From NCBI GenBank assembly GCA_938074325.1, contig CALJFZ010000002.1:1-64000 (forward strand): a stretch of DNA of 64,000 nt, given 5' to 3'. Source of the stretch: an uncultured Flavobacteriales bacterium. GTDB taxonomy: Bacteria; Bacteroidota; Bacteroidia; Flavobacteriales_D; Sanyastnellaceae. Both the position numbers and the translations under genes were made by a program. Of the stretch, positions 1 through 64,000 are shown in pieces. Below the pieces are notes generated by a model that worked only from the letters and a program-made list of their open reading frames with translations, did not search any database and was not told the origin of the DNA. Each line of letters starts with the position of its first letter. Positions within the stretch are counted from its first letter, which is position 1.

Positions 1-2
1 TA

Positions 3-872
3 GCCTCCTTCATCAAGGAATTCGTCGTGCGGTTGCCCGAAGGTGAAACCTTGGACTTTGAAGCCGGTGGTTACATCCAGGTAGATGTGCCTGAGACCGT
101 TGTCGAGTACAAAGAAATTGACATCACGGCGCACCCTGAGCACCACAAGGATGCCAACACCTTCCAAAGCGAATGGGATAAGTTCGGTTTGTGGGATTTG
201 AAGATGACCAACGAAGAACCCATTGTGCGGGCGTATTCGATGGCCAATCACCCTGCAGAGGGCAACATCGTGATGCTCAACATCCGAATTGCTACACCGC
301 CATGGGACCGAGCGCGCAATGCTTGGATGCAGGTGAACCCGGGCATTTGCTCATCCTACGTCTTTGCCCAGAAGCCAGGCGATAAGGTGACCATCTCTGG
401 ACCTTATGGTGAATTCTTCATCAAAGAGACCGACGCCGAAATGGTCTACATCGGCGGTGGTGCTGGCATGGCACCGATGCGATCCCATTTGTTCCACCTG
501 TTCCACACCTTGAAGACCGACCGCAAGGTGACATTCTGGTACGGTGGACGTTCGAAGCGCGAGCTCTTCTACTTGGATGATTTCAATAAGATTGCCGAAG
601 AGTTCCCCAATTTCAATTTCCACGTAGTCCTCTCTGAACCAGCTGAGGAGGATGCATGGAAAGTGAAGAAGGACGTCAACGACGAAGGCGATGGTTTCCT
701 CGGCTTTGTGCACAACGCGGTGATTGAGCACCAATTGGCGCACCACGATGCACCGGAGGACATCGAGTTCTACTTCTGCGGTCCCCCGCTGATGAACCAA
801 GCGGTTTTGAAGATGTGTGACGACTGGGGTGTACCACCCGAAAATGTTAGCTTCGATGACTTCGGAGGTTAA
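3..872 (+). CDS. nqrF: Na+-translocating NADH:quinone reductase subunit F (5'-truncated by window edge)
   Basis: Frame is open from base 3 ([15 protein letters not shown]...). FAD/NAD-binding motifs include [36 protein letters not shown] and C-terminal [34 protein letters not shown]. Confidence 0.95.
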
Positions 873-873
873 A

Positions 874-1989
874 ATGAACCCATTGAAGAACCAACACCCT
901 GCAGCGCAATCGTTGCGGGGTGTTGGCGTTTTATGCGCATTGCTCCTGTCCCTTTTTGGATGTGGTGAACCGCCGTCCAGCGCCACCGTGCAAATGCAAA
1001 CGGGGGATACGCAGGGAACGACGTATTTGGTCAAGTACCACGGTGCTGACTCCATCCCGCAAGCCGCGATTGATTCCGTGTTGGAAGCGGTGGATATTGA
1101 ATTCAACCTGTGGCGACCGGAGTCCACCATCAATGCGATCAATGCCTATGATCAATCGGATTCGCTGTTTGTGTTCGTAGACAGCCGGGGACTGTGGTCT
1201 TCCTTGTGGGCACAAACCTTGGATTTACATTCGGCATCGCAAGGTGCATTTGATCCCACTGTACTGCCTTTGGTCGAACTGTGGGGATTCGGACTATCGA
1301 AGCGAGCTGCCGTGGCCGATGGTGATGTAGAGGCCTTGATGCCGCATGTTGGGCTTTCATTCGAGCGCATCGACTTCAACGAGGTGACCGAGGATAAGCA
1401 GTACCAATTCACAACAGTGCGCAAACGCGATCCCGAAACGCAGATTGATTTCAATGGCATCGCTCAGGGCCTGACAGTGGACTTGTTGGCGGAAATGCTG
1501 CAACAAAATGACATCAAGGACTTCATGGTCGAAGTAGGGGGCGAGGTCCGCTGTGGGGGTGTCCGACCGGATGGTCGACCTTGGCGAATTGCCATCGACC
1601 GTCCCATCGCCTCCGAAGACGGATTGGACCATCGGGAGATGCAAACCATCGTAGCGGTTTCCGACGCGGCGATTTGCACCAGCGGGAATTACCGCAAGTT
1701 CTATGAGGAAGATGGCATCAAGCGCTCCCACACCATCAGTCCTTTTACCGGGTATCCTGTGCAGCACAGTCTGCTCAGTGCCACGGTCCATGCGGTGAAT
1801 GCCAGCACGGCTGATGCGCTGGCGACCGCGTGCATGGTATGGGGGCCTGAGGAGGGACGTCGCTTCATCGAGACGTACCGCTCAGCCAATCCGTACGAAC
1901 GCATCGAGGCCTATTTCATCAGCGATGCAGGAACCGGTGAATGGGAGGTGTGGGAATCCGAAGGTTGGGCGGTTCTTACCGCCGAGTGA
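874..1989 (+). CDS. apbE: FAD:protein FMN transferase (ApbE family lipoprotein)
   Basis: Lipoprotein-type N-terminus (LLSLFGCGEPPSS); GDTQGTTYLVKY, VEVGGEVRCGGVRPDGRPWRIAIDRP and SHTISPFTGYPV motifs; directly follows nqrF. Start moved to ATG 874. Confidence 0.93.
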   Translation: MNPLKNQHPAAQSLRGVGVLCALLLSLFGCGEPPSSATVQMQTGDTQGTTYLVKYHGADSIPQAAIDSVLEAVDIEFNLWRPESTINAINAYDQSDSLFVFVDSRGLWSSLWAQTLDLHSASQGAFDPTVLPLVELWGFGLSKRAAVADGDVEALMPHVGLSFERIDFNEVTEDKQYQFTTVRKRDPETQIDFNGIAQGLTVDLLAEMLQQNDIKDFMVEVGGEVRCGGVRPDGRPWRIAIDRPIASEDGLDHREMQTIVAVSDAAICTSGNYRKFYEEDGIKRSHTISPFTGYPVQHSLLSATVHAVNASTADALATACMVWGPEEGRRFIETYRSANPYERIEAYFISDAGTGEWEVWESEGWAVLTAE

Positions 1990-1998
1990 TTCAGTGGG

Positions 1999-2208
1999 TC
2001 AGGCCGTTGCGGTGTCCTCTGCCTTGCATTGTTCCTCGGGACGGGCACCGCAGAGGCTGCAGGCTTCACCTTCCTTGTTCAACAATGGATTTTGACTGGC
2101 ACATGTACCGGCAAATTTTCCGTCCTTCTTGACCAAGATTTTGATGGCAATGCCTGCGAATCCCACAGCGAGCAAGGCAATTGCCAGGAGTACCACTTTC
2201 CATTCCAT
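1999..2208 (-). CDS. NqrM/DUF539-like small membrane protein (Na+-NQR maturation factor-like)
   Basis: 69 aa: N-terminal TM helix followed by KKDGKFAGTCASQNPLLNKEGEACSLCGARPEEQC, a Cys pattern resembling NqrM; next to nqrF-apbE. Confidence 0.75.
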   Translation of the reverse strand: MEWKVVLLAIALLAVGFAGIAIKILVKKDGKFAGTCASQNPLLNKEGEACSLCGARPEEQCKAEDTATA

Positions 2209-2212
2209 GAGG

Positions 2213-2220
2213 CAAAATTA
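2213..2220 (-). promoter_or_regulatory. Leaderless-type -7 element TAATTTTG-N4-ATG
   Basis: CAAAATTA on + strand; spacer CCTC; ATG at 2208. A TTG lies 22 bp upstream of the box. Confidence 0.5.
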
Positions 2221-2301
2221 AGGCGTCCGCGGGGCACCTAGGCAAGGGGTACATGCATTTCTGCGGGAATTTGCTTAAATTATAGCTGCTTAACCAGGCA
2301 C

Positions 2302-4083
2302 ATGAAACGCGCATTTCTTTCCTCGACCTTCGCTTTGATTATGGCGACGACGTCGGTAGCGGTCTGCGGTCAAATAGGCCCTTGTGACTGTCCTCCCGTT
2401 GCTGATCGGCCTGTCGTGGAGGTAAGCGACATGGACGGCTTGGGGACCGGTACCACGACGTGGTCGTGCGACTCCCTTTACATATTGACCGAGACGGTGT
2501 ATGTGAACCCCGGTGACGAGTTGACCATCCTGCCCGGCACGGTGGTCCAAGGTCGCACCGGAATTGTCACCGATACATTGACCTATACCTTGCCCAACGG
2601 CAACCCATCACCGCGGGAAGACTATGTGTACAGTCAATACCCCGGCAGTTTGGTCATCAGCACTGGAGCGACCATCCATGCCGATGGGACGTCCAATTGC
2701 CCCATAGTTTTTACGTTCGAAGGTGATCCCATGGATGGAAGTGCAGGGTATGATGTTCGAGGAAAGTGGGGAGGTGTCATCGTTTGCGGTGACGGTGAAC
2801 TCAACACGTTTGATGGCAACGATGAGGCCGAAGGAGTCATGGATCTTTCCGGCCAAAACAGGCATGTGTACGGCGGCGACGGAACGGCTTTCCCCTCGTC
2901 CGGTACGCTGCGGTATGTGAGCATTCGTCACGCCTCAAGTTCGTTGGGCATCAGCCAGTTTGGCAATGGATTGGAGACCAATGCGCTGACGCTGTGTGGC
3001 GTAGGGCCAGAGACGACCGTCGAATACATCGAAGCGGTGGCTAGTGGTGACGACGGTGTGCAAATCTTCGGTGGGCTGGTCAACGTGCGCTACCTCGGAC
3101 TTGCTTTCAATGCGGAGGACGGTTTGGAATACGATCAGGGCTGGCATGGCAACGGTCAGTTCATTTTCAGCATCACCGACGAACTGAGCGGCGCAGGAGA
3201 GCACGGTGGAGATTATGAAGGCGATGATTACGAGGAATTCGATGTGGACATGACCTTCATGCCTTATTCCAATCCCCTCCTGTACAATCAAACCTACATC
3301 GGACGCGACCAAGCCACCGCGATTCGCATGCACAACGGTGCGGGAGTCCGCATGCACAACAGTGTGTTTGCCCACTTTGGTTTGGGTATCGACTTCGAGG
3401 ACGAAGACCCGTGCGATGCTTGGGAATTGTTCTTGTTTGGGGAAACCCAAATCCAAAATAACCGATTCTGGGAGATCGGGGATTCCACGGGCTTATCGGA
3501 ACTCATCCTCTACAACGAGGGCTACGTATTCAATGGCCAGGAGGAAATCGAAGCCCATTTTGTGGGCAACAATAATTACGCGGCTGACCCTGGTTTTGAT
3601 GCTGTGTTTGCTGCGGTAGAAGGACACGTGTCAGACCCCATCAACTTAGCTCCTTTGGCAGCCGAGAATTTTGTGGTGGTGGCTGAATTCATGCCCATTG
3701 ACCCGTGGTTCGTGCCGGCTGACTACATCGGTGCTTTTCCCTCCGACGGTTCGAATTGGTTGACATGCTGGACCTACATGGAGCAGTTGGGGCTCTTTGG
3801 AGAATGGGTCGATGAAGCACAAAGCATCGGAGGCTGCATGTACTCGTTTGCATGCAACTACAACCCTTCGGCAACTCATGACGACGGTTCGTGTGAAATC
3901 ACGAGCTGCGCGGGTTGCACCTGGCCCGATGCAAATAACTACGACCCTGCCGCCTTGTGGGATGACGGTTCATGTCAACTGCCTCAAGGCACTTCCTGCC
4001 CAGAGGACATCAACAACGACGGTCAGGTGAATACAGGTGATCTCCTGATGTTCCTGGGTGCTTTTGGTCAACTGTGTCCGTAA
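2302..4083 (+). CDS. Secreted right-handed beta-helix-like protein with two CTDxxACNY/DDGSC-type modules and a dockerin-like C-terminus
   Basis: Signal peptide; VNPGDELTILPGTVVQGR...GSLVISTGATIHADGTSNCPIVFTFEG...GKWGGVIVCG repeats; C-terminal CPEDINNDGQVNTGDLLMFLGAFGQLCP. Confidence 0.75.
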   Translation: MKRAFLSSTFALIMATTSVAVCGQIGPCDCPPVADRPVVEVSDMDGLGTGTTTWSCDSLYILTETVYVNPGDELTILPGTVVQGRTGIVTDTLTYTLPNGNPSPREDYVYSQYPGSLVISTGATIHADGTSNCPIVFTFEGDPMDGSAGYDVRGKWGGVIVCGDGELNTFDGNDEAEGVMDLSGQNRHVYGGDGTAFPSSGTLRYVSIRHASSSLGISQFGNGLETNALTLCGVGPETTVEYIEAVASGDDGVQIFGGLVNVRYLGLAFNAEDGLEYDQGWHGNGQFIFSITDELSGAGEHGGDYEGDDYEEFDVDMTFMPYSNPLLYNQTYIGRDQATAIRMHNGAGVRMHNSVFAHFGLGIDFEDEDPCDAWELFLFGETQIQNNRFWEIGDSTGLSELILYNEGYVFNGQEEIEAHFVGNNNYAADPGFDAVFAAVEGHVSDPINLAPLAAENFVVVAEFMPIDPWFVPADYIGAFPSDGSNWLTCWTYMEQLGLFGEWVDEAQSIGGCMYSFACNYNPSATHDDGSCEITSCAGCTWPDANNYDPAALWDDGSCQLPQGTSCPEDINNDGQVNTGDLLMFLGAFGQLCP

Positions 4084-4087
4084 CCCA

Positions 4088-5155
4088 TCATAGGCTAAAT
4101 CGGAGTCCGATGAACGGATAATCGGCCCGCAGCCGAAAGGATCTCAGTCCGGCTTCGATGGCCCATTGCGTCCCGAACGCATAAGCGAATACCGCTTGCA
4201 AGTGGCGACGGCCCAACGCTTCATCTGGGCGGGTCCAGACCCAGCCTTGCAGAAGCATGAGGTGGGCGTTTCCAAAATGCAGGTTGACGCCCAATAAGCT
4301 GGAAAGTTGGAGTTTTTCACGGGGATTCAAAGGTTGCAGATGGTAGGCGCGCAGGCTTTGATTGTGCGCCAGGTCAAGGGCTCCGGTCCATGCAAAGGCA
4401 CCGCTGATGTGCCGCTGCGCATACGCCCCTGCGCTGAGCACGGGATGTCTGGGGCCGCCGGGCAAATTGACATCCCGCATGCCTGATCGGACTGCCAAGG
4501 CGTATGTCCATCGGTGTTGTGGCGTCGAATGGGCGTGAGCCACTTCCTGCGAACGGCTGTCATTGAGCAGCCCTCCTCGCATGCGGATATGCACATTGTT
4601 GATGCCCAGATTGGGCAAAGCCAAAGCCCCATTGGAGAAATGTGTCAGGCCTGCACCCAAGGCAAGAAATGCACGGTCGCCGGACGCAATGGTGACGGAT
4701 GTACCCAAATGCAGTCCCGCATTCCATCGGGTGCCGATGGCGATGGACAACGGACGATTAATGGGATCGTACGGGGCTGAGGCCCACCCGATTCCTGTGC
4801 CCAACTCGGCATGCCAATTGGTCCGAATGGGAATCTTTATTAACCACAAAGCGCTCGCGACGCTGCCAAGTTCGTCGCTGCCACCGTCCAACCAGCCCAG
4901 TTCAACCCCTTGCCATACGGGACCGTGCTGGCTCCAGTTGGCTCGCCAACCCGCCCGATCCCAGTTTCCGCGCCGAATGCCTACGCCGTGTGAGTGGCCG
5001 GTGACCAGGGCGAGCATTTCCGCTCGGTGGGGCAGGGCGTAGCCTTTGCTGACTTCCACACCCCAATCTGGGGTTTGGGCTGAGGCCATGGGCACGGCAA
5101 ACCACGCAGCCAAGGTGGTCGCGATTCCAAAAACGATTGTACAAGAGGTCCTCAC
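4088..5155 (-). CDS. PagL-like lipid A deacylase / acyloxyacyl hydrolase family outer-membrane protein
   Basis: Signal peptide; beta-barrel-like sequence; characteristic LTHFSNGALALPNLGINN motif. GTG start. Confidence 0.75.
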   Translation of the reverse strand: MRTSCTIVFGIATTLAAWFAVPMASAQTPDWGVEVSKGYALPHRAEMLALVTGHSHGVGIRRGNWDRAGWRANWSQHGPVWQGVELGWLDGGSDELGSVASALWLIKIPIRTNWHAELGTGIGWASAPYDPINRPLSIAIGTRWNAGLHLGTSVTIASGDRAFLALGAGLTHFSNGALALPNLGINNVHIRMRGGLLNDSRSQEVAHAHSTPQHRWTYALAVRSGMRDVNLPGGPRHPVLSAGAYAQRHISGAFAWTGALDLAHNQSLRAYHLQPLNPREKLQLSSLLGVNLHFGNAHLMLLQGWVWTRPDEALGRRHLQAVFAYAFGTQWAIEAGLRSFRLRADYPFIGLRFSL

Positions 5156-5187
5156 GGTCCGAATTTAGCAAGGCATACCTTTGTGCC
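5156..5187. promoter_or_regulatory. 32-bp head-to-head promoter module between pagL-like gene and mazG
   Basis: Minus: CGAATTTA at 5160-5167 (reads TAAATTCG on the minus strand) then 4 nt to GTG 5155. Plus: TACCTTTG at 5176-5183 then 4 nt to ATG 5188. The boxes are 8 bp apart. Confidence 0.6.
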
Positions 5188-6000
5188 ATGCACAGCATTG
5201 AAGAGAAACTGGCGGCATTCGAACGGCTGCTGAAGATTATGGGCGAACTGCGTGAGCAATGTCCATGGGACCGGAAGCAGACCTTTGAAACCTTGCGCCA
5301 TTTGACGATTGAAGAAACCTACGAGTTGTCAGAGGCCATCATGGATGCCGATGTCGAGGAGATCCGAAAGGAGACCGGTGATCTATTGCTGCACATGGTC
5401 TTCTATGCGCAAATCGCAAGCGAGACGCCCCGTGAAAAAGGCGGGTGGGATATTGCCGATAGCTTGAATGGCATTTGCGACAAATTGATTGATCGCCACC
5501 CGCATATTTATGGAGATGTAGAGGCCAACGACGAAGAAACGGTCAAGGCGAACTGGGAGCAATTGAAGTTGAAAGAGGGCAAGAATTCCGTGTTGGAGGG
5601 TGTCCCCAAGGGACTGCCAAGTTTGGTAAAGGCGTACCGAATTCAGGACAAAGTTCGTGGTGTCGGCTTCGATTGGGATAACGCGGACCAAGTATGGAAC
5701 AAGGTCCAGGAGGAGTTGGGGGAGTTCCAAGCGGAGATTGCGGCTGAGTCGGATCGTGCGGCCGATGAATTTGGCGACGTTCTCTTTGCCCTGATCAATT
5801 ATGCTCGCTTCAAAGGCATCAACCCGGATGAGGCACTTGAACGCACGAACCGCCGATTTCAGGCACGTTTTCAGCATATGGAATCGGCCATCCAGGCAGG
5901 ATTGGCTGAAGGGGGTAAGCCCATGTCGGAAATGGAGTTGGCGGAATTGGATGAGCATTGGGAACGGGCTAAAATCGCATTGGGTCAAGCAGATTCGTGA
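5188..6000 (+). CDS. mazG: Nucleoside triphosphate pyrophosphohydrolase MazG
   Basis: LREQCPWDRKQTFETLRHLTIEETYELSEAI, EEIRKETGDLLLHMVFYAQIA, DKLIDRHPHIYGDV and EFGDVLFALINYAR motifs. Start moved to ATG 5188. Confidence 0.96.
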   Translation: MHSIEEKLAAFERLLKIMGELREQCPWDRKQTFETLRHLTIEETYELSEAIMDADVEEIRKETGDLLLHMVFYAQIASETPREKGGWDIADSLNGICDKLIDRHPHIYGDVEANDEETVKANWEQLKLKEGKNSVLEGVPKGLPSLVKAYRIQDKVRGVGFDWDNADQVWNKVQEELGEFQAEIAAESDRAADEFGDVLFALINYARFKGINPDEALERTNRRFQARFQHMESAIQAGLAEGGKPMSEMELAELDEHWERAKIALGQADS

Positions 6001-6743
6001 TGCGAATGGGATGGATGCCAATCTGGGCCATGCTGGCGTTAGGGTGCAACGATACGGGTGCCCCAGCCTGTTTCATGCGGGCCGGAGAAGCGATTGAAAT
6101 CGCAGAGGAGCTCGACAATGCACCGGAAGTCCTCAAGTTTTATGGCCATTTGGACATTGAATTTGAAGCCACTGACCGCCCGGGCATTGAGTTGCATTGG
6201 GAGGGGCCAGAAAATGTTCTTCATCACCGATGGACAGAATGGGATGGAAGCACATTGAACGTTGGCCACGAGGACCGCTGTCAATGGATGCGGGATTTGG
6301 GGGAGCAGGTTGAATTGCGGATTCGGTGTGCTGATGTACCTGAATTTGTTTTGCACGGGCAAGGGACGTTTGACCTGTCGCTGGTGAACCCCGAGTCGTC
6401 GGTTGTACTCGACGCTTATGCCCATGCTGGCTACCTCTCGTTGGACTGCGATGTCGATAGTTTGACCGTTCGATTGCACGCGGGTGCGAGCGTTGCTGAA
6501 GCTACTGGTGATGTCAACACGCTTTCGCTTTTTGCTTCTGGGCTCTCCTCATTGGATGCGGGAGGTGTTCAGTCAGAACGAGCATTTGTCAATCAATCGG
6601 CCCACCCACCCATATATTTTCGGGCTTCGGAATACGCGTATGTCGCCCTCAATAGCCATGGGAATGTTTACGGTGGGACGAATCCACCCTTGGATTATTT
6701 GGTCGAGGAGCAAGGGGGAGGGGCGTTGATTTGGGAGGACTGA
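5997..6743 (+). CDS. Putative lipoprotein with DUF2807/GIN-type (auto-transporter adhesin head-like) beta-solenoid domain
   Basis: Lipobox-like MLALGC; Bacteroidota DUF2807-like pattern (ADVPEFVLHGQGTFDL...LHAGASVAEATGDVNTLSLFASGLSSLDA). Start overlaps the mazG stop. Confidence 0.6.
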   Translation: MMRMGWMPIWAMLALGCNDTGAPACFMRAGEAIEIAEELDNAPEVLKFYGHLDIEFEATDRPGIELHWEGPENVLHHRWTEWDGSTLNVGHEDRCQWMRDLGEQVELRIRCADVPEFVLHGQGTFDLSLVNPESSVVLDAYAHAGYLSLDCDVDSLTVRLHAGASVAEATGDVNTLSLFASGLSSLDAGGVQSERAFVNQSAHPPIYFRASEYAYVALNSHGNVYGGTNPPLDYLVEEQGGGALIWED

Positions 6744-6795
6744 GGCATGCGGAATTCTAACGCTGTTGGCGTAAATTGAAAGCCTATTTCATGCC

Positions 6796-9171
6796 ATGTT
6801 AAAGTCTTTTTCACGCATTTCGGCGGTATGCGCCGTTTGGTCCTTGTGCGTTGCATCGGTAGCAGTTGCTCAGCAATCCATGCAGGATGCGCCCACCCAA
6901 GTCAATACCAGCAAATTCAAGCAGTTGGGGCAGGAGCTGCCTACTCCGAATGTGTACCGGACGGCGAGTGGCGCCCCCGGGCATGAATACTGGCAACAGC
7001 AGGTGGATTACAACATCCAGGTCACCTTGGACGATGCGAACCAACGCATTGACGGTGAAGAACGCATTTTGTACAAAAACAACAGCCCCGACGAGTTGCG
7101 CTACCTGTGGCTTCAGTTGGATCAAAACGTCCGAGCGTTGGACAGCGATAGCTATAAGATCCGAGAATCGCGGATCAATGACCGCAACAGCTTTGGGTCG
7201 ATTCAAGGATTGGAGCCTTCATTTGACGGTGGGTTCAAAATCCAATACGTCGGCGACGAAACAGGCAAGCCGTTGAAGTACACCATCAACAAGACGATGA
7301 TGCGCATCGATCTGCCGTCGCCTTTGAAGCCCGGTGGAACTTTTGTGTTTGACGTTGCGTGGTGGTACAACATCAACGACCGCATGAAGGACGGCGGCCG
7401 GAGTGGCTACGAGTACTTTGAAGAAGAAGACAACTACCTCTACACCATTGCCCAGTTCTACCCGCGTTTGGTGGTGTACATGGACAACGAAGGTTGGCAG
7501 AATAAGCAGTTCTTGGGATCAGGAGAATTCACCCTGAACTTCGGCGATTACCACGTGGAAATCACCGTCCCAGAAGACCATGTCGTCGCATCAACAGGTG
7601 TATTGAAGAACGAAAAAGCGGTGCTCACGCCTGCCCAGCGCAAGCGGTTGCAGAAAGCCCGCACGACTTACGATCAGCCGGTGATGATCATCACCGAGGA
7701 AGAAGCCCGCGCTGCAGAACAAGGCAAAAAGACGGGAACCAAAACGTGGGTATTCGATGCAGAGAATGTGCGTGATTTTGGTTGGGCCTCCAGTCGGAAA
7801 TTTATCTGGGATGCGATGGCGGTGAAAGTGGGTAAGAAATCCCCGTTGGCCATGAGCTACTACCCGAAAGAGGGCAATCCGCTGTGGGAGCAATACTCCA
7901 CGAAGGCTGTGGCTCAGACCTTGAAGACCTACTCGGACTTTACGATTGATTACCCTTATCCGGTGGCCATATCCGTTCACACCAAGTGGATCGGAATGGA
8001 GTACCCGATGATTTGCTTTAATGGTGGACGCCCGGAGCCGGATGGCACATACACCGAACGCACCAAGATTGGCATGATCTCCGTTATTATCCACGAAGTG
8101 GGCCACAACTTCTTCCCGATGATCATCAATTCGGATGAGCGCCAGTGGACTTGGATGGACGAGGGGTTGAACACTTTCGTTCAATACTTGACGGAGAAGG
8201 AGTTTGACCGCGACTATCCGACCCGACGTGGAGCTGCACGGGACATCCGCAATTACATGGGCGGGGACAAATCCCGCATCAGCCCCATCATGACCAACTC
8301 GGAGTCGATTTACCAATTCGGGAACAATGCCTATGGCAAACCCGCCACAGCCCTCAACATTCTGCGGGAAACGGTGATGGGCCGTGAGTTGTTTGACTAC
8401 GCCTTCAAGGAATATTCTCGTCGGTGGGCGTTTAAGCATCCGTCTCCGGCGGACTTTTTCCGCACCATGGAAGATGCCTCTGGGGTGGATTTGGACTGGT
8501 TCTGGAGGGGATGGTTCTATTCCACGGACCACGTGGACATCGCTATGGACGAAGTCAAGTGGTACCAGATTGACACCCAAGATCCAGAGGTAGAGGCTGC
8601 ATTCGACCGTGAGGCAGCTGCGCAGGAGCCTGCCGACATCGCCTTGGTCCGGGACGAGGAGTTCATTCCCACCAGCTACATCGAGGCGGATCCTACGTTG
8701 AATGACTTCTACACGACAAGAGACCCGTTCATGGTGCTCGAATTGGATAAGGTAGAATACGCTGAGCGCATGGAATCCCTTTCAGAGGAGGAGCGGGTAT
8801 TGCTGAACAGTGGAAAGAACTACTATGAGATCACCTTCCGCAATGAAGGAGGGTTGGTCATGCCGTTGATCGTCGAATTTGAATACGAGGATGGCAGCCA
8901 AGAGATTCGCCGTATCCCGGCTGAGATTTGGAAGATGAGTGAACCGACGGTCACCAAGGTGTTCGTGACGGATCGTCCTGCCGCCCAAATCACGCTGGAT
9001 CCGTTCTTGGAAACAGCAGATGTTGACATGGACGACAACTACTGGCCTCCACGTCCACAACCCACACGTTTTGAGTTGTTCAAATCAAGCAGGCGACGCG
9101 GCGGGGGTGGAGAAAATCCGATGCAGCGCGCTCGACGCGATGCAGAATTGCAAAACGAAGGCGCGGAATAA
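6796..9171 (+). CDS. M1 family zinc metallopeptidase
   Basis: Signal peptide; HEVGHNFFPMIINSDERQWTWMDEGLNTFVQY (HExxH-x18-E) and GMEYPMICF motifs. Confidence 0.92.
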   Translation: MLKSFSRISAVCAVWSLCVASVAVAQQSMQDAPTQVNTSKFKQLGQELPTPNVYRTASGAPGHEYWQQQVDYNIQVTLDDANQRIDGEERILYKNNSPDELRYLWLQLDQNVRALDSDSYKIRESRINDRNSFGSIQGLEPSFDGGFKIQYVGDETGKPLKYTINKTMMRIDLPSPLKPGGTFVFDVAWWYNINDRMKDGGRSGYEYFEEEDNYLYTIAQFYPRLVVYMDNEGWQNKQFLGSGEFTLNFGDYHVEITVPEDHVVASTGVLKNEKAVLTPAQRKRLQKARTTYDQPVMIITEEEARAAEQGKKTGTKTWVFDAENVRDFGWASSRKFIWDAMAVKVGKKSPLAMSYYPKEGNPLWEQYSTKAVAQTLKTYSDFTIDYPYPVAISVHTKWIGMEYPMICFNGGRPEPDGTYTERTKIGMISVIIHEVGHNFFPMIINSDERQWTWMDEGLNTFVQYLTEKEFDRDYPTRRGAARDIRNYMGGDKSRISPIMTNSESIYQFGNNAYGKPATALNILRETVMGRELFDYAFKEYSRRWAFKHPSPADFFRTMEDASGVDLDWFWRGWFYSTDHVDIAMDEVKWYQIDTQDPEVEAAFDREAAAQEPADIALVRDEEFIPTSYIEADPTLNDFYTTRDPFMVLELDKVEYAERMESLSEEERVLLNSGKNYYEITFRNEGGLVMPLIVEFEYEDGSQEIRRIPAEIWKMSEPTVTKVFVTDRPAAQITLDPFLETADVDMDDNYWPPRPQPTRFELFKSSRRRGGGGENPMQRARRDAELQNEGAE

Positions 9172-9177
9172 GGCGGT

Positions 9178-10062
9178 TTAACTGCCCAATGCCTCCCAAA
9201 GCAATAAGGCGACGACGGCCGACCCCATGGCCAGTCCGAGTTTGTTCTTGGCGTTGAGGCGTTCACTCAGCAGCCCCACAGATGCAGCAGCGCTAGCAAG
9301 GATGACGCCGAGGTTGTTGAGTGGCATGACGCCACTGCGTGCAAGGTTGACCTTGTCGTAGGTCTCGAGGAGGAAATACAGCGAGCCAAAATTGATGACG
9401 CCCAATAGCACGCCGGCTCCAACGGTAGTCCTGTCGGGAAAGAGGGGCTTGCGTCGATAAGCAACCCAGCCGAGTCCCGCCATGCACGCGGTGGTCAGTG
9501 GCAACGAGGCAAAGAGGTAGCGATGGGCGGTACTCTGCATGCAGCCTTCACCAGAGTAGGCTGCAAACATCAGATCAATCATGCCGCTTCCAAGGAAAAT
9601 GATCATCGGGATGATCCAACGGGAGGCTCCAGAAGCTGAATTCCCCTGGTTGCCTTTCCACGAGGACAATACAATTGCAGGGACAGCCAGGGCAATGGCA
9701 ATTCCTTTAGGCGCCGTGAGCTTATCTAGTGGGTCAAATGCGAGAAACAGCGCAACAGGCAATACCATGCTCAACTTGCTGGCGATGGAGGTGACGGTCA
9801 ACCCAATTTCTTGTGTCGCTCGCGCAATAAGTTGGAACAAGTAAATGAAGAGCAACCCCATGGCAAGCGCCACCCAGACCCAGGATTCACGTTGCACATC
9901 CTGAAACAAAGACACCCCATCGGCCAATACCCAACCCATGGCTGCGGCGACCCCGTAGTTGATCACAATGGCCTGAAATGTGTGGACTTCCCAACGCTTG
10001 AACATTTGGAACAGGAGGAATATCCCGGTGGAGAGCAAAATGCTGGTCAGGAGGTAAATCAC
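9178..10062 (-). CDS. EamA/DMT superfamily transporter
   Basis: Multiple hydrophobic helices (VIYLLTSILLSTGIFLLFQMFKRWEVHTFQAIVINYGV...). Likely GTG start at 10062; the ORF-track extension overlaps ribD. Confidence 0.75.
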   Translation of the reverse strand: MIYLLTSILLSTGIFLLFQMFKRWEVHTFQAIVINYGVAAAMGWVLADGVSLFQDVQRESWVWVALAMGLLFIYLFQLIARATQEIGLTVTSIASKLSMVLPVALFLAFDPLDKLTAPKGIAIALAVPAIVLSSWKGNQGNSASGASRWIIPMIIFLGSGMIDLMFAAYSGEGCMQSTAHRYLFASLPLTTACMAGLGWVAYRRKPLFPDRTTVGAGVLLGVINFGSLYFLLETYDKVNLARSGVMPLNNLGVILASAAASVGLLSERLNAKNKLGLAMGSAVVALLLWEALGS

Positions 10063-10078
10063 GCAACGAAAGTACGCT

Positions 10079-11176
10079 TCATTCGAAGACGTGGCGCGGG
10101 TGGAGAAAGTGCTCCCAAGTGTCGGGACCTTCAGTGCCCCTTGATGCTTCACCTTGCGGCATGCGACCGCAGGATGCAGGCAGCACAGGCGCCTTCAGGC
10201 CTGAGTGCAAGTCCCTCGGTGCTGTCCAGCGTTTGATTTCGTTCCAGCAGTCCGCATGGAGGAATGCATTCAAAACAGTGGCACCGCCTTCGACCAAAAT
10301 GCTCGATAATTCGTGGTCCGTGTAGAGCGACGCGAGTAGTTTGTCCAAGTCCTCACCGATGTCCCATGCGCAATGCACACTGCCAATGCTTTGGCCTGGG
10401 TCTGCACTGACATGGATGACAGCTTCACGGTCCTGCATGGTCGGCAGCGCCTCGGTGATTAACCCAGATGGGTCGAGCAAGACGACAGCTGGAGATGCGG
10501 CGTCAACCAGGCGGACAGTAAGTTTAGGTTCGTCAATCAACGCGGTCTGCGCTCCAACGGCGATGCCTGTTTCGAGTGCGCGCCAGTGGTGTGTCAACCG
10601 CTGTGCCTCGGCCCCGGTGATGGCGAACCCTCCGGAGCCCGGTACACGGTCCGCTTCAGAGCGACCGTCCATGAAGCCGTCCGCAGATTCCGCCCACTTC
10701 AAAACAACCCATGGCCTCGATTGCTCCATGTTCCAGAGGAATCGACGGTTTTGAAACCGAAGAGCATCTTCCAGGCATCCCGATTCGACTTCAATTCCTG
10801 CCTGTTGCAACCGCAGCATCCCACCGCCTTTTACCCGAGGATTCGGGTCCATGAGGCCGATGACTACACGCTTGGGTGCTACTTGTTCGATGAGGCCCGC
10901 ACATGCAGGCGTCTTGCCCACGTGGTTACAGGGCTCGAGAGTCACATACCAGGTGCTCCGAGCAAGAAGGTCTCGATCTGCTTTGGACACGGAGGCATAG
11001 GCTTCTGCTTCAGCGTGCCCTGCCCCGTGAGCACGGTGCCATCCTTCGCCAATGACGGTGCCATCTTCGGAGACAATGACGCAGCCCACCAGCGGATTCG
11101 GCGCTGCTGCATACTGCCCACGAGCGGCCAGTTCCATGGCGTGCCGCATGAACGCTTCGTCCGCGGATGTGAGCAT
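10079..11176 (-). CDS. ribD: Bifunctional diaminohydroxyphosphoribosylaminopyrimidine deaminase/reductase
   Basis: MRHAMELAARGQYAAAPNPLVGCVIV, HAEAEAY, TLEPCNHVGKTPACAGLI and reductase WAESADGFMDG motifs. Confidence 0.95.
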   Translation of the reverse strand: MLTSADEAFMRHAMELAARGQYAAAPNPLVGCVIVSEDGTVIGEGWHRAHGAGHAEAEAYASVSKADRDLLARSTWYVTLEPCNHVGKTPACAGLIEQVAPKRVVIGLMDPNPRVKGGGMLRLQQAGIEVESGCLEDALRFQNRRFLWNMEQSRPWVVLKWAESADGFMDGRSEADRVPGSGGFAITGAEAQRLTHHWRALETGIAVGAQTALIDEPKLTVRLVDAASPAVVLLDPSGLITEALPTMQDREAVIHVSADPGQSIGSVHCAWDIGEDLDKLLASLYTDHELSSILVEGGATVLNAFLHADCWNEIKRWTAPRDLHSGLKAPVLPASCGRMPQGEASRGTEGPDTWEHFLHPRHVFE

Positions 11177-11186
11177 GATGAAGGGA

Positions 11187-12056
11187 TTACGACGCTGCGG
11201 CGTCGAGCGTATTTTTCAGGAGCATGGCGATGGTCATTGGGCCAACTCCTCCGGGAACCGGTGTAATGTGGCCGTCCATGTTGGACAACGCATCATAGTC
11301 CACGTCTCCAGTTAAGCGCGTACCGGATTTTTTCGTCGCATCGGGAATTCGGTTGATGCCTACATCGATGACCACTGCACCGGGCTTGACCATGTCTGCT
11401 GTCACGAAGTGAGGCCTACCGATGGCCGCAATCAAGATGTCTGCGGATCGGGTGATGGCTTGGAGGTTCTGGGTGCGGGAATGGCACATGGTGACCGTGC
11501 AATTTCCGGGGTTGGCATTGCGGCTGAGAAGAAGGGTCATGGGCGTCCCTACAATGGCACTTCGTCCGATGACCACTGCGTGTTTACCGGAGGTTTCGAT
11601 GCCGTATCGCTTGAGCAATTCGATGATTCCCGCAGGGGTGGCGGGTTGGAATCCAGGCAGCCCTAAGCTTAGCTTACCCGCGTTGATGGGATGGAATCCA
11701 TCGACGTCCTTATCCGGATGCACAGCCTCAAGGACACGCTGGCTATCAATGTGATCGGGGAGGGGGAGCTGAACAATGAAGCCGTCAATGGCTTGATTCG
11801 CGTTCAGGGCCTCGACTTCTTGAAGAAGTTGCTCCTCTTGGATGTTTTCGGACAATTCCACCAGTGTGCTCTCGAAACCGACGCGTTCACACGCCTTGAT
11901 CTTATGGCCAACGTAGGCCCTGCTGGCCGGGTTGTCACCGACAATGATGGCTGCGAGGTGGGGTTTCTTGCTCCCGCTGGCAAGCCGTTCGGTAACGGCT
12001 TCTTTTATCTCATCTTGGATGGCCAATGAGGTGGCCTTGCCGTCTATGATTTGCAT
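11187..12056 (-). CDS. folD: Methylenetetrahydrofolate dehydrogenase/cyclohydrolase
   Basis: VGDNPASRAYVGHKIKACERVG, GFIVQLPLPDHID, VVIGRSAIVGTPM and GHITPVPGGVGPMTIAMLLKNT motifs. Confidence 0.97.
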   Translation of the reverse strand: MQIIDGKATSLAIQDEIKEAVTERLASGSKKPHLAAIIVGDNPASRAYVGHKIKACERVGFESTLVELSENIQEEQLLQEVEALNANQAIDGFIVQLPLPDHIDSQRVLEAVHPDKDVDGFHPINAGKLSLGLPGFQPATPAGIIELLKRYGIETSGKHAVVIGRSAIVGTPMTLLLSRNANPGNCTVTMCHSRTQNLQAITRSADILIAAIGRPHFVTADMVKPGAVVIDVGINRIPDATKKSGTRLTGDVDYDALSNMDGHITPVPGGVGPMTIAMLLKNTLDAAAS

Positions 12057-12071
12057 ACTCGACCAGTTTGT

Positions 12072-13409
12072 TTATCGACCCAAAGCAGAGAGGCCCGCCA
12101 TGCGGCTGCGTTTACCTCCTTTGCCCTTGGTCATGATGTGCATCATCTTTTTCATGTCTTGGAACTGCTTGAGCAGTCGGTTGACCTGCGCAATATCCGT
12201 TCCAGAGCCCTTGGCAATGCGCGCTTTACGCCGCGCATCGATGATTTCGGGCTTCGCACGCTCAGCGGGGGTCATGGATTGGATAATGCACTCAACTTGT
12301 TTAAAGCTGTTGTCGTCTAACTCGATGCCTTTTAGCGCTTTGGACATGCCCGGGATCATGCTCATTAAATCCTTGATGTTGCCCATTTTCTTGAGCTGCT
12401 GGATTTGGTTCATGAAATCCTCCAGGTCGAATTTGTTCTTGCGGATTTTGGCCTCAAGTTGAGCAGCTTCCTTTTCGCTGATGACCTGCTGTGCCTTCTC
12501 GACCAGACTCACGACATCCCCCATCCCCAAGATGCGGTCGGCCATTCGCTTTGGATGGAAAGTATCCAATGCGTCCATCTTTTCGCCTACACCGACAAAC
12601 TTGATGGGTTTTCCAACGACCGAGTGGATGGCCAGCGCAGCACCACCACGGGTGTCGCCGTCCAATTTAGTGAGGACAACTCCGGTAAAATCCAATGCTT
12701 CGTTGAAAGCTTTGGCGGTGCGCACGGCATCTTGACCGGTCATTGAATCGACCGTGAACAAAATCTCCTGAGGTTTCACAGTGTCGCGTACGGACTTGAT
12801 TTCGTCCATCATCGCTTCGTCGATGGCCAATCGGCCAGCGGTATCCACAATCATCGCCGAGTGGCCATTGGCTTTGGCATGTGCAAGTGCATTCTGCGCG
12901 ATGGCGACTGCATCGGTGTTTCCTGGTTCGGCATAGACTTCTACGCCTATTGACTCGCCCAATACCTTCAGTTGGTCGACAGCTGCTGGTCTGTGCACAT
13001 CGCAAGCAACAAGCAAGGGATTCTTCTTGTGCTTGTCTCGGAGGAGCTGTGCAATTTTGCCAGAGTGAGTCGTTTTACCGGCTCCCTGAAGACCGGCCAT
13101 GAGGACTGTGAACGGATTGCCAGTTGGTTTGAATTCCGCGGCAGCTGATCCCATCAACTCCGTTAACTCGGCGTGGGTGATTTTGATCAGCAGCTGGCCG
13201 GGTTTGATGGAGGTGAGGACTTCTTGCCCAAGTGCCTTGTCTTTTAGGCGTTGTGTGAACTCCTTCGCAGTCTTGTAATCTACATCGGCATCCAAGAGCG
13301 CTTTCCGGACTTCTTTGAGCGTCTCTCCGACGTTGACTTCGGTGATTTGACCGTGCCCTTTGAGCACTTGAAAGGCCTTTTCGAAGCGTTCTTGGAGGTT
13401 TTCGAACAT
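12072..13409 (-). CDS. ffh: Signal recognition particle protein Ffh
   Basis: GLQGAGKTTHSGKIA, DVHRPAAVDQL, DTAGRLAID, TKLDGDTRGGAAL and an M domain ending in GKGGKRSRMAGLS. Confidence 0.97.
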   Translation of the reverse strand: MFENLQERFEKAFQVLKGHGQITEVNVGETLKEVRKALLDADVDYKTAKEFTQRLKDKALGQEVLTSIKPGQLLIKITHAELTELMGSAAAEFKPTGNPFTVLMAGLQGAGKTTHSGKIAQLLRDKHKKNPLLVACDVHRPAAVDQLKVLGESIGVEVYAEPGNTDAVAIAQNALAHAKANGHSAMIVDTAGRLAIDEAMMDEIKSVRDTVKPQEILFTVDSMTGQDAVRTAKAFNEALDFTGVVLTKLDGDTRGGAALAIHSVVGKPIKFVGVGEKMDALDTFHPKRMADRILGMGDVVSLVEKAQQVISEKEAAQLEAKIRKNKFDLEDFMNQIQQLKKMGNIKDLMSMIPGMSKALKGIELDDNSFKQVECIIQSMTPAERAKPEIIDARRKARIAKGSGTDIAQVNRLLKQFQDMKKMMHIMTKGKGGKRSRMAGLSALGR

Positions 13410-13422
13410 CTTTTTTTTTGCG

Positions 13423-13430
13423 CAAATTTA
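13423..13430 (-). promoter_or_regulatory. Putative -7 element TAAATTTG upstream of ffh
   Basis: CAAATTTA on + strand, 13 nt upstream of the ffh ATG. Confidence 0.4.
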
Positions 13431-13565
13431 ACACGTCAAGGCCTGATTATACGCAGCTTTATCGCTTCGTTGAATCTGCTAATTTTCTCGATTGAAGGAT
13501 TTTTCTAATCGATGTGTTTGTTTTCATCCACGTTATTTCGTAATTTTCGGTTGCTTAACCTAGGA

Positions 13566-16500
13566 ATGATGCAGACAAAATTTTCCTTCTTACTCGGATT
13601 GCTGGTAGCCTTCTCGGGCTTTTCTAGCCCACTTTATGCTCAAACAGCTTGTTTTGGAGAGTCGAGCAGCGCAGATGCGCCCGCCGGATTCCAAATTGAG
13701 GTTGAAACCTTTGCTTCCTTTGACGGGAGCGAATCTTCACCTGCACTTGCTGAATTAGCAGGATCAACCACTTACCGTATTTACCTCAGTACTTCCGCCG
13801 AAATGGATTTCGTTTCAGCGGTGTACACCGATGGTATTGACGGTGAAGTTTCGTTGACCTCGAGCACGGATTTCTACATGAACGAATACGGCGGGTTGAC
13901 CGTGAATAACATCAACCCGGGATTGTTCTCGTTCTTTCCCGCATTGGAATACGATAGCCACGTGACCATTGGTCTGGCATCCGAAGCCGAGGCTGGAGAA
14001 TCTTCAATCATTCTGTCAGGAGAAGAAAATTGGGGCGACTCATTCCTTGCCGGTGGAGCTCTGAACATCAACAGTACAAACGCGCCTGCGGGCAGTGGTT
14101 GGTCTGTTCCTGCAGGTGCGACCAACGGTTATGCCGGTGATGACTTGCGTGTACTACTTGCTCAAGTGACCACAGACGGTGAACTCAATGGTTCTTTATT
14201 CATTGAATACATGGCTGTTGGCGCTACTGAAATGGCGAGTCACCAGTTTGGATTCTCGTCTGAAACCTGCGGATGCGATGATGCGGATGCGGCGAACTAC
14301 GATCCGTCGGTTACAATAAATGACGGATCATGTGTTTTCCCAGGTTGCACGGACGCGACCGCTTGCAACTTTGATTCAGGTGCCAACGAGGATGATGGTT
14401 CTTGCGACTACTGCTGCGATGCAGTTACTTCTTCCAATGCCGACTACGGCGTGGAAGTCGAGCTTCATGCGGTAGGTGGGATCACCGGACTCCGTACGTA
14501 CCGTTTATACGTTACCACAGCGAATGCCACCGACGTGTTGTCTGCCGTCTCAGGTTACGCTGCATACCCCTTGAACATTGAAACGACCACCGAATTTTAC
14601 CAGTACGAAGGAGCTGGCGGTGGTTTGACTCCCGCGAACTGGCAGCCTGCATTTGGACTCATTCCTATGTTCGCAGATGGAGCCTACGACTCTTACGTCA
14701 CCATCGGTTTGGACCAGGCAGCAGATGCTGGAGCTGGACAAGCAGATGTGACTCCTGTTTCCACGCCCGGAGAAGATTGGGGCGCTGAATTCGAAGCAGG
14801 CAACAACATTGCAATTTCATCGAGCTCAGGTGGAGCTTGGTTCATCTCTCCTGGTTCAACCAACGGCATTGCGGGTGATGATAACCGCGTTCTCATTGGA
14901 CAGTTTACGACCAGTGGTTACATGAGCGGAGATGTTTTCGTTCAGATTTTCCCTGAAGGCAACCAAAGCCTCAGCGAAGAAATTTACATTTCATGGACTT
15001 CGCCGCTCTGCGCCTGCACGGACGAAAGTGCGTGTAACTTTGATCCAACAGCTTTGTACGATGATGGCTCTTGCCAAGACGGACCTGCGTACTGGGGAGA
15101 GAACATCGACTGCGAGGGCAACTGCCTGAATGATGCGGACGGCGATTACGTCTGCGACGAGGACGAAGTGCCTGGTTGCTTGAACCCAGCAGCATGTAAC
15201 TACGTAGCAGCACCCACAGATTTGGTTGCCTGCGTATTCCCAGAAGAAGGACTTGATTGCGACGGCAACTGCTTGAACGACGTCGATGGAGACGGTGTTT
15301 GCGACGAGGACGAATCACAAGCCTGTACAGACGCTGCAGCTTGTAACTACAACGATGACCCTCTCGTGGATACCGATAATGCGCTTTGCGTTTACCCTGA
15401 TGCATTTGAGGATTGCGATGGCAATTGTTTCAATGACGCAGACGCTGACGGTGTGTGCGATGAGGCTGAAATTGACGGATGCACGGACGAGAGCGCTTGC
15501 AATTACGACGCTTCTGCAACCGATGAGGACGGCTCATGTGACTACTGTTGCGCAGCGGCAGCTTCGGTTGAAGGGTACAACATTGTGATTGAAACGGTTG
15601 GAACATCTCCTGAAGGAGCCATCCAACGCATGTACATCGAAACCCCGAACACTACAGACGTATTGTCTGCTGTAACGGGTGATTTGGTGAACCCAACCTA
15701 CATCCGCAGCACGCAAGGCTTCTACCAGTCAGCCATGATTACGGATGTGACTCCAAACGGAATCAACCCCGGGTTCTTTAGTTTCTTCCCTGACTTGGCT
15801 TATGACAGTTGGGTCACAATCGGAGTGGAAAGCAGCATCATCGGAGCAACTGAGTCTTCTGTTCAGGTAGTACCTGCCACAACAGATTGGGCTGCGAACT
15901 TCAATGCAGGAGGAGACATCGAAATGGAAGGTGAATTCGGTGACGGATGGTTCGTCACTTGGGATGAAACGGCTGGTACATTCACCAACGGTTTGTCCGG
16001 TGATGATAACAAAGTACTCGTGGGCCAATTCACCACCAACGGCATTTTGAGTGGTGAGTTATTCGTTCAGATGTTCCCAGAGGGCGATCAGCAGAACCCA
16101 ATCCAAGTACACTTGCCATTCGGATACGCGAGTGATGATACGGAAGCACCTTACTTCACATACGTGCCAGCGGACGTGACTCAGAGCTGTTCTGACGCAT
16201 ACCCCACTGAAATGGCAGTAGCAGAGGACGGTGGTTGCATTGCTGAAGTGGCTTTGGAATTGGTTGAAAGCATTGAACCTGCAGCATGCGGTTACACATT
16301 GACTCGCACCTGGACAGCAACAGATGCTTGGGGCAACTCAGCTACAGCAACGCAAGTGGTTTCGTTGGAAGACAACGATGCACCTGTTGCAATCGCTCAA
16401 GCGGATATGACCGTGGAGTGCATCGATGACTTGACTCCAGGTGCTGGTGTAGCGGAATTCCCAGTGAATTCTTACGACAACTGTGCTACCGACGATTTGA

Positions 16501-19500
16501 CATACGCCTATGAAGATGCTCTGTTCAATCCTGGAATTGACTTGACAGGTGTCACTGCTGATTTCCATGTTGAAATGGGCAAGAACATTGGCGGTCCATT
16601 TGGTCAATCACTCATTCTGGAAGCCAACGGCGTGACCATCGGCGACGGAGTAGAGATTGGTTACGATAATCTCTTGGAAAACCCATCAAACCACCGCGGT
16701 GCGATCGCGGTAGACGTGTCGGGCTCTTCCATCAATGCATTTGTTGAAGGAACAAACGGATTCCCTTACCAGTACGACTACGCTGTGGTGACCATCTCGA
16801 ACATGTCAGTAGACAACATCGCAGGTGTAACAGTGGGGGCCAATGGCATTGCTCCAGGAACTTCTGTTTCTGTATCAACCGATGGCAACAGCATCGTTCT
16901 CACCTGGGACGGCACGGCAACCTACACGGATGGTGAAGCTGCAGACTTCTCGGTGGATAACACCTCAACTTGCTTGGCCACTTCCGGTATCATGCGTACA
17001 TGGACCGTGACGGACGGTTGCAACAACTCGAGCACTGCTGTTCAGTACTTTACCATTGTTGATACGCAGGGCCCTGAATTCACTTCGACCCCAGCCAATC
17101 TGGAGTTGTCGTGCAACGATGAAATTCCTTCAGCTACAGTTGAAGCATCCGATTGCGGCAACGTGATGATCTCAGAGCCAGTGGATGTAATCCAAGACGG
17201 TTCATGTGGCGTTTCTTACACGGTATTCCGCACGTGGACTGCAACCGATGATTGCGGCAATGCATCTGAGTACACGCAAACGATCATGTTCACGGACACT
17301 GAAGCACCTGTATTTACGTCATTCCCTGAAGACGTGACTTACACAGCAGGCGATGACATGGTGGTCATGGAGCCAACTGCTTCGGATGATTGCAACGAAG
17401 TGACCATTTCTTACAGCGATAGCCAGGACAACAGCAGCATCGAACTGACGGTGATCACACGCACTTGGACGGCTACTGACGCTTGTGGAAACAGCGTGTC
17501 TGCTGATCAAATTATCACTGTTAATGAGGTATTGGGTTGCATGGACGATACCGCTTGTAATTACAACGCGGGTGCTTCATACGACGACGGTAGCTGCGAT
17601 TACTGCTCTTGTGGCAGTGGCGGTGAGGCTGGCTTTGGTCTCGAACTGGAGTTGGTGGCTAACCATGATGGTTCTACACCGGGATTGGCTGCTGGTATGA
17701 ATACGTACCGCGTGTACGTGACCACACCAAGTGCGGATGATTTCGTCAGTTCAGTATCGGGTGACGAAAACGTCCCAGCTTACTTGCGTACGACGACTTC
17801 GTTCTACCAGGACGCATTTGGCAGCATCAGCCCAGATAACATCAACGCTTTGTTCTACACGGTTGTCCCAAGCTTGGCTTACGACAGTTGGTTGACCATG
17901 GGCATTGAATCTGCGCCTGTGGGTGACGAAAGCGCCATCACGTTTGTTGAAGCGCCAGGCGATAACTGGACGGCTGAATTCAACGCGGGCAATGATTTGG
18001 AGATCGACAGTTTCTTCGGTGGCTCATGGTTCGCCTTGATCACTGCAAGCAATGGCTACGCAGGTGAAGATCAGCGTGTTTTGGTCGCTCAATTGACCAC
18101 AAGCGGTGAAGTCACGGGGCAACTCTACGTTCAAGTCTTCCCGAATGGAGACCAGAGCCAAGACACTTACTTGACACTGAGCTTCGGAGGAAACGAGTGT
18201 GGATGTACGGATGAAGCGGCATGTAACTTCGATTCCGAGGCAACATTTGACGATGGATCTTGTGCCTACCCTGAATTTGGCTACGATTGCGGTGGCAATT
18301 GCTTGAGCGATGTCGACGGCGACGGTGTGTGCGACGAGCTCGAAATCTTCGGTTGCACCACAGAAGGAAACTGCTTGTACGATCCAAATGCGACTGAGCA
18401 CGACGAAGACATGTGTCAAGTGTCGCCATTCTGCATTGGATGTAACGATGCGGCCGCTTGTAACTTCAATCCGAATGTGAATCCAGAACCCAACTTCAAC
18501 GACGGTTCTTGTGAATACCCAGAGGACGGATTCGATTGCGACGGAAGCTGCATTGATTCCAACGGCGACTTGATCTGCGACATCCTCCAAGGATGCGGTG
18601 ACCCAGCGGCTTGTAACTACGAGGAAGGAGTGGAGTACCCATCATTGGACTTCTGTGACTTCTGCAGCTGCCCGAATGTCATGAGCAGCGAAGACGGCTA
18701 CGGCATCGAAGTAGAGGCAATGGAGAGCGGCATTGAAGGGGCTACAACGTACCAGGTTTACGTGACCACCCCAACTTCAACGGATGTTGTAAATGCGATT
18801 TTGGGTAACGCAATGAATCCAATCATATTGGCTTCTTCCAGCGAAATCTACCAGAGCCCACAAGGTTCGGCTTTGCCATCACCTTCTGAAATGTTCGGAT
18901 TCTACCCTGAATTGGAGTACGACTCGTACGTGACCTTGGGCGCTGGAACGCCTGCAGAGGCAATGGACTTCCCGCCAACCGACGATGGAAATGCACCGGA
19001 TTGGGTTGCTTCTTTCGAGAACGGTGGCAACATCGTCATCGACGACGTAGTTGGTAGCGGTTGGTACATGAATGCCGATGTGATGGGCGAGTATGGAGTA
19101 GCAGGTGATGACAACCGTGTCTTGGTTGCTCAATTGACTACACCAGGTACTATCCACGGGCAGCTTTACGTGCAGGTCTTCCCAGAAGGACTGTCTGCTG
19201 GCAATACGCTCTACTTGACGCTGTCCTTCGGAAGCGACGCATGTGGATGTACTGATCCAATGGCGTGCAACTATGACGAAGCCAACGTCACGGACGATGG
19301 CACATGCTTCTACGCTGATGAAGGCGAAACGTGCGAAGGAACTTGCTTATACGACGGCTTTGATCCCGAAGTGGTCGCTAACGAGGCTGCTTACACCACA
19401 ACGTGTGAGGAAGCTGCAGATGACATCCGCCAGCCTGTCTTCGCAGATAACTGCGCTGAAAACCTCGACATTAGCTTCTCTGATGTGGTTACCATGGGCG

Positions 19501-21353
19501 ATTGTGAAGGTTCTTGGACCATCAACCGAACGTGGACTGCAGTAGATAACCACGGCAATTCAGTAACTGCAGAGCAAGTCATCAGCGTTGTCGATACAAC
19601 TGCTCCAACATTCACGGTTCCAGCGGCGGTAAGCATTTCATGCACAGGTGACGCCAATGACTTGGCTGCTACTGGTGATGTCACGGATGCAATGGATGCC
19701 TGCAGCAATGAGGTATCTGTTATGTACAGTGACGCATTCTCAACCGACGGATGTTTCGCGAACAACGTCATCACCCGAACGTGGACAGCAACGGATGCTT
19801 GCGGAAATGTCGCGTCTCAAATGCAGATCATCACATTGGTCGACGACAATGCACCATACTTCACGAGCGTACCAGAAGGTTTGACCATGGCATGTGGTGA
19901 TGAAATTCCAGCCGTAAACGCAACTGCTGCAGATGCATGCTCGGATGTAACTGTAACCTATGCAGATGCAGAAGGGGATGCCATTTGCACTGGTCTTTTC
20001 GAAATCGTACGAACATTCACAGCAACCGATGCGTGTGGCAATGTTTCCACTGCGACGCAAATCATCACTTTTGTCGACGATGAAGCGCCGGAAGGCAGCG
20101 TTGAGGACGCGATGGTAGCTTGTTCCGACTACAGCAGCGATGCCGAGTTCGGTAGCTACGAAGTAAACGACAACTGTAGCGATGCGGTTACTGTGACTTG
20201 GGAGGAAACTTCCAGCACGGCTGAAGGTTCTGCTGGTTGCTTCGAGGTTACCCGCACGTACACGTTCACCGACGGCTGTGGAAATGCTTCGACCGCCGTA
20301 CAGACCCTTTCTGTCTTTGACGATGAGGCACCTGTACTGAGTGAGGTAGCAAGTGCGGTTGAGTTGCAGTGCGGCGACGAAATTCCAGCACCAACGGCTA
20401 CTGACAACTGCTCAAGTGTTGAGGTGACCTTCAGCGATGAGGTGACGGGTGTAAGCTGCTCTGGAGAAGAGACATTCATCCGCACGTACACTGCCACAGA
20501 TGCTTGCGGTAACGCGTCCTCTGTGTCGGTTGAAGTGACGTACAATGACACGGTAGCGCCGACCTTCACCGCGCCTGTTGATGTAACGATTGAATGCGAT
20601 AGCGACTTAAGCGACTTGTCCTTGACCGGTGACGTAATGGACGCTGCGGACGTTTGCAGTGCGGACATTTTGGTGTCGTATTCTGACGCAGTAAGCACGT
20701 CTGAAGGTTCTTGCTTAGCCGACAACGTCGTCACCCGCACGTGGGTTGTGACGGACGGTTGTGGTAACTTCAGCTCAGCCACGCAAGTGATCACCCTCCA
20801 AGACACAACTGGTCCAGCGGTTACGTTCGAAGCGAACGTAACGCTCGAGAATGTTGCCACCAGCGAATTGAATGACTTCGTCGAGGTAGAAGTTTCAGAC
20901 GCATGCAGCGACTGGACGTACACCACTACAGACGTTTGGGAGGGCAACAGCTTGACGGGGTACGAGTTGAATCGCACCATGGTCTTCACGGACGCTTGCG
21001 GTAACTCAACAACAATTGAACAGAACATCACAGCGGTGTACGCTTCGGGATGTACTTACATGGATGCTGAGAACTACGATCCAGCTGCCATCATCGACGA
21101 TGGTTCATGTGAATACACTGGTTGTACAGACATGGCCTCTGCCAACTACAACCCGATTGCGAGCATCGACGATGGTTCATGTGTGACCGTTGGTTGTATG
21201 GATCCTGACGGATACGACTACGATCCGAATGCAAACTACCCAGGTGGTTGCGATTACCCAGACCCATGTCCTGGTGACATCAACGACGACGGCCTCGTCA
21301 ACGTTGGTGACCTGTTGGAGTTCTTCCAATACTACGGGCAGGTGTGTGAGTAA
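13566..21353 (+). CDS. Giant (~2.6k aa) secreted Cys/Asp-rich repeat protein: five 'YDSWVTIG/AGDD' domains, many CTDxxACNYD-DDGSC modules, HYR-like repeats and a dockerin-like C-terminus
   Basis: Signal peptide MMQTKFSFLLGLLVAFSGFSSPLYAQ; repeated TRTWTATDACGN...TDTEAPVFTSFP (HYR-like) units; C-terminal CPGDINDDGLVNVGDLLEFFQYYGQVCE. One uninterrupted ORF. Confidence 0.9.
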   Translation: MMQTKFSFLLGLLVAFSGFSSPLYAQTACFGESSSADAPAGFQIEVETFASFDGSESSPALAELAGSTTYRIYLSTSAEMDFVSAVYTDGIDGEVSLTSSTDFYMNEYGGLTVNNINPGLFSFFPALEYDSHVTIGLASEAEAGESSIILSGEENWGDSFLAGGALNINSTNAPAGSGWSVPAGATNGYAGDDLRVLLAQVTTDGELNGSLFIEYMAVGATEMASHQFGFSSETCGCDDADAANYDPSVTINDGSCVFPGCTDATACNFDSGANEDDGSCDYCCDAVTSSNADYGVEVELHAVGGITGLRTYRLYVTTANATDVLSAVSGYAAYPLNIETTTEFYQYEGAGGGLTPANWQPAFGLIPMFADGAYDSYVTIGLDQAADAGAGQADVTPVSTPGEDWGAEFEAGNNIAISSSSGGAWFISPGSTNGIAGDDNRVLIGQFTTSGYMSGDVFVQIFPEGNQSLSEEIYISWTSPLCACTDESACNFDPTALYDDGSCQDGPAYWGENIDCEGNCLNDADGDYVCDEDEVPGCLNPAACNYVAAPTDLVACVFPEEGLDCDGNCLNDVDGDGVCDEDESQACTDAAACNYNDDPLVDTDNALCVYPDAFEDCDGNCFNDADADGVCDEAEIDGCTDESACNYDASATDEDGSCDYCCAAAASVEGYNIVIETVGTSPEGAIQRMYIETPNTTDVLSAVTGDLVNPTYIRSTQGFYQSAMITDVTPNGINPGFFSFFPDLAYDSWVTIGVESSIIGATESSVQVVPATTDWAANFNAGGDIEMEGEFGDGWFVTWDETAGTFTNGLSGDDNKVLVGQFTTNGILSGELFVQMFPEGDQQNPIQVHLPFGYASDDTEAPYFTYVPADVTQSCSDAYPTEMAVAEDGGCIAEVALELVESIEPAACGYTLTRTWTATDAWGNSATATQVVSLEDNDAPVAIAQADMTVECIDDLTPGAGVAEFPVNSYDNCATDDLTYAYEDALFNPGIDLTGVTADFHVEMGKNIGGPFGQSLILEANGVTIGDGVEIGYDNLLENPSNHRGAIAVDVSGSSINAFVEGTNGFPYQYDYAVVTISNMSVDNIAGVTVGANGIAPGTSVSVSTDGNSIVLTWDGTATYTDGEAADFSVDNTSTCLATSGIMRTWTVTDGCNNSSTAVQYFTIVDTQGPEFTSTPANLELSCNDEIPSATVEASDCGNVMISEPVDVIQDGSCGVSYTVFRTWTATDDCGNASEYTQTIMFTDTEAPVFTSFPEDVTYTAGDDMVVMEPTASDDCNEVTISYSDSQDNSSIELTVITRTWTATDACGNSVSADQIITVNEVLGCMDDTACNYNAGASYDDGSCDYCSCGSGGEAGFGLELELVANHDGSTPGLAAGMNTYRVYVTTPSADDFVSSVSGDENVPAYLRTTTSFYQDAFGSISPDNINALFYTVVPSLAYDSWLTMGIESAPVGDESAITFVEAPGDNWTAEFNAGNDLEIDSFFGGSWFALITASNGYAGEDQRVLVAQLTTSGEVTGQLYVQVFPNGDQSQDTYLTLSFGGNECGCTDEAACNFDSEATFDDGSCAYPEFGYDCGGNCLSDVDGDGVCDELEIFGCTTEGNCLYDPNATEHDEDMCQVSPFCIGCNDAAACNFNPNVNPEPNFNDGSCEYPEDGFDCDGSCIDSNGDLICDILQGCGDPAACNYEEGVEYPSLDFCDFCSCPNVMSSEDGYGIEVEAMESGIEGATTYQVYVTTPTSTDVVNAILGNAMNPIILASSSEIYQSPQGSALPSPSEMFGFYPELEYDSYVTLGAGTPAEAMDFPPTDDGNAPDWVASFENGGNIVIDDVVGSGWYMNADVMGEYGVAGDDNRVLVAQLTTPGTIHGQLYVQVFPEGLSAGNTLYLTLSFGSDACGCTDPMACNYDEANVTDDGTCFYADEGETCEGTCLYDGFDPEVVANEAAYTTTCEEAADDIRQPVFADNCAENLDISFSDVVTMGDCEGSWTINRTWTAVDNHGNSVTAEQVISVVDTTAPTFTVPAAVSISCTGDANDLAATGDVTDAMDACSNEVSVMYSDAFSTDGCFANNVITRTWTATDACGNVASQMQIITLVDDNAPYFTSVPEGLTMACGDEIPAVNATAADACSDVTVTYADAEGDAICTGLFEIVRTFTATDACGNVSTATQIITFVDDEAPEGSVEDAMVACSDYSSDAEFGSYEVNDNCSDAVTVTWEETSSTAEGSAGCFEVTRTYTFTDGCGNASTAVQTLSVFDDEAPVLSEVASAVELQCGDEIPAPTATDNCSSVEVTFSDEVTGVSCSGEETFIRTYTATDACGNASSVSVEVTYNDTVAPTFTAPVDVTIECDSDLSDLSLTGDVMDAADVCSADILVSYSDAVSTSEGSCLADNVVTRTWVVTDGCGNFSSATQVITLQDTTGPAVTFEANVTLENVATSELNDFVEVEVSDACSDWTYTTTDVWEGNSLTGYELNRTMVFTDACGNSTTIEQNITAVYASGCTYMDAENYDPAAIIDDGSCEYTGCTDMASANYNPIASIDDGSCVTVGCMDPDGYDYDPNANYPGGCDYPDPCPGDINDDGLVNVGDLLEFFQYYGQVCE
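13689..14270 (+). other. 'YDSWVTIG/AGDD' domain copy A1
   Basis: TTYRIYLST...DFVSAVY...FFPALEYDSHVTIGL...NGYAGDDLRVLLAQVTTDGELNGSLF. Boundaries approximate. Confidence 0.75.
14441..15012 (+). other. 'YDSWVTIG/AGDD' domain copy A2
   Basis: RTYRLYVTT...VLSAVSG...FYQ...AYDSYVTIGL...GGAWF...NGIAGDDNRVLIGQFTTSGYMSGDVFVQIFPEG. Boundaries approximate. Confidence 0.75.
15573..16140 (+). other. 'YDSWVTIG/AGDD' domain copy A3
   Basis: DVLSAVTGD...FYQ...NPGFFSFFPDLAYDSWVTIGV...NGLSGDDNKVLVGQFTTNGILSGELFVQMFPEG. Boundaries approximate. Confidence 0.75.
17631..18204 (+). other. 'YDSWVTIG/AGDD' domain copy A4
   Basis: NTYRVYVTT...DFVSSVSGD...FYQ...LAYDSWLTMGI...GGSWF...NGYAGEDQRVLVAQLTTSGEVTGQLYVQVFPNG. 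Boundaries approximate. Confidence 0.75.
18695..19243 (+). other. 'YDSWVTIG/AGDD' domain copy A5
   Basis: TTYQVYVTT...FGFYPELEYDSYVTLG...GSGWYM...YGVAGDDNRVLVAQLTTPGTIHGQLYVQVFPEG. Boundaries approximate. Confidence 0.75.
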
Positions 21354-21475
21354 ACCGCTACTGCACTTCTAAAAACGACTAATTAGCGAATTCGAGTCTG
21401 GCAAGACTGATTCCTAGGGAGGGGGCTGCATTTCGATGTGGTCCCTTCTTGTCGTTTTACCCCACATCCTTGCCT

Positions 21476-21483
21476 TAATTTTG
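21476..21483 (+). promoter_or_regulatory. Putative -7 element TAATTTTG upstream of DUF493 gene
   Basis: Exact TAnnTTTG match, 21 nt before ATG 21505. Confidence 0.4.
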
Positions 21484-21504
21484 CTGCTTCAATGAAGTGA
21501 TCCC

Positions 21505-21792
21505 ATGAGCCAAAACGAAACGGAAGAACAGAAGAGAGAGCGGCTTCGAAAGCAACTGAACGAGACGCACAAGTGGCCGTGCGACTTCACGTTCAAATTC
21601 ATCGTGCCTGCAGAAGGCGACGGCGAAGGGCAGTTGAAAGCGACGTTCTCGGGCGATGCGCGCTTCAGCTCACGCGCCTCCCGCAATGGTCGCTACGTTG
21701 CTTTTACCATTGTGGACAGGGTGCACTCCGCTGAGGACGTATTCACGCGCTATGAGGCAGCTGCTGTCATTCCGGGCGTCATCTCACTGTAA
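21505..21792 (+). CDS. DUF493 family protein
   Basis: WPCDFTFKFIVPAE...FSSRASRNGRYVAFTIVDRVHSAEDVFTRYEAAAVIPGVISL, the pattern typical of Bacteroidota DUF493 proteins. Confidence 0.8.
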   Translation: MSQNETEEQKRERLRKQLNETHKWPCDFTFKFIVPAEGDGEGQLKATFSGDARFSSRASRNGRYVAFTIVDRVHSAEDVFTRYEAAAVIPGVISL

Positions 21793-21797
21793 CTTCG
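21790..21797 (+). promoter_or_regulatory. Leaderless-type -7 element TAACTTCG-N4-ATG
   Basis: TAACTTCG (one mismatch to TAnnTTTG), GCAC, ATG 21802. Confidence 0.35.
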
Positions 21798-21801
21798 GCA
21801 C

Positions 21802-22194
21802 ATGACAGGGGAGGGCTTTTTTTCATTCATTGAGACAGGGACCCGTGCGTTGCTGGTCACCTTTGCCTTGGTAGCAGGTTACATCATCCTGCGACGAATG
21901 GCCCGTCAGATGAGAAAAGGTGTTGACATCGCCACCCGGCAATCCATCGAAGGATTGGATATGCATTGGGGTGAAGAAGGACGGTTGTACGTTGGGTTGG
22001 AATTGACCGACACGCAGGGGAAAATCACCATTCATTTTGAAGGTGATCCAAACACGGAAGCTGCAGCTTCTCATATTTTAGAACCAGAAACCCTGCAGGT
22101 GAATGAGGATTTTGATGTGCCGGCCTACGCCCATAGCATCGTCATAGCAACGGATTCTGAGCGCATCTACCGCAGGCTGCCGGTCCGTTTGTAA
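21802..22194 (+). CDS. Hypothetical single-TM membrane protein
   Basis: N-terminal hydrophobic helix ALLVTFALVAGYIILRRM followed by a soluble domain; complete ORF between annotated neighbours. Confidence 0.6.
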   Translation: MTGEGFFSFIETGTRALLVTFALVAGYIILRRMARQMRKGVDIATRQSIEGLDMHWGEEGRLYVGLELTDTQGKITIHFEGDPNTEAAASHILEPETLQVNEDFDVPAYAHSIVIATDSERIYRRLPVRL

Positions 22195-22195
22195 T

Positions 22196-23992
22196 TCACA
22201 TTTTCACCGGCATTTCGATGCCCAAGAGTGCCATGCTGCTTTTGATCTGATGCGCGACGAATTGCGTGAGTGCAATGCGTGCGTCTCGTTTGGCCAGGTC
22301 TTCCTCGTTGAGGATGGGGTGGTCTTGGTACCACCTCGAGAATCCTTTGGTTAATTCATACGCGTGGTTGGCCACGACGCTTGGATCGCATTGTTCGGCA
22401 GCGGTCTGCAGGGTTCCGGGCCAGAGTAAGCCATGTTGGATGAGCCGCAATTCATCTGCGTCCCAAGCCTGGGCATCGATCTCCTTCACCTCTGTGGTGA
22501 CCCCAGCTGCGCCACATTTTGTGAGAATGCTGTTGGCCCGTACGTAATTGAACTGGATGAATGGAGCGGTGTTTCCAATGAAATCAACGGACGCCTTGGG
22601 GTCGAACATCATGGATTTGGACGGCGATACCTTAAGCAGGAAATACTTCAGCGCACCGTAGCCAACTTGCTTGAACAATCGGGCTTTTTCTGATTCTGAG
22701 AGGTCCTCGATCTTTCCCAATTCTGTGGCCATCTCCCGAGCCGTGTTGGCCATTTCCGCCATCAGGTCATCGGCGTCGACCACCGTGCCTTCACGGGATT
22801 TCATTTTGCCCTCGGGCAATTCCACCATGCCGTAGCTCAGGTGGTGATTCTTTTCAGCTCCCTCGACGCCGAGCTTTTTCAAAATTTTGAACAGCACTTT
22901 GAAGTGGTATTCCTGTTCATTTCCGACCGTGTAGATCTGACGCTCTAATCCTGGGAAGTCGCTGTAACGCAGGATGGCTGTGCCGATGTCTTGCGTCATG
23001 TAAACCGCAGTACCGTCTTTGCGAAGCAGCAGTTTTTCGTCCAATCCCTCGTCGCTGAGGTCAATCCAGGTACTGCCGTCTCCCTTGCGAAAGAAGACCC
23101 CTTTCTCAAGTCCAGCTTCAACTTGGTCTTTTCCGAGGAGGTAGGTGTCCGATTCGTAATAGAGCTTGTCAAAATCCACGCCCATCTCCGTGTAGGTTTG
23201 ACCGAATCCTTCGTACACCCAACCGTTCATGGTCTTCCACAGCGCAACCACCTCCTCATCGCCTTGTTCCCATTTGTGCAGCATCGCTTGGGCTTCGAGC
23301 AAAATGGGCGCTGATTTCTTCGCATCTTCCTCTGTCTGCCCCCCTGCAACAAGTTTTGCCACCTCTTCTTTGAAGGCCCGGTCAAAAGCAACATAGTAGT
23401 TGCCCACCAACTTGTCGCCCTTTAACCCCGTGGATTCTGGCGTTTCGCCGTTGCCAAACTTCTGCCAGGCAACCATGGATTTGCAGATGTGAATGCCTCG
23501 ATCGTTGATGATTTGGACCTTTATGACCTCATGCCCTGCAGCCTCGAGGATGCGTGCTACGCTGTACCCCAGGAAATTGTTCCGCAAGTGGCCCAAATGG
23601 AGGGGCTTGTTGGTGTTGGGTGAGGAGTACTCCACCATGACCTTGGGTTTGCTTCGCGGTGCACCAAGTCCGTATGCGGGTTGGTTGCACGCCGCCAGGA
23701 GTTCCTTAGTCCAATACGAGGGGACGACCGTCAGATTCAAAAATCCTTTGACCACCTGGTAGGCTTCGATTAACTCGTCGTGGGCGACGAGCCATTCACC
23801 CATCGCCTTACCGGTTTCTTCGGGTGATTTTTTCGAGTGTCGGGTCAGCGGAAATGCAACGATGGTGCGATCTCCTTCGAACTCCTTGCGTGTTTGCTGG
23901 AGTTGGATTTGGGACGCGTCTACGGTCGCTTCAAAGCAAGCTGCACAGGCTTTGACGGCGGATTGGGCAAGGAGGTGATCGAGTTGATCCAT
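22196..23992 (-). CDS. argS: Arginyl-tRNA synthetase
   Basis: VMVEYSSPNTNKPLHLGHLRNNFLGYSVARIL (HIGH-type), YVRANSIL and QFNYVRA motifs. Confidence 0.97.
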   Translation of the reverse strand: MDQLDHLLAQSAVKACAACFEATVDASQIQLQQTRKEFEGDRTIVAFPLTRHSKKSPEETGKAMGEWLVAHDELIEAYQVVKGFLNLTVVPSYWTKELLAACNQPAYGLGAPRSKPKVMVEYSSPNTNKPLHLGHLRNNFLGYSVARILEAAGHEVIKVQIINDRGIHICKSMVAWQKFGNGETPESTGLKGDKLVGNYYVAFDRAFKEEVAKLVAGGQTEEDAKKSAPILLEAQAMLHKWEQGDEEVVALWKTMNGWVYEGFGQTYTEMGVDFDKLYYESDTYLLGKDQVEAGLEKGVFFRKGDGSTWIDLSDEGLDEKLLLRKDGTAVYMTQDIGTAILRYSDFPGLERQIYTVGNEQEYHFKVLFKILKKLGVEGAEKNHHLSYGMVELPEGKMKSREGTVVDADDLMAEMANTAREMATELGKIEDLSESEKARLFKQVGYGALKYFLLKVSPSKSMMFDPKASVDFIGNTAPFIQFNYVRANSILTKCGAAGVTTEVKEIDAQAWDADELRLIQHGLLWPGTLQTAAEQCDPSVVANHAYELTKGFSRWYQDHPILNEEDLAKRDARIALTQFVAHQIKSSMALLGIEMPVKM

Positions 23993-23994
23993 GG

Positions 23995-24936
23995 TTATGC
24001 AGTTGACTTAGGCAGGTGGATTTCAGCAATCATGCAACGTGCACTTCCTCCTCCACAGGTTTCGATGGTAGGGAGGGGCGCATGGAGCAAGGTGACAAAT
24101 GCCTCCAAGTCTTTTAATTGTTTGGGGTCGAGGCTTTGATAGGCTTGTTGGCTCATGACTAAAAGGGGGCCTTCGCTCCCTTGCACTTCGAGCATGTTGC
24201 CCGCAAACTGATTGATTTGATCCTCTGAGAGTTCAATGATATGCAACCCGTCTGAGGAGAGGGATTTCACAACGGCAGACCGCTCTGCCTCGTCATCGAT
24301 GCAATCCAGGCAGATGACTGCATAGCCGGTGCCAATGCTCATCATGACGTTGGTGTGGTAAATGGGAAGACGCTCATTGCCGACTGATTGAAGCGCGTTG
24401 AAGGCAACGGGTTCAAAATCCAGTTGTTCACAGAAATGGGCCAATGCGCGTTCGTCAGTTCGTTCGCTCAATGCCGCGTATGCCTTGCGGTTCACCCGGT
24501 CCAATACGATGCTTCCGGTGCCTTCAAGGAATTTGCCGTGCTCCTCGAATTCAGTGAAGTCGTAAATGGCTTCCACGTCGAATCCGTACTGGTGCTCGAG
24601 CATCAAAGGCACATCTTCCCGGCGCTCGGTGCGGCGATTTGCAGCGTACATGGGATACAGGCCAATAGCTCCATTCGCATGCATTGAAATCCAATTGTTG
24701 GGAAACAATGCGTCGGGCGTCTCATGCGGTTCGGCTTCATCGAAGACGATGACTTCGACTCCCTGGTCTCGCAGTTGCCCTACCAGTCCATCAAATTCTG
24801 CTTGAGCACGCTCGATGATTTCCTGAGCCGATGCCTGCGTCAAATCTTGCTGGTAGTGGTTGTTAGTGGCCGTCTCCTCGTTCTTTCGAAACGAATGGGG
24901 TCGCACCATGAAGACGGAATTGGTGGATTGCTTCAT
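23995..24936 (-). CDS. Guanidino-group modifying enzyme, CtlX-like citrulline/arginine hydrolase family
   Basis: STNSVFMVRPHSFRKNEETATNNHYQ, FPNNWISMHANGAIGLYPM and C-terminal catalytic-Cys region TCGGGSARCMIAEIHLP. Start ATG at 24936 overlaps the upstream stop. Confidence 0.85.
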   Translation of the reverse strand: MKQSTNSVFMVRPHSFRKNEETATNNHYQQDLTQASAQEIIERAQAEFDGLVGQLRDQGVEVIVFDEAEPHETPDALFPNNWISMHANGAIGLYPMYAANRRTERREDVPLMLEHQYGFDVEAIYDFTEFEEHGKFLEGTGSIVLDRVNRKAYAALSERTDERALAHFCEQLDFEPVAFNALQSVGNERLPIYHTNVMMSIGTGYAVICLDCIDDEAERSAVVKSLSSDGLHIIELSEDQINQFAGNMLEVQGSEGPLLVMSQQAYQSLDPKQLKDLEAFVTLLHAPLPTIETCGGGSARCMIAEIHLPKSTA

Positions 24937-25856
24937 GCCAAAGGGGTTCTGCGAAGTGGAAGGGTGGAGCACCGCAACAGTCCGCCCATCTTCGAGGTTT
25001 CTCGAAGGTTCACTTCGACGACCTCATACCCCCACGCTCGCATTTGCTCGTTCGTTCGAGTGAATTGGGCGTCGGAAACGACAGTGTCAGGGGCTATGCT
25101 GAATACATTGCAGTGCATGGCTTGCATTTCGTCCGCGGTGACTGCGCAGATGCAGTCATCTGGATAGCGTGCCAGCAGTGTTTTCAATTCGTGTGGGTTG
25201 GCGAATCCATCCGGATGCACCAAGAGGTGTCCCAGTCCCAGCGGTGCAAGGCAGCAATCGAGGTGCAGGGCATTGATCAGTGGGTCTGAATCCGATTTAG
25301 TCAAATCGAAGGTTCGAACGATGCGGTGGGGAAACACTTGCTGAAGCCAAGCAGCAGCAGCATGGTTGGTACGGGCGGTCGTATGCGTTTCGAAGTCATT
25401 TGGGTTGGCACAGCCCACCCAAATTTCTCCCGGCATGGGCATGATGTCCCCGCCTTCGAGCCGCACGCCGGCAGGTGGTTCAACCACAGGGCCGCCATGC
25501 TGTTCAAGCATGCGTTTGAGTCCTGCCTGTTCTTGTTCGCGGTCTTCCACCATGCTCGTCATGACAAAGGTGCCATCGATCACGAGTCCGATGTCGCGCG
25601 TGAAAACTTGATTGAATCCGAGTGGTACGGGGCGAACAACTTGAATTCCGCGCGCGGTCAATTCCGCGGCGAATGCTTCGAGTTCCTCCGAGACAGCTGC
25701 TTCGGTGGGGTATGTTCCCGCCGCGACGTGCTTTCGGGATTGCGGGTCATAGGTCGCGTCAATGGAAGGGGGTGCCCCCATGCCATCGCCTATTCCGACC
25801 ATGACGGCCTCGAGGGACTGCCATTCATCCTGTATGTTCCAGGCTACGGATTGCAT
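24933..25856 (-). CDS. Amidinotransferase/dimethylargininase-superfamily protein
   Basis: NQVFTRDIGLVIDGTFVMTSM, RLEGGDIMPMP, LHLDCCLAPLG and GGLLRCSTLPLRR (catalytic Cys) pattern. Confidence 0.82.
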   Translation of the reverse strand: MQSVAWNIQDEWQSLEAVMVGIGDGMGAPPSIDATYDPQSRKHVAAGTYPTEAAVSEELEAFAAELTARGIQVVRPVPLGFNQVFTRDIGLVIDGTFVMTSMVEDREQEQAGLKRMLEQHGGPVVEPPAGVRLEGGDIMPMPGEIWVGCANPNDFETHTTARTNHAAAAWLQQVFPHRIVRTFDLTKSDSDPLINALHLDCCLAPLGLGHLLVHPDGFANPHELKTLLARYPDDCICAVTADEMQAMHCNVFSIAPDTVVSDAQFTRTNEQMRAWGYEVVEVNLRETSKMGGLLRCSTLPLRRTPLA

Positions 25857-25867
25857 CTCGGTGCAGC

Positions 25868-26623
25868 CTATTTTTCGGCAGTGGGATCGTTGGCGCGGCG
25901 GTGGCGCAAGGCCTCCACCATGGCATTGGCTCCCATCATGCCGGCCGCTCCAGATTCATTGAAGTTGGGCGGCAAAAAACACCAGTGGGTTGAATCGACG
26001 TGGCTGACAGCCCAAATGCGGTTCAGGCCTGAGATTTCCCAATAACGCAATGGCAAGGAGTCGCCCTCCGCGATGGGTGCTTCTTTGTAAACTGCGTTGC
26101 CTTTTCCGTAATTCGACTCCACCATGCCCTTCATGCCATCCGGGCGCGGGCCGTCGTAATGAGGTTGGAATTCAACGAAGTGGCTTAGTTGCATGTTCAA
26201 CAAGACAACTTCTTGGTCGCCGTCTAGAAAGGCAGGGCTGGCATAGATCAGTTCCGCTGCCGCAGTTCGGTTTTTCACCCCGCGTTCCGTCCAATGCTGC
26301 AGCGCTTCTTTGCTGCTCTTGACAAAGGTGGTGTCACCGGGTTTTTTGTGCATCGGGAAGTAGTGCATCAAATCGTCCCATCGCCCTTCATTGGTGGCCT
26401 GGAAATATTCCGTCAAATTTTGGGCAATTATTTCAAGGGTGTCTTGCGAAACGAATGCATTCAAATTTTCGGTGGCAAGGTTGACCGATTGGATCATTTC
26501 CCCAGTTGGATTGGGCAACGACTGAGGACGCGAAGCCGCTGATGAAGGTTCAGAGCAAGAAGTCCAGGCGAAAGCAAGGCAGAAAAGGCTAAAACCTGTA
26601 GAAATTGAAGCGAGGCGAGTCAT
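25868..26623 (-). CDS. Conserved-looking lipoprotein of unknown function
   Basis: Lipobox-like FAWTSCSEP N-terminus; complete ORF in operon orientation. Confidence 0.55.
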   Translation of the reverse strand: MTRLASISTGFSLFCLAFAWTSCSEPSSAASRPQSLPNPTGEMIQSVNLATENLNAFVSQDTLEIIAQNLTEYFQATNEGRWDDLMHYFPMHKKPGDTTFVKSSKEALQHWTERGVKNRTAAAELIYASPAFLDGDQEVVLLNMQLSHFVEFQPHYDGPRPDGMKGMVESNYGKGNAVYKEAPIAEGDSLPLRYWEISGLNRIWAVSHVDSTHWCFLPPNFNESGAAGMMGANAMVEALRHRRANDPTAEK

Positions 26624-26627
26624 GACG

Positions 26628-26635
26628 CAAAAATA
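26628..26635 (-). promoter_or_regulatory. Leaderless-type -7 element TATTTTTG-N4-ATG
   Basis: CAAAAATA on + strand; spacer CGTC; ATG at 26623. Confidence 0.5.
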
Positions 26636-26640
26636 GCGCC

Positions 26641-27273
26641 TTAATTGGGAAACTGACCGTCGTGATCTAATTGCATTTGTTGGACGATGAGCGCCTTGAA
26701 TCGAATGATTTCCGAGAAGCGCGTTTCGATTTCTCGCGCGTCATCGTTGAAGAGCACTTGGTGCCTCTCTGCGGGGTTGAAATCGTAGCGAACCATAGCA
26801 TCGATCAAGCTTTGCGGCCTACCGGCGGCTTCTTCCCGGTTCCCTTGTTCAATCCAATAGGATGAAAGGATGTCCAGTTCGTTTTGGATCGCATATGGCA
26901 AGTCCCAATTTTTCCAAGCAGGATGCCTACGCACCTCCCCAAACGGGTACATGGTAATAAGGCTGGGGTCTGGCACGTGCACATCATCGGTTTGAAGGAG
27001 GTTGACGCATTGCAGCACTGCATCGCGGGCACCGTTTTCCGCTGGTTCTGTGGCGAAGAGCAATCGCATGATTCCCCCGAGCATGGGTCGTTCCAAGGAG
27101 GCTGGGTTGGCACGGGTTTGGTAGACAATGCCAAACTCTTCCAGCTCATTGTCCTCTAATTCACGAAAGAGCCGTTGGTACCTCGGTTCGAAGATGTGCA
27201 ATGCAATGCGTTCACCTGGCAAGGGCAAGAGGCCCAAGGGGAACAAGGGAAAAGAAGTAAGGGGTAGATTCAC
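26641..27273 (-). CDS. LON substrate-binding (N-terminal) domain protein
   Basis: FPLFPLGLLPLPGERIALHIFEPRYQRLFREL is typical of Lon N-domain proteins. GTG start. Confidence 0.88.
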   Translation of the reverse strand: MNLPLTSFPLFPLGLLPLPGERIALHIFEPRYQRLFRELEDNELEEFGIVYQTRANPASLERPMLGGIMRLLFATEPAENGARDAVLQCVNLLQTDDVHVPDPSLITMYPFGEVRRHPAWKNWDLPYAIQNELDILSSYWIEQGNREEAAGRPQSLIDAMVRYDFNPAERHQVLFNDDAREIETRFSEIIRFKALIVQQMQLDHDGQFPN

Positions 27274-27340
27274 ACTTTAAGAACACAAGCATGGGATTTT
27301 TGGTTCAGCCCCTTGTTCTCCTCAAACTACCCCTTGGGTA

Positions 27341-28804
27341 TCAAGGTGTTGCTGCCATCCCATAATAGGCTTTTTGGCCGTCGGGATAGACCCCTTCAAT
27401 CAGCAATCCTCCTTCGGATTCAGAAAAGGCTTGTTCTACTTGCTGTGCGTTTTCGATTTCTTCCCCGTTGATTTTGGTGATGATGAACCCCTTCCGAATG
27501 CCCGCCTGGGAAAAGGCGCCGGGGGCCAATGAACTAACCTGCACACCGTGGCGAATGTCCAAGGATGATTTGAGTGTTTCTGAGGCATTCGATAACCCGG
27601 CCGATGCCTCGGGAATCCAAGTTTGCTCGCGCGTATTGTTTGCCGTTCGGGGCAGATTGGAGGAGCCGTCAATGCTGGTAAGTTTCACTTGAATGGTTTG
27701 GGCTCGGCCATCGCGCGACAGTGCGACCTGGACGAGGTCGCCTGGATGGTACTTTGCGATGCATTCTTGCAACTCGGGAAAGTTCGAAATGGGGGCGCTA
27801 TCAATGGCCAGAACTACATCGCCGGCCTGCATGTCGGCTTCGTCTGCTCCGCTGCCTGGAACGACACCTACCACTGCGCAACCGCTCACTTCGTCCAGGC
27901 CAAGCGATTCAGCAAGCGCCTCATCGACCGGCTCGATTTGTATGCCCAAATACGCCCGCCGCACTTCGCCAAATGTCAGGAGGTCGCCTACGACCTTTTC
28001 AACGATGGTGGAAGGCACAGCAAACGAATATCCGCTGTAGCTGCCCGTTCGGGAAGCTATGGCTGTGTTGATTCCAATGAGTTCGCCACGGGCATTCACC
28101 AGTGCGCCTCCGCTGTTGCCCGGATTGACCGCTGCATCGGTTTGGATGAACGATTCAACAGGGTATTCTCGGGTGCGGGGATCCCCACGCAGGATGTCAA
28201 TGTCCCGCGCCTTGGCCGATACAATCCCCGCAGTTACGGTGGAGGTCAAATCAAAGGGGTTACCCACGGCTAAAACCCATTCGCCAACTTTCACATCGCT
28301 GGAAGATCCAAAGGGCAGAGAAGGAAGTGCCTCGGGGGCCTCAATTTTCAAGAGGGCAAGGTCCGTGGAGGGGTCAATCCCAATGATGTCCGCTTTGTAC
28401 GTGCGGTTGTTGTTGAGTGAAACAACAATTTCATCTGCCCGTTCTATGACATGGTGGTTGGTGACGATGTGTCCATTTGAATCAATGATGACACCGGAGC
28501 CAGAACCCTGAGCGATGCGTTCCGGCGTTCCGTAACCAAACAGCTCGTACCACGGGTGAGCAGAAGCCTGAGAACGCTGGAGGGTACGGACGTGCACAAC
28601 GGCATCAACAGAGGCAGCCGCGGCTTCGACAAAAGATGATTCTGGAAGCGCGGGGACGACGCGTGCAGGGAGGTGGGCCAATTGCGCCTGTACCGCCGGG
28701 ACGACCTCTGTAGGAATGGGAGTGGATTCAACGATTTGGAGGGTGCCCCAAGCGCCCAAACAACCGGCGATCAGCCCAGAAAGTGGAGCAAATAATGTTC
28801 TCAT
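27341..28804 (-). CDS. HtrA/DegP-like periplasmic serine protease with PDZ domains
   Basis: GSGSGVIIDSNGHIVTNHHVIERA, STDLALLKIEA, IQTDAAVNPGNSGGALVNARGELIGINTAI and PDZ segments. Start moved to ATG 28804. Confidence 0.95.
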   Translation of the reverse strand: MRTLFAPLSGLIAGCLGAWGTLQIVESTPIPTEVVPAVQAQLAHLPARVVPALPESSFVEAAAASVDAVVHVRTLQRSQASAHPWYELFGYGTPERIAQGSGSGVIIDSNGHIVTNHHVIERADEIVVSLNNNRTYKADIIGIDPSTDLALLKIEAPEALPSLPFGSSSDVKVGEWVLAVGNPFDLTSTVTAGIVSAKARDIDILRGDPRTREYPVESFIQTDAAVNPGNSGGALVNARGELIGINTAIASRTGSYSGYSFAVPSTIVEKVVGDLLTFGEVRRAYLGIQIEPVDEALAESLGLDEVSGCAVVGVVPGSGADEADMQAGDVVLAIDSAPISNFPELQECIAKYHPGDLVQVALSRDGRAQTIQVKLTSIDGSSNLPRTANNTREQTWIPEASAGLSNASETLKSSLDIRHGVQVSSLAPGAFSQAGIRKGFIITKINGEEIENAQQVEQAFSESEGGLLIEGVYPDGQKAYYGMAATP

Positions 28805-28915
28805 GGCGAAGTTTTTGTCAGCGATTAACGCTTCAAAACAACGCGACAAGGGAGGATCAGTAGAAGGAAAAACTCTAAAGAAATTCTAACCGAATTCTTA
28901 ATCGAAGTTAACGAC

Positions 28916-29896
28916 TCACTTCGCCAAGCCAATCTCCCGCAGCCGTTGGTCCAGGTACTCGCCTGCACTGATGGGGGATTCTGCGGGATCTTCGCCTTCA
29001 GGAACCAAATGCTGCATGGCATCGAGCCGCATGGCGGGCTGCGGATGGCAGAAAAATGGCATAGAGAATCGTGGCTTACTCCACTCAGAGCGTGGGGGAT
29101 TGACCACACGGTGCGTAGTGGACTTGAGGCGATGGTTTGTCAATCGCTGCAGCATATCGCCTACGTTGACGACAATGTGTTCCGGCAAGGCGGTAATAGG
29201 AATCCACGTATTGTCGTTTCGGAGCACTTCCAACCCCGAGGCCGAGGCGCCCACCAGCAAGGTGATGAGGTTGATGTCCTCGTGCTGGCCTGCACGCACC
29301 GCGGTGTTGGGCTCGCCGGTGATGGGCGGATAGTGGATCGCACGCAAGATGGAATTGCCTCCGCTCACCCACGGTTCGAAGTAATCTTCTTTCACGCCCA
29401 GGTGAAGGGCAATGGCACGCAACACGACTTGCCCCAGTTCTTCCAAGGCTTCAAACGTCCGAACCGCGGTGGCCTGAAATTCCGGTCTCTCGGAAACGTT
29501 GTTGTTGGAAGGGAAATGTGCAGGATCGTGGGATGCAGGGGGGTGCGGTTGGCCAACTTGCCAAAATTCTTTTAGGTCTGCCGCATCGCTGTCTTTCGCG
29601 TGTTCGACCCCCATTGATACAAATCCCCGTTGGTTGTTCGTCTCGGGGCGTGCGTACTGCCTTTTTACTTCCGAAGGCAACGCAAAAAATGCCTCAGATT
29701 CTTCGTAGAGCTGAGCAATCAAATCATCGGAAATACCATGCCCGTGGATGGCCGCAAAGCCGATGGTTTCGTACGCTTCACCCAGCTGGGATGCGAAGGC
29801 GCGTTTGGCCGCATCGTCGCCGTTGATAAACGATTGAATATCGAGGGTGGGAATGCCAGTTAGGTGGTTGTCATCAGAATGCGCCATAGGAGTCAT
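28916..29896 (-). CDS. Isopenicillin N synthase-like 2-oxoglutarate/Fe(II) oxygenase
   Basis: IPTLDIQSFI, GFAAIHGHGI, HEDINLITLLVGASASGLEV and NHRLKSTTHRVVNP (HxD...H, RxS-like) motifs. Confidence 0.9.
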   Translation of the reverse strand: MTPMAHSDDNHLTGIPTLDIQSFINGDDAAKRAFASQLGEAYETIGFAAIHGHGISDDLIAQLYEESEAFFALPSEVKRQYARPETNNQRGFVSMGVEHAKDSDAADLKEFWQVGQPHPPASHDPAHFPSNNNVSERPEFQATAVRTFEALEELGQVVLRAIALHLGVKEDYFEPWVSGGNSILRAIHYPPITGEPNTAVRAGQHEDINLITLLVGASASGLEVLRNDNTWIPITALPEHIVVNVGDMLQRLTNHRLKSTTHRVVNPPRSEWSKPRFSMPFFCHPQPAMRLDAMQHLVPEGEDPAESPISAGEYLDQRLREIGLAK

Positions 29897-31092
29897 TTCA
29901 ATTCATTGGACATCGATTCTACGAATGTATCAGTCAAGGCACGGGTTGAAGCGTCCCAATTGCAGTGTTTTTCAACCCATTGACGTGACAAACTTCCAAG
30001 GGCCGTCCGGGCTTCACTGTCATGGAGTAGAGCCTCTATTTCCGCAGCAATTCCCTCGGCACTGTTCGCAACCCGCAAGGGAGCCGCATCGTCTGGAGGA
30101 CCGGGGAATCCGCTCGCGACGTGTTGAGTGGTCACGCAAGGCAAACGCATCGCCATCGCTTCCAAGATCTTGTTTTGTTGGCCCGTTCCGATCCGCAGCG
30201 GTGCGACAAATATGGTCGCATGCGCATAGGCGTCGCGGATATCGGGAATCCATCCGGTGACTTCCACTTGGCTGGAAGCCAATGCTTTTACCTCTGGAGC
30301 CGGGTTGGTGCCCGCAATGACGATGCGCAAGCCATCCGTCGGAAGCAGAGGAAGAACTTCAAAGACCAATTGCTTTGCCGCATCCACATTGGGAGGATAG
30401 CTCATGTTCCCCGTGAAGAGCAGAACAGGGGACGCAGCTTCATCGGTTGCAGCCGACGGACTGAAAAAGTCGGTATCGATGCCATTCGGCACCACGTCAA
30501 TGTGGTTGTTTTCCGGATGACCGATCAGTTTTTGGTCGGCCCGGCTAATGATGGTCTTGCCATCGAAATAGTCGAAAACCGTGGACTCAAATGCCTTCAG
30601 CCTTCGGTATTCTATGCGGTAAATCCAGCGCATGGAGGGGCGGGCTAACCGAGACTGCCGGGCCATTCCAGCGCTGAGGGCATCCATGTAGTCAAGAACG
30701 CGCGGAACGTGGTGGGACTCTTGGACGTATGCCGCCATCCGCACCAGTTGGCACATGACCACGTCGGGTTCAATCTCGCGCATCCAATGGTTCAAGGCGC
30801 GATGGGCTGGTCGTTGATAAAACCAATGCACTTGAAAAGGTCGGGTGCTCAATGGTGCGAAGGCCATCCGAAGCCAACGCCTCCAACGCTTCAAGGGCTG
30901 AACCTTAATGCCACGGGTGATGGCTTTCAAGGCGCTCAGGTCATTGTTATCACCCTCACCGCCCGGCTCAGTGAGGCAGAACAGGAAAATTTCATGTGAT
31001 GCGGCCAAATGGCGAATTTGGTGGTATGCACGCAGCTTGTCCCCTTTATCGAGTGGCCAAGGCAGACGGGATGTGATCACCAGGATTTTCAC
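29893..31092 (-). CDS. Glycosyltransferase, GT4/GT-B type
   Basis: MKILVITSRLPWPLDKGDKLRAYHQIRHLA; VVPNGIDTDFF; LLFTGNMSYPPNVDAAKQLV; FVAPLRIGTGQQNKILEAMAMRLPCVTT. Confidence 0.92.
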   Translation of the reverse strand: MKILVITSRLPWPLDKGDKLRAYHQIRHLAASHEIFLFCLTEPGGEGDNNDLSALKAITRGIKVQPLKRWRRWLRMAFAPLSTRPFQVHWFYQRPAHRALNHWMREIEPDVVMCQLVRMAAYVQESHHVPRVLDYMDALSAGMARQSRLARPSMRWIYRIEYRRLKAFESTVFDYFDGKTIISRADQKLIGHPENNHIDVVPNGIDTDFFSPSAATDEAASPVLLFTGNMSYPPNVDAAKQLVFEVLPLLPTDGLRIVIAGTNPAPEVKALASSQVEVTGWIPDIRDAYAHATIFVAPLRIGTGQQNKILEAMAMRLPCVTTQHVASGFPGPPDDAAPLRVANSAEGIAAEIEALLHDSEARTALGSLSRQWVEKHCNWDASTRALTDTFVESMSNELK

Positions 31093-32285
31093 AGGTCAAA
31101 GATGCGTGAGATGTGGTCAATGCACGCACCCACCAATCGTTCATTCGTGAATGAAGCCTCAACCAATGCTCGGGCATTGGTGCCTAAGGCGGTGGAGAGT
31201 GAGGGGTTGGTGTGCAGATCGATGATGCGCTGGGCGAAGGAGTTAGCGTCATCGGCAATGAAAAAATGCGTTCCATGTTCTCCATGAATTCCTTCCATGC
31301 CAATGGACGTGGATACGACCGGTCTTCCGGCCGACATGGCCTCGATGGCTTTGATGCGCATTCCGCTTCCAGAAAGGAGCGGGATGACCATGATGCCTGG
31401 TTCGGTCATCACATCCCATGCATGTTCCACCTCCCCGAGGACCGTGGTGTTTTTACGATTGAACCGTTCTACCTCCTCGAATTTGCGTCCGGCCAATTTC
31501 AATTGGGCTTCTGGAAGTTCCTTGAGCACGGCAGGCCAAACGTGATCCAAAAACCACGTGACGCCCTGGATGTTCGGGTGCCAATCCATCGCGCCGATGT
31601 GAAAGACATGTTCCACTGGGCCGGGTGAGGCAGTGGGCATCTCAGTCACGTCCAGTCCGAAGGGCAAGGTCAGGATAGGGGATGTGCAGCCCAGCGATGT
31701 GAAATGCTTTTTGTCATCCTCCGAAATGGCCAAAACGGCATCGAAGTCGCGCAAGGCGTTGACTTCGTACGATTTCAAACGGTCAGCAAGGTGATTGAGG
31801 TAAATGCGCTTGGAGGGCCGTTCGGTTTCTGAGGCCAAGAGCTCCCAAATTCGGTGCTCGACGTTGTGGGCCCTCAAGATCAAGGCGCCGTCGCAATACT
31901 GCCGAACCAATGGCAGATAGGGGGCGGTGAACAAACTTTCGAAAATGACCACGTCAAATACCTGCCGCTGCATGGTTCGGATCAACAGACGTTCGAACGC
32001 AGGGGCGTGAAAACGGGAAATGTTGTAGCTATCCCCGGTGAGCACATTGGCAAGTGCATCCACCTTGTTGATAGCGGTATCTATGTGAACAGCTTCAACC
32101 CCTGTTTTTTCGCGGTACGACGGGTCGACATCTTCGGGTTGCCATGGATGTTTGTGGGTGGCGAGGGTCAGGAGTTTGACTTCGTGTCCTTCAGCCAGGA
32201 GTCCCCGGGTCATGGCGTCCATTGCGCGGCATCCACCGTCTCGGCTGGGACGGGGAGGTTTATGGCAGAGTTGGAGAATGCGCAT
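31089..32285 (-). CDS. Glycosyltransferase, GT4/GT-B type
   Basis: MRILQLCHKPPRPSRDGGCRAMDAMTRGL; HIGAMDWHPNIQGVTWFLDHV; VIPLLSGSGMRIKAIEAMSAGRPVVSTS. Start moved to ATG 32285 next to the lptG-like stop. Confidence 0.92.
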   Translation of the reverse strand: MRILQLCHKPPRPSRDGGCRAMDAMTRGLLAEGHEVKLLTLATHKHPWQPEDVDPSYREKTGVEAVHIDTAINKVDALANVLTGDSYNISRFHAPAFERLLIRTMQRQVFDVVIFESLFTAPYLPLVRQYCDGALILRAHNVEHRIWELLASETERPSKRIYLNHLADRLKSYEVNALRDFDAVLAISEDDKKHFTSLGCTSPILTLPFGLDVTEMPTASPGPVEHVFHIGAMDWHPNIQGVTWFLDHVWPAVLKELPEAQLKLAGRKFEEVERFNRKNTTVLGEVEHAWDVMTEPGIMVIPLLSGSGMRIKAIEAMSAGRPVVSTSIGMEGIHGEHGTHFFIADDANSFAQRIIDLHTNPSLSTALGTNARALVEASFTNERLVGACIDHISRIFDL

Positions 32286-32287
32286 GG

Positions 32288-33697
32288 TCAAGCGGAGAAT
32301 TTGGACCGAAACCGAGTGACCCACTTCGGCCAACTCAAATGAAATGCCTGCGCATCGCGCATGGCTTGGCGTGTGAAGTAAATGGCAAAGGGCAACAAGG
32401 CCAGTGAACTCATCCACATGCCAAACCATGGAGTCACTTTCCCTGCTTTTACCATTTGCTCGCCGATCATGGATAAAATGTAGAACGCGAGAAAAATACC
32501 AATGGCCAAGACGGTTGGCATGCCCAAACCACCTTTTCGAATGATGGCCCCCAAGGGCGCTCCAATGAAAAACAACAGCAAGCAACTCAGGGCTAGAAAG
32601 AATTTTCGGTGCCATTCAATGGCATGGCGATTTTTGGCTTTCACACGGGATTGCGCATTTTCCAGGCCATTGGCAATGCCTTGGCGTGAGTTGCGGGCCA
32701 AGCTGCGGGCACCGTCGAAGGCCATCCTGCGTTCCGTAGGAGACAGGCCGCTCCAGACAGGTGCCGCCGCTGCCACACTTGCAGCAGCCGAAACGGTATC
32801 CCGGAGCAAAGTCGTCTGGCGCGCCCCATAGCGTTCGACTTCTTCCAAACGCAGAGCAACCATTCCGTCCAATGAATCCATGGCCGCATCGAGTTGGCGG
32901 ACCGTCATCATTTCATGGGCGCGCTTGAACAGGCCTTCGTCGGCTTTACTGAAATCCAAGGAAGCCAAGTCGATTTCAAAGGTTTGGCGTTCGAAGGAGG
33001 AGGCAATGTGGGGGTGGAGGCGTTCTTTTCTCCGCTTGGACTGCTCCAGGTCCTCCTCATAACTGACTCCGTCATTGAGGGAGATGGTCAGCCTATTGCC
33101 CGTCTGTACCATGGTTCCACTTTCCGCTCGTATGACTCGGCTGGTCCCCGTTTCGCCTTCCCGATGGTCATGAATGAGCACGTCGCGAAGGGTTCCGTCT
33201 TCGTCTTTGGCGTCCACACGAATGGCAAAGCCATCGATGCCGTTGTAGAAAGCCCCGGGCACCAAATTCAACGTCGGTTTTTTCTGTGTAACGGAAAACA
33301 GCAGGGCCCGAAACTTCAGGTTGGCCACCGGCCAGGCGGCGTTGGAAAACCAAAATGCCCCCAAAGAGACCAAGCACATGGTCAAGATCAACGGGCGAAA
33401 AATTCGGAATACGGAGAGCCCCGCGGATTTCAGAGCGGTCAATTCATTGCGCTCAGCCAATGAACCGAAGGCCATGATGGACGCCACCAAAATGGCCAAA
33501 GGCAACGCCAAGTTGACCAACCGTGCCGATGCATAAATCATGAGCTCCGCGATTACCCACGGTGCCAAGCCCTTGCCTATTAGGTCGTCGGCATACACCC
33601 ATAAAAATTGCATGTCAAGGATGAACAGAGCCACCGGCATGGTCACCGCAAAGGGCGCCAAAAAAGACCGCAACAAAAGGCTCGCAAATCGTCTCAC
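32288..33697 (-). CDS. LptF/LptG family permease (YjgP/YjgQ)
   Basis: RSFLAPFAVTMPVALFILDMQFLWVYADDLIGKGL, LPLAILVASIMAFGSLAERNELTALKSAGLS and C-terminal APLGAIIRKGGLGMP motifs. Confidence 0.93.
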   Translation of the reverse strand: MRRFASLLLRSFLAPFAVTMPVALFILDMQFLWVYADDLIGKGLAPWVIAELMIYASARLVNLALPLAILVASIMAFGSLAERNELTALKSAGLSVFRIFRPLILTMCLVSLGAFWFSNAAWPVANLKFRALLFSVTQKKPTLNLVPGAFYNGIDGFAIRVDAKDEDGTLRDVLIHDHREGETGTSRVIRAESGTMVQTGNRLTISLNDGVSYEEDLEQSKRRKERLHPHIASSFERQTFEIDLASLDFSKADEGLFKRAHEMMTVRQLDAAMDSLDGMVALRLEEVERYGARQTTLLRDTVSAAASVAAAAPVWSGLSPTERRMAFDGARSLARNSRQGIANGLENAQSRVKAKNRHAIEWHRKFFLALSCLLLFFIGAPLGAIIRKGGLGMPTVLAIGIFLAFYILSMIGEQMVKAGKVTPWFGMWMSSLALLPFAIYFTRQAMRDAQAFHLSWPKWVTRFRSKFSA

Positions 33698-33701
33698 GTT
33701 T

Positions 33702-33709
33702 CAAAGATA
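33702..33709 (-). promoter_or_regulatory. Leaderless-type -7 element TATCTTTG-N4-GTG
   Basis: CAAAGATA on + strand; spacer AAAC; GTG start at 33697. Confidence 0.45.
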
Positions 33710-33749
33710 GGATGCTGTAACTTGCCAACACTAACCTCAGAACAACGCA

Positions 33750-35864
33750 ATGATGACCTCAAAATTATTTACCCATTCAGCATTTGTTTTGGTGCTGGCT
33801 GCATCGGCCTTCTTGGGCTGTGATGAAGGCACTTCATCCGCAGACTCTCCGAGTGCTCCTGACGATTGGGCTGCACACACTCTGGTGGAAAAAGGCGCCA
33901 GTGAACCTGATGCAAACGGCTTTGTTTGGCAGACCGAACAATTCGCCGATCTCAAAATGATCCGCTACCAGGTGCCCGGATGGGAAAAATTGAGTGCTTC
34001 GCAGCGCGCGTTGGTTTATTGCCTGAACCAGGCGGGCCTGAGTGGTCGTGACATGATGTACGACCAAAACAACCGGTACAACCTCCGAATCCGAGATTTG
34101 CTCGAATCCATCTACACCGGTTTTGAAGGGGATAAATCCACCAACGGCTGGATTCGATTTGAGACCTATTTGAAGCGCATTTGGTTCTCCAACGGCATCC
34201 ACCACCATTACGCCAACACGAAAATCCTTCCGGAATTTTCTCAAGCCTACTTCGAGGAATTGGCAGCTGCAGTGGGCGTGGAAGTTTCAGAGGAGTTGCT
34301 TTCGGTCATTTTTGATCCCAACGTGGAATCCAAGAAAGTCGAGCAAGACGCCACCAAAGGACTTGTAGAAGCCTCGGCGGTAAATTTTTATGCGCCTGAC
34401 GTGAGCACGGTAGAAGCCCAAGCCTACCTCGAGAGCATTGTGGTGGATGGGACACGCACGCCCGTAGAATACAGCCTCAATTCGCGTTTGGTGAAGAATG
34501 CAGACGGCGAGATTGAGGAACAACCCTACCGCGTTGGGGGGCTCTACGGTGAAGCGCTGGAACAAGTGGTTTTCTGGTTGAACCAAGCCGCTCAATACGC
34601 TGAGAATGATAAGCAAGCCGCTGCGCTGCGGAATTTGATTGCCTACTACGAGACCGGAGACTTAGAGAAGTGGCAGCTGTACAACATCAATTGGGTTCAG
34701 GACACGGAAGGCGATGTGGATTACATCAATGGGTTTGTCGAGGTATACAACGATCCCCTCGGCTACACAGGAAGCTATGAAACCATTGTGCAAATCAAGG
34801 ATTTTGATGCCAGCGAACGCATGAAGGTGCTCATGGACAATGCCCAGTGGTTTGAAGATCACATGCCTTTCATGGATGAACACAAGAAGGAAGAAGTGGT
34901 GGGAATCACCTACAACGTGGTCAATGTTGCCGGTGAAGCGGGAGATGCGTCTCCGAGCACTCCCATCGGCGTAAACCTTCCCAATTCAAATTGGATCCGC
35001 GTCGTTCACGGCTCAAAGTCAGTGAGCCTTGGCAACATCGTCAGCGCCTACGACAAAGCAAGCGGCGGCGGCTTGATGACGGAGTTTGCCCACGATGAGG
35101 TGGAAATCGCTCGGGCAGAAAGCCATGGGGCTTTGGCCGGTAAATTGCACACGGCCATGCACGAGGTTATCGGTCACGCTTCTGGTAAGTTGGAGGATGG
35201 CATCGGTGAGCCCAAGCAAACCATCAAGGAGTACAGCTCCACATTGGAGGAAGGTCGAGCAGATTTGGTGGCCTTGTACTTCATGCTGGATGAAAAAATG
35301 GTGGAACTGGGATTGATGAAGACGCTGGAGACAGGCAAATCCGAATACGACAGCTACATCCGCAACGGCATGATGCTTCAATTGCGGCGATTGGAAAAAG
35401 GGGCAGACATTGAGGAGGCGCACATGCGCAACCGGGCTTGGATCAGCCACTGGTGCTTTGAGCGCGCGCAGGAGTCGGGTGCCATCGAACGGGTCCAGCG
35501 CGACGGCAAGACCTTCTTTGATGTCAAGGATTACGAGGCGCTCCGAGGCCTATTCGGTGAGCTTCTGAAAGAAGTGCAGCGCATCAAGTCCCAAGGCGAC
35601 TACGAAGCGGCAAAGGCCTTGGTCGAAGGGTACGGCGTCAAGGTGGATCAGGCGATTCACGAAGAGGTGCTGACCCGATCTGAGGCGTTGGGCATTGCCC
35701 CTTACGGCGGTTTCATCAACCCGGAGATGCAGCCGGTCTACGTGGAAGATGGCAAAATTGGTGACATCAAATTGGTGTACCCTGACGACTTCGCCACGCA
35801 GATGCTGGGATACAGCAAAAACTATGGATTCCTCCCGCTCAACAACGATTACGTAGCGGAGTAA
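33750..35864 (+). CDS. Dipeptidyl-peptidase III (M49) family zinc metallopeptidase, lipoprotein
   Basis: AFLGCDEG lipobox; HEVIGHASGKL (HExxGH) and EEGRADLVALYFM motifs. Confidence 0.93.
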   Translation: MMTSKLFTHSAFVLVLAASAFLGCDEGTSSADSPSAPDDWAAHTLVEKGASEPDANGFVWQTEQFADLKMIRYQVPGWEKLSASQRALVYCLNQAGLSGRDMMYDQNNRYNLRIRDLLESIYTGFEGDKSTNGWIRFETYLKRIWFSNGIHHHYANTKILPEFSQAYFEELAAAVGVEVSEELLSVIFDPNVESKKVEQDATKGLVEASAVNFYAPDVSTVEAQAYLESIVVDGTRTPVEYSLNSRLVKNADGEIEEQPYRVGGLYGEALEQVVFWLNQAAQYAENDKQAAALRNLIAYYETGDLEKWQLYNINWVQDTEGDVDYINGFVEVYNDPLGYTGSYETIVQIKDFDASERMKVLMDNAQWFEDHMPFMDEHKKEEVVGITYNVVNVAGEAGDASPSTPIGVNLPNSNWIRVVHGSKSVSLGNIVSAYDKASGGGLMTEFAHDEVEIARAESHGALAGKLHTAMHEVIGHASGKLEDGIGEPKQTIKEYSSTLEEGRADLVALYFMLDEKMVELGLMKTLETGKSEYDSYIRNGMMLQLRRLEKGADIEEAHMRNRAWISHWCFERAQESGAIERVQRDGKTFFDVKDYEALRGLFGELLKEVQRIKSQGDYEAAKALVEGYGVKVDQAIHEEVLTRSEALGIAPYGGFINPEMQPVYVEDGKIGDIKLVYPDDFATQMLGYSKNYGFLPLNNDYVAE

Positions 35865-35875
35865 TCACTTTTGAC

Positions 35876-35907
35876 ACATGCCCGAGCAACGAATTGCTTG
35901 GGCATGT
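35876..35907 (+). terminator. 14-bp perfect (one G:U) hairpin downstream of the M49 gene
   Basis: acatgcccgagcaa-cgaa-ttgcttgggcatgt, 12 bp after the stop; only a weak T-tract follows. Confidence 0.55.
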
Positions 35908-35936
35908 TGTTACCTCTTCGATTGAAACCAAGAACC

Positions 35937-37829
35937 ATGCGCAATTATTCTCTCTTGTTGGTCGGCCTCCTGTTGGCCTCCGCCTCATTCGCCCAATCGC
36001 CTTTTCCATGTGAACTGTCGGGAGGTGAAGGCGATCCCGCGACCGGTGGCTTGTCGGAAACCCAAGTGGGGCAGTACCACGACAACAGTAACTTCTTCAA
36101 CGTCATTGAATTGTATGAGCCCGTCACCTTGGTTTCGGCGAAGGTGTTTGCCAACGGCGCCGGTCCTCGAACACTCGCACTCTTTTCACCAGAAGGGGAT
36201 GTGTTGATGACCGAGGTCGTCGACATTCCAGACGGCGAAAGCATTGTGGAATTTGGTTGGGACGTTGGACCCGGAACGGTAGGGTTGGGCAGCTTGTCGG
36301 CTGATCCCCAACTATGGAGAGACGACCTGAACAGTGACATCAATTTCCCATACCCAATTGGGGAATACGGGGCCATCACGGGAACGAGCATCCAAGGCCA
36401 GAACGAATTCAACTACTACTATTTCTTCTACGATGTCACATTGACGCCACAAGGTCCCACGGTAAACTCTGGCGGTTACCCATGTGACAACGTAGAGCTC
36501 ATGGACGTTGAATCCCTTGCCGATCTTGGTGGCGGGGACAACGGAAACGATTGCTGGGGCTGGGTTGACGCCACGAGCGGCCGTGAAATTGCCATCTTTG
36601 GCCGTTCGAACGGCACGTCGTTCATCGACGTTACGGACGCGACGGACATGAAGTACTTCGCAAATTTGGCAACGGCATCAAGCCCGAGCCTATGGCGCGA
36701 CATCAAGATTTACGGCGATTACGCGTACATCGTATCGGAGGCTGGTGACCACGGACTTCAAATTGTCGACCTCGCGGGGTTGATGGATTTGCCGTTGGAC
36801 GATGTGACGGAGTTAACGGCTGACGGCTATTACGCCGGATTTGGCAACGCCCACAACATCATGATCAATGAGGAAACAGGGTATGCGTACCCCATTGGGA
36901 CCAATACATTCAATGGAGGCCTGCACATTCTGGACCTCGAAGACCCCTTGAACCCGGAGTTGGTGGGTGCGTACGACGGTGCGTATTCGCATGATATTCA
37001 CCCGATTGTTTACAACGGTCCCGATGCGGACTATGCGGGCCGAGAGATTGTAGTATGCTTCAATGGATACAACGGAATTTCCATCCTCGATGCGGAAGAC
37101 AAAACAGACGTCCAGCTCATTTCTCAGCTATCCTACGCGGAGTCGGGCTACACGCACCAGGGTTGGGTAGGAGAGAACCAGCGGTTCTGTTACTTCAACG
37201 ACGAGTTGGATGAGTCCAACTTCGGCAATAACACCCGCACGTACATCATGGACATCGCCGACCTGGACGCTCCGCAAATCATCGGCTTTTATGAAGCTTC
37301 TGTGGAGGCCATCGATCACAACATGTACATCATCGGCGACAAAATGTACCAGTCCAACTACCTCAGTGGCTTGCGCGTATTGGACTTGAGCGATGCAGGT
37401 CAAGGCAACCTCGAATTGGTCGGGTACTTCGACACCAACCCGGAGTCCGATGCACCGTCGTTCAATGGCACTTGGAGCAACTTCCCTTACTTCCCCAGTG
37501 GGAACATTGCCGTGAGCACATTTACTCACTTCTTCATGGTCCGTCCGTCCGATGCCATTTCACCAGAGACTGTGAACGTTGCGGAGGCGTCGTCTCAATC
37601 CGTCCCAACGGTTTTCCCCAACCCAGCATCCACCTCCATTCGGTTGGAAGGTTTTGATGGCGAAGGCGCGCTTCAATTGTTCAATGCAAAGGGACAACTC
37701 ATCCGCGAATGGCAAGGACTGCCTGCAACGTCAGGGTTGAACCTGATGGTGAACGACTGCCCAGCAGGCGTATATATTTTGAAGGGAATCACGACGGGTA
37801 AAACCGCTCGCTTCCTGATTGCGCGCTAA
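35937..37829 (+). CDS. Choice-of-anchor-B-like secreted protein with T9SS type A sorting domain
   Basis: Signal peptide; DCWGWVDATSGREIAIFGRSNGTSFIDVTDA; C-terminal VFPNPASTSIRLEGF...LNLMVNDCPAGVYILKGITTGKTARFLIAR. Confidence 0.88.
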   Translation: MRNYSLLLVGLLLASASFAQSPFPCELSGGEGDPATGGLSETQVGQYHDNSNFFNVIELYEPVTLVSAKVFANGAGPRTLALFSPEGDVLMTEVVDIPDGESIVEFGWDVGPGTVGLGSLSADPQLWRDDLNSDINFPYPIGEYGAITGTSIQGQNEFNYYYFFYDVTLTPQGPTVNSGGYPCDNVELMDVESLADLGGGDNGNDCWGWVDATSGREIAIFGRSNGTSFIDVTDATDMKYFANLATASSPSLWRDIKIYGDYAYIVSEAGDHGLQIVDLAGLMDLPLDDVTELTADGYYAGFGNAHNIMINEETGYAYPIGTNTFNGGLHILDLEDPLNPELVGAYDGAYSHDIHPIVYNGPDADYAGREIVVCFNGYNGISILDAEDKTDVQLISQLSYAESGYTHQGWVGENQRFCYFNDELDESNFGNNTRTYIMDIADLDAPQIIGFYEASVEAIDHNMYIIGDKMYQSNYLSGLRVLDLSDAGQGNLELVGYFDTNPESDAPSFNGTWSNFPYFPSGNIAVSTFTHFFMVRPSDAISPETVNVAEASSQSVPTVFPNPASTSIRLEGFDGEGALQLFNAKGQLIREWQGLPATSGLNLMVNDCPAGVYILKGITTGKTARFLIAR

Positions 37830-37841
37830 ACGAGCGAAGGC

Positions 37842-38681
37842 CTATCCGCGAAGGGCTCGGTGCAAGGAGATGGTTTCGACCGCTTCTGAGACATCGTGCA
37901 CCCGAAGAATGTGCGCCCCGCGATCCAATGCCCATGCGTGCAATGCGGTGGTGCCATTGAGCGCTTCTTCTGGACTGCACATGAGGTGTTTGTAAATCAT
38001 GGATTTGCGGCTGATACCCACCAAGATGGGTGCGTTCAGTGCAGCGAATTCGTCAAGTTCGCGCAGCAGTTGGTAGTTGTGTGCCATGGTTTTTCCAAAG
38101 CCAAATCCCACGTCTGCTACCACCGAATGCACACCGGCTGCGTGGATGTCCGCAAGTTGGACTTGGAGCCATGTCAAGATCTCAGAGGTGATGTCCTCGT
38201 AGTGTGGAGCATGCTGCATGGTGGCTGGCGTACCCTGCATGTGCATGATGGCATACGGCGCTTGTGCAGCTGCCACCGTTTTGATCATTTGCTGGTCCCG
38301 GGTCCCGGCGTAGATGTCATTGACCATAAATGCACCTGCCTCAAGGGCTTTCCCCGCGACTTCGTGGTGGAAGGTATCGATGCTTAAGAGGGCTTCCGGA
38401 TGTGCATCAAGGATCCCTTTGATGGCCCCTTCAATCCGTTGCCATTCTCCTTCCGGTCCAACTTCTTCTGCTCCCGGACGGGAAGACTGACCTCCAATGT
38501 CGAGGAGGTCCGCTCCAGCCTCAAGCATGCTCGAAGCATGGGAAACCGCTTGCTGTTGCGATTGGGCGCGACTTCCCGCGAAAAAAGAATCTGGCGTACA
38601 GTTCACAACCCCCATTACCCGGGGTGTCTCCAGCGTCAGGGTGCGTTGCTGGTTTTGGAGTTGATAAATCGGTGAAGACAT
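37842..38681 (-). CDS. folP: Dihydropteroate synthase
   Basis: RVMGVVNCTPDSFFAGSR, LDIGGQSSRPGAEEV, MVNDIYAG, DVGFGFGKTMAHNYQLLREL and GISRKSMI motifs. Start moved to ATG 38681. Confidence 0.96.
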   Translation of the reverse strand: MSSPIYQLQNQQRTLTLETPRVMGVVNCTPDSFFAGSRAQSQQQAVSHASSMLEAGADLLDIGGQSSRPGAEEVGPEGEWQRIEGAIKGILDAHPEALLSIDTFHHEVAGKALEAGAFMVNDIYAGTRDQQMIKTVAAAQAPYAIMHMQGTPATMQHAPHYEDITSEILTWLQVQLADIHAAGVHSVVADVGFGFGKTMAHNYQLLRELDEFAALNAPILVGISRKSMIYKHLMCSPEEALNGTTALHAWALDRGAHILRVHDVSEAVETISLHRALRG

Positions 38682-38721
38682 TGCCGTTCTTGTGGATTGA
38701 GGCGCAGCGAGTGGTCGTATC

Positions 38722-39315
38722 TTGGCGCAAGATATCTCAAGATTGAAGGCCGTGAGTACGATTGAAGATACATTGCAGCAATACGACCGAGCGTTCGCCA
38801 AATGCTCCGAATTGTTTGAGGCGAAAACCTCTGATTACGGTACGGCGTGGCGCATCCTTCGTCCGTCGTCGTTGACGGATCAGTTGTTCATCAAGGCCAA
38901 CCGAATCCGGACCCTGCAAGAATCGAAGGAGGCGATGGTGGATGAGGGCATCGATTCCGAATTCATCGGCATTGTCAATTACAGTTTGATGGCGATCATT
39001 CAATGTGGGCTGGATGCAGATCATCCGCTTGAGCTGCCGGCCGCTGAAGCCATCGAACGCTACCACCAAGCGTATCAAGCGACCCGCGATTTGATGATCG
39101 CGAAGAACCACGACTATGGGGAAGCTTGGCGCGATATGCGGGTGAGTTCCCTGACGGACCTCATACTCATGAAGGTGCTCAGGGTAAAGCAAATTGAAGA
39201 CCATGACGGCATCACGCAAGTATCAGAAGGCGTGGAGGCCAACTATCAAGACATGGCCAATTATGCGTTGTTCGCGCTGATTTTGCTCGATTTAACGGGT
39301 GAGGGCGCAAGCTAG
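38722..39315 (+). CDS. DUF1599 (nucleotide modification-associated domain 1-like) protein with two tandem copies
   Basis: Internal repeat DYGTAWRILRPSSLTDQLFIKANRIRTLQ / DYGEAWRDMRVSSLTDLILMKVLRVKQIE. The start may be GTG at 38752 instead. Confidence 0.8.
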   Translation: MAQDISRLKAVSTIEDTLQQYDRAFAKCSELFEAKTSDYGTAWRILRPSSLTDQLFIKANRIRTLQESKEAMVDEGIDSEFIGIVNYSLMAIIQCGLDADHPLELPAAEAIERYHQAYQATRDLMIAKNHDYGEAWRDMRVSSLTDLILMKVLRVKQIEDHDGITQVSEGVEANYQDMANYALFALILLDLTGEGAS

Positions 39316-39361
39316 TTGTGCCAAAAGTGTATTTTTCATAGCAGGAATAAATCCAGTTGCC

Positions 39362-40726
39362 ATGTGGAACGCCATCATTAAAATTTGTCGGCTCTTGGTC
39401 GGCTCTTTGTTCATCGTTTCGGGGCTCATCAAAGCCAATGACGCTTTGGGCTTCATGTACAAGTTGGAAGAGTACTTCGAGCCCGGTGCGTTGAATTTGC
39501 CCGGATTGACAGAATGGGCGCTTCCACTCGCCGTATTTATTTGCGTCGGTGAAATATTGTTGGGTGTCGCCATGGTCATTGGCGCTTTGCCCCGCCTTAC
39601 AGCGACGCTGACCGGCGTGATCATGGCTTTCTTCACTTGGCTGACTTGGTACACGGCCAATTGCGATCCATTTGGCACTAAAATGGTGGCCGATGCCCTG
39701 GGTGTTTTGGTGGAAATTGATAACCAATGTGTACTGGCTTGCGGTTGCTTCGGAAATGCCATCCCACTGACCCCTTACGAGAGTTTCATCAAAGATGTCG
39801 TTTTGTCCATTTTGACGGTGCCAATCTTGATTGGTGCCTTCACCGACCGCATTGCACTGAACGACAAGCGCACGGGCATGGTGCTGATTTCAGCAAGCCT
39901 GTTCATGATTTACCTGTTCGGCGAGCTGATGTTGGACTGGAATTTCCCCGTGTTGTTTGCGGCGGTAGCATATGCCGTAGCGGAGGGGTTGAAAATGCGG
40001 GTCAACATTGCCGCGAAGGAATGGGTCATGGCGCTCGGGGTGACCGCCGTCTGCGTGGCTTTTCAATTCCACACGTTGAATCACCTGCCTTTGAAAGATT
40101 ATCGAGCGTATGCGGTGGGTGAGAGCATCATTGAAAACCGGAAGTCCGCTGAAGAATTGGGGCTGCAAGGTCCGGTGTACGCCACCGAGTACACGTTCCG
40201 CAATGTCAACACGGGTACGGACACCGTAGTGCTGAGCAGTGATTGGTTGAAGATTTACAACGAGCCGTGGTTCAAGTCCACGTATGAGACGGTTTCGTTT
40301 GATGGCAAGGAGGTGAAAGTCTCGGACGGGTATGAGCCCCGGATTTTAGACTTCCAAATCATCGACAATTTGGGCTATGACCGGACGGATGAGTTTCTCA
40401 ATTACGACGGGGATGTCTTGTTGTACGTGAGCAAAGACTTGGATCAAGCCAACACCTCAAACCAGGCAGAGATGAATGCGCTGGCCAATGCTGCAGGTGC
40501 AGCGGGGTGGATGAACGTCGGTTTGACCAATGCCCCCGCAGACGAGAACAAGGCCTTTCAAGATGCACACGGTGTCACCTATGGTATGTTCACGTGTGAT
40601 CAAACAGAATTGAAGATTGTCGTTCGCTCCAACCCGGGCATCGTCTGGCTAAAAGACGGTGTCGTTCAAGAGAAATGGGCTTGGCGCGATGTGCCGAGTT
40701 GGGAGGATCTGAGTCAAGTAAATTGA
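39362..40726 (+). CDS. DoxX-like membrane protein (BT_3928-type) with C-terminal periplasmic domain
   Basis: RLLVGSLFIVSGLIKANDALGFMYKLEEYF; DCACGCFGNAIPLTPYESFIKDV-like region CVLACGCFGNAIPLTPYESFIKDVV; several TM helices. Start moved to ATG 39362. Confidence 0.82.
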   Translation: MWNAIIKICRLLVGSLFIVSGLIKANDALGFMYKLEEYFEPGALNLPGLTEWALPLAVFICVGEILLGVAMVIGALPRLTATLTGVIMAFFTWLTWYTANCDPFGTKMVADALGVLVEIDNQCVLACGCFGNAIPLTPYESFIKDVVLSILTVPILIGAFTDRIALNDKRTGMVLISASLFMIYLFGELMLDWNFPVLFAAVAYAVAEGLKMRVNIAAKEWVMALGVTAVCVAFQFHTLNHLPLKDYRAYAVGESIIENRKSAEELGLQGPVYATEYTFRNVNTGTDTVVLSSDWLKIYNEPWFKSTYETVSFDGKEVKVSDGYEPRILDFQIIDNLGYDRTDEFLNYDGDVLLYVSKDLDQANTSNQAEMNALANAAGAAGWMNVGLTNAPADENKAFQDAHGVTYGMFTCDQTELKIVVRSNPGIVWLKDGVVQEKWAWRDVPSWEDLSQVN

Positions 40727-41718
40727 TGGTGCGCCGCTTGCTCCATGGGTTAGGGGTGTTGTGGGGTGCGTTGACCCTGGTGTTCGTGTTGTTTTCCATG
40801 GCTCCAGATCCTGCGCGTCAGTTGGCGGGCCAAAACGAAAGCGAAGAAGTGGTGCAGGCCATTCGTGTCAAATACGGTTTGGACCAACCCTTGCCCATTC
40901 GGTATGCCCGATTTTTTGAAGGAATGATTCCCGTTGGACAGGACGGAGAACATTGGGGGTGGGTCGGCATTGATTTAGGCCGTTCGTTCTTGACAGACCG
41001 GCCGGTCAAGGATGCCATCCTTTCCGCCTTGCCAGCAACGGTATTGTTGGCGTTGACGGCCATGTTTCTGGCGCTGTTGTTGGGGTTGTGCATCGGCTTT
41101 GGCTTGTCGTTGATTGCGGGAAGTGCATTGGATCGGGCAGTGCTGGGGTTGGCGGCTTTGGGAATGAGTGCGCCTTCCTTTGTGATGGCCATCGTGGTTT
41201 CTTGGTTATTCGGTTCGGTTTGGAACCATTGGACGGGCTTGCCGATGACCGGGGGGCTGTGGCGTGTGCATCCTTTTGAAGGACCGGAACTTGCATGGGA
41301 CCACTTGATCTTACCGGCGTTGACGCTCGGCATTCGTCCCCTTGCCGTAGTGGTGCAATTGACCCGCAACAGCGCAGTGGAAGTATTGGGAACCTCCTAT
41401 GTTCGAACGGCACGTTCCAAAGGCATTTCGACGTCCCGGTTGTTGACGCACCACGTGTTCCGCAATGCTTTGAATCCCGTCCTAACGGCAGCTTCTGGCT
41501 GGTTTGCGAGCATGCTTGCCGGAGCGGTATTCGTCGAATACGTTTTTGGATGGCAGGGAATGGGCATGTTGATGTTCCGTGCGCTCGAACAAAGCGACAT
41601 GCCCGTGGTGCTGGGATGCGTCATGGTGGTTGCTACGACCTTCGTGGTGGTCAACTTTTTTGTTGACGCGGCCTATACCGTTCTGGATCCTCGGGTCAAG
41701 CTGTCAGGCGCTCGTTGA
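40726..41718 (+). CDS. ABC transporter permease, DppB/OppB type
   Basis: LLHGLGVLWGALTLVFVLFSMAPDP, YGLDQPLPIRYARFF and SYVRTARSKGISTSRLLTHHVFRNALNPVLT (EAA-like loop). Start overlaps the upstream stop. Confidence 0.9.
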   Translation: MVRRLLHGLGVLWGALTLVFVLFSMAPDPARQLAGQNESEEVVQAIRVKYGLDQPLPIRYARFFEGMIPVGQDGEHWGWVGIDLGRSFLTDRPVKDAILSALPATVLLALTAMFLALLLGLCIGFGLSLIAGSALDRAVLGLAALGMSAPSFVMAIVVSWLFGSVWNHWTGLPMTGGLWRVHPFEGPELAWDHLILPALTLGIRPLAVVVQLTRNSAVEVLGTSYVRTARSKGISTSRLLTHHVFRNALNPVLTAASGWFASMLAGAVFVEYVFGWQGMGMLMFRALEQSDMPVVLGCVMVVATTFVVVNFFVDAAYTVLDPRVKLSGAR

Positions 41719-42571
41719 GAAGGGCCGTCAATGACTTTGAGGTAGCGTTGAAATACCGTTTGGTCCGGTAACTCGCAACCCACTGAATGCCCCGCACAGC
41801 ATTGGTCAGAAACAACTCATCTGCCCGCAGCATCTCGCCCGGTGATATGTTGCATTCGTAGACCTTGAATCCTTCTTCCAATGCCAAATTGATGACGGCC
41901 GCCCGCATGACTCCGCCGACGGGGCCGCTTTCCAATCCGGGGGTATAGAGCACTCGATTGCTCACCAAAAATAAATTCGATCGGGTGGATTCGATGATGT
42001 TGTGGGTGGTGTTGGTGATCAATGCATCATCAAGACCCTGCTCCTTGGCCCAAATGCTCGCTTGAACGTACAGCAAGGCAGAGGTGTTCTTGAAGTTGGC
42101 AAGGGGGCCGTTGAGCTTTTTCATCTCGGGGTAGACATCCACCGCCAGGCCGTGTTCATTGAGCGTGTATTCATTGGTGAGAAGGGGCTCAGCTTCCCCC
42201 ACCCAGATCAGCGCATTCGATTCGGGGGTGTACCGGCCACCAGCGGCTCGAAAAAAGGTCAGGCGCAGACGCCCCCCCGCCACAATGCCATTGGCATCAC
42301 AGAGCGCAACGATGGATGCACGCAAGGATTCCAAGCTCAGCCCCTCGGGGCGATCGATTTTGTGGGCCTTCAGGCTTTTTGAAATGCGGTCCCAGTGCAG
42401 GGGTAAATGCTGCGGGTAGCCGTTGCAAATTCGAATGGTTTCAAAGAAGCCGTCTCCGTATTGGAAGGCCCGATTTTGGAGGGCGTGAGGCAGGCTGCTC
42501 GCTTCCGCCAAGGCACCATTGACGAGGTACCGTGCGCGGGACTCAGGTTCCCATTGGATGGTGTCAATCAT
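41696..42571 (-). CDS. Aminotransferase class IV (4-amino-4-deoxychorismate lyase / branched-chain aminotransferase-like)
   Basis: AFQYGDGFFETIRICNG, DALITNTTHNIIESTRSNLFLV and GPVGGVMRAAVINLA motifs. Exact start uncertain. Confidence 0.88.
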   Translation of the reverse strand: MIDTIQWEPESRARYLVNGALAEASSLPHALQNRAFQYGDGFFETIRICNGYPQHLPLHWDRISKSLKAHKIDRPEGLSLESLRASIVALCDANGIVAGGRLRLTFFRAAGGRYTPESNALIWVGEAEPLLTNEYTLNEHGLAVDVYPEMKKLNGPLANFKNTSALLYVQASIWAKEQGLDDALITNTTHNIIESTRSNLFLVSNRVLYTPGLESGPVGGVMRAAVINLALEEGFKVYECNISPGEMLRADELFLTNAVRGIQWVASYRTKRYFNATSKSLTALLNERLTA

Positions 42572-43064
42572 GGTCTGCAATCAACTGAGGAACGACATCA
42601 ATGAGGTCACTGTTGACGGGAATTTGAATGCCCGGGACGCCGGCGCTGTTTCCCGCCTCGATGTCCCGTGCTTTGTCACCTATCATCCAAGAAAGGGACG
42701 GGTCAATGTTGTACCGAGCGCAAGCCTTTTCAATCATGAGCCCACCCGGTTTTCGGCTCAGGCTTTCGCCAAAGTCAGGATGGTGAGGGCTATAGTAGAT
42801 GCCCGTGATCACAATGCCATGCTCCGCGCAGGACGCGACAAAAGACGTGTGGATCTCGTCCACGGCTTCGTGGGTGTATTGCCCTTTTGCGATGCCCCCT
42901 TGATTCGTGATGAGAACCAACAGGAATCCGGCGTCTTGAAGTTGTTTCAGTGCTTGGAACACCGTGGGCAGCACGTGAAACTCGTCCAAAGACCGCGTGT
43001 AATCTCCCGGATCGTGGTTGATGACCCCGTCACGGTCCAAAAAGACTGCTTTGTTCCTTTCCAT
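42564..43064 (-). CDS. HAD-IIIA phosphatase, GmhB-like
   Basis: AVFLDRDGVINHDPGDYTRSLDEF, VLITNQGGIAKG, YYSPHHPDF, CRKPGG-like SRKPGGLMIEKA and MIGDKARDIEAG motifs. Confidence 0.9.
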   Translation of the reverse strand: MERNKAVFLDRDGVINHDPGDYTRSLDEFHVLPTVFQALKQLQDAGFLLVLITNQGGIAKGQYTHEAVDEIHTSFVASCAEHGIVITGIYYSPHHPDFGESLSRKPGGLMIEKACARYNIDPSLSWMIGDKARDIEAGNSAGVPGIQIPVNSDLIDVVPQLIADHD

Positions 43065-43106
43065 TGCACGCCGAAGCTACGTCACAATCCCAACGGAAAC
43101 CAAGCA

Positions 43107-43448
43107 TTACGCGATGCGTGTGCCCGGTTTGACATCGAACGGCACTTCGAGCAACGCCGTACCCGCCTCGGTGTCCAAGGCTCCGAGAATCAAGCATTCT
43201 GACTGCAGCGGCCCGATTTGTTTGGGCGGGAAATTCGTTACCCCAATGACCTTGCGACCTAAGAGATTCTCGGGGGTGTACCGTTCGGTCAACTGTGCGG
43301 ATGTTTTCTTGATGCCCAAGTCCGGCCCGAAATCGACGGTCAATATGTAGGCGGGTTTCCGAGCTTGGGGAAATTCTTGTGCCGTCTTCACTTCACCCAC
43401 GTGCATCTCAACGTGTTCAAATTCACTCCATTTCAGCGGTTCTCCCAT
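43107..43448 (-). CDS. tRNA-binding (EMAP/CsaA-like) domain protein
   Basis: MHVGEVKTAQEFPQARKPAYILTVDFGPDLGIKKTSAQLT...VIGVTNFPPKQIGPLQSECLILGA. Confidence 0.9.
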   Translation of the reverse strand: MGEPLKWSEFEHVEMHVGEVKTAQEFPQARKPAYILTVDFGPDLGIKKTSAQLTERYTPENLLGRKVIGVTNFPPKQIGPLQSECLILGALDTEAGTALLEVPFDVKPGTRIA

Positions 43449-43508
43449 GCCATGAAGGTACATAAATTGGCCGCTGTCAGTTGGCCACGGCTACGGAGGG
43501 AGGTTTTG

Positions 43509-43516
43509 TACTTTTG
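43509..43516 (+). promoter_or_regulatory. Leaderless-type -7 element TACTTTTG-N4-ATG
   Basis: TACTTTTG, ACTC, ATG 43521. Confidence 0.5.
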
Positions 43517-43520
43517 ACTC

Positions 43521-44558
43521 ATGGCGCACAATGATTGGCTTGATTTTCCAGATTTCGATGTCGCAACATGGGCGTCTCAAACGGCTTCCATTTCGACGGG
43601 TTCAGATGCAAACTGGAAGAAACTGATCTGGGCCGAGGGTGCGAATGCTATCCAGCTACCTGCCCGAGCCATTGATTCCCGCGAATCGGGAAATCCGTGG
43701 GCCATCACTCAAACCCCGGCGCGCCCGTCGGATGTGGTTTCCATGTTGATGGGAGGGGTGCAAGGGATTCGACTGAATGCGGCAGGGGCGGATGAGGCTT
43801 GGTTGTCCGATGTGCACCTTGAAATGGTGGATGTTTACATCGATGCAGATGCAATCTCCCTCGAAGGGTTTGATTTGCAGGCCATGGCAAAAGCAGGTTG
43901 GACGGGGCATTGCGCAAGGCGAATTCATGCCTTGGATGCCGAAGCTTTTCGGTCGCATGTTGAATTGACGAACGGATTGAACGTTCGGGTGTGGTTGGTG
44001 CAAACAGGAATTAAAACGGATTACACCAACGCCTTGGCCGATGGTTTGCTGCAATTAGAACGATTCCGCAGACTCTTAAAAGAGCAGAAGGGAAGTGGAG
44101 TCAAGGCTTGGCAATCTATGGTGTGGAAATGCCACGTGGGGCCTCATGTGCTTGAAGGAGTGGCCTGCCTGCGTGCGTTGCGGTTGGTTTGGGATAAATG
44201 GCTGGAAAGCCACGGCTTCGATAAGGTGGCCATTTGGATTGATGCGGTGGCGTCGAACGAATCAGCGCAATGCGAATTCGCAACCGATCGATTGATTCCC
44301 ATGACGGCATCGACGTACGCCTCCGTGATTGGTGGGGCGGATTCCATCGAAACCGTTGCCCATGACGCCGAAAGCGAAACGGCTGCAGTGGATGGACAAC
44401 GTTGGGCTCGGAACATTCAGCATTTGATGCGGGAAGAAAGCGGATTGCATCGGGTGTTTGACCCGATGGGGGGCAGCCGGGTTGTTGAAGCCTGGACCGG
44501 TTCCTTGGTCGAAGCGGCCTGGGCGCAATACGAACACATGAAAGGGAACATGCCATGA
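43521..44558 (+). CDS. mutA: Methylmalonyl-CoA mutase small subunit-like
   Basis: Degenerate mutase domain ([25 protein letters not shown]) immediately upstream of, and overlapping, the large subunit. Confidence 0.88.
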
Positions 44559-46597
44559 AGGAGTTGAACGCAAATTTCCCTGTTGAAGGCGCCACAGTTC
44601 AAGACCACGAGCGATTTGGTCCAGGTCAAGCTCCGTACCTAGGAGGCCCATATCCGAGCATGTATGCGTCACGGCCGTGGACCATTCGGCAATATGCCGG
44701 TTTTTCCACTGCGGAGGCATCCAACGCCTTTTACCGGGCCAACCTTGCCGCCGGTCAAAAAGGATTGAGCGTTGCTTTTGACCTGGCGACGCACCGCGGC
44801 TACGACAGCGATCACTCGAGGGTCACGGGTGATGTCGGCATGGCAGGGGTGGCCATTGATACCGTGGAAGACATGAAGCGGTTGTTTGAGGGCATTCCAC
44901 TCGACCAGATGTCTGTCAGCATGACCATGAACGGCGCGGTGCTTCCCATTTTGGCGTTTTACATCGTGGCAGCCGAAGAGCAGGGTGTGAAGCCTGAGGC
45001 ATTGGCGGGGACCATTCAAAATGACATCCTCAAAGAATTCATGGTGCGCAACACCTATATCTATCCGCCTCAACCGTCCATGCGCATCATCTCGGACATT
45101 TTCCGGTACACGTCGGAACACATGCCGAAATTCAATTCCATCTCCATTTCCGGTTACCACATGCAGGAGGCAGGTGCTACACCGGAATTGGAATTGGCGT
45201 ATACGCTAGCGGACGGACTCGAATATGTGCGCACTGGCATTGAAGCCGGATTGGACATCGACGCATTTGCTCCGCGCTTGAGTTTTTTCTGGGCCAGTGG
45301 GATGAATCATTACGAAGAAGTGGCCAAAATGCGCGCAGGCCGACTGATTTGGGCACAACGCATGAAGGCAATGGGGGCGAAGAATCCCAAGTCGTTGATG
45401 CTCAGAACCCACACCCAGACCAGTGGGTGGTCCTTGACTGCACAAGACCCATGGAATAACGTTGCCCGTACCACACTGGAAGCCATGGCCGCTGCATTTG
45501 GCGGTACGCAGTCGCTCCATACCAATTCCATGGATGAGGCCATTGCATTACCCACAGAAGCTTCGGCCCGAGTCGCTCGGAATACGCAGCTGTTCTTGCA
45601 GTCGGAAGGCGGATTCACAGAGGCCATCGACCCTTGGCACGGTTCGCGCATGATGGAAGACTTAACGGCTCAGATGCGCGATTCAGCCCTAGAACTCATG
45701 AGGGAAATTGAATCGGAAGGCGGTATGGCATCGGCCATAGAGAAAGGGATTCCGAAGTTGCGTATCGAGGCTGCGGCCGCTGAAAAGCAGGCGCGCATCG
45801 ATCGGGGCGAAGACCGGATCATTGGTGTAAACCTGTTCCAGGTGGATGGTGAGGAGGAGTTGGATGTTTTGGAAATCGATCAAGCGTCGGTGCGAATCGG
45901 GCAAATCGCTCGGTTGCAGCAGGTCAAGTCGGAACGGAACCAATCTGCAGTTCAAACCGCATTGAAGAACTTAACAGACGGTGCCAACGCCGATGCCAAT
46001 TTGCTTGCGCTTGCTGTGGAAGCCGCGCGAAACCGCGCCACGTTGGGCGAGATCAGCGATGCGTTGGAAGCAGCATTTGGCCGGTACAAGCCTGCAGTTC
46101 GGAAGGTGAGTGGTATATTTTCCCGTGCAATGGAAGGACAAGAAGCATACCGCGAAGTGATTGCGTTGACGAGTAGATTCAACGAAATTCAAGGCCGACA
46201 ACCGCGCATTTTGGTAGCCAAAATGGGCCAAGACGGCCACGATCGCGGCGCCAAGGTGGTGGCTTCATCCTTTGCCGACATGGGATTCGATGTGGACTTA
46301 GGACCGTTGTTCCAAACACCCGAAGAGGTGGTGCAGCAAGCCATTGATAACGACGTACACGTCGTGGGCGTCAGCACGCTGGCAGCGGGTCATAAGACGT
46401 TGGTGCCTGCATTGATCAACGGGCTCAACGAACGCGGCCGGTCTGACATTTTGGTGGTTGTCGGGGGAGTGATTCCACCAGCTGATCACGAAATGTTATA
46501 CGCACATGGAGCTGTTGGCGTTTTCGGGCCGGGGACGCCCATTACATATTCTGCCAAAAATATCTTGGACCTGTTGTTGGAGGCTTATGCTTCCTGA
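44555..46597 (+). CDS. mutB: Methylmalonyl-CoA mutase large subunit
   Basis: [36 protein letters not shown] and C-terminal B12-binding [27 protein letters not shown]. Confidence 0.97.
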
Positions 46598-47571
46598 GGA
46601 CCGAAGTGGCCAAGCCGCGATTGCAAGCCATTGAGCCATGCCCTTCCGGACATCTTGCCTTTTCCTGGAGGGGTGAGTTCGTCAATGCGCACCCAACCGT
46701 CCGCACAGCCGATGAGCAACTGGCCATCTTGCACTGTGGTAGTCCCTGGCTTTGCGACAGGCATATCGTTGGAGTGTACAGCCGATGCTTTGAGAATTTT
46801 CATGTCCCCGTGAGCGCTTGGAGTCCACGCTTTCGGAAATGGATGTAGACCGCGAATTTTATCTATCACGCTTTGAGTGCTTTGACCCCATTCAATTGAA
46901 GTGTTTTCTTTGTTCAATTTTGGCGCTTCCAGCCGATTTTCGGCAGGTGAAACCTCGGCCTGAGGGCGTTGGGTCAGTTCTCCTGCGACCAGCCGGTCGA
47001 GCGTCTTCACAATGAGGCCTTTTCCTACTTCAAGCAAATCCCGATAGAGTCGGCCGGCATCGTGTTGGGACGTAATGGGGACACGCTCTTGAAGCAAGAT
47101 GTCACCGGTATCAATGGCGTGTTGCAGGGAAAAAGTGGTCACACCAGATTCAGGCAGTCCATGGATGAGCGCCCATTGGATGGGAGCGGCCCCACGAAGT
47201 TGGGGCAATAAAGAGGCGTGTAAATTGATGGTCCCGTATTGAGGAGCATTCCAAACCATTTCGGGCAGCATGCGAAACGCGACGACGATGAAGACGTCTG
47301 CCTTCCATTCTGCCAAGGCTGTATTGAATTCAGGCGCTTTGAGGTTTGTGGGTTGCAGGATGGAAAGCCCTCGATCAAGTGCGGCATTTTTGACAGCTGA
47401 AGCTTGTACTTTTTGACCGCGCCCCGCCCTGCGATCAGGCGCAGTCACCACTCCAACCACCTCGTGCTCTGATTCGCACAGGGTTTCGAGGCAGGTGGCC
47501 GCAAATTCTGGCGTGCCGAAAAAGGCAACGCGCAGTTTTTGTTCAAGGGGAGAGGTCGGGAACGTACTCAT
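46585..47571 (-). CDS. fmt: Methionyl-tRNA formyltransferase
   Basis: [45 protein letters not shown] and [11 protein letters not shown] motifs. Start moved to ATG 47571. Confidence 0.96.
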
Positions 47572-48920
47572 GATTCTTGAATTTGAACATCGGGTGCTGA
47601 GCGCCAGAGCCCCTTCCGCAAGTAAAGCCAACTGCCCAGTCCGATGGTGGAGAAATACACCAATTCTACTCGCCAAATTACCCAAATCGGTTGTGGCCAG
47701 ACCAAAGTAACCGATGCGGCAACAATCATGTAGACGGTAACGGCAATGAGTTCGACCCGAAACGCCACTTTCGTTGCTCCGCTCCCTTGAATGGTTGACA
47801 GCATGATGCCTGTGAAGGAATAGGTACATACCGCAACGAACAGCACGTGCAAGGTGCGGACCATGGCTTCTGTGCCTTCAGCATCATCAAAGAAGATGGA
47901 CGCTAGCTTATCCGGATACAGAACATAGCCGTGACAAAAGAAGAGAATGCCGGCTACGGTCAATGTTGTTATCCGTTTGAGGGTGCGATCCAGTTCTTCA
48001 ACCCGTCCGCCACCGAGTAAACCGCTCACGTAGGTGCGTGTCGTTTGCTGCATGCCTTGGGTGACGATGAATGCAAGCATGAATAAATTCCGAGTGATGT
48101 GTGAGACTTTGAGTTCCAACCCGCCCACTTTCTCGACGAAGAAAAAGAAGGCCGTCCACGTAGAGACCGTGGTCAAAAATTGCCCCATCAAAGGATAGGC
48201 GAGCCGCCACCATGCTTTCAGCTCCTGCAATGGGAGCAAGGTCCAAGGCCGGAAAGCCTCCGGCATGGCTTTCAGGGTGATCAACAAGGCTACGAGGAAT
48301 CCGGTGCTTTCTGCGCACAAGGAGGCCCACGCAGCACCTGTGGCACCGATGGCTTCCACGCCCCACCATCCCTCCACCCAAGCAGCATCAAGGACAATGT
48401 TAATTCCTGCGCTGCAAGCGCCGATCACAAGGATGGGCCAGGTTTTCGCTGTACCGGTGTAGAGTGCATTGAAGGCCAGCAGAGCCGTGAACGGAATGAA
48501 ACCGAGCAACCGAATCGCGAAAAAGGCTCTAAAAACTTCTCGGATATCCGGATCGGCGATGGTCGCGTTGATCAGTCCGCTGTTGAGCAAGAGTCCTATG
48601 CCCGTCAAGGCTAGTCCCATGCCCAGGTGAATCACGACGCCGGTTCGAAAGGTTTGAAGCGCAGCCATGCGATTCCCTTCTCCCATGCGACGAGCGATGA
48701 CAATCTGCAAAGCGGCTCCGCTGCCCACTGCTACCATCTCGAGCGTCATGTAAATCAACCCCGCATTGCCCGCACCGTTGATGGCATCTTCACTGAGCCG
48801 CGCGAGAAAGAAATTGTCGGTGAGGAGCACAAAGAACTGCAACAGCGTCCCCAGTGAAATGGGAATGGCCATGCGCAATAAGTCGGCGTAGCCTGTTTTT
48901 AATTCACCGTGTCGGTTCAT
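47568..48920 (-). CDS. MATE family efflux transporter
   Basis: AIPISLGTLLQFFVLLTDNFFLARLSEDAINGAGNAGLIYM plus 12-TM-like hydrophobicity. Confidence 0.9.
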   Translation of the reverse strand: MNRHGELKTGYADLLRMAIPISLGTLLQFFVLLTDNFFLARLSEDAINGAGNAGLIYMTLEMVAVGSGAALQIVIARRMGEGNRMAALQTFRTGVVIHLGMGLALTGIGLLLNSGLINATIADPDIREVFRAFFAIRLLGFIPFTALLAFNALYTGTAKTWPILVIGACSAGINIVLDAAWVEGWWGVEAIGATGAAWASLCAESTGFLVALLITLKAMPEAFRPWTLLPLQELKAWWRLAYPLMGQFLTTVSTWTAFFFFVEKVGGLELKVSHITRNLFMLAFIVTQGMQQTTRTYVSGLLGGGRVEELDRTLKRITTLTVAGILFFCHGYVLYPDKLASIFFDDAEGTEAMVRTLHVLFVAVCTYSFTGIMLSTIQGSGATKVAFRVELIAVTVYMIVAASVTLVWPQPIWVIWRVELVYFSTIGLGSWLYLRKGLWRSAPDVQIQES

Positions 48921-48924
48921 GGTG

Positions 48925-48932
48925 CAAAAGTC
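48925..48932 (-). promoter_or_regulatory. Leaderless-type -7-like element GACTTTTG-N4-ATG
   Basis: CAAAAGTC on + strand (one mismatch to TAnnTTTG); spacer CACC; ATG 48920. Confidence 0.35.
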
Positions 48933-48985
48933 CGAAATCCAACACGGAAAGAGGACCGATGGTCTTGGTTATCTGTCAGGCTTCG

Positions 48986-49648
48986 TCAAAAGCCCAAGTG
49001 TTTCAAGAGGGTGTCGGCCTTTTTGACCGATTTCATGGCCCAGTCGAGCTTCAATTCGGCCTGTTCTTCGGTAGTCAGTTGCCACGAAGAATCAGGCAAC
49101 GTACGGATGTTTTCCATGACGCGGTGCATGATCATGCCCGCGGCGACACTGATGTTCAGCGATTCAGCAAGCCCGTGCATGGGGATGAAGACGTAGTAGT
49201 CTGCGGCGTCAAGCATGCGCTGTGAGACCCCCTCGAATTCGGTGCCCATGACCAAGGCAATGGGTTCGCTCACAGGCAGATCTTTCGCTTGCATTCCGTC
49301 AACATGGGGCGATGTAACGGCAATTTTGTAACCGCGTTGGCGCAAATTTTGAATGCAGGCTTCCGTCGGATTAGCTGCATGTCCGTAACGATGTAGGGTC
49401 AACCATGAGGGCGTGCCTTTGGAAACCCCGCGGTTGAAGACCCAGGGGTTGATGTTCTCAATGAGGTGAACATCTTGGATGCCCATGCCGTCACAGGAGC
49501 GCATAACTGCGCTGGCATTTCGGCTTTGGTAAACATTTTCGAGAACCAAACACAGCTTTCTGGTGCGCGCAAGCAGGGCAGCATCGAACTTTTCGACGCG
49601 CGACTCGCTCAAATACGGGAGGAGGGCTTGAAGTTTGGCGTTTACCAT
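48986..49648 (-). CDS. SpoU/TrmH family RNA methyltransferase
   Basis: LVLENVYQSRNASAVMRSCDGMGIQDVHLIE, ALVMGTEFEGVS and ADYYVFIPMHGLAESLNISVAAGMIMH motifs. Confidence 0.94.
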   Translation of the reverse strand: MVNAKLQALLPYLSESRVEKFDAALLARTRKLCLVLENVYQSRNASAVMRSCDGMGIQDVHLIENINPWVFNRGVSKGTPSWLTLHRYGHAANPTEACIQNLRQRGYKIAVTSPHVDGMQAKDLPVSEPIALVMGTEFEGVSQRMLDAADYYVFIPMHGLAESLNISVAAGMIMHRVMENIRTLPDSSWQLTTEEQAELKLDWAMKSVKKADTLLKHLGF

Positions 49649-49660
49649 GGAGAGGGAATA

Positions 49661-49692
49661 AAAAAGGCCCCGAGCAAATCGCTCGAGGCCTT
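49661..49692 (-). terminator. Rho-independent terminator downstream of the HU gene
   Basis: Minus strand: aaGGCCTCGAGC-gattt-GCTCGGGGCCtttttt. Confidence 0.85.
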
Positions 49693-49713
49693 CTTCAGTA
49701 AAGGCCGGCAGCC

Positions 49714-49983
49714 TTATACCTTCGCGCTCAACTCAGCGCCTGCCTTGAACTTGATTACGTTCTTAGCTGCGATGGTGATGGTCTTACCCGTTTGTGGGTT
49801 GCGACCTTGGCGCTCTGCGCGGTGAGAGACAGAGAAAGAACCGAATCCTACGAGGGAAACGCGATCTCCTTTGCCCAATGCACCAGCTGTTGCGTCTACG
49901 AATGCGTCCAATGCACGCTTTGCGTCTGCTTTTGAGATGCCAGCACCTTCGGCCATTGCATCTACCAATTCTGCTTTGTTCAT
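49714..49983 (-). CDS. HU family DNA-binding protein
   Basis: MNKAELVDAMAEGAGISKADAKRALDAFVDATAGALGKGDRVSLVGFGSFSVSHRAERQGRNPQTGKTITIAAKNVIKFKAGAEL. Confidence 0.97.
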   Translation of the reverse strand: MNKAELVDAMAEGAGISKADAKRALDAFVDATAGALGKGDRVSLVGFGSFSVSHRAERQGRNPQTGKTITIAAKNVIKFKAGAELSAKV

Positions 49984-50017
49984 GGTATAGAGATTAAAAA
50001 TGTTTGTTCAACTCGGC

Positions 50018-50049
50018 CAAATATATAGGCGGGATTTCAAGGCTGGCAA
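50018..50049 (-). promoter_or_regulatory. Putative Bacteroidota-type promoter of HU (TTG-N21-TATATTTG)
   Basis: Minus-strand TTG at 50049-50047 and TATATTTG at 50025-50018; about 34 nt upstream of the ATG. Confidence 0.5.
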
Positions 50050-50146
50050 GGGTTAGCGGTCATTTCGTGGATAAACCCATGGAAATTGTTGAAAAGCATG
50101 AGGTTTTCCGGAGGAAATCCCATGTTTCTGGCCGGTTTCGTTGGAT

Positions 50147-50482
50147 TTACGGCCTGTTCTGGCGGTTGATGCGCTCGTGTACAAACCACAAGATGAGCGA
50201 TAGTAAGGGGACGATGCCCAGCGATGCAGGTGACGCATCAAGCACGGCCCATTGCCCGAGGCAAACGGCAACGGAAACAATGCACAAGCTGACGACAACG
50301 ATGCTGAAGAACGACCGATCCCAGTTGGGTGAATTCAAGGCGATGCTGATGAGCAATGGCACCAATGTCGCAAGAGAGGCCAACAACCAAGCAACTGCCG
50401 CTGGGTCCTGCGTGAGTCCGAGAAAGGAATACAGAAACAACCCCAACCAACCGAGGCGAGAGATGGTTTGCATTTTCTTCAT
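50147..50482 (-). CDS. Hypothetical small membrane protein
   Basis: 111 aa with about four hydrophobic segments; preceded by an exact TACCTTTG-N4-ATG element. Confidence 0.6.
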   Translation of the reverse strand: MKKMQTISRLGWLGLFLYSFLGLTQDPAAVAWLLASLATLVPLLISIALNSPNWDRSFFSIVVVSLCIVSVAVCLGQWAVLDASPASLGIVPLLSLILWFVHERINRQNRP

Positions 50483-50514
50483 GAGCCAAAGGTACGAGCC
50501 GGTACTTTTGCCCC
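50483..50514. promoter_or_regulatory. 32-bp head-to-head promoter module between membrane protein and thioesterase genes
   Basis: Minus: CAAAGGTA 50487-50494 (TACCTTTG), 4 nt to ATG 50482. Plus: TACTTTTG 50503-50510, 4 nt to ATG 50515. Boxes 8 bp apart. Confidence 0.65.
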
Positions 50515-50964
50515 ATGCAAGACTTTCTTCTGCCTCCTGGACAGGTATACACTCCGGAAATCCGCTTTGTCGATATCGATGCTGCTGGCATCGTCAACAA
50601 TGCCACTTACTTCAATTACTTCGAACAGAGTCGGATTGCCTTCTTTGAGCCCTTGCTCGGTAAGAAATGGGATTGGAATGTAGCGGGCATGGTGGTCGCT
50701 CGCCATGAAATTGACTATCGTCTGCCCATCCTATTCAACGACAATGTGCGCATCATTACCTGGATTGAGCACATCGGAGGCAAAAGCATGACGGCTGCGT
50801 ATGAGGTGTACAAGGTACATGGAGAGGATTGGGGGCTCGTAGCTGAAGCCAAGACGGTTTTGGTTTCCTTTGATCACCGTGCAGGTCGTCCAGTCGCCTG
50901 GGCAACGGAAGTGGTAGAGGCGGCGAAGGAATTTGGGTTGGGCCGGCCTCAAATTTCAGTTTGA
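50515..50964 (+). CDS. Acyl-CoA thioesterase, 4HBT/YbgC-like hotdog fold
   Basis: IRFVDIDAAGIVNNATYFNYFEQSRIAFF and HEIDYRLPILFNDNVRIITWIEHIGGKSM motifs. Confidence 0.92.
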   Translation: MQDFLLPPGQVYTPEIRFVDIDAAGIVNNATYFNYFEQSRIAFFEPLLGKKWDWNVAGMVVARHEIDYRLPILFNDNVRIITWIEHIGGKSMTAAYEVYKVHGEDWGLVAEAKTVLVSFDHRAGRPVAWATEVVEAAKEFGLGRPQISV

Positions 50965-51031
50965 ATTTACCGACCGCCTTTCGGTTGATAAGTTCGATGG
51001 CTTTTTCGCGGCCAAAAAAGCACTTTCTGCA

Positions 51032-51039
51032 TAATTTTG
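51032..51039 (+). promoter_or_regulatory. Putative -7 element TAATTTTG upstream of the CBM-like repeat protein
   Basis: Exact TAnnTTTG, 44 nt before ATG 51084. Confidence 0.35.
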
Positions 51040-51083
51040 GCTTCGTGTACTTTTCACACCAATAACCTAATTGCATTAATCGC

Positions 51084-52862
51084 ATGAAAAACATTTACGC
51101 TTTAGCAGTCCTCTTGCTGGCAGCCACCGTGGGCATGGCTCAGGTACCGGTTACCTTTCAAGTGGACATGAACAACGAGACCGTCTCTGCAGACGGTGTG
51201 CACGTGGCTGGAGGCTTCCAAGGATGGGATCCCGCAGCAACGATGATGTCCGACGATAATATGGATGGTATCTATGAAGTGACCATTGAATTGCCAGCGG
51301 ATAGCACTTATGAATTCAAATTCATCAACGGCATGGCCTGGGATTTCGCAGAGGATGTTCCTCCGACATGCCAAGTCGAGGTGTCCGGCAACGACAACCG
51401 TTTTGTGACTGTTGGGGCAGACGACACAGAAGTAAACTACCTCGTGTGCTACGGAAGCTGCGCGGCATGCGGTATGACCACCATCCGTTTGCGTGTTGAC
51501 ATGTCCGTCGAAGCGGCTGTCTCTCCCAACGGTGTGCATGTTGCTGGAAATTTCCAGGGTTGGGATCCAGGGGCGTCTCCCATGAGCGATGCCGATGGAG
51601 ACGGTGTTTGGGAGTCATGGGCTTCATTTAACCCGGATTCAATTGAGGACGGTATGTTGCTCTTCAAGTTTATCAACGGAGACAGCTGGTCCAATCCAAA
51701 CGAAGCACTGACCGGTGAGGCGTGCGCCGATGATTTCGGTAACCGAATGGTGGCATTTGAGAGTGAGAACATGGTCTTGGTTGGTGATTCAGCCACGAGC
51801 GCTGCACCTTGCTTCAATTCATGCGGTACGTGCGTGTCTCCAACTCAGGTGACCTTCCGAGTGGATATGACCACCCAAGAAACGGTGTCGGTGAACGGCG
51901 TGCACGTGGCGGGTTCTTTCCAAGGATGGACGCCATCTGCTAACCCATTGAATGACGATGATGGCGACGGCATCTGGGAAGGAACGTTTGGCATTGCACC
52001 GGGCGATATCCAGTTCAAGTTCATCAACGGAAACGATTGGAGCGGTAATGGCGACGGAAACGTTGACAACGAGTTGATCGTTGGCGATTGCGCTGCAGAA
52101 GGAAGCGACAACCGCGCCTTGACAGTAGGTATTGACGACATTGTATATGAGGTGTGCTACAACTCATGCGAAGCAGGTTGCGTTGAAAACCCAGACCCAG
52201 CCGACGTGACGTTCCGAGTGGACATGACTGAAGAGGAAGTGAACGCCAGCGGCGTATGGGTCATCGGTAACTTCACAACGCCAAACTGGCAGGCAGGTGC
52301 ATTGCAGATGACAGACGACGACATGGACGGTGTCTACGAAGTGACTGTGAACATCAGCGGTTCTTCTACTGTGCTCTACAAATTCACCAACGGCGATCCT
52401 TCTACGGGTGATAACGGTGTCGATTTTGTTGAGGAGTCTGGTATCCAATTGGACGAAGAAGGCAACGAAATCACCAACTTCGAATTGGACGGTTGCGGTC
52501 TGCCAAACGGCTTCGGTGCTTACAACCGCATCCATGAGCGCAGCGGTGAGGCGGAGATTCTTGAGGCGGTTTGCTTCAACAAGTGCAGCACTTGCGTCGT
52601 ATCAGTAAACGAAATCTCCGGTACGCAGTTCAATGCATATCCAAACCCGTTCAACGCAACATTGACATTGGACATTGCAGGGCAGTTGAACAACACCCAA
52701 GTGATCATCACCGATCTCAGCGGCCGCGTTGCAATGGATCTCACCATCGCAGCAGGAGCGGAACGTGTTGTTTTGAATACCGAAGAATTGCCAGCAGGAT
52801 CGTACATCGTACAATGGTTGAACCAAGGCGCTGCTCAAGCGCGCGTGTTCATCAAGCAGTAA
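51084..52862 (+). CDS. T9SS-exported protein with four tandem glycan-binding (CBM20/48-like) E-set repeats
   Basis: Signal peptide; four units of VTFxVDM...V..xGVHVAGxFQGW.P...M.D.D.DGIYE.T........YKFINGD each ending in CxxxCxxC; C-terminal AYPNPFNATLTLDIAG...GSYIVQWLNQGAAQARVFIKQ. Confidence 0.85.
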   Translation: MKNIYALAVLLLAATVGMAQVPVTFQVDMNNETVSADGVHVAGGFQGWDPAATMMSDDNMDGIYEVTIELPADSTYEFKFINGMAWDFAEDVPPTCQVEVSGNDNRFVTVGADDTEVNYLVCYGSCAACGMTTIRLRVDMSVEAAVSPNGVHVAGNFQGWDPGASPMSDADGDGVWESWASFNPDSIEDGMLLFKFINGDSWSNPNEALTGEACADDFGNRMVAFESENMVLVGDSATSAAPCFNSCGTCVSPTQVTFRVDMTTQETVSVNGVHVAGSFQGWTPSANPLNDDDGDGIWEGTFGIAPGDIQFKFINGNDWSGNGDGNVDNELIVGDCAAEGSDNRALTVGIDDIVYEVCYNSCEAGCVENPDPADVTFRVDMTEEEVNASGVWVIGNFTTPNWQAGALQMTDDDMDGVYEVTVNISGSSTVLYKFTNGDPSTGDNGVDFVEESGIQLDEEGNEITNFELDGCGLPNGFGAYNRIHERSGEAEILEAVCFNKCSTCVVSVNEISGTQFNAYPNPFNATLTLDIAGQLNNTQVIITDLSGRVAMDLTIAAGAERVVLNTEELPAGSYIVQWLNQGAAQARVFIKQ

Positions 52863-52885
52863 TTCAAGCGACATCACAAATTGGA

Positions 52886-52912
52886 GAAAGGGAGGGCAAC
52901 CTCCCTTTTTCT
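52886..52912 (+). terminator. Rho-independent terminator
   Basis: aaagggaggg-caa-cctcccttttt. Confidence 0.85.
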
Positions 52913-52963
52913 ATTGTCAACATTGAGGGCTGAAAACTCATTCGATTTTTAGTTAATGCGCAA

Positions 52964-52993
52964 TTGCATCCTTCTCCAAGCCGGTTATATTTA
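52964..52993 (+). promoter_or_regulatory. Putative promoter TTG-N19-TATATTTA upstream of 53023
   Basis: TTG at 52964-52966 and TATATTTA at 52986-52993; one mismatch from TAnnTTTG. Confidence 0.35.
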
Positions 52994-53022
52994 CCCACTA
53001 GATTCACATTAACTAAACTCTT

Positions 53023-55431
53023 ATGAAACACTTTTTACTCCTTTCGGCTTGTTTCTTACTGCTGGGCAGTAGCTACGGGCAATTGGTGGAGATCGCTGTT
53101 GAGCCTTACGTCGTGCACGATGGCAGCATCGCTGAACTCGACGGCATGACGACCTACCATGTTTATGCTGTTTGCGCGAACGCAACAGACGAGATTTCGG
53201 CGGTTTATGGCGATGCAACCGCTCCATTGAGCTTGACTTCGACGACTGGATTTTACCAAAATCCTTTGGGGTCGAATGTAGGGTGGACCATCAATCCAGC
53301 CTTCTTCGCAACCTTCCCGGCTATTGAATACGATTCATGGATTACGTTGGGAACGATGAACCAAAACGAAGTGACGGGCCAACCAAACACAGTAGGTATG
53401 GATACGGCATTTGCTACCTTCTCCACGGGCGGCAATCTTTTGGTCAATTCGGAAAACGGAGGCTCTTGGTTTACGTTGTTCGGCGATACTCAAGCACAGG
53501 CAGGGGATGACTTGAAAGTGTTGATTGCACAATTGACAGTAACGAACGATGCGGTCATTACTGGGAACTTCAACATCCAGATTTTCGTCAACGGCCAGCA
53601 GTCTACCTCGGAGCAGTTCGAAGGCGTCCCATTCAGTTCTGTAGCGGATGCAGTCTTCGGTTGCATGGATCCAGAGGCCACTAACTACAACCCCGATGCC
53701 ACCGAATCAGGTGAGACATGCATTTACCCATGTGCGCTTGAACTCTCCGTTTCCGAAGTGATTCAAAACACATGTCCCGGTGTAGGTGACGGCGAAGTCA
53801 CGGTAACTGCTGCCGGCGAACAGCTTGGGGTGCTTTTCGGCATTGACGGCGATGCGCCTTCGTTGGCTGTCGGCATCTTTGACGACCTAACTGGTGGCAC
53901 TTACACGGTTTCTGCTGTCGATGGTGCCGGATGTGAGGCCAGTATTGAAGTCGAGATTGTTGCTCCTGAATCCATCATGATTTCAGCGTCTATGACGGAA
54001 TCGGTAAGTTGTAGTGGCGGATCTGATGCTGTTATTTCTGGTTCTGCTTCCGGCGGAACAGGCATGCTGAGCTACAGCTTGTCGGCTACATTCGCTGACA
54101 GCAGCGACGACCTTTTCTTCGGTGATCTGGGACCTGGATTGTACACGGTGTACGCCATGGACGAGAACGGTTGCACTGCAGCCATCGAAAACATCTCCAT
54201 TGCGAATCCACAGGCATTGACAGTCTCAGTGTCAGGTGGACAGAACGGCATCTTGGATGCTACCTGCCCTGACAGCGAAGACGGTAGTGTTGTACTGATT
54301 ACGATTGGTGGCTCTGGCACTTCTGCGGGCATGACGTTCAGTACGGACGGCGAAAACTTCGAGGCAGGGAATATCTTGAGCCTGCCTGGCGGAACTTACA
54401 CGTTCTACGCTATGGACGTCAACGGTTGCATTGGTGCAACAGCAAACGAATACACAGTTGGTGCTCCTGATCCCATTGTGATCTCAGGCACAGCGAGTGG
54501 AATCCTCTGCAACGGGGATGAAAACGGCGCCGTTAGTTTCAATGGCGACGGTGGCAACGGAGGTTTGGTATTCTCGTTCAATGGAGGTGAAGATGGTGAC
54601 GTCACGTCATTCGGCGATTTGGCTCCTGGAGACTACACGGTGGTTGCTACCGACGTGGAAGGCTGCATGGCTGAAACGACATTCACTGTTGCTGATGTCG
54701 ATGCAGTAGAAGTGACTGCCTCTGCCTCTGCCGTTTCTTGCAACGGTGATCTGGATGGTTCTGTTGAACTGTCTGCGGCGGGTGGAACCAGCCTCTTCGA
54801 ATACAGTGCTGACGGTACGGACTTCGGTTCGTCTCCACTTTTCGTAGAGTTGAGCCCAGGCACATACACGTTCTATGCCCAGGATTCCAATGGATGCTCA
54901 GCGGCTGTGGAAGCAGTTGTTGAAGAGCCTGCTCCGCTCTCAGTTACGGGTACCATTACCAATGACAGTGGAATCGGCGATGGTGCGCTCGACATCACCG
55001 TGGACGGTGGAAACGGCGGTTACAGCTTCGCATGGAGTGGTCCTGACAACTTCACCAGCGCAGACGAAGACTTGACTGGAATTGTTGCTGGCGAATACAC
55101 TGTAACCATCACCGATGCAAATGGATGTGAAGTGACAGAAACATTTGGTGTTCCTGTGGGCATTGGCGAATGGACGTTCTTGCAATCTGTGAGCATCAGC
55201 CCGAACCCAAGCTTCGGTCAGTTCAACTTGAACATCAATGGCGCTGCGGGCGAGGACGTAATTATGAACGTTTACGACGCCCAAGCGCGTTTGATTTGGT
55301 CTAACACGTTGAACCAAGCATGGGGCTCATTCCAATCGACCATTGACTTGAGTGGAATGGCTTCTGGCATTTATCAATTGGAATTGGTAGCTGATGGCAA
55401 CCGTCAGACTGTTCAATTGATGAAACAGTAA
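53023..55431 (+). CDS. T9SS-exported surface protein: one 'YDSWVTIG/AGDD' domain, one DDGSC-like module, multiple SprB-like repeats, type A sorting tail
   Basis: GTYTFYAMDVNGC / GTYTVSAVDGAGC-type repeats; C-terminal SISPNPSFGQFNLNINGAAG...SGIYQLELVADGNRQTVQLMKQ. Confidence 0.88.
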   Translation: MKHFLLLSACFLLLGSSYGQLVEIAVEPYVVHDGSIAELDGMTTYHVYAVCANATDEISAVYGDATAPLSLTSTTGFYQNPLGSNVGWTINPAFFATFPAIEYDSWITLGTMNQNEVTGQPNTVGMDTAFATFSTGGNLLVNSENGGSWFTLFGDTQAQAGDDLKVLIAQLTVTNDAVITGNFNIQIFVNGQQSTSEQFEGVPFSSVADAVFGCMDPEATNYNPDATESGETCIYPCALELSVSEVIQNTCPGVGDGEVTVTAAGEQLGVLFGIDGDAPSLAVGIFDDLTGGTYTVSAVDGAGCEASIEVEIVAPESIMISASMTESVSCSGGSDAVISGSASGGTGMLSYSLSATFADSSDDLFFGDLGPGLYTVYAMDENGCTAAIENISIANPQALTVSVSGGQNGILDATCPDSEDGSVVLITIGGSGTSAGMTFSTDGENFEAGNILSLPGGTYTFYAMDVNGCIGATANEYTVGAPDPIVISGTASGILCNGDENGAVSFNGDGGNGGLVFSFNGGEDGDVTSFGDLAPGDYTVVATDVEGCMAETTFTVADVDAVEVTASASAVSCNGDLDGSVELSAAGGTSLFEYSADGTDFGSSPLFVELSPGTYTFYAQDSNGCSAAVEAVVEEPAPLSVTGTITNDSGIGDGALDITVDGGNGGYSFAWSGPDNFTSADEDLTGIVAGEYTVTITDANGCEVTETFGVPVGIGEWTFLQSVSISPNPSFGQFNLNINGAAGEDVIMNVYDAQARLIWSNTLNQAWGSFQSTIDLSGMASGIYQLELVADGNRQTVQLMKQ
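53082..53640 (+). other. 'YDSWVTIG/AGDD' domain copy B1
   Basis: TTYHVYAV...EISAVYGD...FYQNPLGS...NPAFFATFPAIEYDSWITLG...GGSWF...QAGDDLKVLIAQLTV. Boundaries approximate. Confidence 0.75.
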
Positions 55432-55446
55432 TGTGATCTAATTCAA

Positions 55447-55473
55447 AGAGGGGGCTTCGGCCCCCTTTTTTTT
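55447..55473 (+). terminator. Rho-independent terminator
   Basis: agagggggc-ttcg-gccccctttttttt. Confidence 0.88.
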
Positions 55474-55556
55474 GCTCCAAACTTTCCTTAAGCAGATGTA
55501 ACCGTAGACGCCAATGCGCCGTAAGACCCAGTATCTCTCAATTTTTCGATTTGATT

Positions 55557-58500
55557 ATGGGTCAATTTTTCCGACTTTTAAGCGTGGTCCAAGCGCTATT
55601 GGTTTACTTGGTTTTCGGGCTTTCCTCAGCATGGTCTCAGGCAGGCTCTTTCGTCATTGAAGAGTACATGGTGCACGATGGCGTGCAAGGAGTTGCTTCC
55701 CTGGCAGGCCAGACCACCTACCGCTACTATCTCGAACTGAGTCATCCCGATGACTTTGTCTCTGCCATTTATGGAGGCGATACGGCCCCGATGTCTCTAG
55801 CATTGGACGCACCCATGTTCAACAGTCCCTTTGCGACGGGGCCCACTGCCGGCGGAATCCTGCCTGTGGTGGCGACTTATTTTCCAGAAGTGGCTTACGA
55901 CAGTTGGATTACCATTGGATTGGAATCAGCTCCGGAAGGAAGCGGCCAAACGGATGTGTCGTCCTTGCAAAGTGAAGAACAGCCTTTCCTTCAGAGTTTT
56001 GTCTCAGGTTCACCTTCAGACGGTGAAGGGTTTACTGTAAACAACGAATTGGGAGGGGCGTGGTACCTGTTGTCAGGAGCAGCAAACGGATATGCGGGCG
56101 ATGATTTAAAGGTATTGGTGATGCAAATCACGACCTCTGGAACACCTTCGGGAACGCTGAATGCGCAGATCATTCCAGCCTCGGGAGAGGAGGATGCGCT
56201 TCAAGTCCAACAAGGATTCGAGGGTACCGAGGTATGGGATTTGTTGCCGCCAGCAGCCTACCCGGGATGCACCGATCCAGATGCATGCAATTACGACGAA
56301 AATGCAACGGAGGACGATGGGAGTTGTGAATACGAAAACTGCGGAGGATGCACTGACGTTTGGGCGTGCAACTATGATGCGACGGCTGCTTTCGAAGATG
56401 GATCGTGCAATTACACCTCTTGCATCGGTTGCACGGATTCGTCTGCATGCAATTTTGACCCTGAAGCGATTTACAACGACGGATCTTGTGAATACACTAG
56501 TTGTGCTTCTTCGGGTTGTACCGAAGTTGCGGCATGCAACTACGACCCCGATGCGACGGTCGATGACGGTTCGTGCGAATACACCACGTGTGCGGGCTGC
56601 ACCGATGCATCCGCAGCGAATTATGATCCAAACGCAACCTACGATGACGGCAGCTGCGAATTTGAAGGATGCCTGAATCCACTCGCCTGCAACTACGATC
56701 CAACCGCAAATGTTTCAGACGGCAGCTGCGAGTACGCTAGTTGTGTGGGGTGCATGAACACATCTGCGTGCAATTACGACCCATCTTATTCCATTTCTGA
56801 TCCATCCAGTTGTGATTTTGCAGAGGATGGATACGACTGTGCAGGTGCCTGCTTGGACGATGCAGACGGAGACGGAGTATGCGATGCATTTGAGATCGCC
56901 GGATGCACAGACGCTGCAGCGGAAAATTTCAATGAGAACGCCACCGATGACGATGGTTCATGCACTTATTCCATTGCTGGTTGTACCAATCCATTGGCCT
57001 GCAACTACGACCCCGAAGCGACCGTTTCGAACGGATCATGTGATTTTGTAACCTGTCTGGGGTGTATGGATTCGGAGGCTTGCAACTTCGATGCGGCTTA
57101 CACAATCGAGGACAACGCATCGTGCGCTTATGCAGCGGCGTTTTACGGATGCGACGGGTCTTGTCTGGGGGACAACGATGGCGACGGAGTTTGCAATGAG
57201 TTGGAAATCCCCGGGTGCATGGACGAGATGGCGTTGAATTTTGATCCACTGGCTACCGATCAGGATAGCTCGTGCACATTCCCGGCATCGTGCAACGATG
57301 AATCGGCTTGCAATTACACCCCGTATGAAGGGTACTGCATCCAGGTGGAAGAATATGCAGTCCATAACGGAATGGTGGGCGATACAGACCTGACCGGTTA
57401 CACGACATACCGCATTTACGCGTTGTGCGAAAATTCAGATGACTTTGTCAGTGCTGTAGCGGGTGACGATGAAAATCCCACCTTCGTCCACACCACGACT
57501 TCCTTTTTCCAGCACGAGGCGGGTGGGGTTTTGGGCGAGAGTTCCAACCCACTTGTTTTTCCATTCATTCCTGCAGCGGCTTACGATTCGTGGGTAACCA
57601 TTGGATTGGATGAGGCTTCTCAAAGTGAGAACGGCGAGTCCGGAGTCAGTGTCCTGGAAGGCCTCGAGCCGTGGGTTGAGCCGTTTGAGGCAGGAGGGTC
57701 GCTGAACATGACAGATGATTTAGGAGGGGTTTGGTACATCTTGAATGGAGCAACCAATGGGGTAGCAGGGGACGATTTGAAAGTACTCTTGGGCCAATTC
57801 ACTACAGATGGTAACATGGATGGGCAGCTGTACGTCCAATTCTTCGAAAACGGCGATGGCATCAACGGCGGTTTCAACAAGATGATCGGGCTTCATGAAG
57901 CCTGCGGCTTGCCAACGAATGACGGATGTGAGTACGCAGAAGAGCATTACGACTGCGGTGGTGTCTGCTTGGCGGACAGCGATGCCGATGGGGTGTGCGA
58001 TCCGCTTGAAATTCCCGGATGTCAGGACCCTGCAGCTAATAATTATGATCCACTCGCGACAGATGATGATGGTTCATGCGACTACTACGTAGATCCTTGT
58101 CTCGATGACGTCGAAGCGCCGTATTTCACCTTTGTTCCTGCGGATTCAACCGTGCAGTGCGATCAACCAATGCCCACCGTCATGGCCATGGCAGCGGATG
58201 AATGCGACGAGGACGTGCAGGTGATGTTCATTGACGGACCCATTGAATTTATTTTCGATTGCCCTCCGTACAACTACCTGTGCACGCGGACGTTCTATGC
58301 GACGGACGATGCGGGCAACACGGCAGAGGCCATCCAGATGATTACGGTGGCCGACACCATCGCTCCTGTTTTCTTGAACCAACCGGATGAGTTGATTGAG
58401 GTCAATGAACAGGCGGGTGAAAGCATCCCAGAACCGTTCGTGGCCATTCAAGACGCTTGCGACGGCAGTGCGCAATGGTCTTCTTCCGACGCCTTGTTGA

Positions 58501-60500
58501 GCTTGGAGGGTGACTTGGCTACATACATCCGTACCTATACCGCGGTGGATGCGTGCGGCAATGCAGCCTCGTTGGAGCAAACCATCCTGGTCATTGTGGC
58601 GACGGAAGGTTGCACCGATGCCATGGCATGCAACTACAACCCGGATGCCACAAATGACGATGGTTCATGTACCTACCCTGAAGATTATGTGGATTGTGAA
58701 GGGGCATGCTTGAACGATGCCGACGGAGATGGTGTGTGCGACGAAGTTGAAATTGACGGGTGTACGGCTGCGAATGCATGCAACTACAATGATTTGGCCA
58801 CTGAAGAGGATGGGAGCTGCGACTTCTGCTCCTGTGCAAACGATGAAATCCTGTCTTATGGGCTGGAAATTGACACGGTTGCTGTTCATGAAACAGGCGA
58901 ATTGGCAGGGATGGTGACGTACCGCATGTACGTGACGACGGTGTCAGAAAATGATTTTGTCTCGGCCGTGTACGGCAACGACGTGGATACCCTGATTTTG
59001 GCGTCCGACTCCGGCTGGTACCAACATCCCTTTGGCTCGCACGTTGCGCAGAACAACGACCCAGGCTTCTTCGCGACCTTCCCAGAATTGGCCCACGACA
59101 GCTGGGTGACCATCGGTGTGGATGGTCCGACCGTTGGTGGTGAGAACTTAGTCAATACGGTCGGTGCCACGGGTGAGGATAGCTGGGTTGCACAGTTTGA
59201 GTCCGGTCAAGACATCGTCATGAATGATGTGATCGGAGGATCATGGTTCATCTTGAACGGCGGATCCAACGGAGTCGCGGGTGCGGACCTGCGGGTGTTG
59301 GTTGCGCAAGTGACAACCGCTGGTTCATTGAATGGACAACTGCCCGTACAAGTATTCGAAGGAGGAGATAGCGATGCGGCGTCTACGCACACCTTCACCT
59401 TTGAAGGCACGGAGTGGACCAATGCCCCCGTTTTCGAGAATGCCTGCGGTTGCACGGACTCAACAGCATTCAACTACGACGATGGAGCTGAATACGATGA
59501 CGGCTCTTGCATTGCCGTGGTCGAGGGATGCATGGACATGGAAGCATGCAATTTCAATGCATTGGCCAATACCGAAGACGGTTCATGCACCTACGCAGAA
59601 TCCGGCTATGATTGCGACGGCATATGCCTGAACGATGCGGACGGTGACGGTGTGTGCGACGAGTTTGAGGTGGCAGGATGTACCGATGATGCAGCGCTGA
59701 ACTTCGACGCGGACGCCACGGACGATGATGGTTCTTGCGTTTACTGTACGTTGACTGCCACATTGGACATCGAGCATGTCAGTTGTGCAGAGGCACAGGA
59801 CGGCCAGATCGCTGTTACAGCCGAAGGTGTGTTCCCTGACTCCAGTGCGTTGACCTACACGCTTTTACCGAACGGCATCGCGCAAGCTGATTCCGTGTTT
59901 GCTGGTCTGCCCGGCGGATTTTACGAAGTGATTGTAGCGGATGAATCTGGATGTGCGGATACCCTGCAGGCGGAAGTTTCAGAGCCGGATCCCTTGCTGG
60001 TCTTGCTCGACGAAGTAGTCGGTTCTGTTCCTGAACAAGCTGAAGGAAGTATTGCCATAACCGTGAGTGGTGGCACTGCGCCTTATGAATTCAGTTGGTT
60101 GCAATTGGACGGCGCCTTCACGAGCGGCGAGGAAGATGTAACGGGTTTAAACCCGGGTACGTACCAAGTGACCGTGACGGATGCCAATGGATGCAGTACA
60201 ACTTCCTTTGAAATCACCGTCGAATCCATCGTCGGAATCGGTGAGACGGAAGCACTGTTAGCACTTTCTGTCTATCCAAACCCCACGAGCGATCAATTCT
60301 ACCTTGCGCCTCCTTCAGAAACGAGGACAATGACGGTGTGTCTGTTCACATTGGAAGGGCGAATGGTCTGGAACGATGAGTATGCCAATCCTCCGGAAAC
60401 AGTTGTAATTCCTGTGCAGAACCTGGCCAATGGCCAGTACATTGTGCACGTGAGCGCATCGGATCAACAGTGGTTCGAGAAAGTACAGGTTTTCAGATAA
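55557..60500 (+). CDS. Large (~1650 aa) T9SS-exported repeat protein: three 'YDSWVTIG/AGDD' domains, about 18 CTD/DDGSC modules, HYR-like and SprB-like repeats, type A sorting tail
   Basis: Signal peptide; GCTDPDACNYDENATEDDGSCEYENCG modules; C-terminal SVYPNPTSDQFYLAPPS...GQYIVHVSASDQQWFEKVQVFR. Confidence 0.9.
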   Translation: MGQFFRLLSVVQALLVYLVFGLSSAWSQAGSFVIEEYMVHDGVQGVASLAGQTTYRYYLELSHPDDFVSAIYGGDTAPMSLALDAPMFNSPFATGPTAGGILPVVATYFPEVAYDSWITIGLESAPEGSGQTDVSSLQSEEQPFLQSFVSGSPSDGEGFTVNNELGGAWYLLSGAANGYAGDDLKVLVMQITTSGTPSGTLNAQIIPASGEEDALQVQQGFEGTEVWDLLPPAAYPGCTDPDACNYDENATEDDGSCEYENCGGCTDVWACNYDATAAFEDGSCNYTSCIGCTDSSACNFDPEAIYNDGSCEYTSCASSGCTEVAACNYDPDATVDDGSCEYTTCAGCTDASAANYDPNATYDDGSCEFEGCLNPLACNYDPTANVSDGSCEYASCVGCMNTSACNYDPSYSISDPSSCDFAEDGYDCAGACLDDADGDGVCDAFEIAGCTDAAAENFNENATDDDGSCTYSIAGCTNPLACNYDPEATVSNGSCDFVTCLGCMDSEACNFDAAYTIEDNASCAYAAAFYGCDGSCLGDNDGDGVCNELEIPGCMDEMALNFDPLATDQDSSCTFPASCNDESACNYTPYEGYCIQVEEYAVHNGMVGDTDLTGYTTYRIYALCENSDDFVSAVAGDDENPTFVHTTTSFFQHEAGGVLGESSNPLVFPFIPAAAYDSWVTIGLDEASQSENGESGVSVLEGLEPWVEPFEAGGSLNMTDDLGGVWYILNGATNGVAGDDLKVLLGQFTTDGNMDGQLYVQFFENGDGINGGFNKMIGLHEACGLPTNDGCEYAEEHYDCGGVCLADSDADGVCDPLEIPGCQDPAANNYDPLATDDDGSCDYYVDPCLDDVEAPYFTFVPADSTVQCDQPMPTVMAMAADECDEDVQVMFIDGPIEFIFDCPPYNYLCTRTFYATDDAGNTAEAIQMITVADTIAPVFLNQPDELIEVNEQAGESIPEPFVAIQDACDGSAQWSSSDALLSLEGDLATYIRTYTAVDACGNAASLEQTILVIVATEGCTDAMACNYNPDATNDDGSCTYPEDYVDCEGACLNDADGDGVCDEVEIDGCTAANACNYNDLATEEDGSCDFCSCANDEILSYGLEIDTVAVHETGELAGMVTYRMYVTTVSENDFVSAVYGNDVDTLILASDSGWYQHPFGSHVAQNNDPGFFATFPELAHDSWVTIGVDGPTVGGENLVNTVGATGEDSWVAQFESGQDIVMNDVIGGSWFILNGGSNGVAGADLRVLVAQVTTAGSLNGQLPVQVFEGGDSDAASTHTFTFEGTEWTNAPVFENACGCTDSTAFNYDDGAEYDDGSCIAVVEGCMDMEACNFNALANTEDGSCTYAESGYDCDGICLNDADGDGVCDEFEVAGCTDDAALNFDADATDDDGSCVYCTLTATLDIEHVSCAEAQDGQIAVTAEGVFPDSSALTYTLLPNGIAQADSVFAGLPGGFYEVIVADESGCADTLQAEVSEPDPLLVLLDEVVGSVPEQAEGSIAITVSGGTAPYEFSWLQLDGAFTSGEEDVTGLNPGTYQVTVTDANGCSTTSFEITVESIVGIGETEALLALSVYPNPTSDQFYLAPPSETRTMTVCLFTLEGRMVWNDEYANPPETVVIPVQNLANGQYIVHVSASDQQWFEKVQVFR
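55649..56232 (+). other. 'YDSWVTIG/AGDD' domain copy C1
   Basis: TTYRYYLEL...DFVSAIYGGDTAPMSL...FPEVAYDSWITIGL...GGAWYLLSGAANGYAGDDLKVLVMQITTSG. Boundaries approximate. Confidence 0.75.
57332..57885 (+). other. 'YDSWVTIG/AGDD' domain copy C2
   Basis: TTYRIYALCENSDDFVSAVAGD...FFQHEAGG...AAYDSWVTIGL...GGVWYILNGATNGVAGDDLKVLLGQFTTDG. Boundaries approximate. Confidence 0.75.
58857..59415 (+). other. 'YDSWVTIG/AGDD' domain copy C3
   Basis: VTYRMYVTT...DFVSAVYGN...WYQHPFGS...NDPGFFATFPELAHDSWVTIGV...GGSWFILNGGSNGVAGADLRVLVAQVTTAG. Boundaries approximate. Confidence 0.75.
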
Positions 60501-60525
60501 TCAACTGAAGCCAAAATTGAGAGAG

Positions 60526-60552
60526 AGTCGGGCGAAATCGTCCGACTTTTTC
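60526..60552 (+). terminator. Rho-independent terminator
   Basis: agtcggg-cgaaat-cgtccgacttttt. Confidence 0.8.
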
Positions 60553-60595
60553 TATTTCGATTTAAATTGCAGCTCACACTTATCCTCTAAGAGAA

Positions 60596-63055
60596 ATGAA
60601 GAGATTTTTATGCGCCTTCTTGGTGCCTGCTTTCACCGGAATTTGCACGGCTTTGATGGCACAAAATTACACGGTGACACTTGAAGAACACGCAACAGAC
60701 ATCATTCCCGGACAGACGACCTACCGTTTGTATGTGGACATGGTCAATGAAGATGACTTTTTGACCTCTGTGTATGGAGGAGACACCGATCCGTTGAGCA
60801 TCACGACGTCAACGGGCTCGTTTTACAACGACCAGTTCGGTAGTTCTAAGGCCGATGGGATCAATCCAGCGTTTTTCGCATTTTTCCCAACGCTGGTAGG
60901 TGATAGTTGGATTACCATTGGCATTGAGAGCCAAAACGTAGGGGACGAGGTCGCCATCGGAGTGGTAGAAGATCCAAATCAACCATTCGTGGATTGCTTC
61001 GCTTCCGGATCGGCCATCGACGGTGGAGATGTTTTGATTGATTCTCCAACTGGAGGTGCGTGGTACGTACTGAACGGCACCCCCAACGGACTGCCAGACG
61101 AAAACATGCGCGTCTTGGTCATGCAAATGACGACCGACGGAGAAATCTGCGGCACCATGAATTTCCAAATCTTCGAAAACGGAGACGGCCAAGAAGGGGA
61201 CATGCGTTTCACCTACACCTTCTGCGGAGTGGGAACTTACAGCCCGTCGACAGAGTCCGGCGGTTGCACGGATGCTACGGCATGCAATTTCGATGCAGAA
61301 GCCACGGAAGACGATGGCTCATGCACATACGCAGAGGAATTTTACGATTGCGACGGAAACTGTGTGAGTGACACAGATGGCGATGGAATTTGCGACGAGT
61401 TGGAAGTGGCTGGGTGCACGGATGCATTTGCATGCAACTACGACATGGATGCGACGGATGATAACGGGACGTGTGACTACCTCGCATGCGTTGGATGTAC
61501 GGATGCGGAAGCTTGCAATTACAACCCTGATGCGATTTACGAGGACGGCTCGTGTGAATACACCAGCTGTGCCACTGTTGGTTGCACCAATTCTAACGCG
61601 TGCAACTACAATCCAGAGGCAACGGTTGAGGACGGTTCATGTGATTACACGTCTTGCGTTGGCTGTACCGACGAAGCAGCATGCAACTTCGATCCGATTT
61701 TCACAGTGGACAATGGTTCCTGCGATTATTCATGCCAAGGGTGTACAGATGAAAATGCGTGCAACTACTCGCCTTCGGCTACTGAGGATGATGGCTCTTG
61801 CGCATACGCAGAGGATTACTACAACTGCAGCGGTGAATGCTTGATGGACATGGACGGCGACGGCGTTTGCGACGAATTAGAAGTCGAGGGTTGCACAGAC
61901 CCTGCGGCCTGCAACTACGACATGAACGCTACGAACAACAATGGTTCTTGCGAATTCGCAGTGTCCGGCTACGATTGCGCGGGCAACTGCTTGAACGACT
62001 CTGACGGTGACGGTGTATGCGACGAGTTCGAAGTGGCGGGTTGCACGAACGTAACCGCCTGTAACTACAACATGGACGCAACGGACGACGACGGTTCATG
62101 CACCTATGCAGAAGCGGGCTACGATTGCGCGGGCAACTGCTTGAACGACGCTGATGGAGATGGCGTTTGTGACGAATTTGAGGTAGCTGGTTGCACGGAC
62201 GCAACAGCATGTAACTACAATATGGACGCCACCGATGACGATGGTTCTTGTGAGTTTGCAGTAGAGTTCTACGATTGCGAGGGCAATTGCTTGAACGATG
62301 CGGACGGCGATGGTGTATGCGATGAACTGGAGGTAGCGGGTTGCACCGATGCTGAAGCTTGCAACTACAATATTGACGCCACCGATGACGATGGTTCTTG
62401 CGAGTACGCAGCAGAATTCTACGATTGCGAAGGCAATTGCTTGAACGATGCGGACGGTGACGGCGTTTGCGATGAGCTTGAAATTGCGGGTTGCACAGAC
62501 CCAGAAGCAGAAAACTTCAATGCAGATGCCACTGACGATGACGGCAGTTGCTACTACTGCGATGTGGCCATTGCCTCTGATTCAACCAATGAGACGGAAG
62601 GCGATGCCTCCGGCACGATCAATGTGGATGTAACTGGCGGAACAGCTCCTTACGAGTTTGCGTGGTCAGGTCCAGATGCGTTTGCAAGTGCTGACGAAGA
62701 TTTGACGAACCTCTCGGAAGGAACCTACACCCTGACGGTGACCGATGCCAACGGTTGCACAGCGACCATCGAGGTAACCATCGACAATGTGACGAACATT
62801 GCTGAAATCAATGCCTTGACATTCCAGGTTTACCCGAATCCCACCTATGGAAACTTCTGGATTCAGGGCGAGGCGCTGAACGGCGTGGCAGTGGTCGACG
62901 TTTTGGACGGTGCTGGCCGATTGGTGGAAAGCACGCAGGTTAACTTCAATGGTCAACCTGTAGCTATGGACCTGCAAGGAGTGGAAACTGGATTCTACCA
63001 GGTTGTTATTCGCAACAGCGAGCGCATTGGAACGACGCGCTTGTTGGTGCACTAA
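60596..63055 (+). CDS. T9SS-exported repeat protein: one 'YDSWVTIG/AGDD' domain, 11 CTD/DDGSC modules (several in a 50-aa tandem array), one SprB-like repeat, type A sorting tail
   Basis: Signal peptide; tandem GCTDATACNYNMDATDDDGSCEFAVEFYDCEGNCLNDADGDGVCDELEVA; C-terminal VYPNPTYGNFWIQG...GFYQVVIRNSERIGTTRLLVH. Confidence 0.9.
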   Translation: MKRFLCAFLVPAFTGICTALMAQNYTVTLEEHATDIIPGQTTYRLYVDMVNEDDFLTSVYGGDTDPLSITTSTGSFYNDQFGSSKADGINPAFFAFFPTLVGDSWITIGIESQNVGDEVAIGVVEDPNQPFVDCFASGSAIDGGDVLIDSPTGGAWYVLNGTPNGLPDENMRVLVMQMTTDGEICGTMNFQIFENGDGQEGDMRFTYTFCGVGTYSPSTESGGCTDATACNFDAEATEDDGSCTYAEEFYDCDGNCVSDTDGDGICDELEVAGCTDAFACNYDMDATDDNGTCDYLACVGCTDAEACNYNPDAIYEDGSCEYTSCATVGCTNSNACNYNPEATVEDGSCDYTSCVGCTDEAACNFDPIFTVDNGSCDYSCQGCTDENACNYSPSATEDDGSCAYAEDYYNCSGECLMDMDGDGVCDELEVEGCTDPAACNYDMNATNNNGSCEFAVSGYDCAGNCLNDSDGDGVCDEFEVAGCTNVTACNYNMDATDDDGSCTYAEAGYDCAGNCLNDADGDGVCDEFEVAGCTDATACNYNMDATDDDGSCEFAVEFYDCEGNCLNDADGDGVCDELEVAGCTDAEACNYNIDATDDDGSCEYAAEFYDCEGNCLNDADGDGVCDELEIAGCTDPEAENFNADATDDDGSCYYCDVAIASDSTNETEGDASGTINVDVTGGTAPYEFAWSGPDAFASADEDLTNLSEGTYTLTVTDANGCTATIEVTIDNVTNIAEINALTFQVYPNPTYGNFWIQGEALNGVAVVDVLDGAGRLVESTQVNFNGQPVAMDLQGVETGFYQVVIRNSERIGTTRLLVH
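60664..61226 (+). other. 'YDSWVTIG/AGDD' domain copy D1
   Basis: TTYRLYVDM...DFLTSVYGGDTDPLSI...NPAFFAFFPTLVGDSWITIGI...GGAWYVLNGTPNGLPDENMRVLVMQMTTDG. Boundaries approximate. Confidence 0.72.
61742..62559 (+). repeat. In-frame tandem repeat with 150-bp (50-aa) period, five full units plus a partial terminal unit
   Basis: The TGC/TGT of the CT[D/N] motif recurs at 61742, 61892, 62042, 62192, 62342 and 62492. A further isolated 150-bp unit spans 61265-61414. Confidence 0.92.
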
Positions 63056-63074
63056 CCGGATTTATATACCGAGC

Positions 63075-63105
63075 AAAAAGGGCACCCGATGGGTGCCCTT
63101 TTTTA
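63075..63105 (+). terminator. Rho-independent terminator (possibly bidirectional)
   Basis: aaaagggcaccc-gat-gggtgccctttttt, lying between convergent genes. Confidence 0.88.
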
Positions 63106-63126
63106 TTGCCTTCGAATAGGATGCGC

Positions 63127-63903
63127 TCAGCCCTTCGACTTGAAGCGATTAATCGCTTCGCGGGTGAATTTGCTCAGAACAAGTCGGCCTGAAATGGCTG
63201 CGCGTTCGGGAAGGAGGGTTTCCCAATGATCTGTCCCTGTCCAAAAGGCCTTTTTGAGCTCTGCCATGGCTTGGGGGTTGGATTGTGCCAATCGCCGTGC
63301 CAATGCATCAACGGACACATCGAGTTGTTGAGCATCGTCGTATACTTCCGTGTAGAGTCCGTGAGACTTCGCCCATTGGGCGTCGTACCATGTAGCGGCA
63401 TCGATGGCCAGAGCAGTGAAACCCGCCTTGCCCATTTTACGCTCCACGGCTGGCCCAACTACAAATGGACCGATGCCAATGGCAAGTTCAGACAATTTAA
63501 CCGATGCGAATTTAGTGGCTACTGCGAAGTCCGCTGCTGCTGCAATGCCCACACCGCCGCCTACAGCTTTTCCTTGAACACGAGCTATCACGAATTTGGT
63601 TGATCGCCTCGCAGCGAGGATGACCTTGCTGAACCCACTAAAAAAGGCAAGTCCCTCGTCTTCGTTTTGGATTGCAATGAGTTCGTCAAAGCTTGCACCT
63701 GCGCAGAACGCTCGGTCTCCCCAGGATTTCAAAATGATCACCTTGCACGCCTCATCGGCGGTTGCCTCATCGATCGCAGATGCAAGTGCATCGAGAACCG
63801 CGCCAGGAAGCGAGTTGCTCGCGGGATGGCCAAATTCAATGGTGCCGATGCCGTGGGCATCAACAGTGTATTGAACGCCTCCGTTAGTCGCCTCGGACGT
63901 CAT
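63127..63903 (-). CDS. Enoyl-CoA hydratase/isomerase family protein
   Basis: GIGTIEFGHPASNSLPGAVLDAL, GDRAFCAGASFDELIAIQ and RVQGKAVGGGVGIAAAADFAVAT motifs. Confidence 0.93.
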   Translation of the reverse strand: MTSEATNGGVQYTVDAHGIGTIEFGHPASNSLPGAVLDALASAIDEATADEACKVIILKSWGDRAFCAGASFDELIAIQNEDEGLAFFSGFSKVILAARRSTKFVIARVQGKAVGGGVGIAAAADFAVATKFASVKLSELAIGIGPFVVGPAVERKMGKAGFTALAIDAATWYDAQWAKSHGLYTEVYDDAQQLDVSVDALARRLAQSNPQAMAELKKAFWTGTDHWETLLPERAAISGRLVLSKFTREAINRFKSKG

Positions 63904-64000
63904 TAGCTTCGGTCTGCGAGGGGCACAAACGAACGCTCGTTTGCTCCGGTGTAGACCTGACGTGGACGTCCAATCGGCTCGCGGTTCTCCACCATCTCCT
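63903..64000 (-). CDS. gltA: Citrate synthase C-terminus (truncated by window edge)
   Basis: Minus-strand translation EMVENREPIGRPRQVYTGANERSFVPLADRS* matches the conserved citrate synthase C-terminus; its stop overlaps the next ATG (TAATG). Confidence 0.85.
   Translation of the reverse strand, partial: EMVENREPIGRPRQVYTGANERSFVPLADRS

Follow-up and report, generated by a model that had tools for sequence, protein, structure and literature searches.

Two unrelated divergent gene pairs in the window (the whole 64,000-nucleotide stretch analysed here) are each separated by exactly 32 bp, and in both the gap is laid out as 4 + 8 + 8 + 8 + 4 bp around two boxes that face apart. The question raised by the first of these loci, between a pagL-like gene and mazG, is whether the length itself is a constrained architecture, as the first-pass annotation had proposed. 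The reading favoured here, with a probability of roughly 0.85, is that the 32 bp hold two ordinary back-to-back Bacteroidota sigma-A promoters of leaderless genes, and that the exact length is not a conserved design.

The region between the pagL-like gene and mazG

Direct reading of positions 5153–5190 gives CAC GGTC CGAATTTA GCAAGGCA TACCTTTG TGCC ATG. The head-to-head region and its boxes are present as first described, with a minus-strand GTG at 5155, a plus-strand ATG at 5188 and 32 bp between them, arranged as GTG <- GACC-TAAATTCG / gcaaggca / TACCTTTG-TGCC -> ATG. The naming of the two genes as pagL-like and mazG was also correct, as judged from the profile matches given with the features below; the second 32 bp region is listed last.

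4088–5155, minus strand: pagL-like gene of the lipid A 3-O-deacylase family, with a signal peptide and a GTG start at 5155; Pfam PF09411, E = 1.3e-9
5156–5159, minus strand: 4 bp between box and start of the pagL-like gene, read from the sequence; 4–8 bp in relatives
5160–5167, minus strand: putative -7 element TAAATTCG for the pagL-like gene; its fixed positions vary little or not at all among 21 genus members
5168–5175, no strand: spacer gcaaggca between the two putative -7 elements; 8 bp in 21/21 genus members
5176–5183, plus strand: putative -7 element TACCTTTG of the mazG promoter; T-12 A-11 T-8 T-7 Y-6 G-5 in 21/21
5184–5187, plus strand: 4 bp between box and start of mazG; box-N4-ATG is the genome-wide peak
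5188–6000, plus strand: mazG, nucleoside triphosphate pyrophosphohydrolase; PF03819, E = 3.7e-30; TIGR00444, E = 2e-77; NF007113, E = 4.8e-91
50147–50482, minus strand: 111-aa unassigned gene, left partner of the companion region
50483–50514, no strand: companion 32 bp region, CAT GAGC CAAAGGTA CGAGCCGG TACTTTTG CCCC ATG, both boxes at N4
50515–50964, plus strand: 4HBT thioesterase-like gene, right partner of the companion region

In each of the 21 genus members compared, mazG and the pagL-like gene are divergent neighbours. There is no sign of functional coupling between MazG and the PagL-like protein, and the sharing of one layout by two unrelated gene pairs argues against a common purpose. 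An Rfam search of positions 4000–6400 returned no RNA family. Elsewhere in the window, 13512–21353 and 2302–4083 encode secreted-type proteins of very large size in which Cys- and Asp-rich GCTDxxACNYD motifs are repeated.

Identity of the boxes and their distance from the start codon

The sequence TAnnTTTG serves the housekeeping sigma factor of Bacteroidota as its -7 element, accompanied by a weak -33 TTTG (PMC6847099, PMC9723704). In Flavobacterium johnsoniae, RNA-seq places this element at -12 to -5 (T-12…G-5), 4 or 5 nt before the transcription start (PMC6847099). The mazG box is an exact match to it (H at the n positions), the pagL-like box carries C in place of the third T, and both are conserved in 21 species.

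An enrichment of TAnnTTTG had been proposed as a check on the first-pass annotation. Counted as a word, the motif is no commoner in the window than expected (18 against 20.1); the enrichment is positional, with 64 occurrences of TAnnTTTG-N4-ATG across the genome (2.15 Mb in 59 contigs, 88% complete) against 19 in the reversed control. In an 854-kb sample, TAnnTTTG preceded ATG 28 times at a spacing of k = 4 and 1–11 times at every other k from 0 to 40; when TTCG was also allowed, the same scan gave 50 at a spacing of 4 and 3–16 at the others. Among 636 called genes, TAHHTTYG lies exactly 4 bp before the start in 32 cases, with 9, 7 and 5 cases at k = 5, 6 and 7 and 0–6 elsewhere, and the reversed control gave none at these distances. 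The proposed enrichment check thus comes out in favour, because box-N4-ATG marks promoters throughout this genome. The logo of the N4 boxes agrees with the published element: G is all but absent from both n positions, and 89% have C at -1. In the N4 boxes of this genome TTCG and TTTG are about equally frequent.

No TTG was found at the distance expected of a -33 TTTG/TTG element in either promoter, and no such element appears in the genome-wide logo. This is not treated as decisive against a sigma-A promoter, because the -33 element is weak or hard to see in F. johnsoniae too (PMC6847099). Together, these data make it very probable that both boxes are genuine -7 elements of the sigma-A type (TAnnTTYG).

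Since the distance from box to transcription start in F. johnsoniae is 4 or 5 nt, genes with a box 4 bp before the start codon should be leaderless. The predicted transcription start of mazG is the A of the ATG at 5188, and that of the pagL-like gene lies at or adjoining 5155. A promoter box held at a fixed distance from the start codon, as expected of leaderless genes, is seen here both in the sharp peak at k = 4 and in the N4 position of the mazG box in 21/21 genus members. Moreover, the share of called genes with a box at exactly k = 4 (∼ 5%) agrees with the 5.5% of leaderless mRNAs established by transcription start mapping in F. psychrophilum (PMC9723704).

The boxes resemble the sigma-ABfr promoters of Bacteroides fragilis, F. 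johnsoniae (PMC6847099) and F. psychrophilum (PMC9723704) in sequence, in the avoidance of G at the n positions, in the 4-nt distance from box to start and in the weak or absent -33 element; they differ in that the transcription start is predicted to fall on the start codon, and in the near parity of TTCG and TTTG at N4. A fixed short distance and a first T at -12 are also shared with leaderless genes that carry a TA-like signal ∼ 12 bp upstream (Zheng et al., 2011, PMC3160421), a signal detected in that survey in only 1 of 37 Bacteroidetes/Chlorobi genomes.

Conservation of the boxes and drift of one start codon

The locus was compared across 21 genus members, namely this genome and 20 relatives. 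Positions T-12, A-11, T-8, T-7 and G-5 of the mazG box are invariant, and -6 is either T or C. The pagL-like box varies just as little, with a mean of 1.75 bits per column compared with 0.39 in the adjoining pagL-like coding sequence. The spacer is 8 bp long in 21/21 members and moderately conserved in sequence (1.15 bits). The mazG box stands 4 bp from the ATG in every member, and at N4 in most relatives of the same family as well.

The start codon on the other side behaves differently. Few columns are as poorly conserved as those of the pagL-like start codon (0.30 bits), and the start lies 4, 5, 6, 7 or 8 bp from its box among species, so that the gap ranges from 32 to 36 bp; this species has GTG at 4 bp and its near relatives ATG at 7 bp. 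In a related genus the locus has a 6 bp spacer and a 30 bp gap, and in another genus the spacer is 2 bp. The near-invariance of the boxes, set beside the drift of the pagL-like start, indicates that selection acts on the promoters and not on the 32 bp length. What is constrained is the 4 bp distance from box to start on the mazG side, together with the box spacing within each inherited locus. The proposal that the boxes are constrained promoter elements placed back to back therefore held up, with the box spacing at this locus conserved in 21/21 genus members.

These data bear on two alternatives. If the genes were merely packed by chance and the boxes were random matches, one would expect the double box to be no commoner than in a control, and this is the case: CNAANNTA-N8-TANNTTNG occurs at two places in the whole 2.15-Mb genome, both already reported, against three reversed-control matches. 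Chance packing is nevertheless contradicted by boxes that hardly vary among 21 species while the coding sequence next to them has diverged, and the sharp positional enrichment of the box also speaks against it, leaving it hardly any probability. In the second alternative, a dimeric transcription factor regulating the two genes together would bind the inverted repeat (CAAAGGTAC…GTACTTTTG) as its operator. The repeat, albeit imperfect, and the moderate conservation of the spacer would fit such a site; yet any -7 element present in two divergent copies will form an inverted repeat, dozens of genes have a single box at N4 and no inverted partner, and the variation of the box follows the -7 consensus. 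The spacers of the two modules also differ (gcaaggca at 5156–5187, cgagccgg at 50483–50514). On balance an operator is very unlikely.

A leaderless mazG promoter across the whole phylum was considered and rejected: in other Bacteroidota the box, where seen, lies mostly 14–46 bp upstream of the matched mazG start. Several Dyadobacter have an in-frame start that lies 30 bp ahead of the matched region, and a box at N4 to that start.

The 32 bp length among divergent gene pairs

The full 38-mer, start codons included, has no reversed-control match in any of 60 genomes and is therefore not a chance pattern. It is present in 17/22 genus genomes and in 1/38 sampled relatives outside the genus, that one belonging to another family; 38-mers similar to the companion region are present in many genus members. 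The counts within the genus, the empty reversed control and the exact sharing of geometry by two unrelated gene pairs in the window are what favours a constrained head-to-head module, in which boxes and start codons must keep 4 + 8 + 8 + 8 + 4 bp, for example to couple the two genes.

The distribution of divergent gaps gives a different picture. It was taken from a 40% sample of this genome, drawn as stretches and comprising 103 called pairs (patterns were searched genome-wide). Gap lengths are widely spread, the short ones falling at 29, 33, 34, 34, 35 and 37 bp, and the genome-wide distance check proposed earlier, as carried out on this sample, shows no peak at 32 bp. The simple gene caller missed one partner in each reported pair; with both added there are just two gaps of 32 bp. 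The double-box layout likewise shows no genome-wide excess.

Spacers were also counted for pairs of leaderless boxes in 115 genomes of the family, with reversed controls of 0 throughout. The 93 genomes outside the genus hold 61 pairs with spacers of 2–10 bp, 48 with 11–19 bp and 49 with 20–28 bp (per-genome columns summed). None of the 61 compact pairs has an 8 bp spacer, while spacers of 2–7, 9 and 10 bp do occur. Neither 32 bp gaps nor 8 bp spacers are thus in excess over neighbouring values at unrelated loci. A fixed module, confined to two loci in this genome and matched so rarely outside the genus, is already contradicted by a pagL-like start that shifts by 1–4 bp among species, and must be judged very unlikely. 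The first-pass annotation was right that this is more than chance gene packing, given near-invariant boxes and the lack of control 38-mers, but its fixed 32 bp architecture is not supported by a distribution with no peak at 32 bp, by gaps of 32–36 bp in relatives and by other spacers outside the genus. The length is not a design rule: 32 is the sum of 4 + 8 + 8 + 8 + 4 at two loci, each happening to carry an 8 bp spacer and inherited within one genus.

Other back-to-back pairs were seen in this genome. Boxes 8 bp apart also occur in a third divergent pair (C2:78880–78918; 14880–14918 of stretch L031), which has a gap of 33 bp and reads CAT GGAA CAAAATTA GGACGTGG TAACTTGC GAAGC ATG; the second of its boxes is similar to TAnnTTGY, the SM5 motif of F. 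psychrophilum. Back-to-back leaderless promoter pairs at C11:80005–80058 and C46:8254–8309 have spacers of 24 and 26 bp and gaps of 48 and 50 bp, so other spacings exist within the same genome.

Spacing classes within the genus

Within the genus, 78 leaderless back-to-back pairs have spacers of 0–30 bp, divided into 23 at 2–10 bp (every listed spacer being 8–10 bp), none at 11–19 bp and 55 at 20–28 bp; many of these are mutual orthologues, and the independent loci perhaps number ∼ 20. Automatic clustering into loci merges those with short spacers, where the boxes dominate the sequence, and its 2–10 bp counts were left out. When start codons are ignored, back-to-back TAHHTTTG boxes number 28 at 11–19 bp (reversed control 11) and 119 at 20–28 bp (control 9), and those at 11–19 bp are mostly 16 bp apart and come from a small number of repeated sequences. 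Boxes separated by exactly 16 bp, whose spacers are alike (CGAGATGAACAGGGCG type), recur at C11:62227–62258 in this genome and in genus relatives (for example G001:C4:147301–147332), and make up much of the sparse 11–19 bp class.

Box spacing thus looks bimodal (8–10 or 20–28 bp, rarely 11–19 bp), a genus-level oddity. A universal ban on 11–19 bp spacers was rejected for the family, as pairs with such spacers are present in 37/115 genomes, all outside the genus, and other genera use these distances freely. It is conceivable, if doubtful, that the genus tolerates back-to-back -7 boxes at 8–10 bp (interleaved) or at ∼ 20 bp and above, with 11–19 bp selected against; at these intermediate distances the -33 or upstream region of one promoter may fall on the -7 box of the other. 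The 32 bp regions would then represent the most compact register allowed by a physical spacing rule for divergent Bacteroidota promoters.

Two probable promoters within one polymerase footprint

Under the preferred reading, the 32 bp accommodate two housekeeping promoters of the sigma-A (sigma-ABfr) type, independent of each other and facing apart, which would work as follows. With each -7 element 4 bp before a start codon, RNA polymerase would begin at the first base of that codon and yield a leaderless mRNA, or one with a 1–4 nt leader for the pagL-like genes of relatives. The upstream half of each promoter would sit in the start region and coding sequence of the other gene. A single polymerase footprint is far longer than the 33 bp between the predicted starts, and two polymerases cannot both sit on these starts; one promoter would probably be occupied at a time, and firing is probably mutually exclusive.

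Bidirectional promoters of Escherichia coli (Warman et al., 2026, PMC12825309) are similar in that two promoters face apart within one polymerase footprint, where a bound polymerase should exclude the other. Their starts are commonly 10, 18 or 23 bp apart, as the promoter sequence itself is symmetric (PMC12825309), whereas here the -7 boxes are separate, 8 bp apart, and the predicted starts lie 33 bp apart, outside that pattern of symmetric elements. In E. coli, polymerase competition matters only if one direction is strongly activated (PMC12825309).

Besides the lack of a recognisable -33 element, two observations count against the preferred reading. The moderate conservation of the spacer could point to an additional bound factor, and the bimodal spacings of the genus are left unexplained by a pure ‘any spacing will do’ view.

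Overall, a striking symmetric pattern is explained by known parts. In this uncultured Flavobacteriales lineage ∼ 5% of called genes carry the housekeeping box at a leaderless distance, which is useful for correcting annotated start codons, as box-N4-RTG marks the start codon. Naturally compact divergent promoters of this kind also offer a set of Bacteroidota loci for testing polymerase competition.

Follow-up and report, generated by a model that had tools for sequence, protein, structure and literature searches.

The closest described relatives of the locus reported here are the sigmaA(Bfr) promoters of Bacteroidota, bacterial leaderless genes and the bidirectional promoters of E. coli. In F. 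johnsoniae, sigmaA(Bfr) promoters have a -7 element with the consensus TAnnTTTG, most -7 boxes stand 4 or 5 nt from the transcription start site (TSS), and the -33 element is weak, 'much less evident', and not a strict requirement (PMC6847099). In F. psychrophilum the box lies at -12 to -5 (PMC9723704). Leaderless genes, whose promoter position predicts an mRNA starting with AUG, are known from bacteria (Zheng 2011, PMC3160421; F. psychrophilum, PMC9723704). Using a search based on Pribnow-like boxes, Zheng et al. called such genes in 1 of 37 Bacteroidetes/Chlorobi genomes (PMC3160421). Three mapping studies, which used different cut-offs, reported 5'UTRs shorter than 10 nt for 3.7% in B. theta, a leaderless share of 5.5% in F. 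psychrophilum (PMC9723704), and 87% of leaders longer than 10 nt in F. johnsoniae, so at most 13% leaderless (PMC6847099), while work on base composition had suspected more leaderless genes in Bacteroidota (PMC5397173). The E. coli bidirectional promoters of Warman and colleagues are compact, symmetric and divergent, with TSSs 10, 18 or 23 bp apart (PMC12825309). Leaderless mRNAs and bidirectional promoters are both established already; we found no description in the open-access literature of a conserved double-leaderless divergent promoter in Bacteroidota.

We analysed a 64,000-nucleotide stretch (the window) from an uncultured Flavobacteriales bacterium of the Sanyastnellaceae, in which only 32 bp separate the start codons of two divergent genes. 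The minus-strand gene (50147-50482) encodes a 111-aa small membrane protein with several hydrophobic segments and no confident Pfam or NCBIfam family; its divergent homologue adjoins the thioesterase in nearly all loci of the same genus. The plus-strand gene (50515-50964) encodes a 149-aa hotdog-fold thioesterase of the 4HBT_2 / YbgC-FadM-like type, which matches Pfam PF13279 (E=1.6e-18) and thioesterases in the PDB, its match to TIGR00051 being under the cut-off of that model. For neither gene is there a plausible alternative to the assigned start codon: within the thioesterase no further ATG, GTG or TTG appears until codon 47, and the membrane protein has no start codon upstream of the assigned one and ATG4 as its only near alternative. 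A leadered gene for an HU-like DNA-binding protein (by inspection; window 49985-50025, minus strand) adjoins the locus, with TATATTTG at 34 nt and a T/A-rich leader, in contrast to its leaderless neighbours.

Read directly, positions 50480-50517 run CAT-GAGC-CAAAGGTA-CGAGCCGG-TACTTTTG-CCCC-ATG, with CAT at 50480-50482, CAAAGGTA at 50487-50494, CGAGCCGG at 50495-50502, TACTTTTG at 50503-50510 and ATG from 50515. This reading confirms what the earlier note had claimed, namely that two facing boxes both match TAnnTTTG exactly and that each stands exactly 4 nt from its own start codon. The -7 box of the putative membrane-protein promoter, TACCTTTG on the minus strand (50487-50494), is followed by the spacer GCTC (50483-50486, minus strand), and the -7 box of the putative thioesterase promoter, TACTTTTG on the plus strand, by the spacer CCCC (50511-50514, plus strand), each with C at -1. 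The 8 bp between the boxes form a G+C-rich core, CGAGCCGG, which relatives vary in both length and sequence. Both boxes occupy -12 to -5 relative to their own ATG, matching the Flavobacterium distances, and the predicted +1 therefore falls on the A of each ATG, at 50482 and 50515.

The window contains no excess of TAnnTTTG as such (18 found against 20.1 +/- 4.7 expected), and plain counting of it was dropped as evidence; since the bare box is uninformative, its position is what carries information. At the observed density of 18 per 128,000 strand positions, the chance probability of two boxes at two prescribed positions is ~2e-8.

The genome also encodes a 290-aa primary-type sigma factor with a short N-terminus lacking the region 1.1 extension, as described for sigmaA(Bfr), and the TAnnTTTG -7 element of sigmaA(Bfr) promoters is present at the locus. 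As in F. johnsoniae, G is absent from the two variable positions of the box and there is no clear -33 (PMC6847099). The earlier note had held that any -33 contacts must lie inside the opposite coding sequence, which is true as geometry; however, no -33 element is detectable, as TTG or TTTG near -33 showed no positional enrichment upstream of 50 leaderless boxes of the same genome, so that no promoter contacts need be placed in the opposite coding sequences. A TTG 23 nt before each box, due to the ATGCAA with which both genes start in close relatives, seemed suggestive as a -33; it was rejected, having no enrichment over the 50 sites. The promoters differ from those of F. johnsoniae in the predicted start on the start codon itself. 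Side observations on the 50 leaderless sites are a G+C-rich stretch of ~4 bp just upstream of the boxes, which is the sole signal on that side, and TTCG in place of TTTG in 15 of the 50, also unlike F. johnsoniae and possibly a lineage-specific promoter preference. No 16S rRNA gene, which would carry the anti-SD tail, was found in this metagenome-assembled genome.

We interpret the locus, with a probability of about 85%, as a compact sigmaA(Bfr)-type divergent promoter that is double-leaderless and sterically exclusive. The housekeeping RNA polymerase of Bacteroidota with sigmaA of the Bfr type would recognise and melt either TAnnTTTG box, and RNA would begin 5 nt downstream of the box, at the A of ATG. 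Both mRNAs would then start 5'-AUG and be translated by ribosomes as leaderless mRNAs. Because the boxes are 8 bp apart and the predicted TSSs 33 bp apart, two polymerases could probably not occupy the site together, as argued for E. coli (PMC12825309), and the two genes would be transcribed from mutually exclusive binding events.

Conservation of the boxes in relatives, the check proposed in the earlier note, gave a strongly positive result. In all 19 same-genus loci in which the region was present and readable, each box lies 3-5 nt from its ATG, the distance being exactly 4 nt on both sides at 17 loci, and the inter-box gap is 8 or 9 bp. The membrane-protein start was read by eye in L019, one of these loci (gap 9), and in L022 (gap 5), and both fit. 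Allowing TTYG, the 19 genomes retain 226 of 228 key box positions, 114/114 in the membrane-protein box and 112/114 in the thioesterase box. Over the same loci the thioesterase agrees with the window copy at only 31% of its fourfold-degenerate sites, a level that amounts to saturation, and we conclude from the sequences compared that the conserved boxes in this gap are not due to chance. An exact search for the 38-bp pattern in 84,980 genomes returned 30 matches, seven of which are this locus as judged by both proteins; an eighth (L053) is this locus by its membrane protein, its contig ending inside the thioesterase. Several other matches were set aside as chance palindromes with no open frames, and L251 was likewise a chance match.

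The arrangement belongs to a class found throughout the genome. In the 2.15-Mb assembly TANNTTTGNNNNATG is found 63 times and its reversed control 19 times. In a sample of 464 kb and 350 genes, called with a simple home-made gene finder so that gene fractions are approximate, TAHHTTYG stands 4 nt from the ATG of 19 genes and 3-6 nt from that of 32/350. The box-to-start distances are bimodal, with a sharp peak at 4 nt (4-6), nearly none at 10-16 nt and a second rise at 17-26 nt. The near-empty range that separates the leaderless from the leadered class hints at selection against leaders of roughly 5-12 nt. By these approximate figures, leaderless genes make up ~10% of genes in this lineage and roughly half of its consensus-box promoters, shares that set it apart from the known bacterial leaderless genes. 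The 4-nt peak recurs in two congeners (14/124 and 12/118 genes) and in a more distant genome of the same class (G227, 23/319), and is small in an A+T-rich genome of that class (G266, 4/177); a further sample (G047) was given no weight as implausibly few genes were called (130 in 400 kb). Across 248 Bacteroidota genomes the ratios of pattern to control differ widely between families, and box usage is therefore lineage-dependent.

The base at -1 of the 4-nt sites is C in 33 of 36 and a pyrimidine in 36 of 36, compared with 149/317 (47%) and 192/317 elsewhere (Fisher p ~1e-7), as expected of a pyrimidine/purine initiator, C(-1)A(+1). In addition, residues 1-163 of peptide deformylase, another gene of this genome with a 4-nt start, are in register with residues 1-165 of the Thermus enzyme (1v3y), so this class of start codons is not an annotation artefact. 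The leaderless reading in the earlier note thus gains support from the genome-wide 4-nt peak, from C(-1)A(+1), from the 4-5 nt between box and TSS in F. johnsoniae and from the -12 to -5 placement in F. psychrophilum.

The alternative that survives best, though we consider it unlikely, is that the boxes are real promoters but secondary ones, with leadered transcripts starting farther upstream, within the opposite genes. In cultured Bacteroidota most mapped mRNAs do carry leaders, and the few leaderless mRNAs in those maps are a counterpoint to our interpretation; upstream promoters with non-consensus boxes may also lie inside the neighbouring genes. However, the 250 bp upstream of each gene contain no other TAHHTTYG box at any of the 19 loci, the 4-nt peak represents a genome-wide class distinct from the leadered one, and the saturated fourfold sites of the thioesterase argue against close constraint there.

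Comparison across the family, where the thioesterase turned up in 103 of 114 genomes, bears on whether the near-palindrome might instead, or besides, be an operator bound by a dimer that regulates both genes. In other genera the box-to-ATG distance stays at 4-5 nt while the inter-box gap takes values of -2, 4, 5, 8 and 9 (5 in g14). The boxes overlap in four loci of two other genera (L023, L024, L025 and L027), with one TA common to both, e.g. CGAATGTACATTCG, and 23 bp between the start codons. In five more (L106, L113, L116, L118 and L120) the gap is 4 bp with both box-to-ATG distances intact, apparently because a 6-bp tandem unit (TACATT/TATATT) was duplicated or deleted. Selection therefore holds the distance to each ATG and leaves the middle free. 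Among more distant members, two (L094 and L122) retain a leaderless thioesterase box with a leadered membrane protein, and in others the pairing of boxes is lost. An operator would account for the inverted symmetry and for the GAGCC in the middle that is common to several close relatives, but we regard it as very improbable: the conserved letters are those of the sigma consensus TAnnTTYG, a dimer could hardly tolerate such variation in half-site spacing at a fixed ATG distance, and the same box stands at the same distance from tens of unrelated genes. It is scarcely credible that TTTG with a C-rich spacer before ATG serves to recruit ribosomes in short leaders, since, even though Bacteroidota, which lack SD sequences, rely on other initiation signals (PMC6847099), the TA at box positions 1-2, in fixed spacing to TTTG, is part of the sigma element, C at -1 after a T-rich box does not resemble an A-rich context, and leadered genes have the same box at least 17 nt upstream.

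Taking the locus as a double-leaderless divergent promoter, we compared it with the bidirectional promoters of E. coli (PMC12825309), which it resembles in being compact, symmetric and divergent and in the expected exclusion of simultaneous polymerase binding. The boxes in the window differ in sharing no bases, in having predicted TSSs 33 bp apart where those of E. coli are 10, 18 or 23 bp apart, in following another sigma consensus and in that both transcripts are predicted to be leaderless. The term 'bidirectional promoter', used in the earlier note, thus holds as far as the facing boxes go but not in the strict E. coli sense, and the locus is better described as two abutting promoters. One shared -10-type element, as in Warman et al., is absent from the window and is present, by sequence, in L023-L025 and L027, where the predicted TSSs are ~23 bp apart.

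We also looked for other pairs of this kind. Pairs of facing TTTG boxes at most 30 bp apart number 11 in the genome, against 4 in the control. Both boxes are 4 nt from ATG in three of its pairs, namely this locus, SmpB/adenosine deaminase-like and RibAB/peptide deformylase, the names SmpB, deaminase and RibAB coming from sequence inspection. The second of these lies at C11:80005-80058 (L085) with a box gap of 24 bp, and the third at C46:8254-8309 (L091) with one of 26 bp. An excess of double-leaderless pairs within the genome was rejected: with a leaderless share of 17% among divergent genes, ~1.7 double pairs are expected under independence and 2-3 were seen in the 464-kb sample. The striking feature is the retention of the pair at this locus and not the frequency of pairing. 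The window contains a second 32-bp head-to-head gap (5155-5188), between a PagL-like gene (minus, 5155) and MazG (plus, 5188), with boxes 8 bp apart; the PagL-like side has a GTG start and TAAATTCG at 4 nt, and the MazG side TACCTTTG at 4 nt. Most of the genus retains this pair, with a distance that is nearly always 4 on the MazG side and varies on the PagL side. Furthermore, a search of 395 genomes of the class found, in three species of one other genus, a perfect palindrome that is double-leaderless with a shared TA, and gave no control hits. These loci (L252, L253 and L254, ~1501-1528), from another family, carry CATGCTTCAAAGTTACCTTTGCAAAATG between the genes of a thioesterase that looks PaaI-like by inspection and of another conserved protein; given the different thioesterase-like gene, we regard the palindrome, on its sequence, as a further, separate instance of this design.

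Both the conserved combination and the large share of leaderless genes (~10%) look new. It is probable, in our judgement, that minimal double-leaderless divergent promoters, with 23-33 bp between start codons and nothing else, form a class under strong selection in this family. Some genera would have compressed them to one 14-bp palindrome with a single shared TA, and they would lock the transcription and translation starts of two genes together in a lineage where leaderless promoters are about half of those with a consensus box. On this reading, the locus illustrates how little sequence a complete regulatory region for two genes needs, and offers a natural case in which one short sequence fixes the transcription and translation starts of both genes. 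An avoidance of short leaders would bear on how ribosomes start in bacteria lacking SD sequences. Overall, our analysis suggests that leaderless expression, which a few cultured species had made appear minor in Bacteroidota, is a major mode in this uncultured marine lineage.
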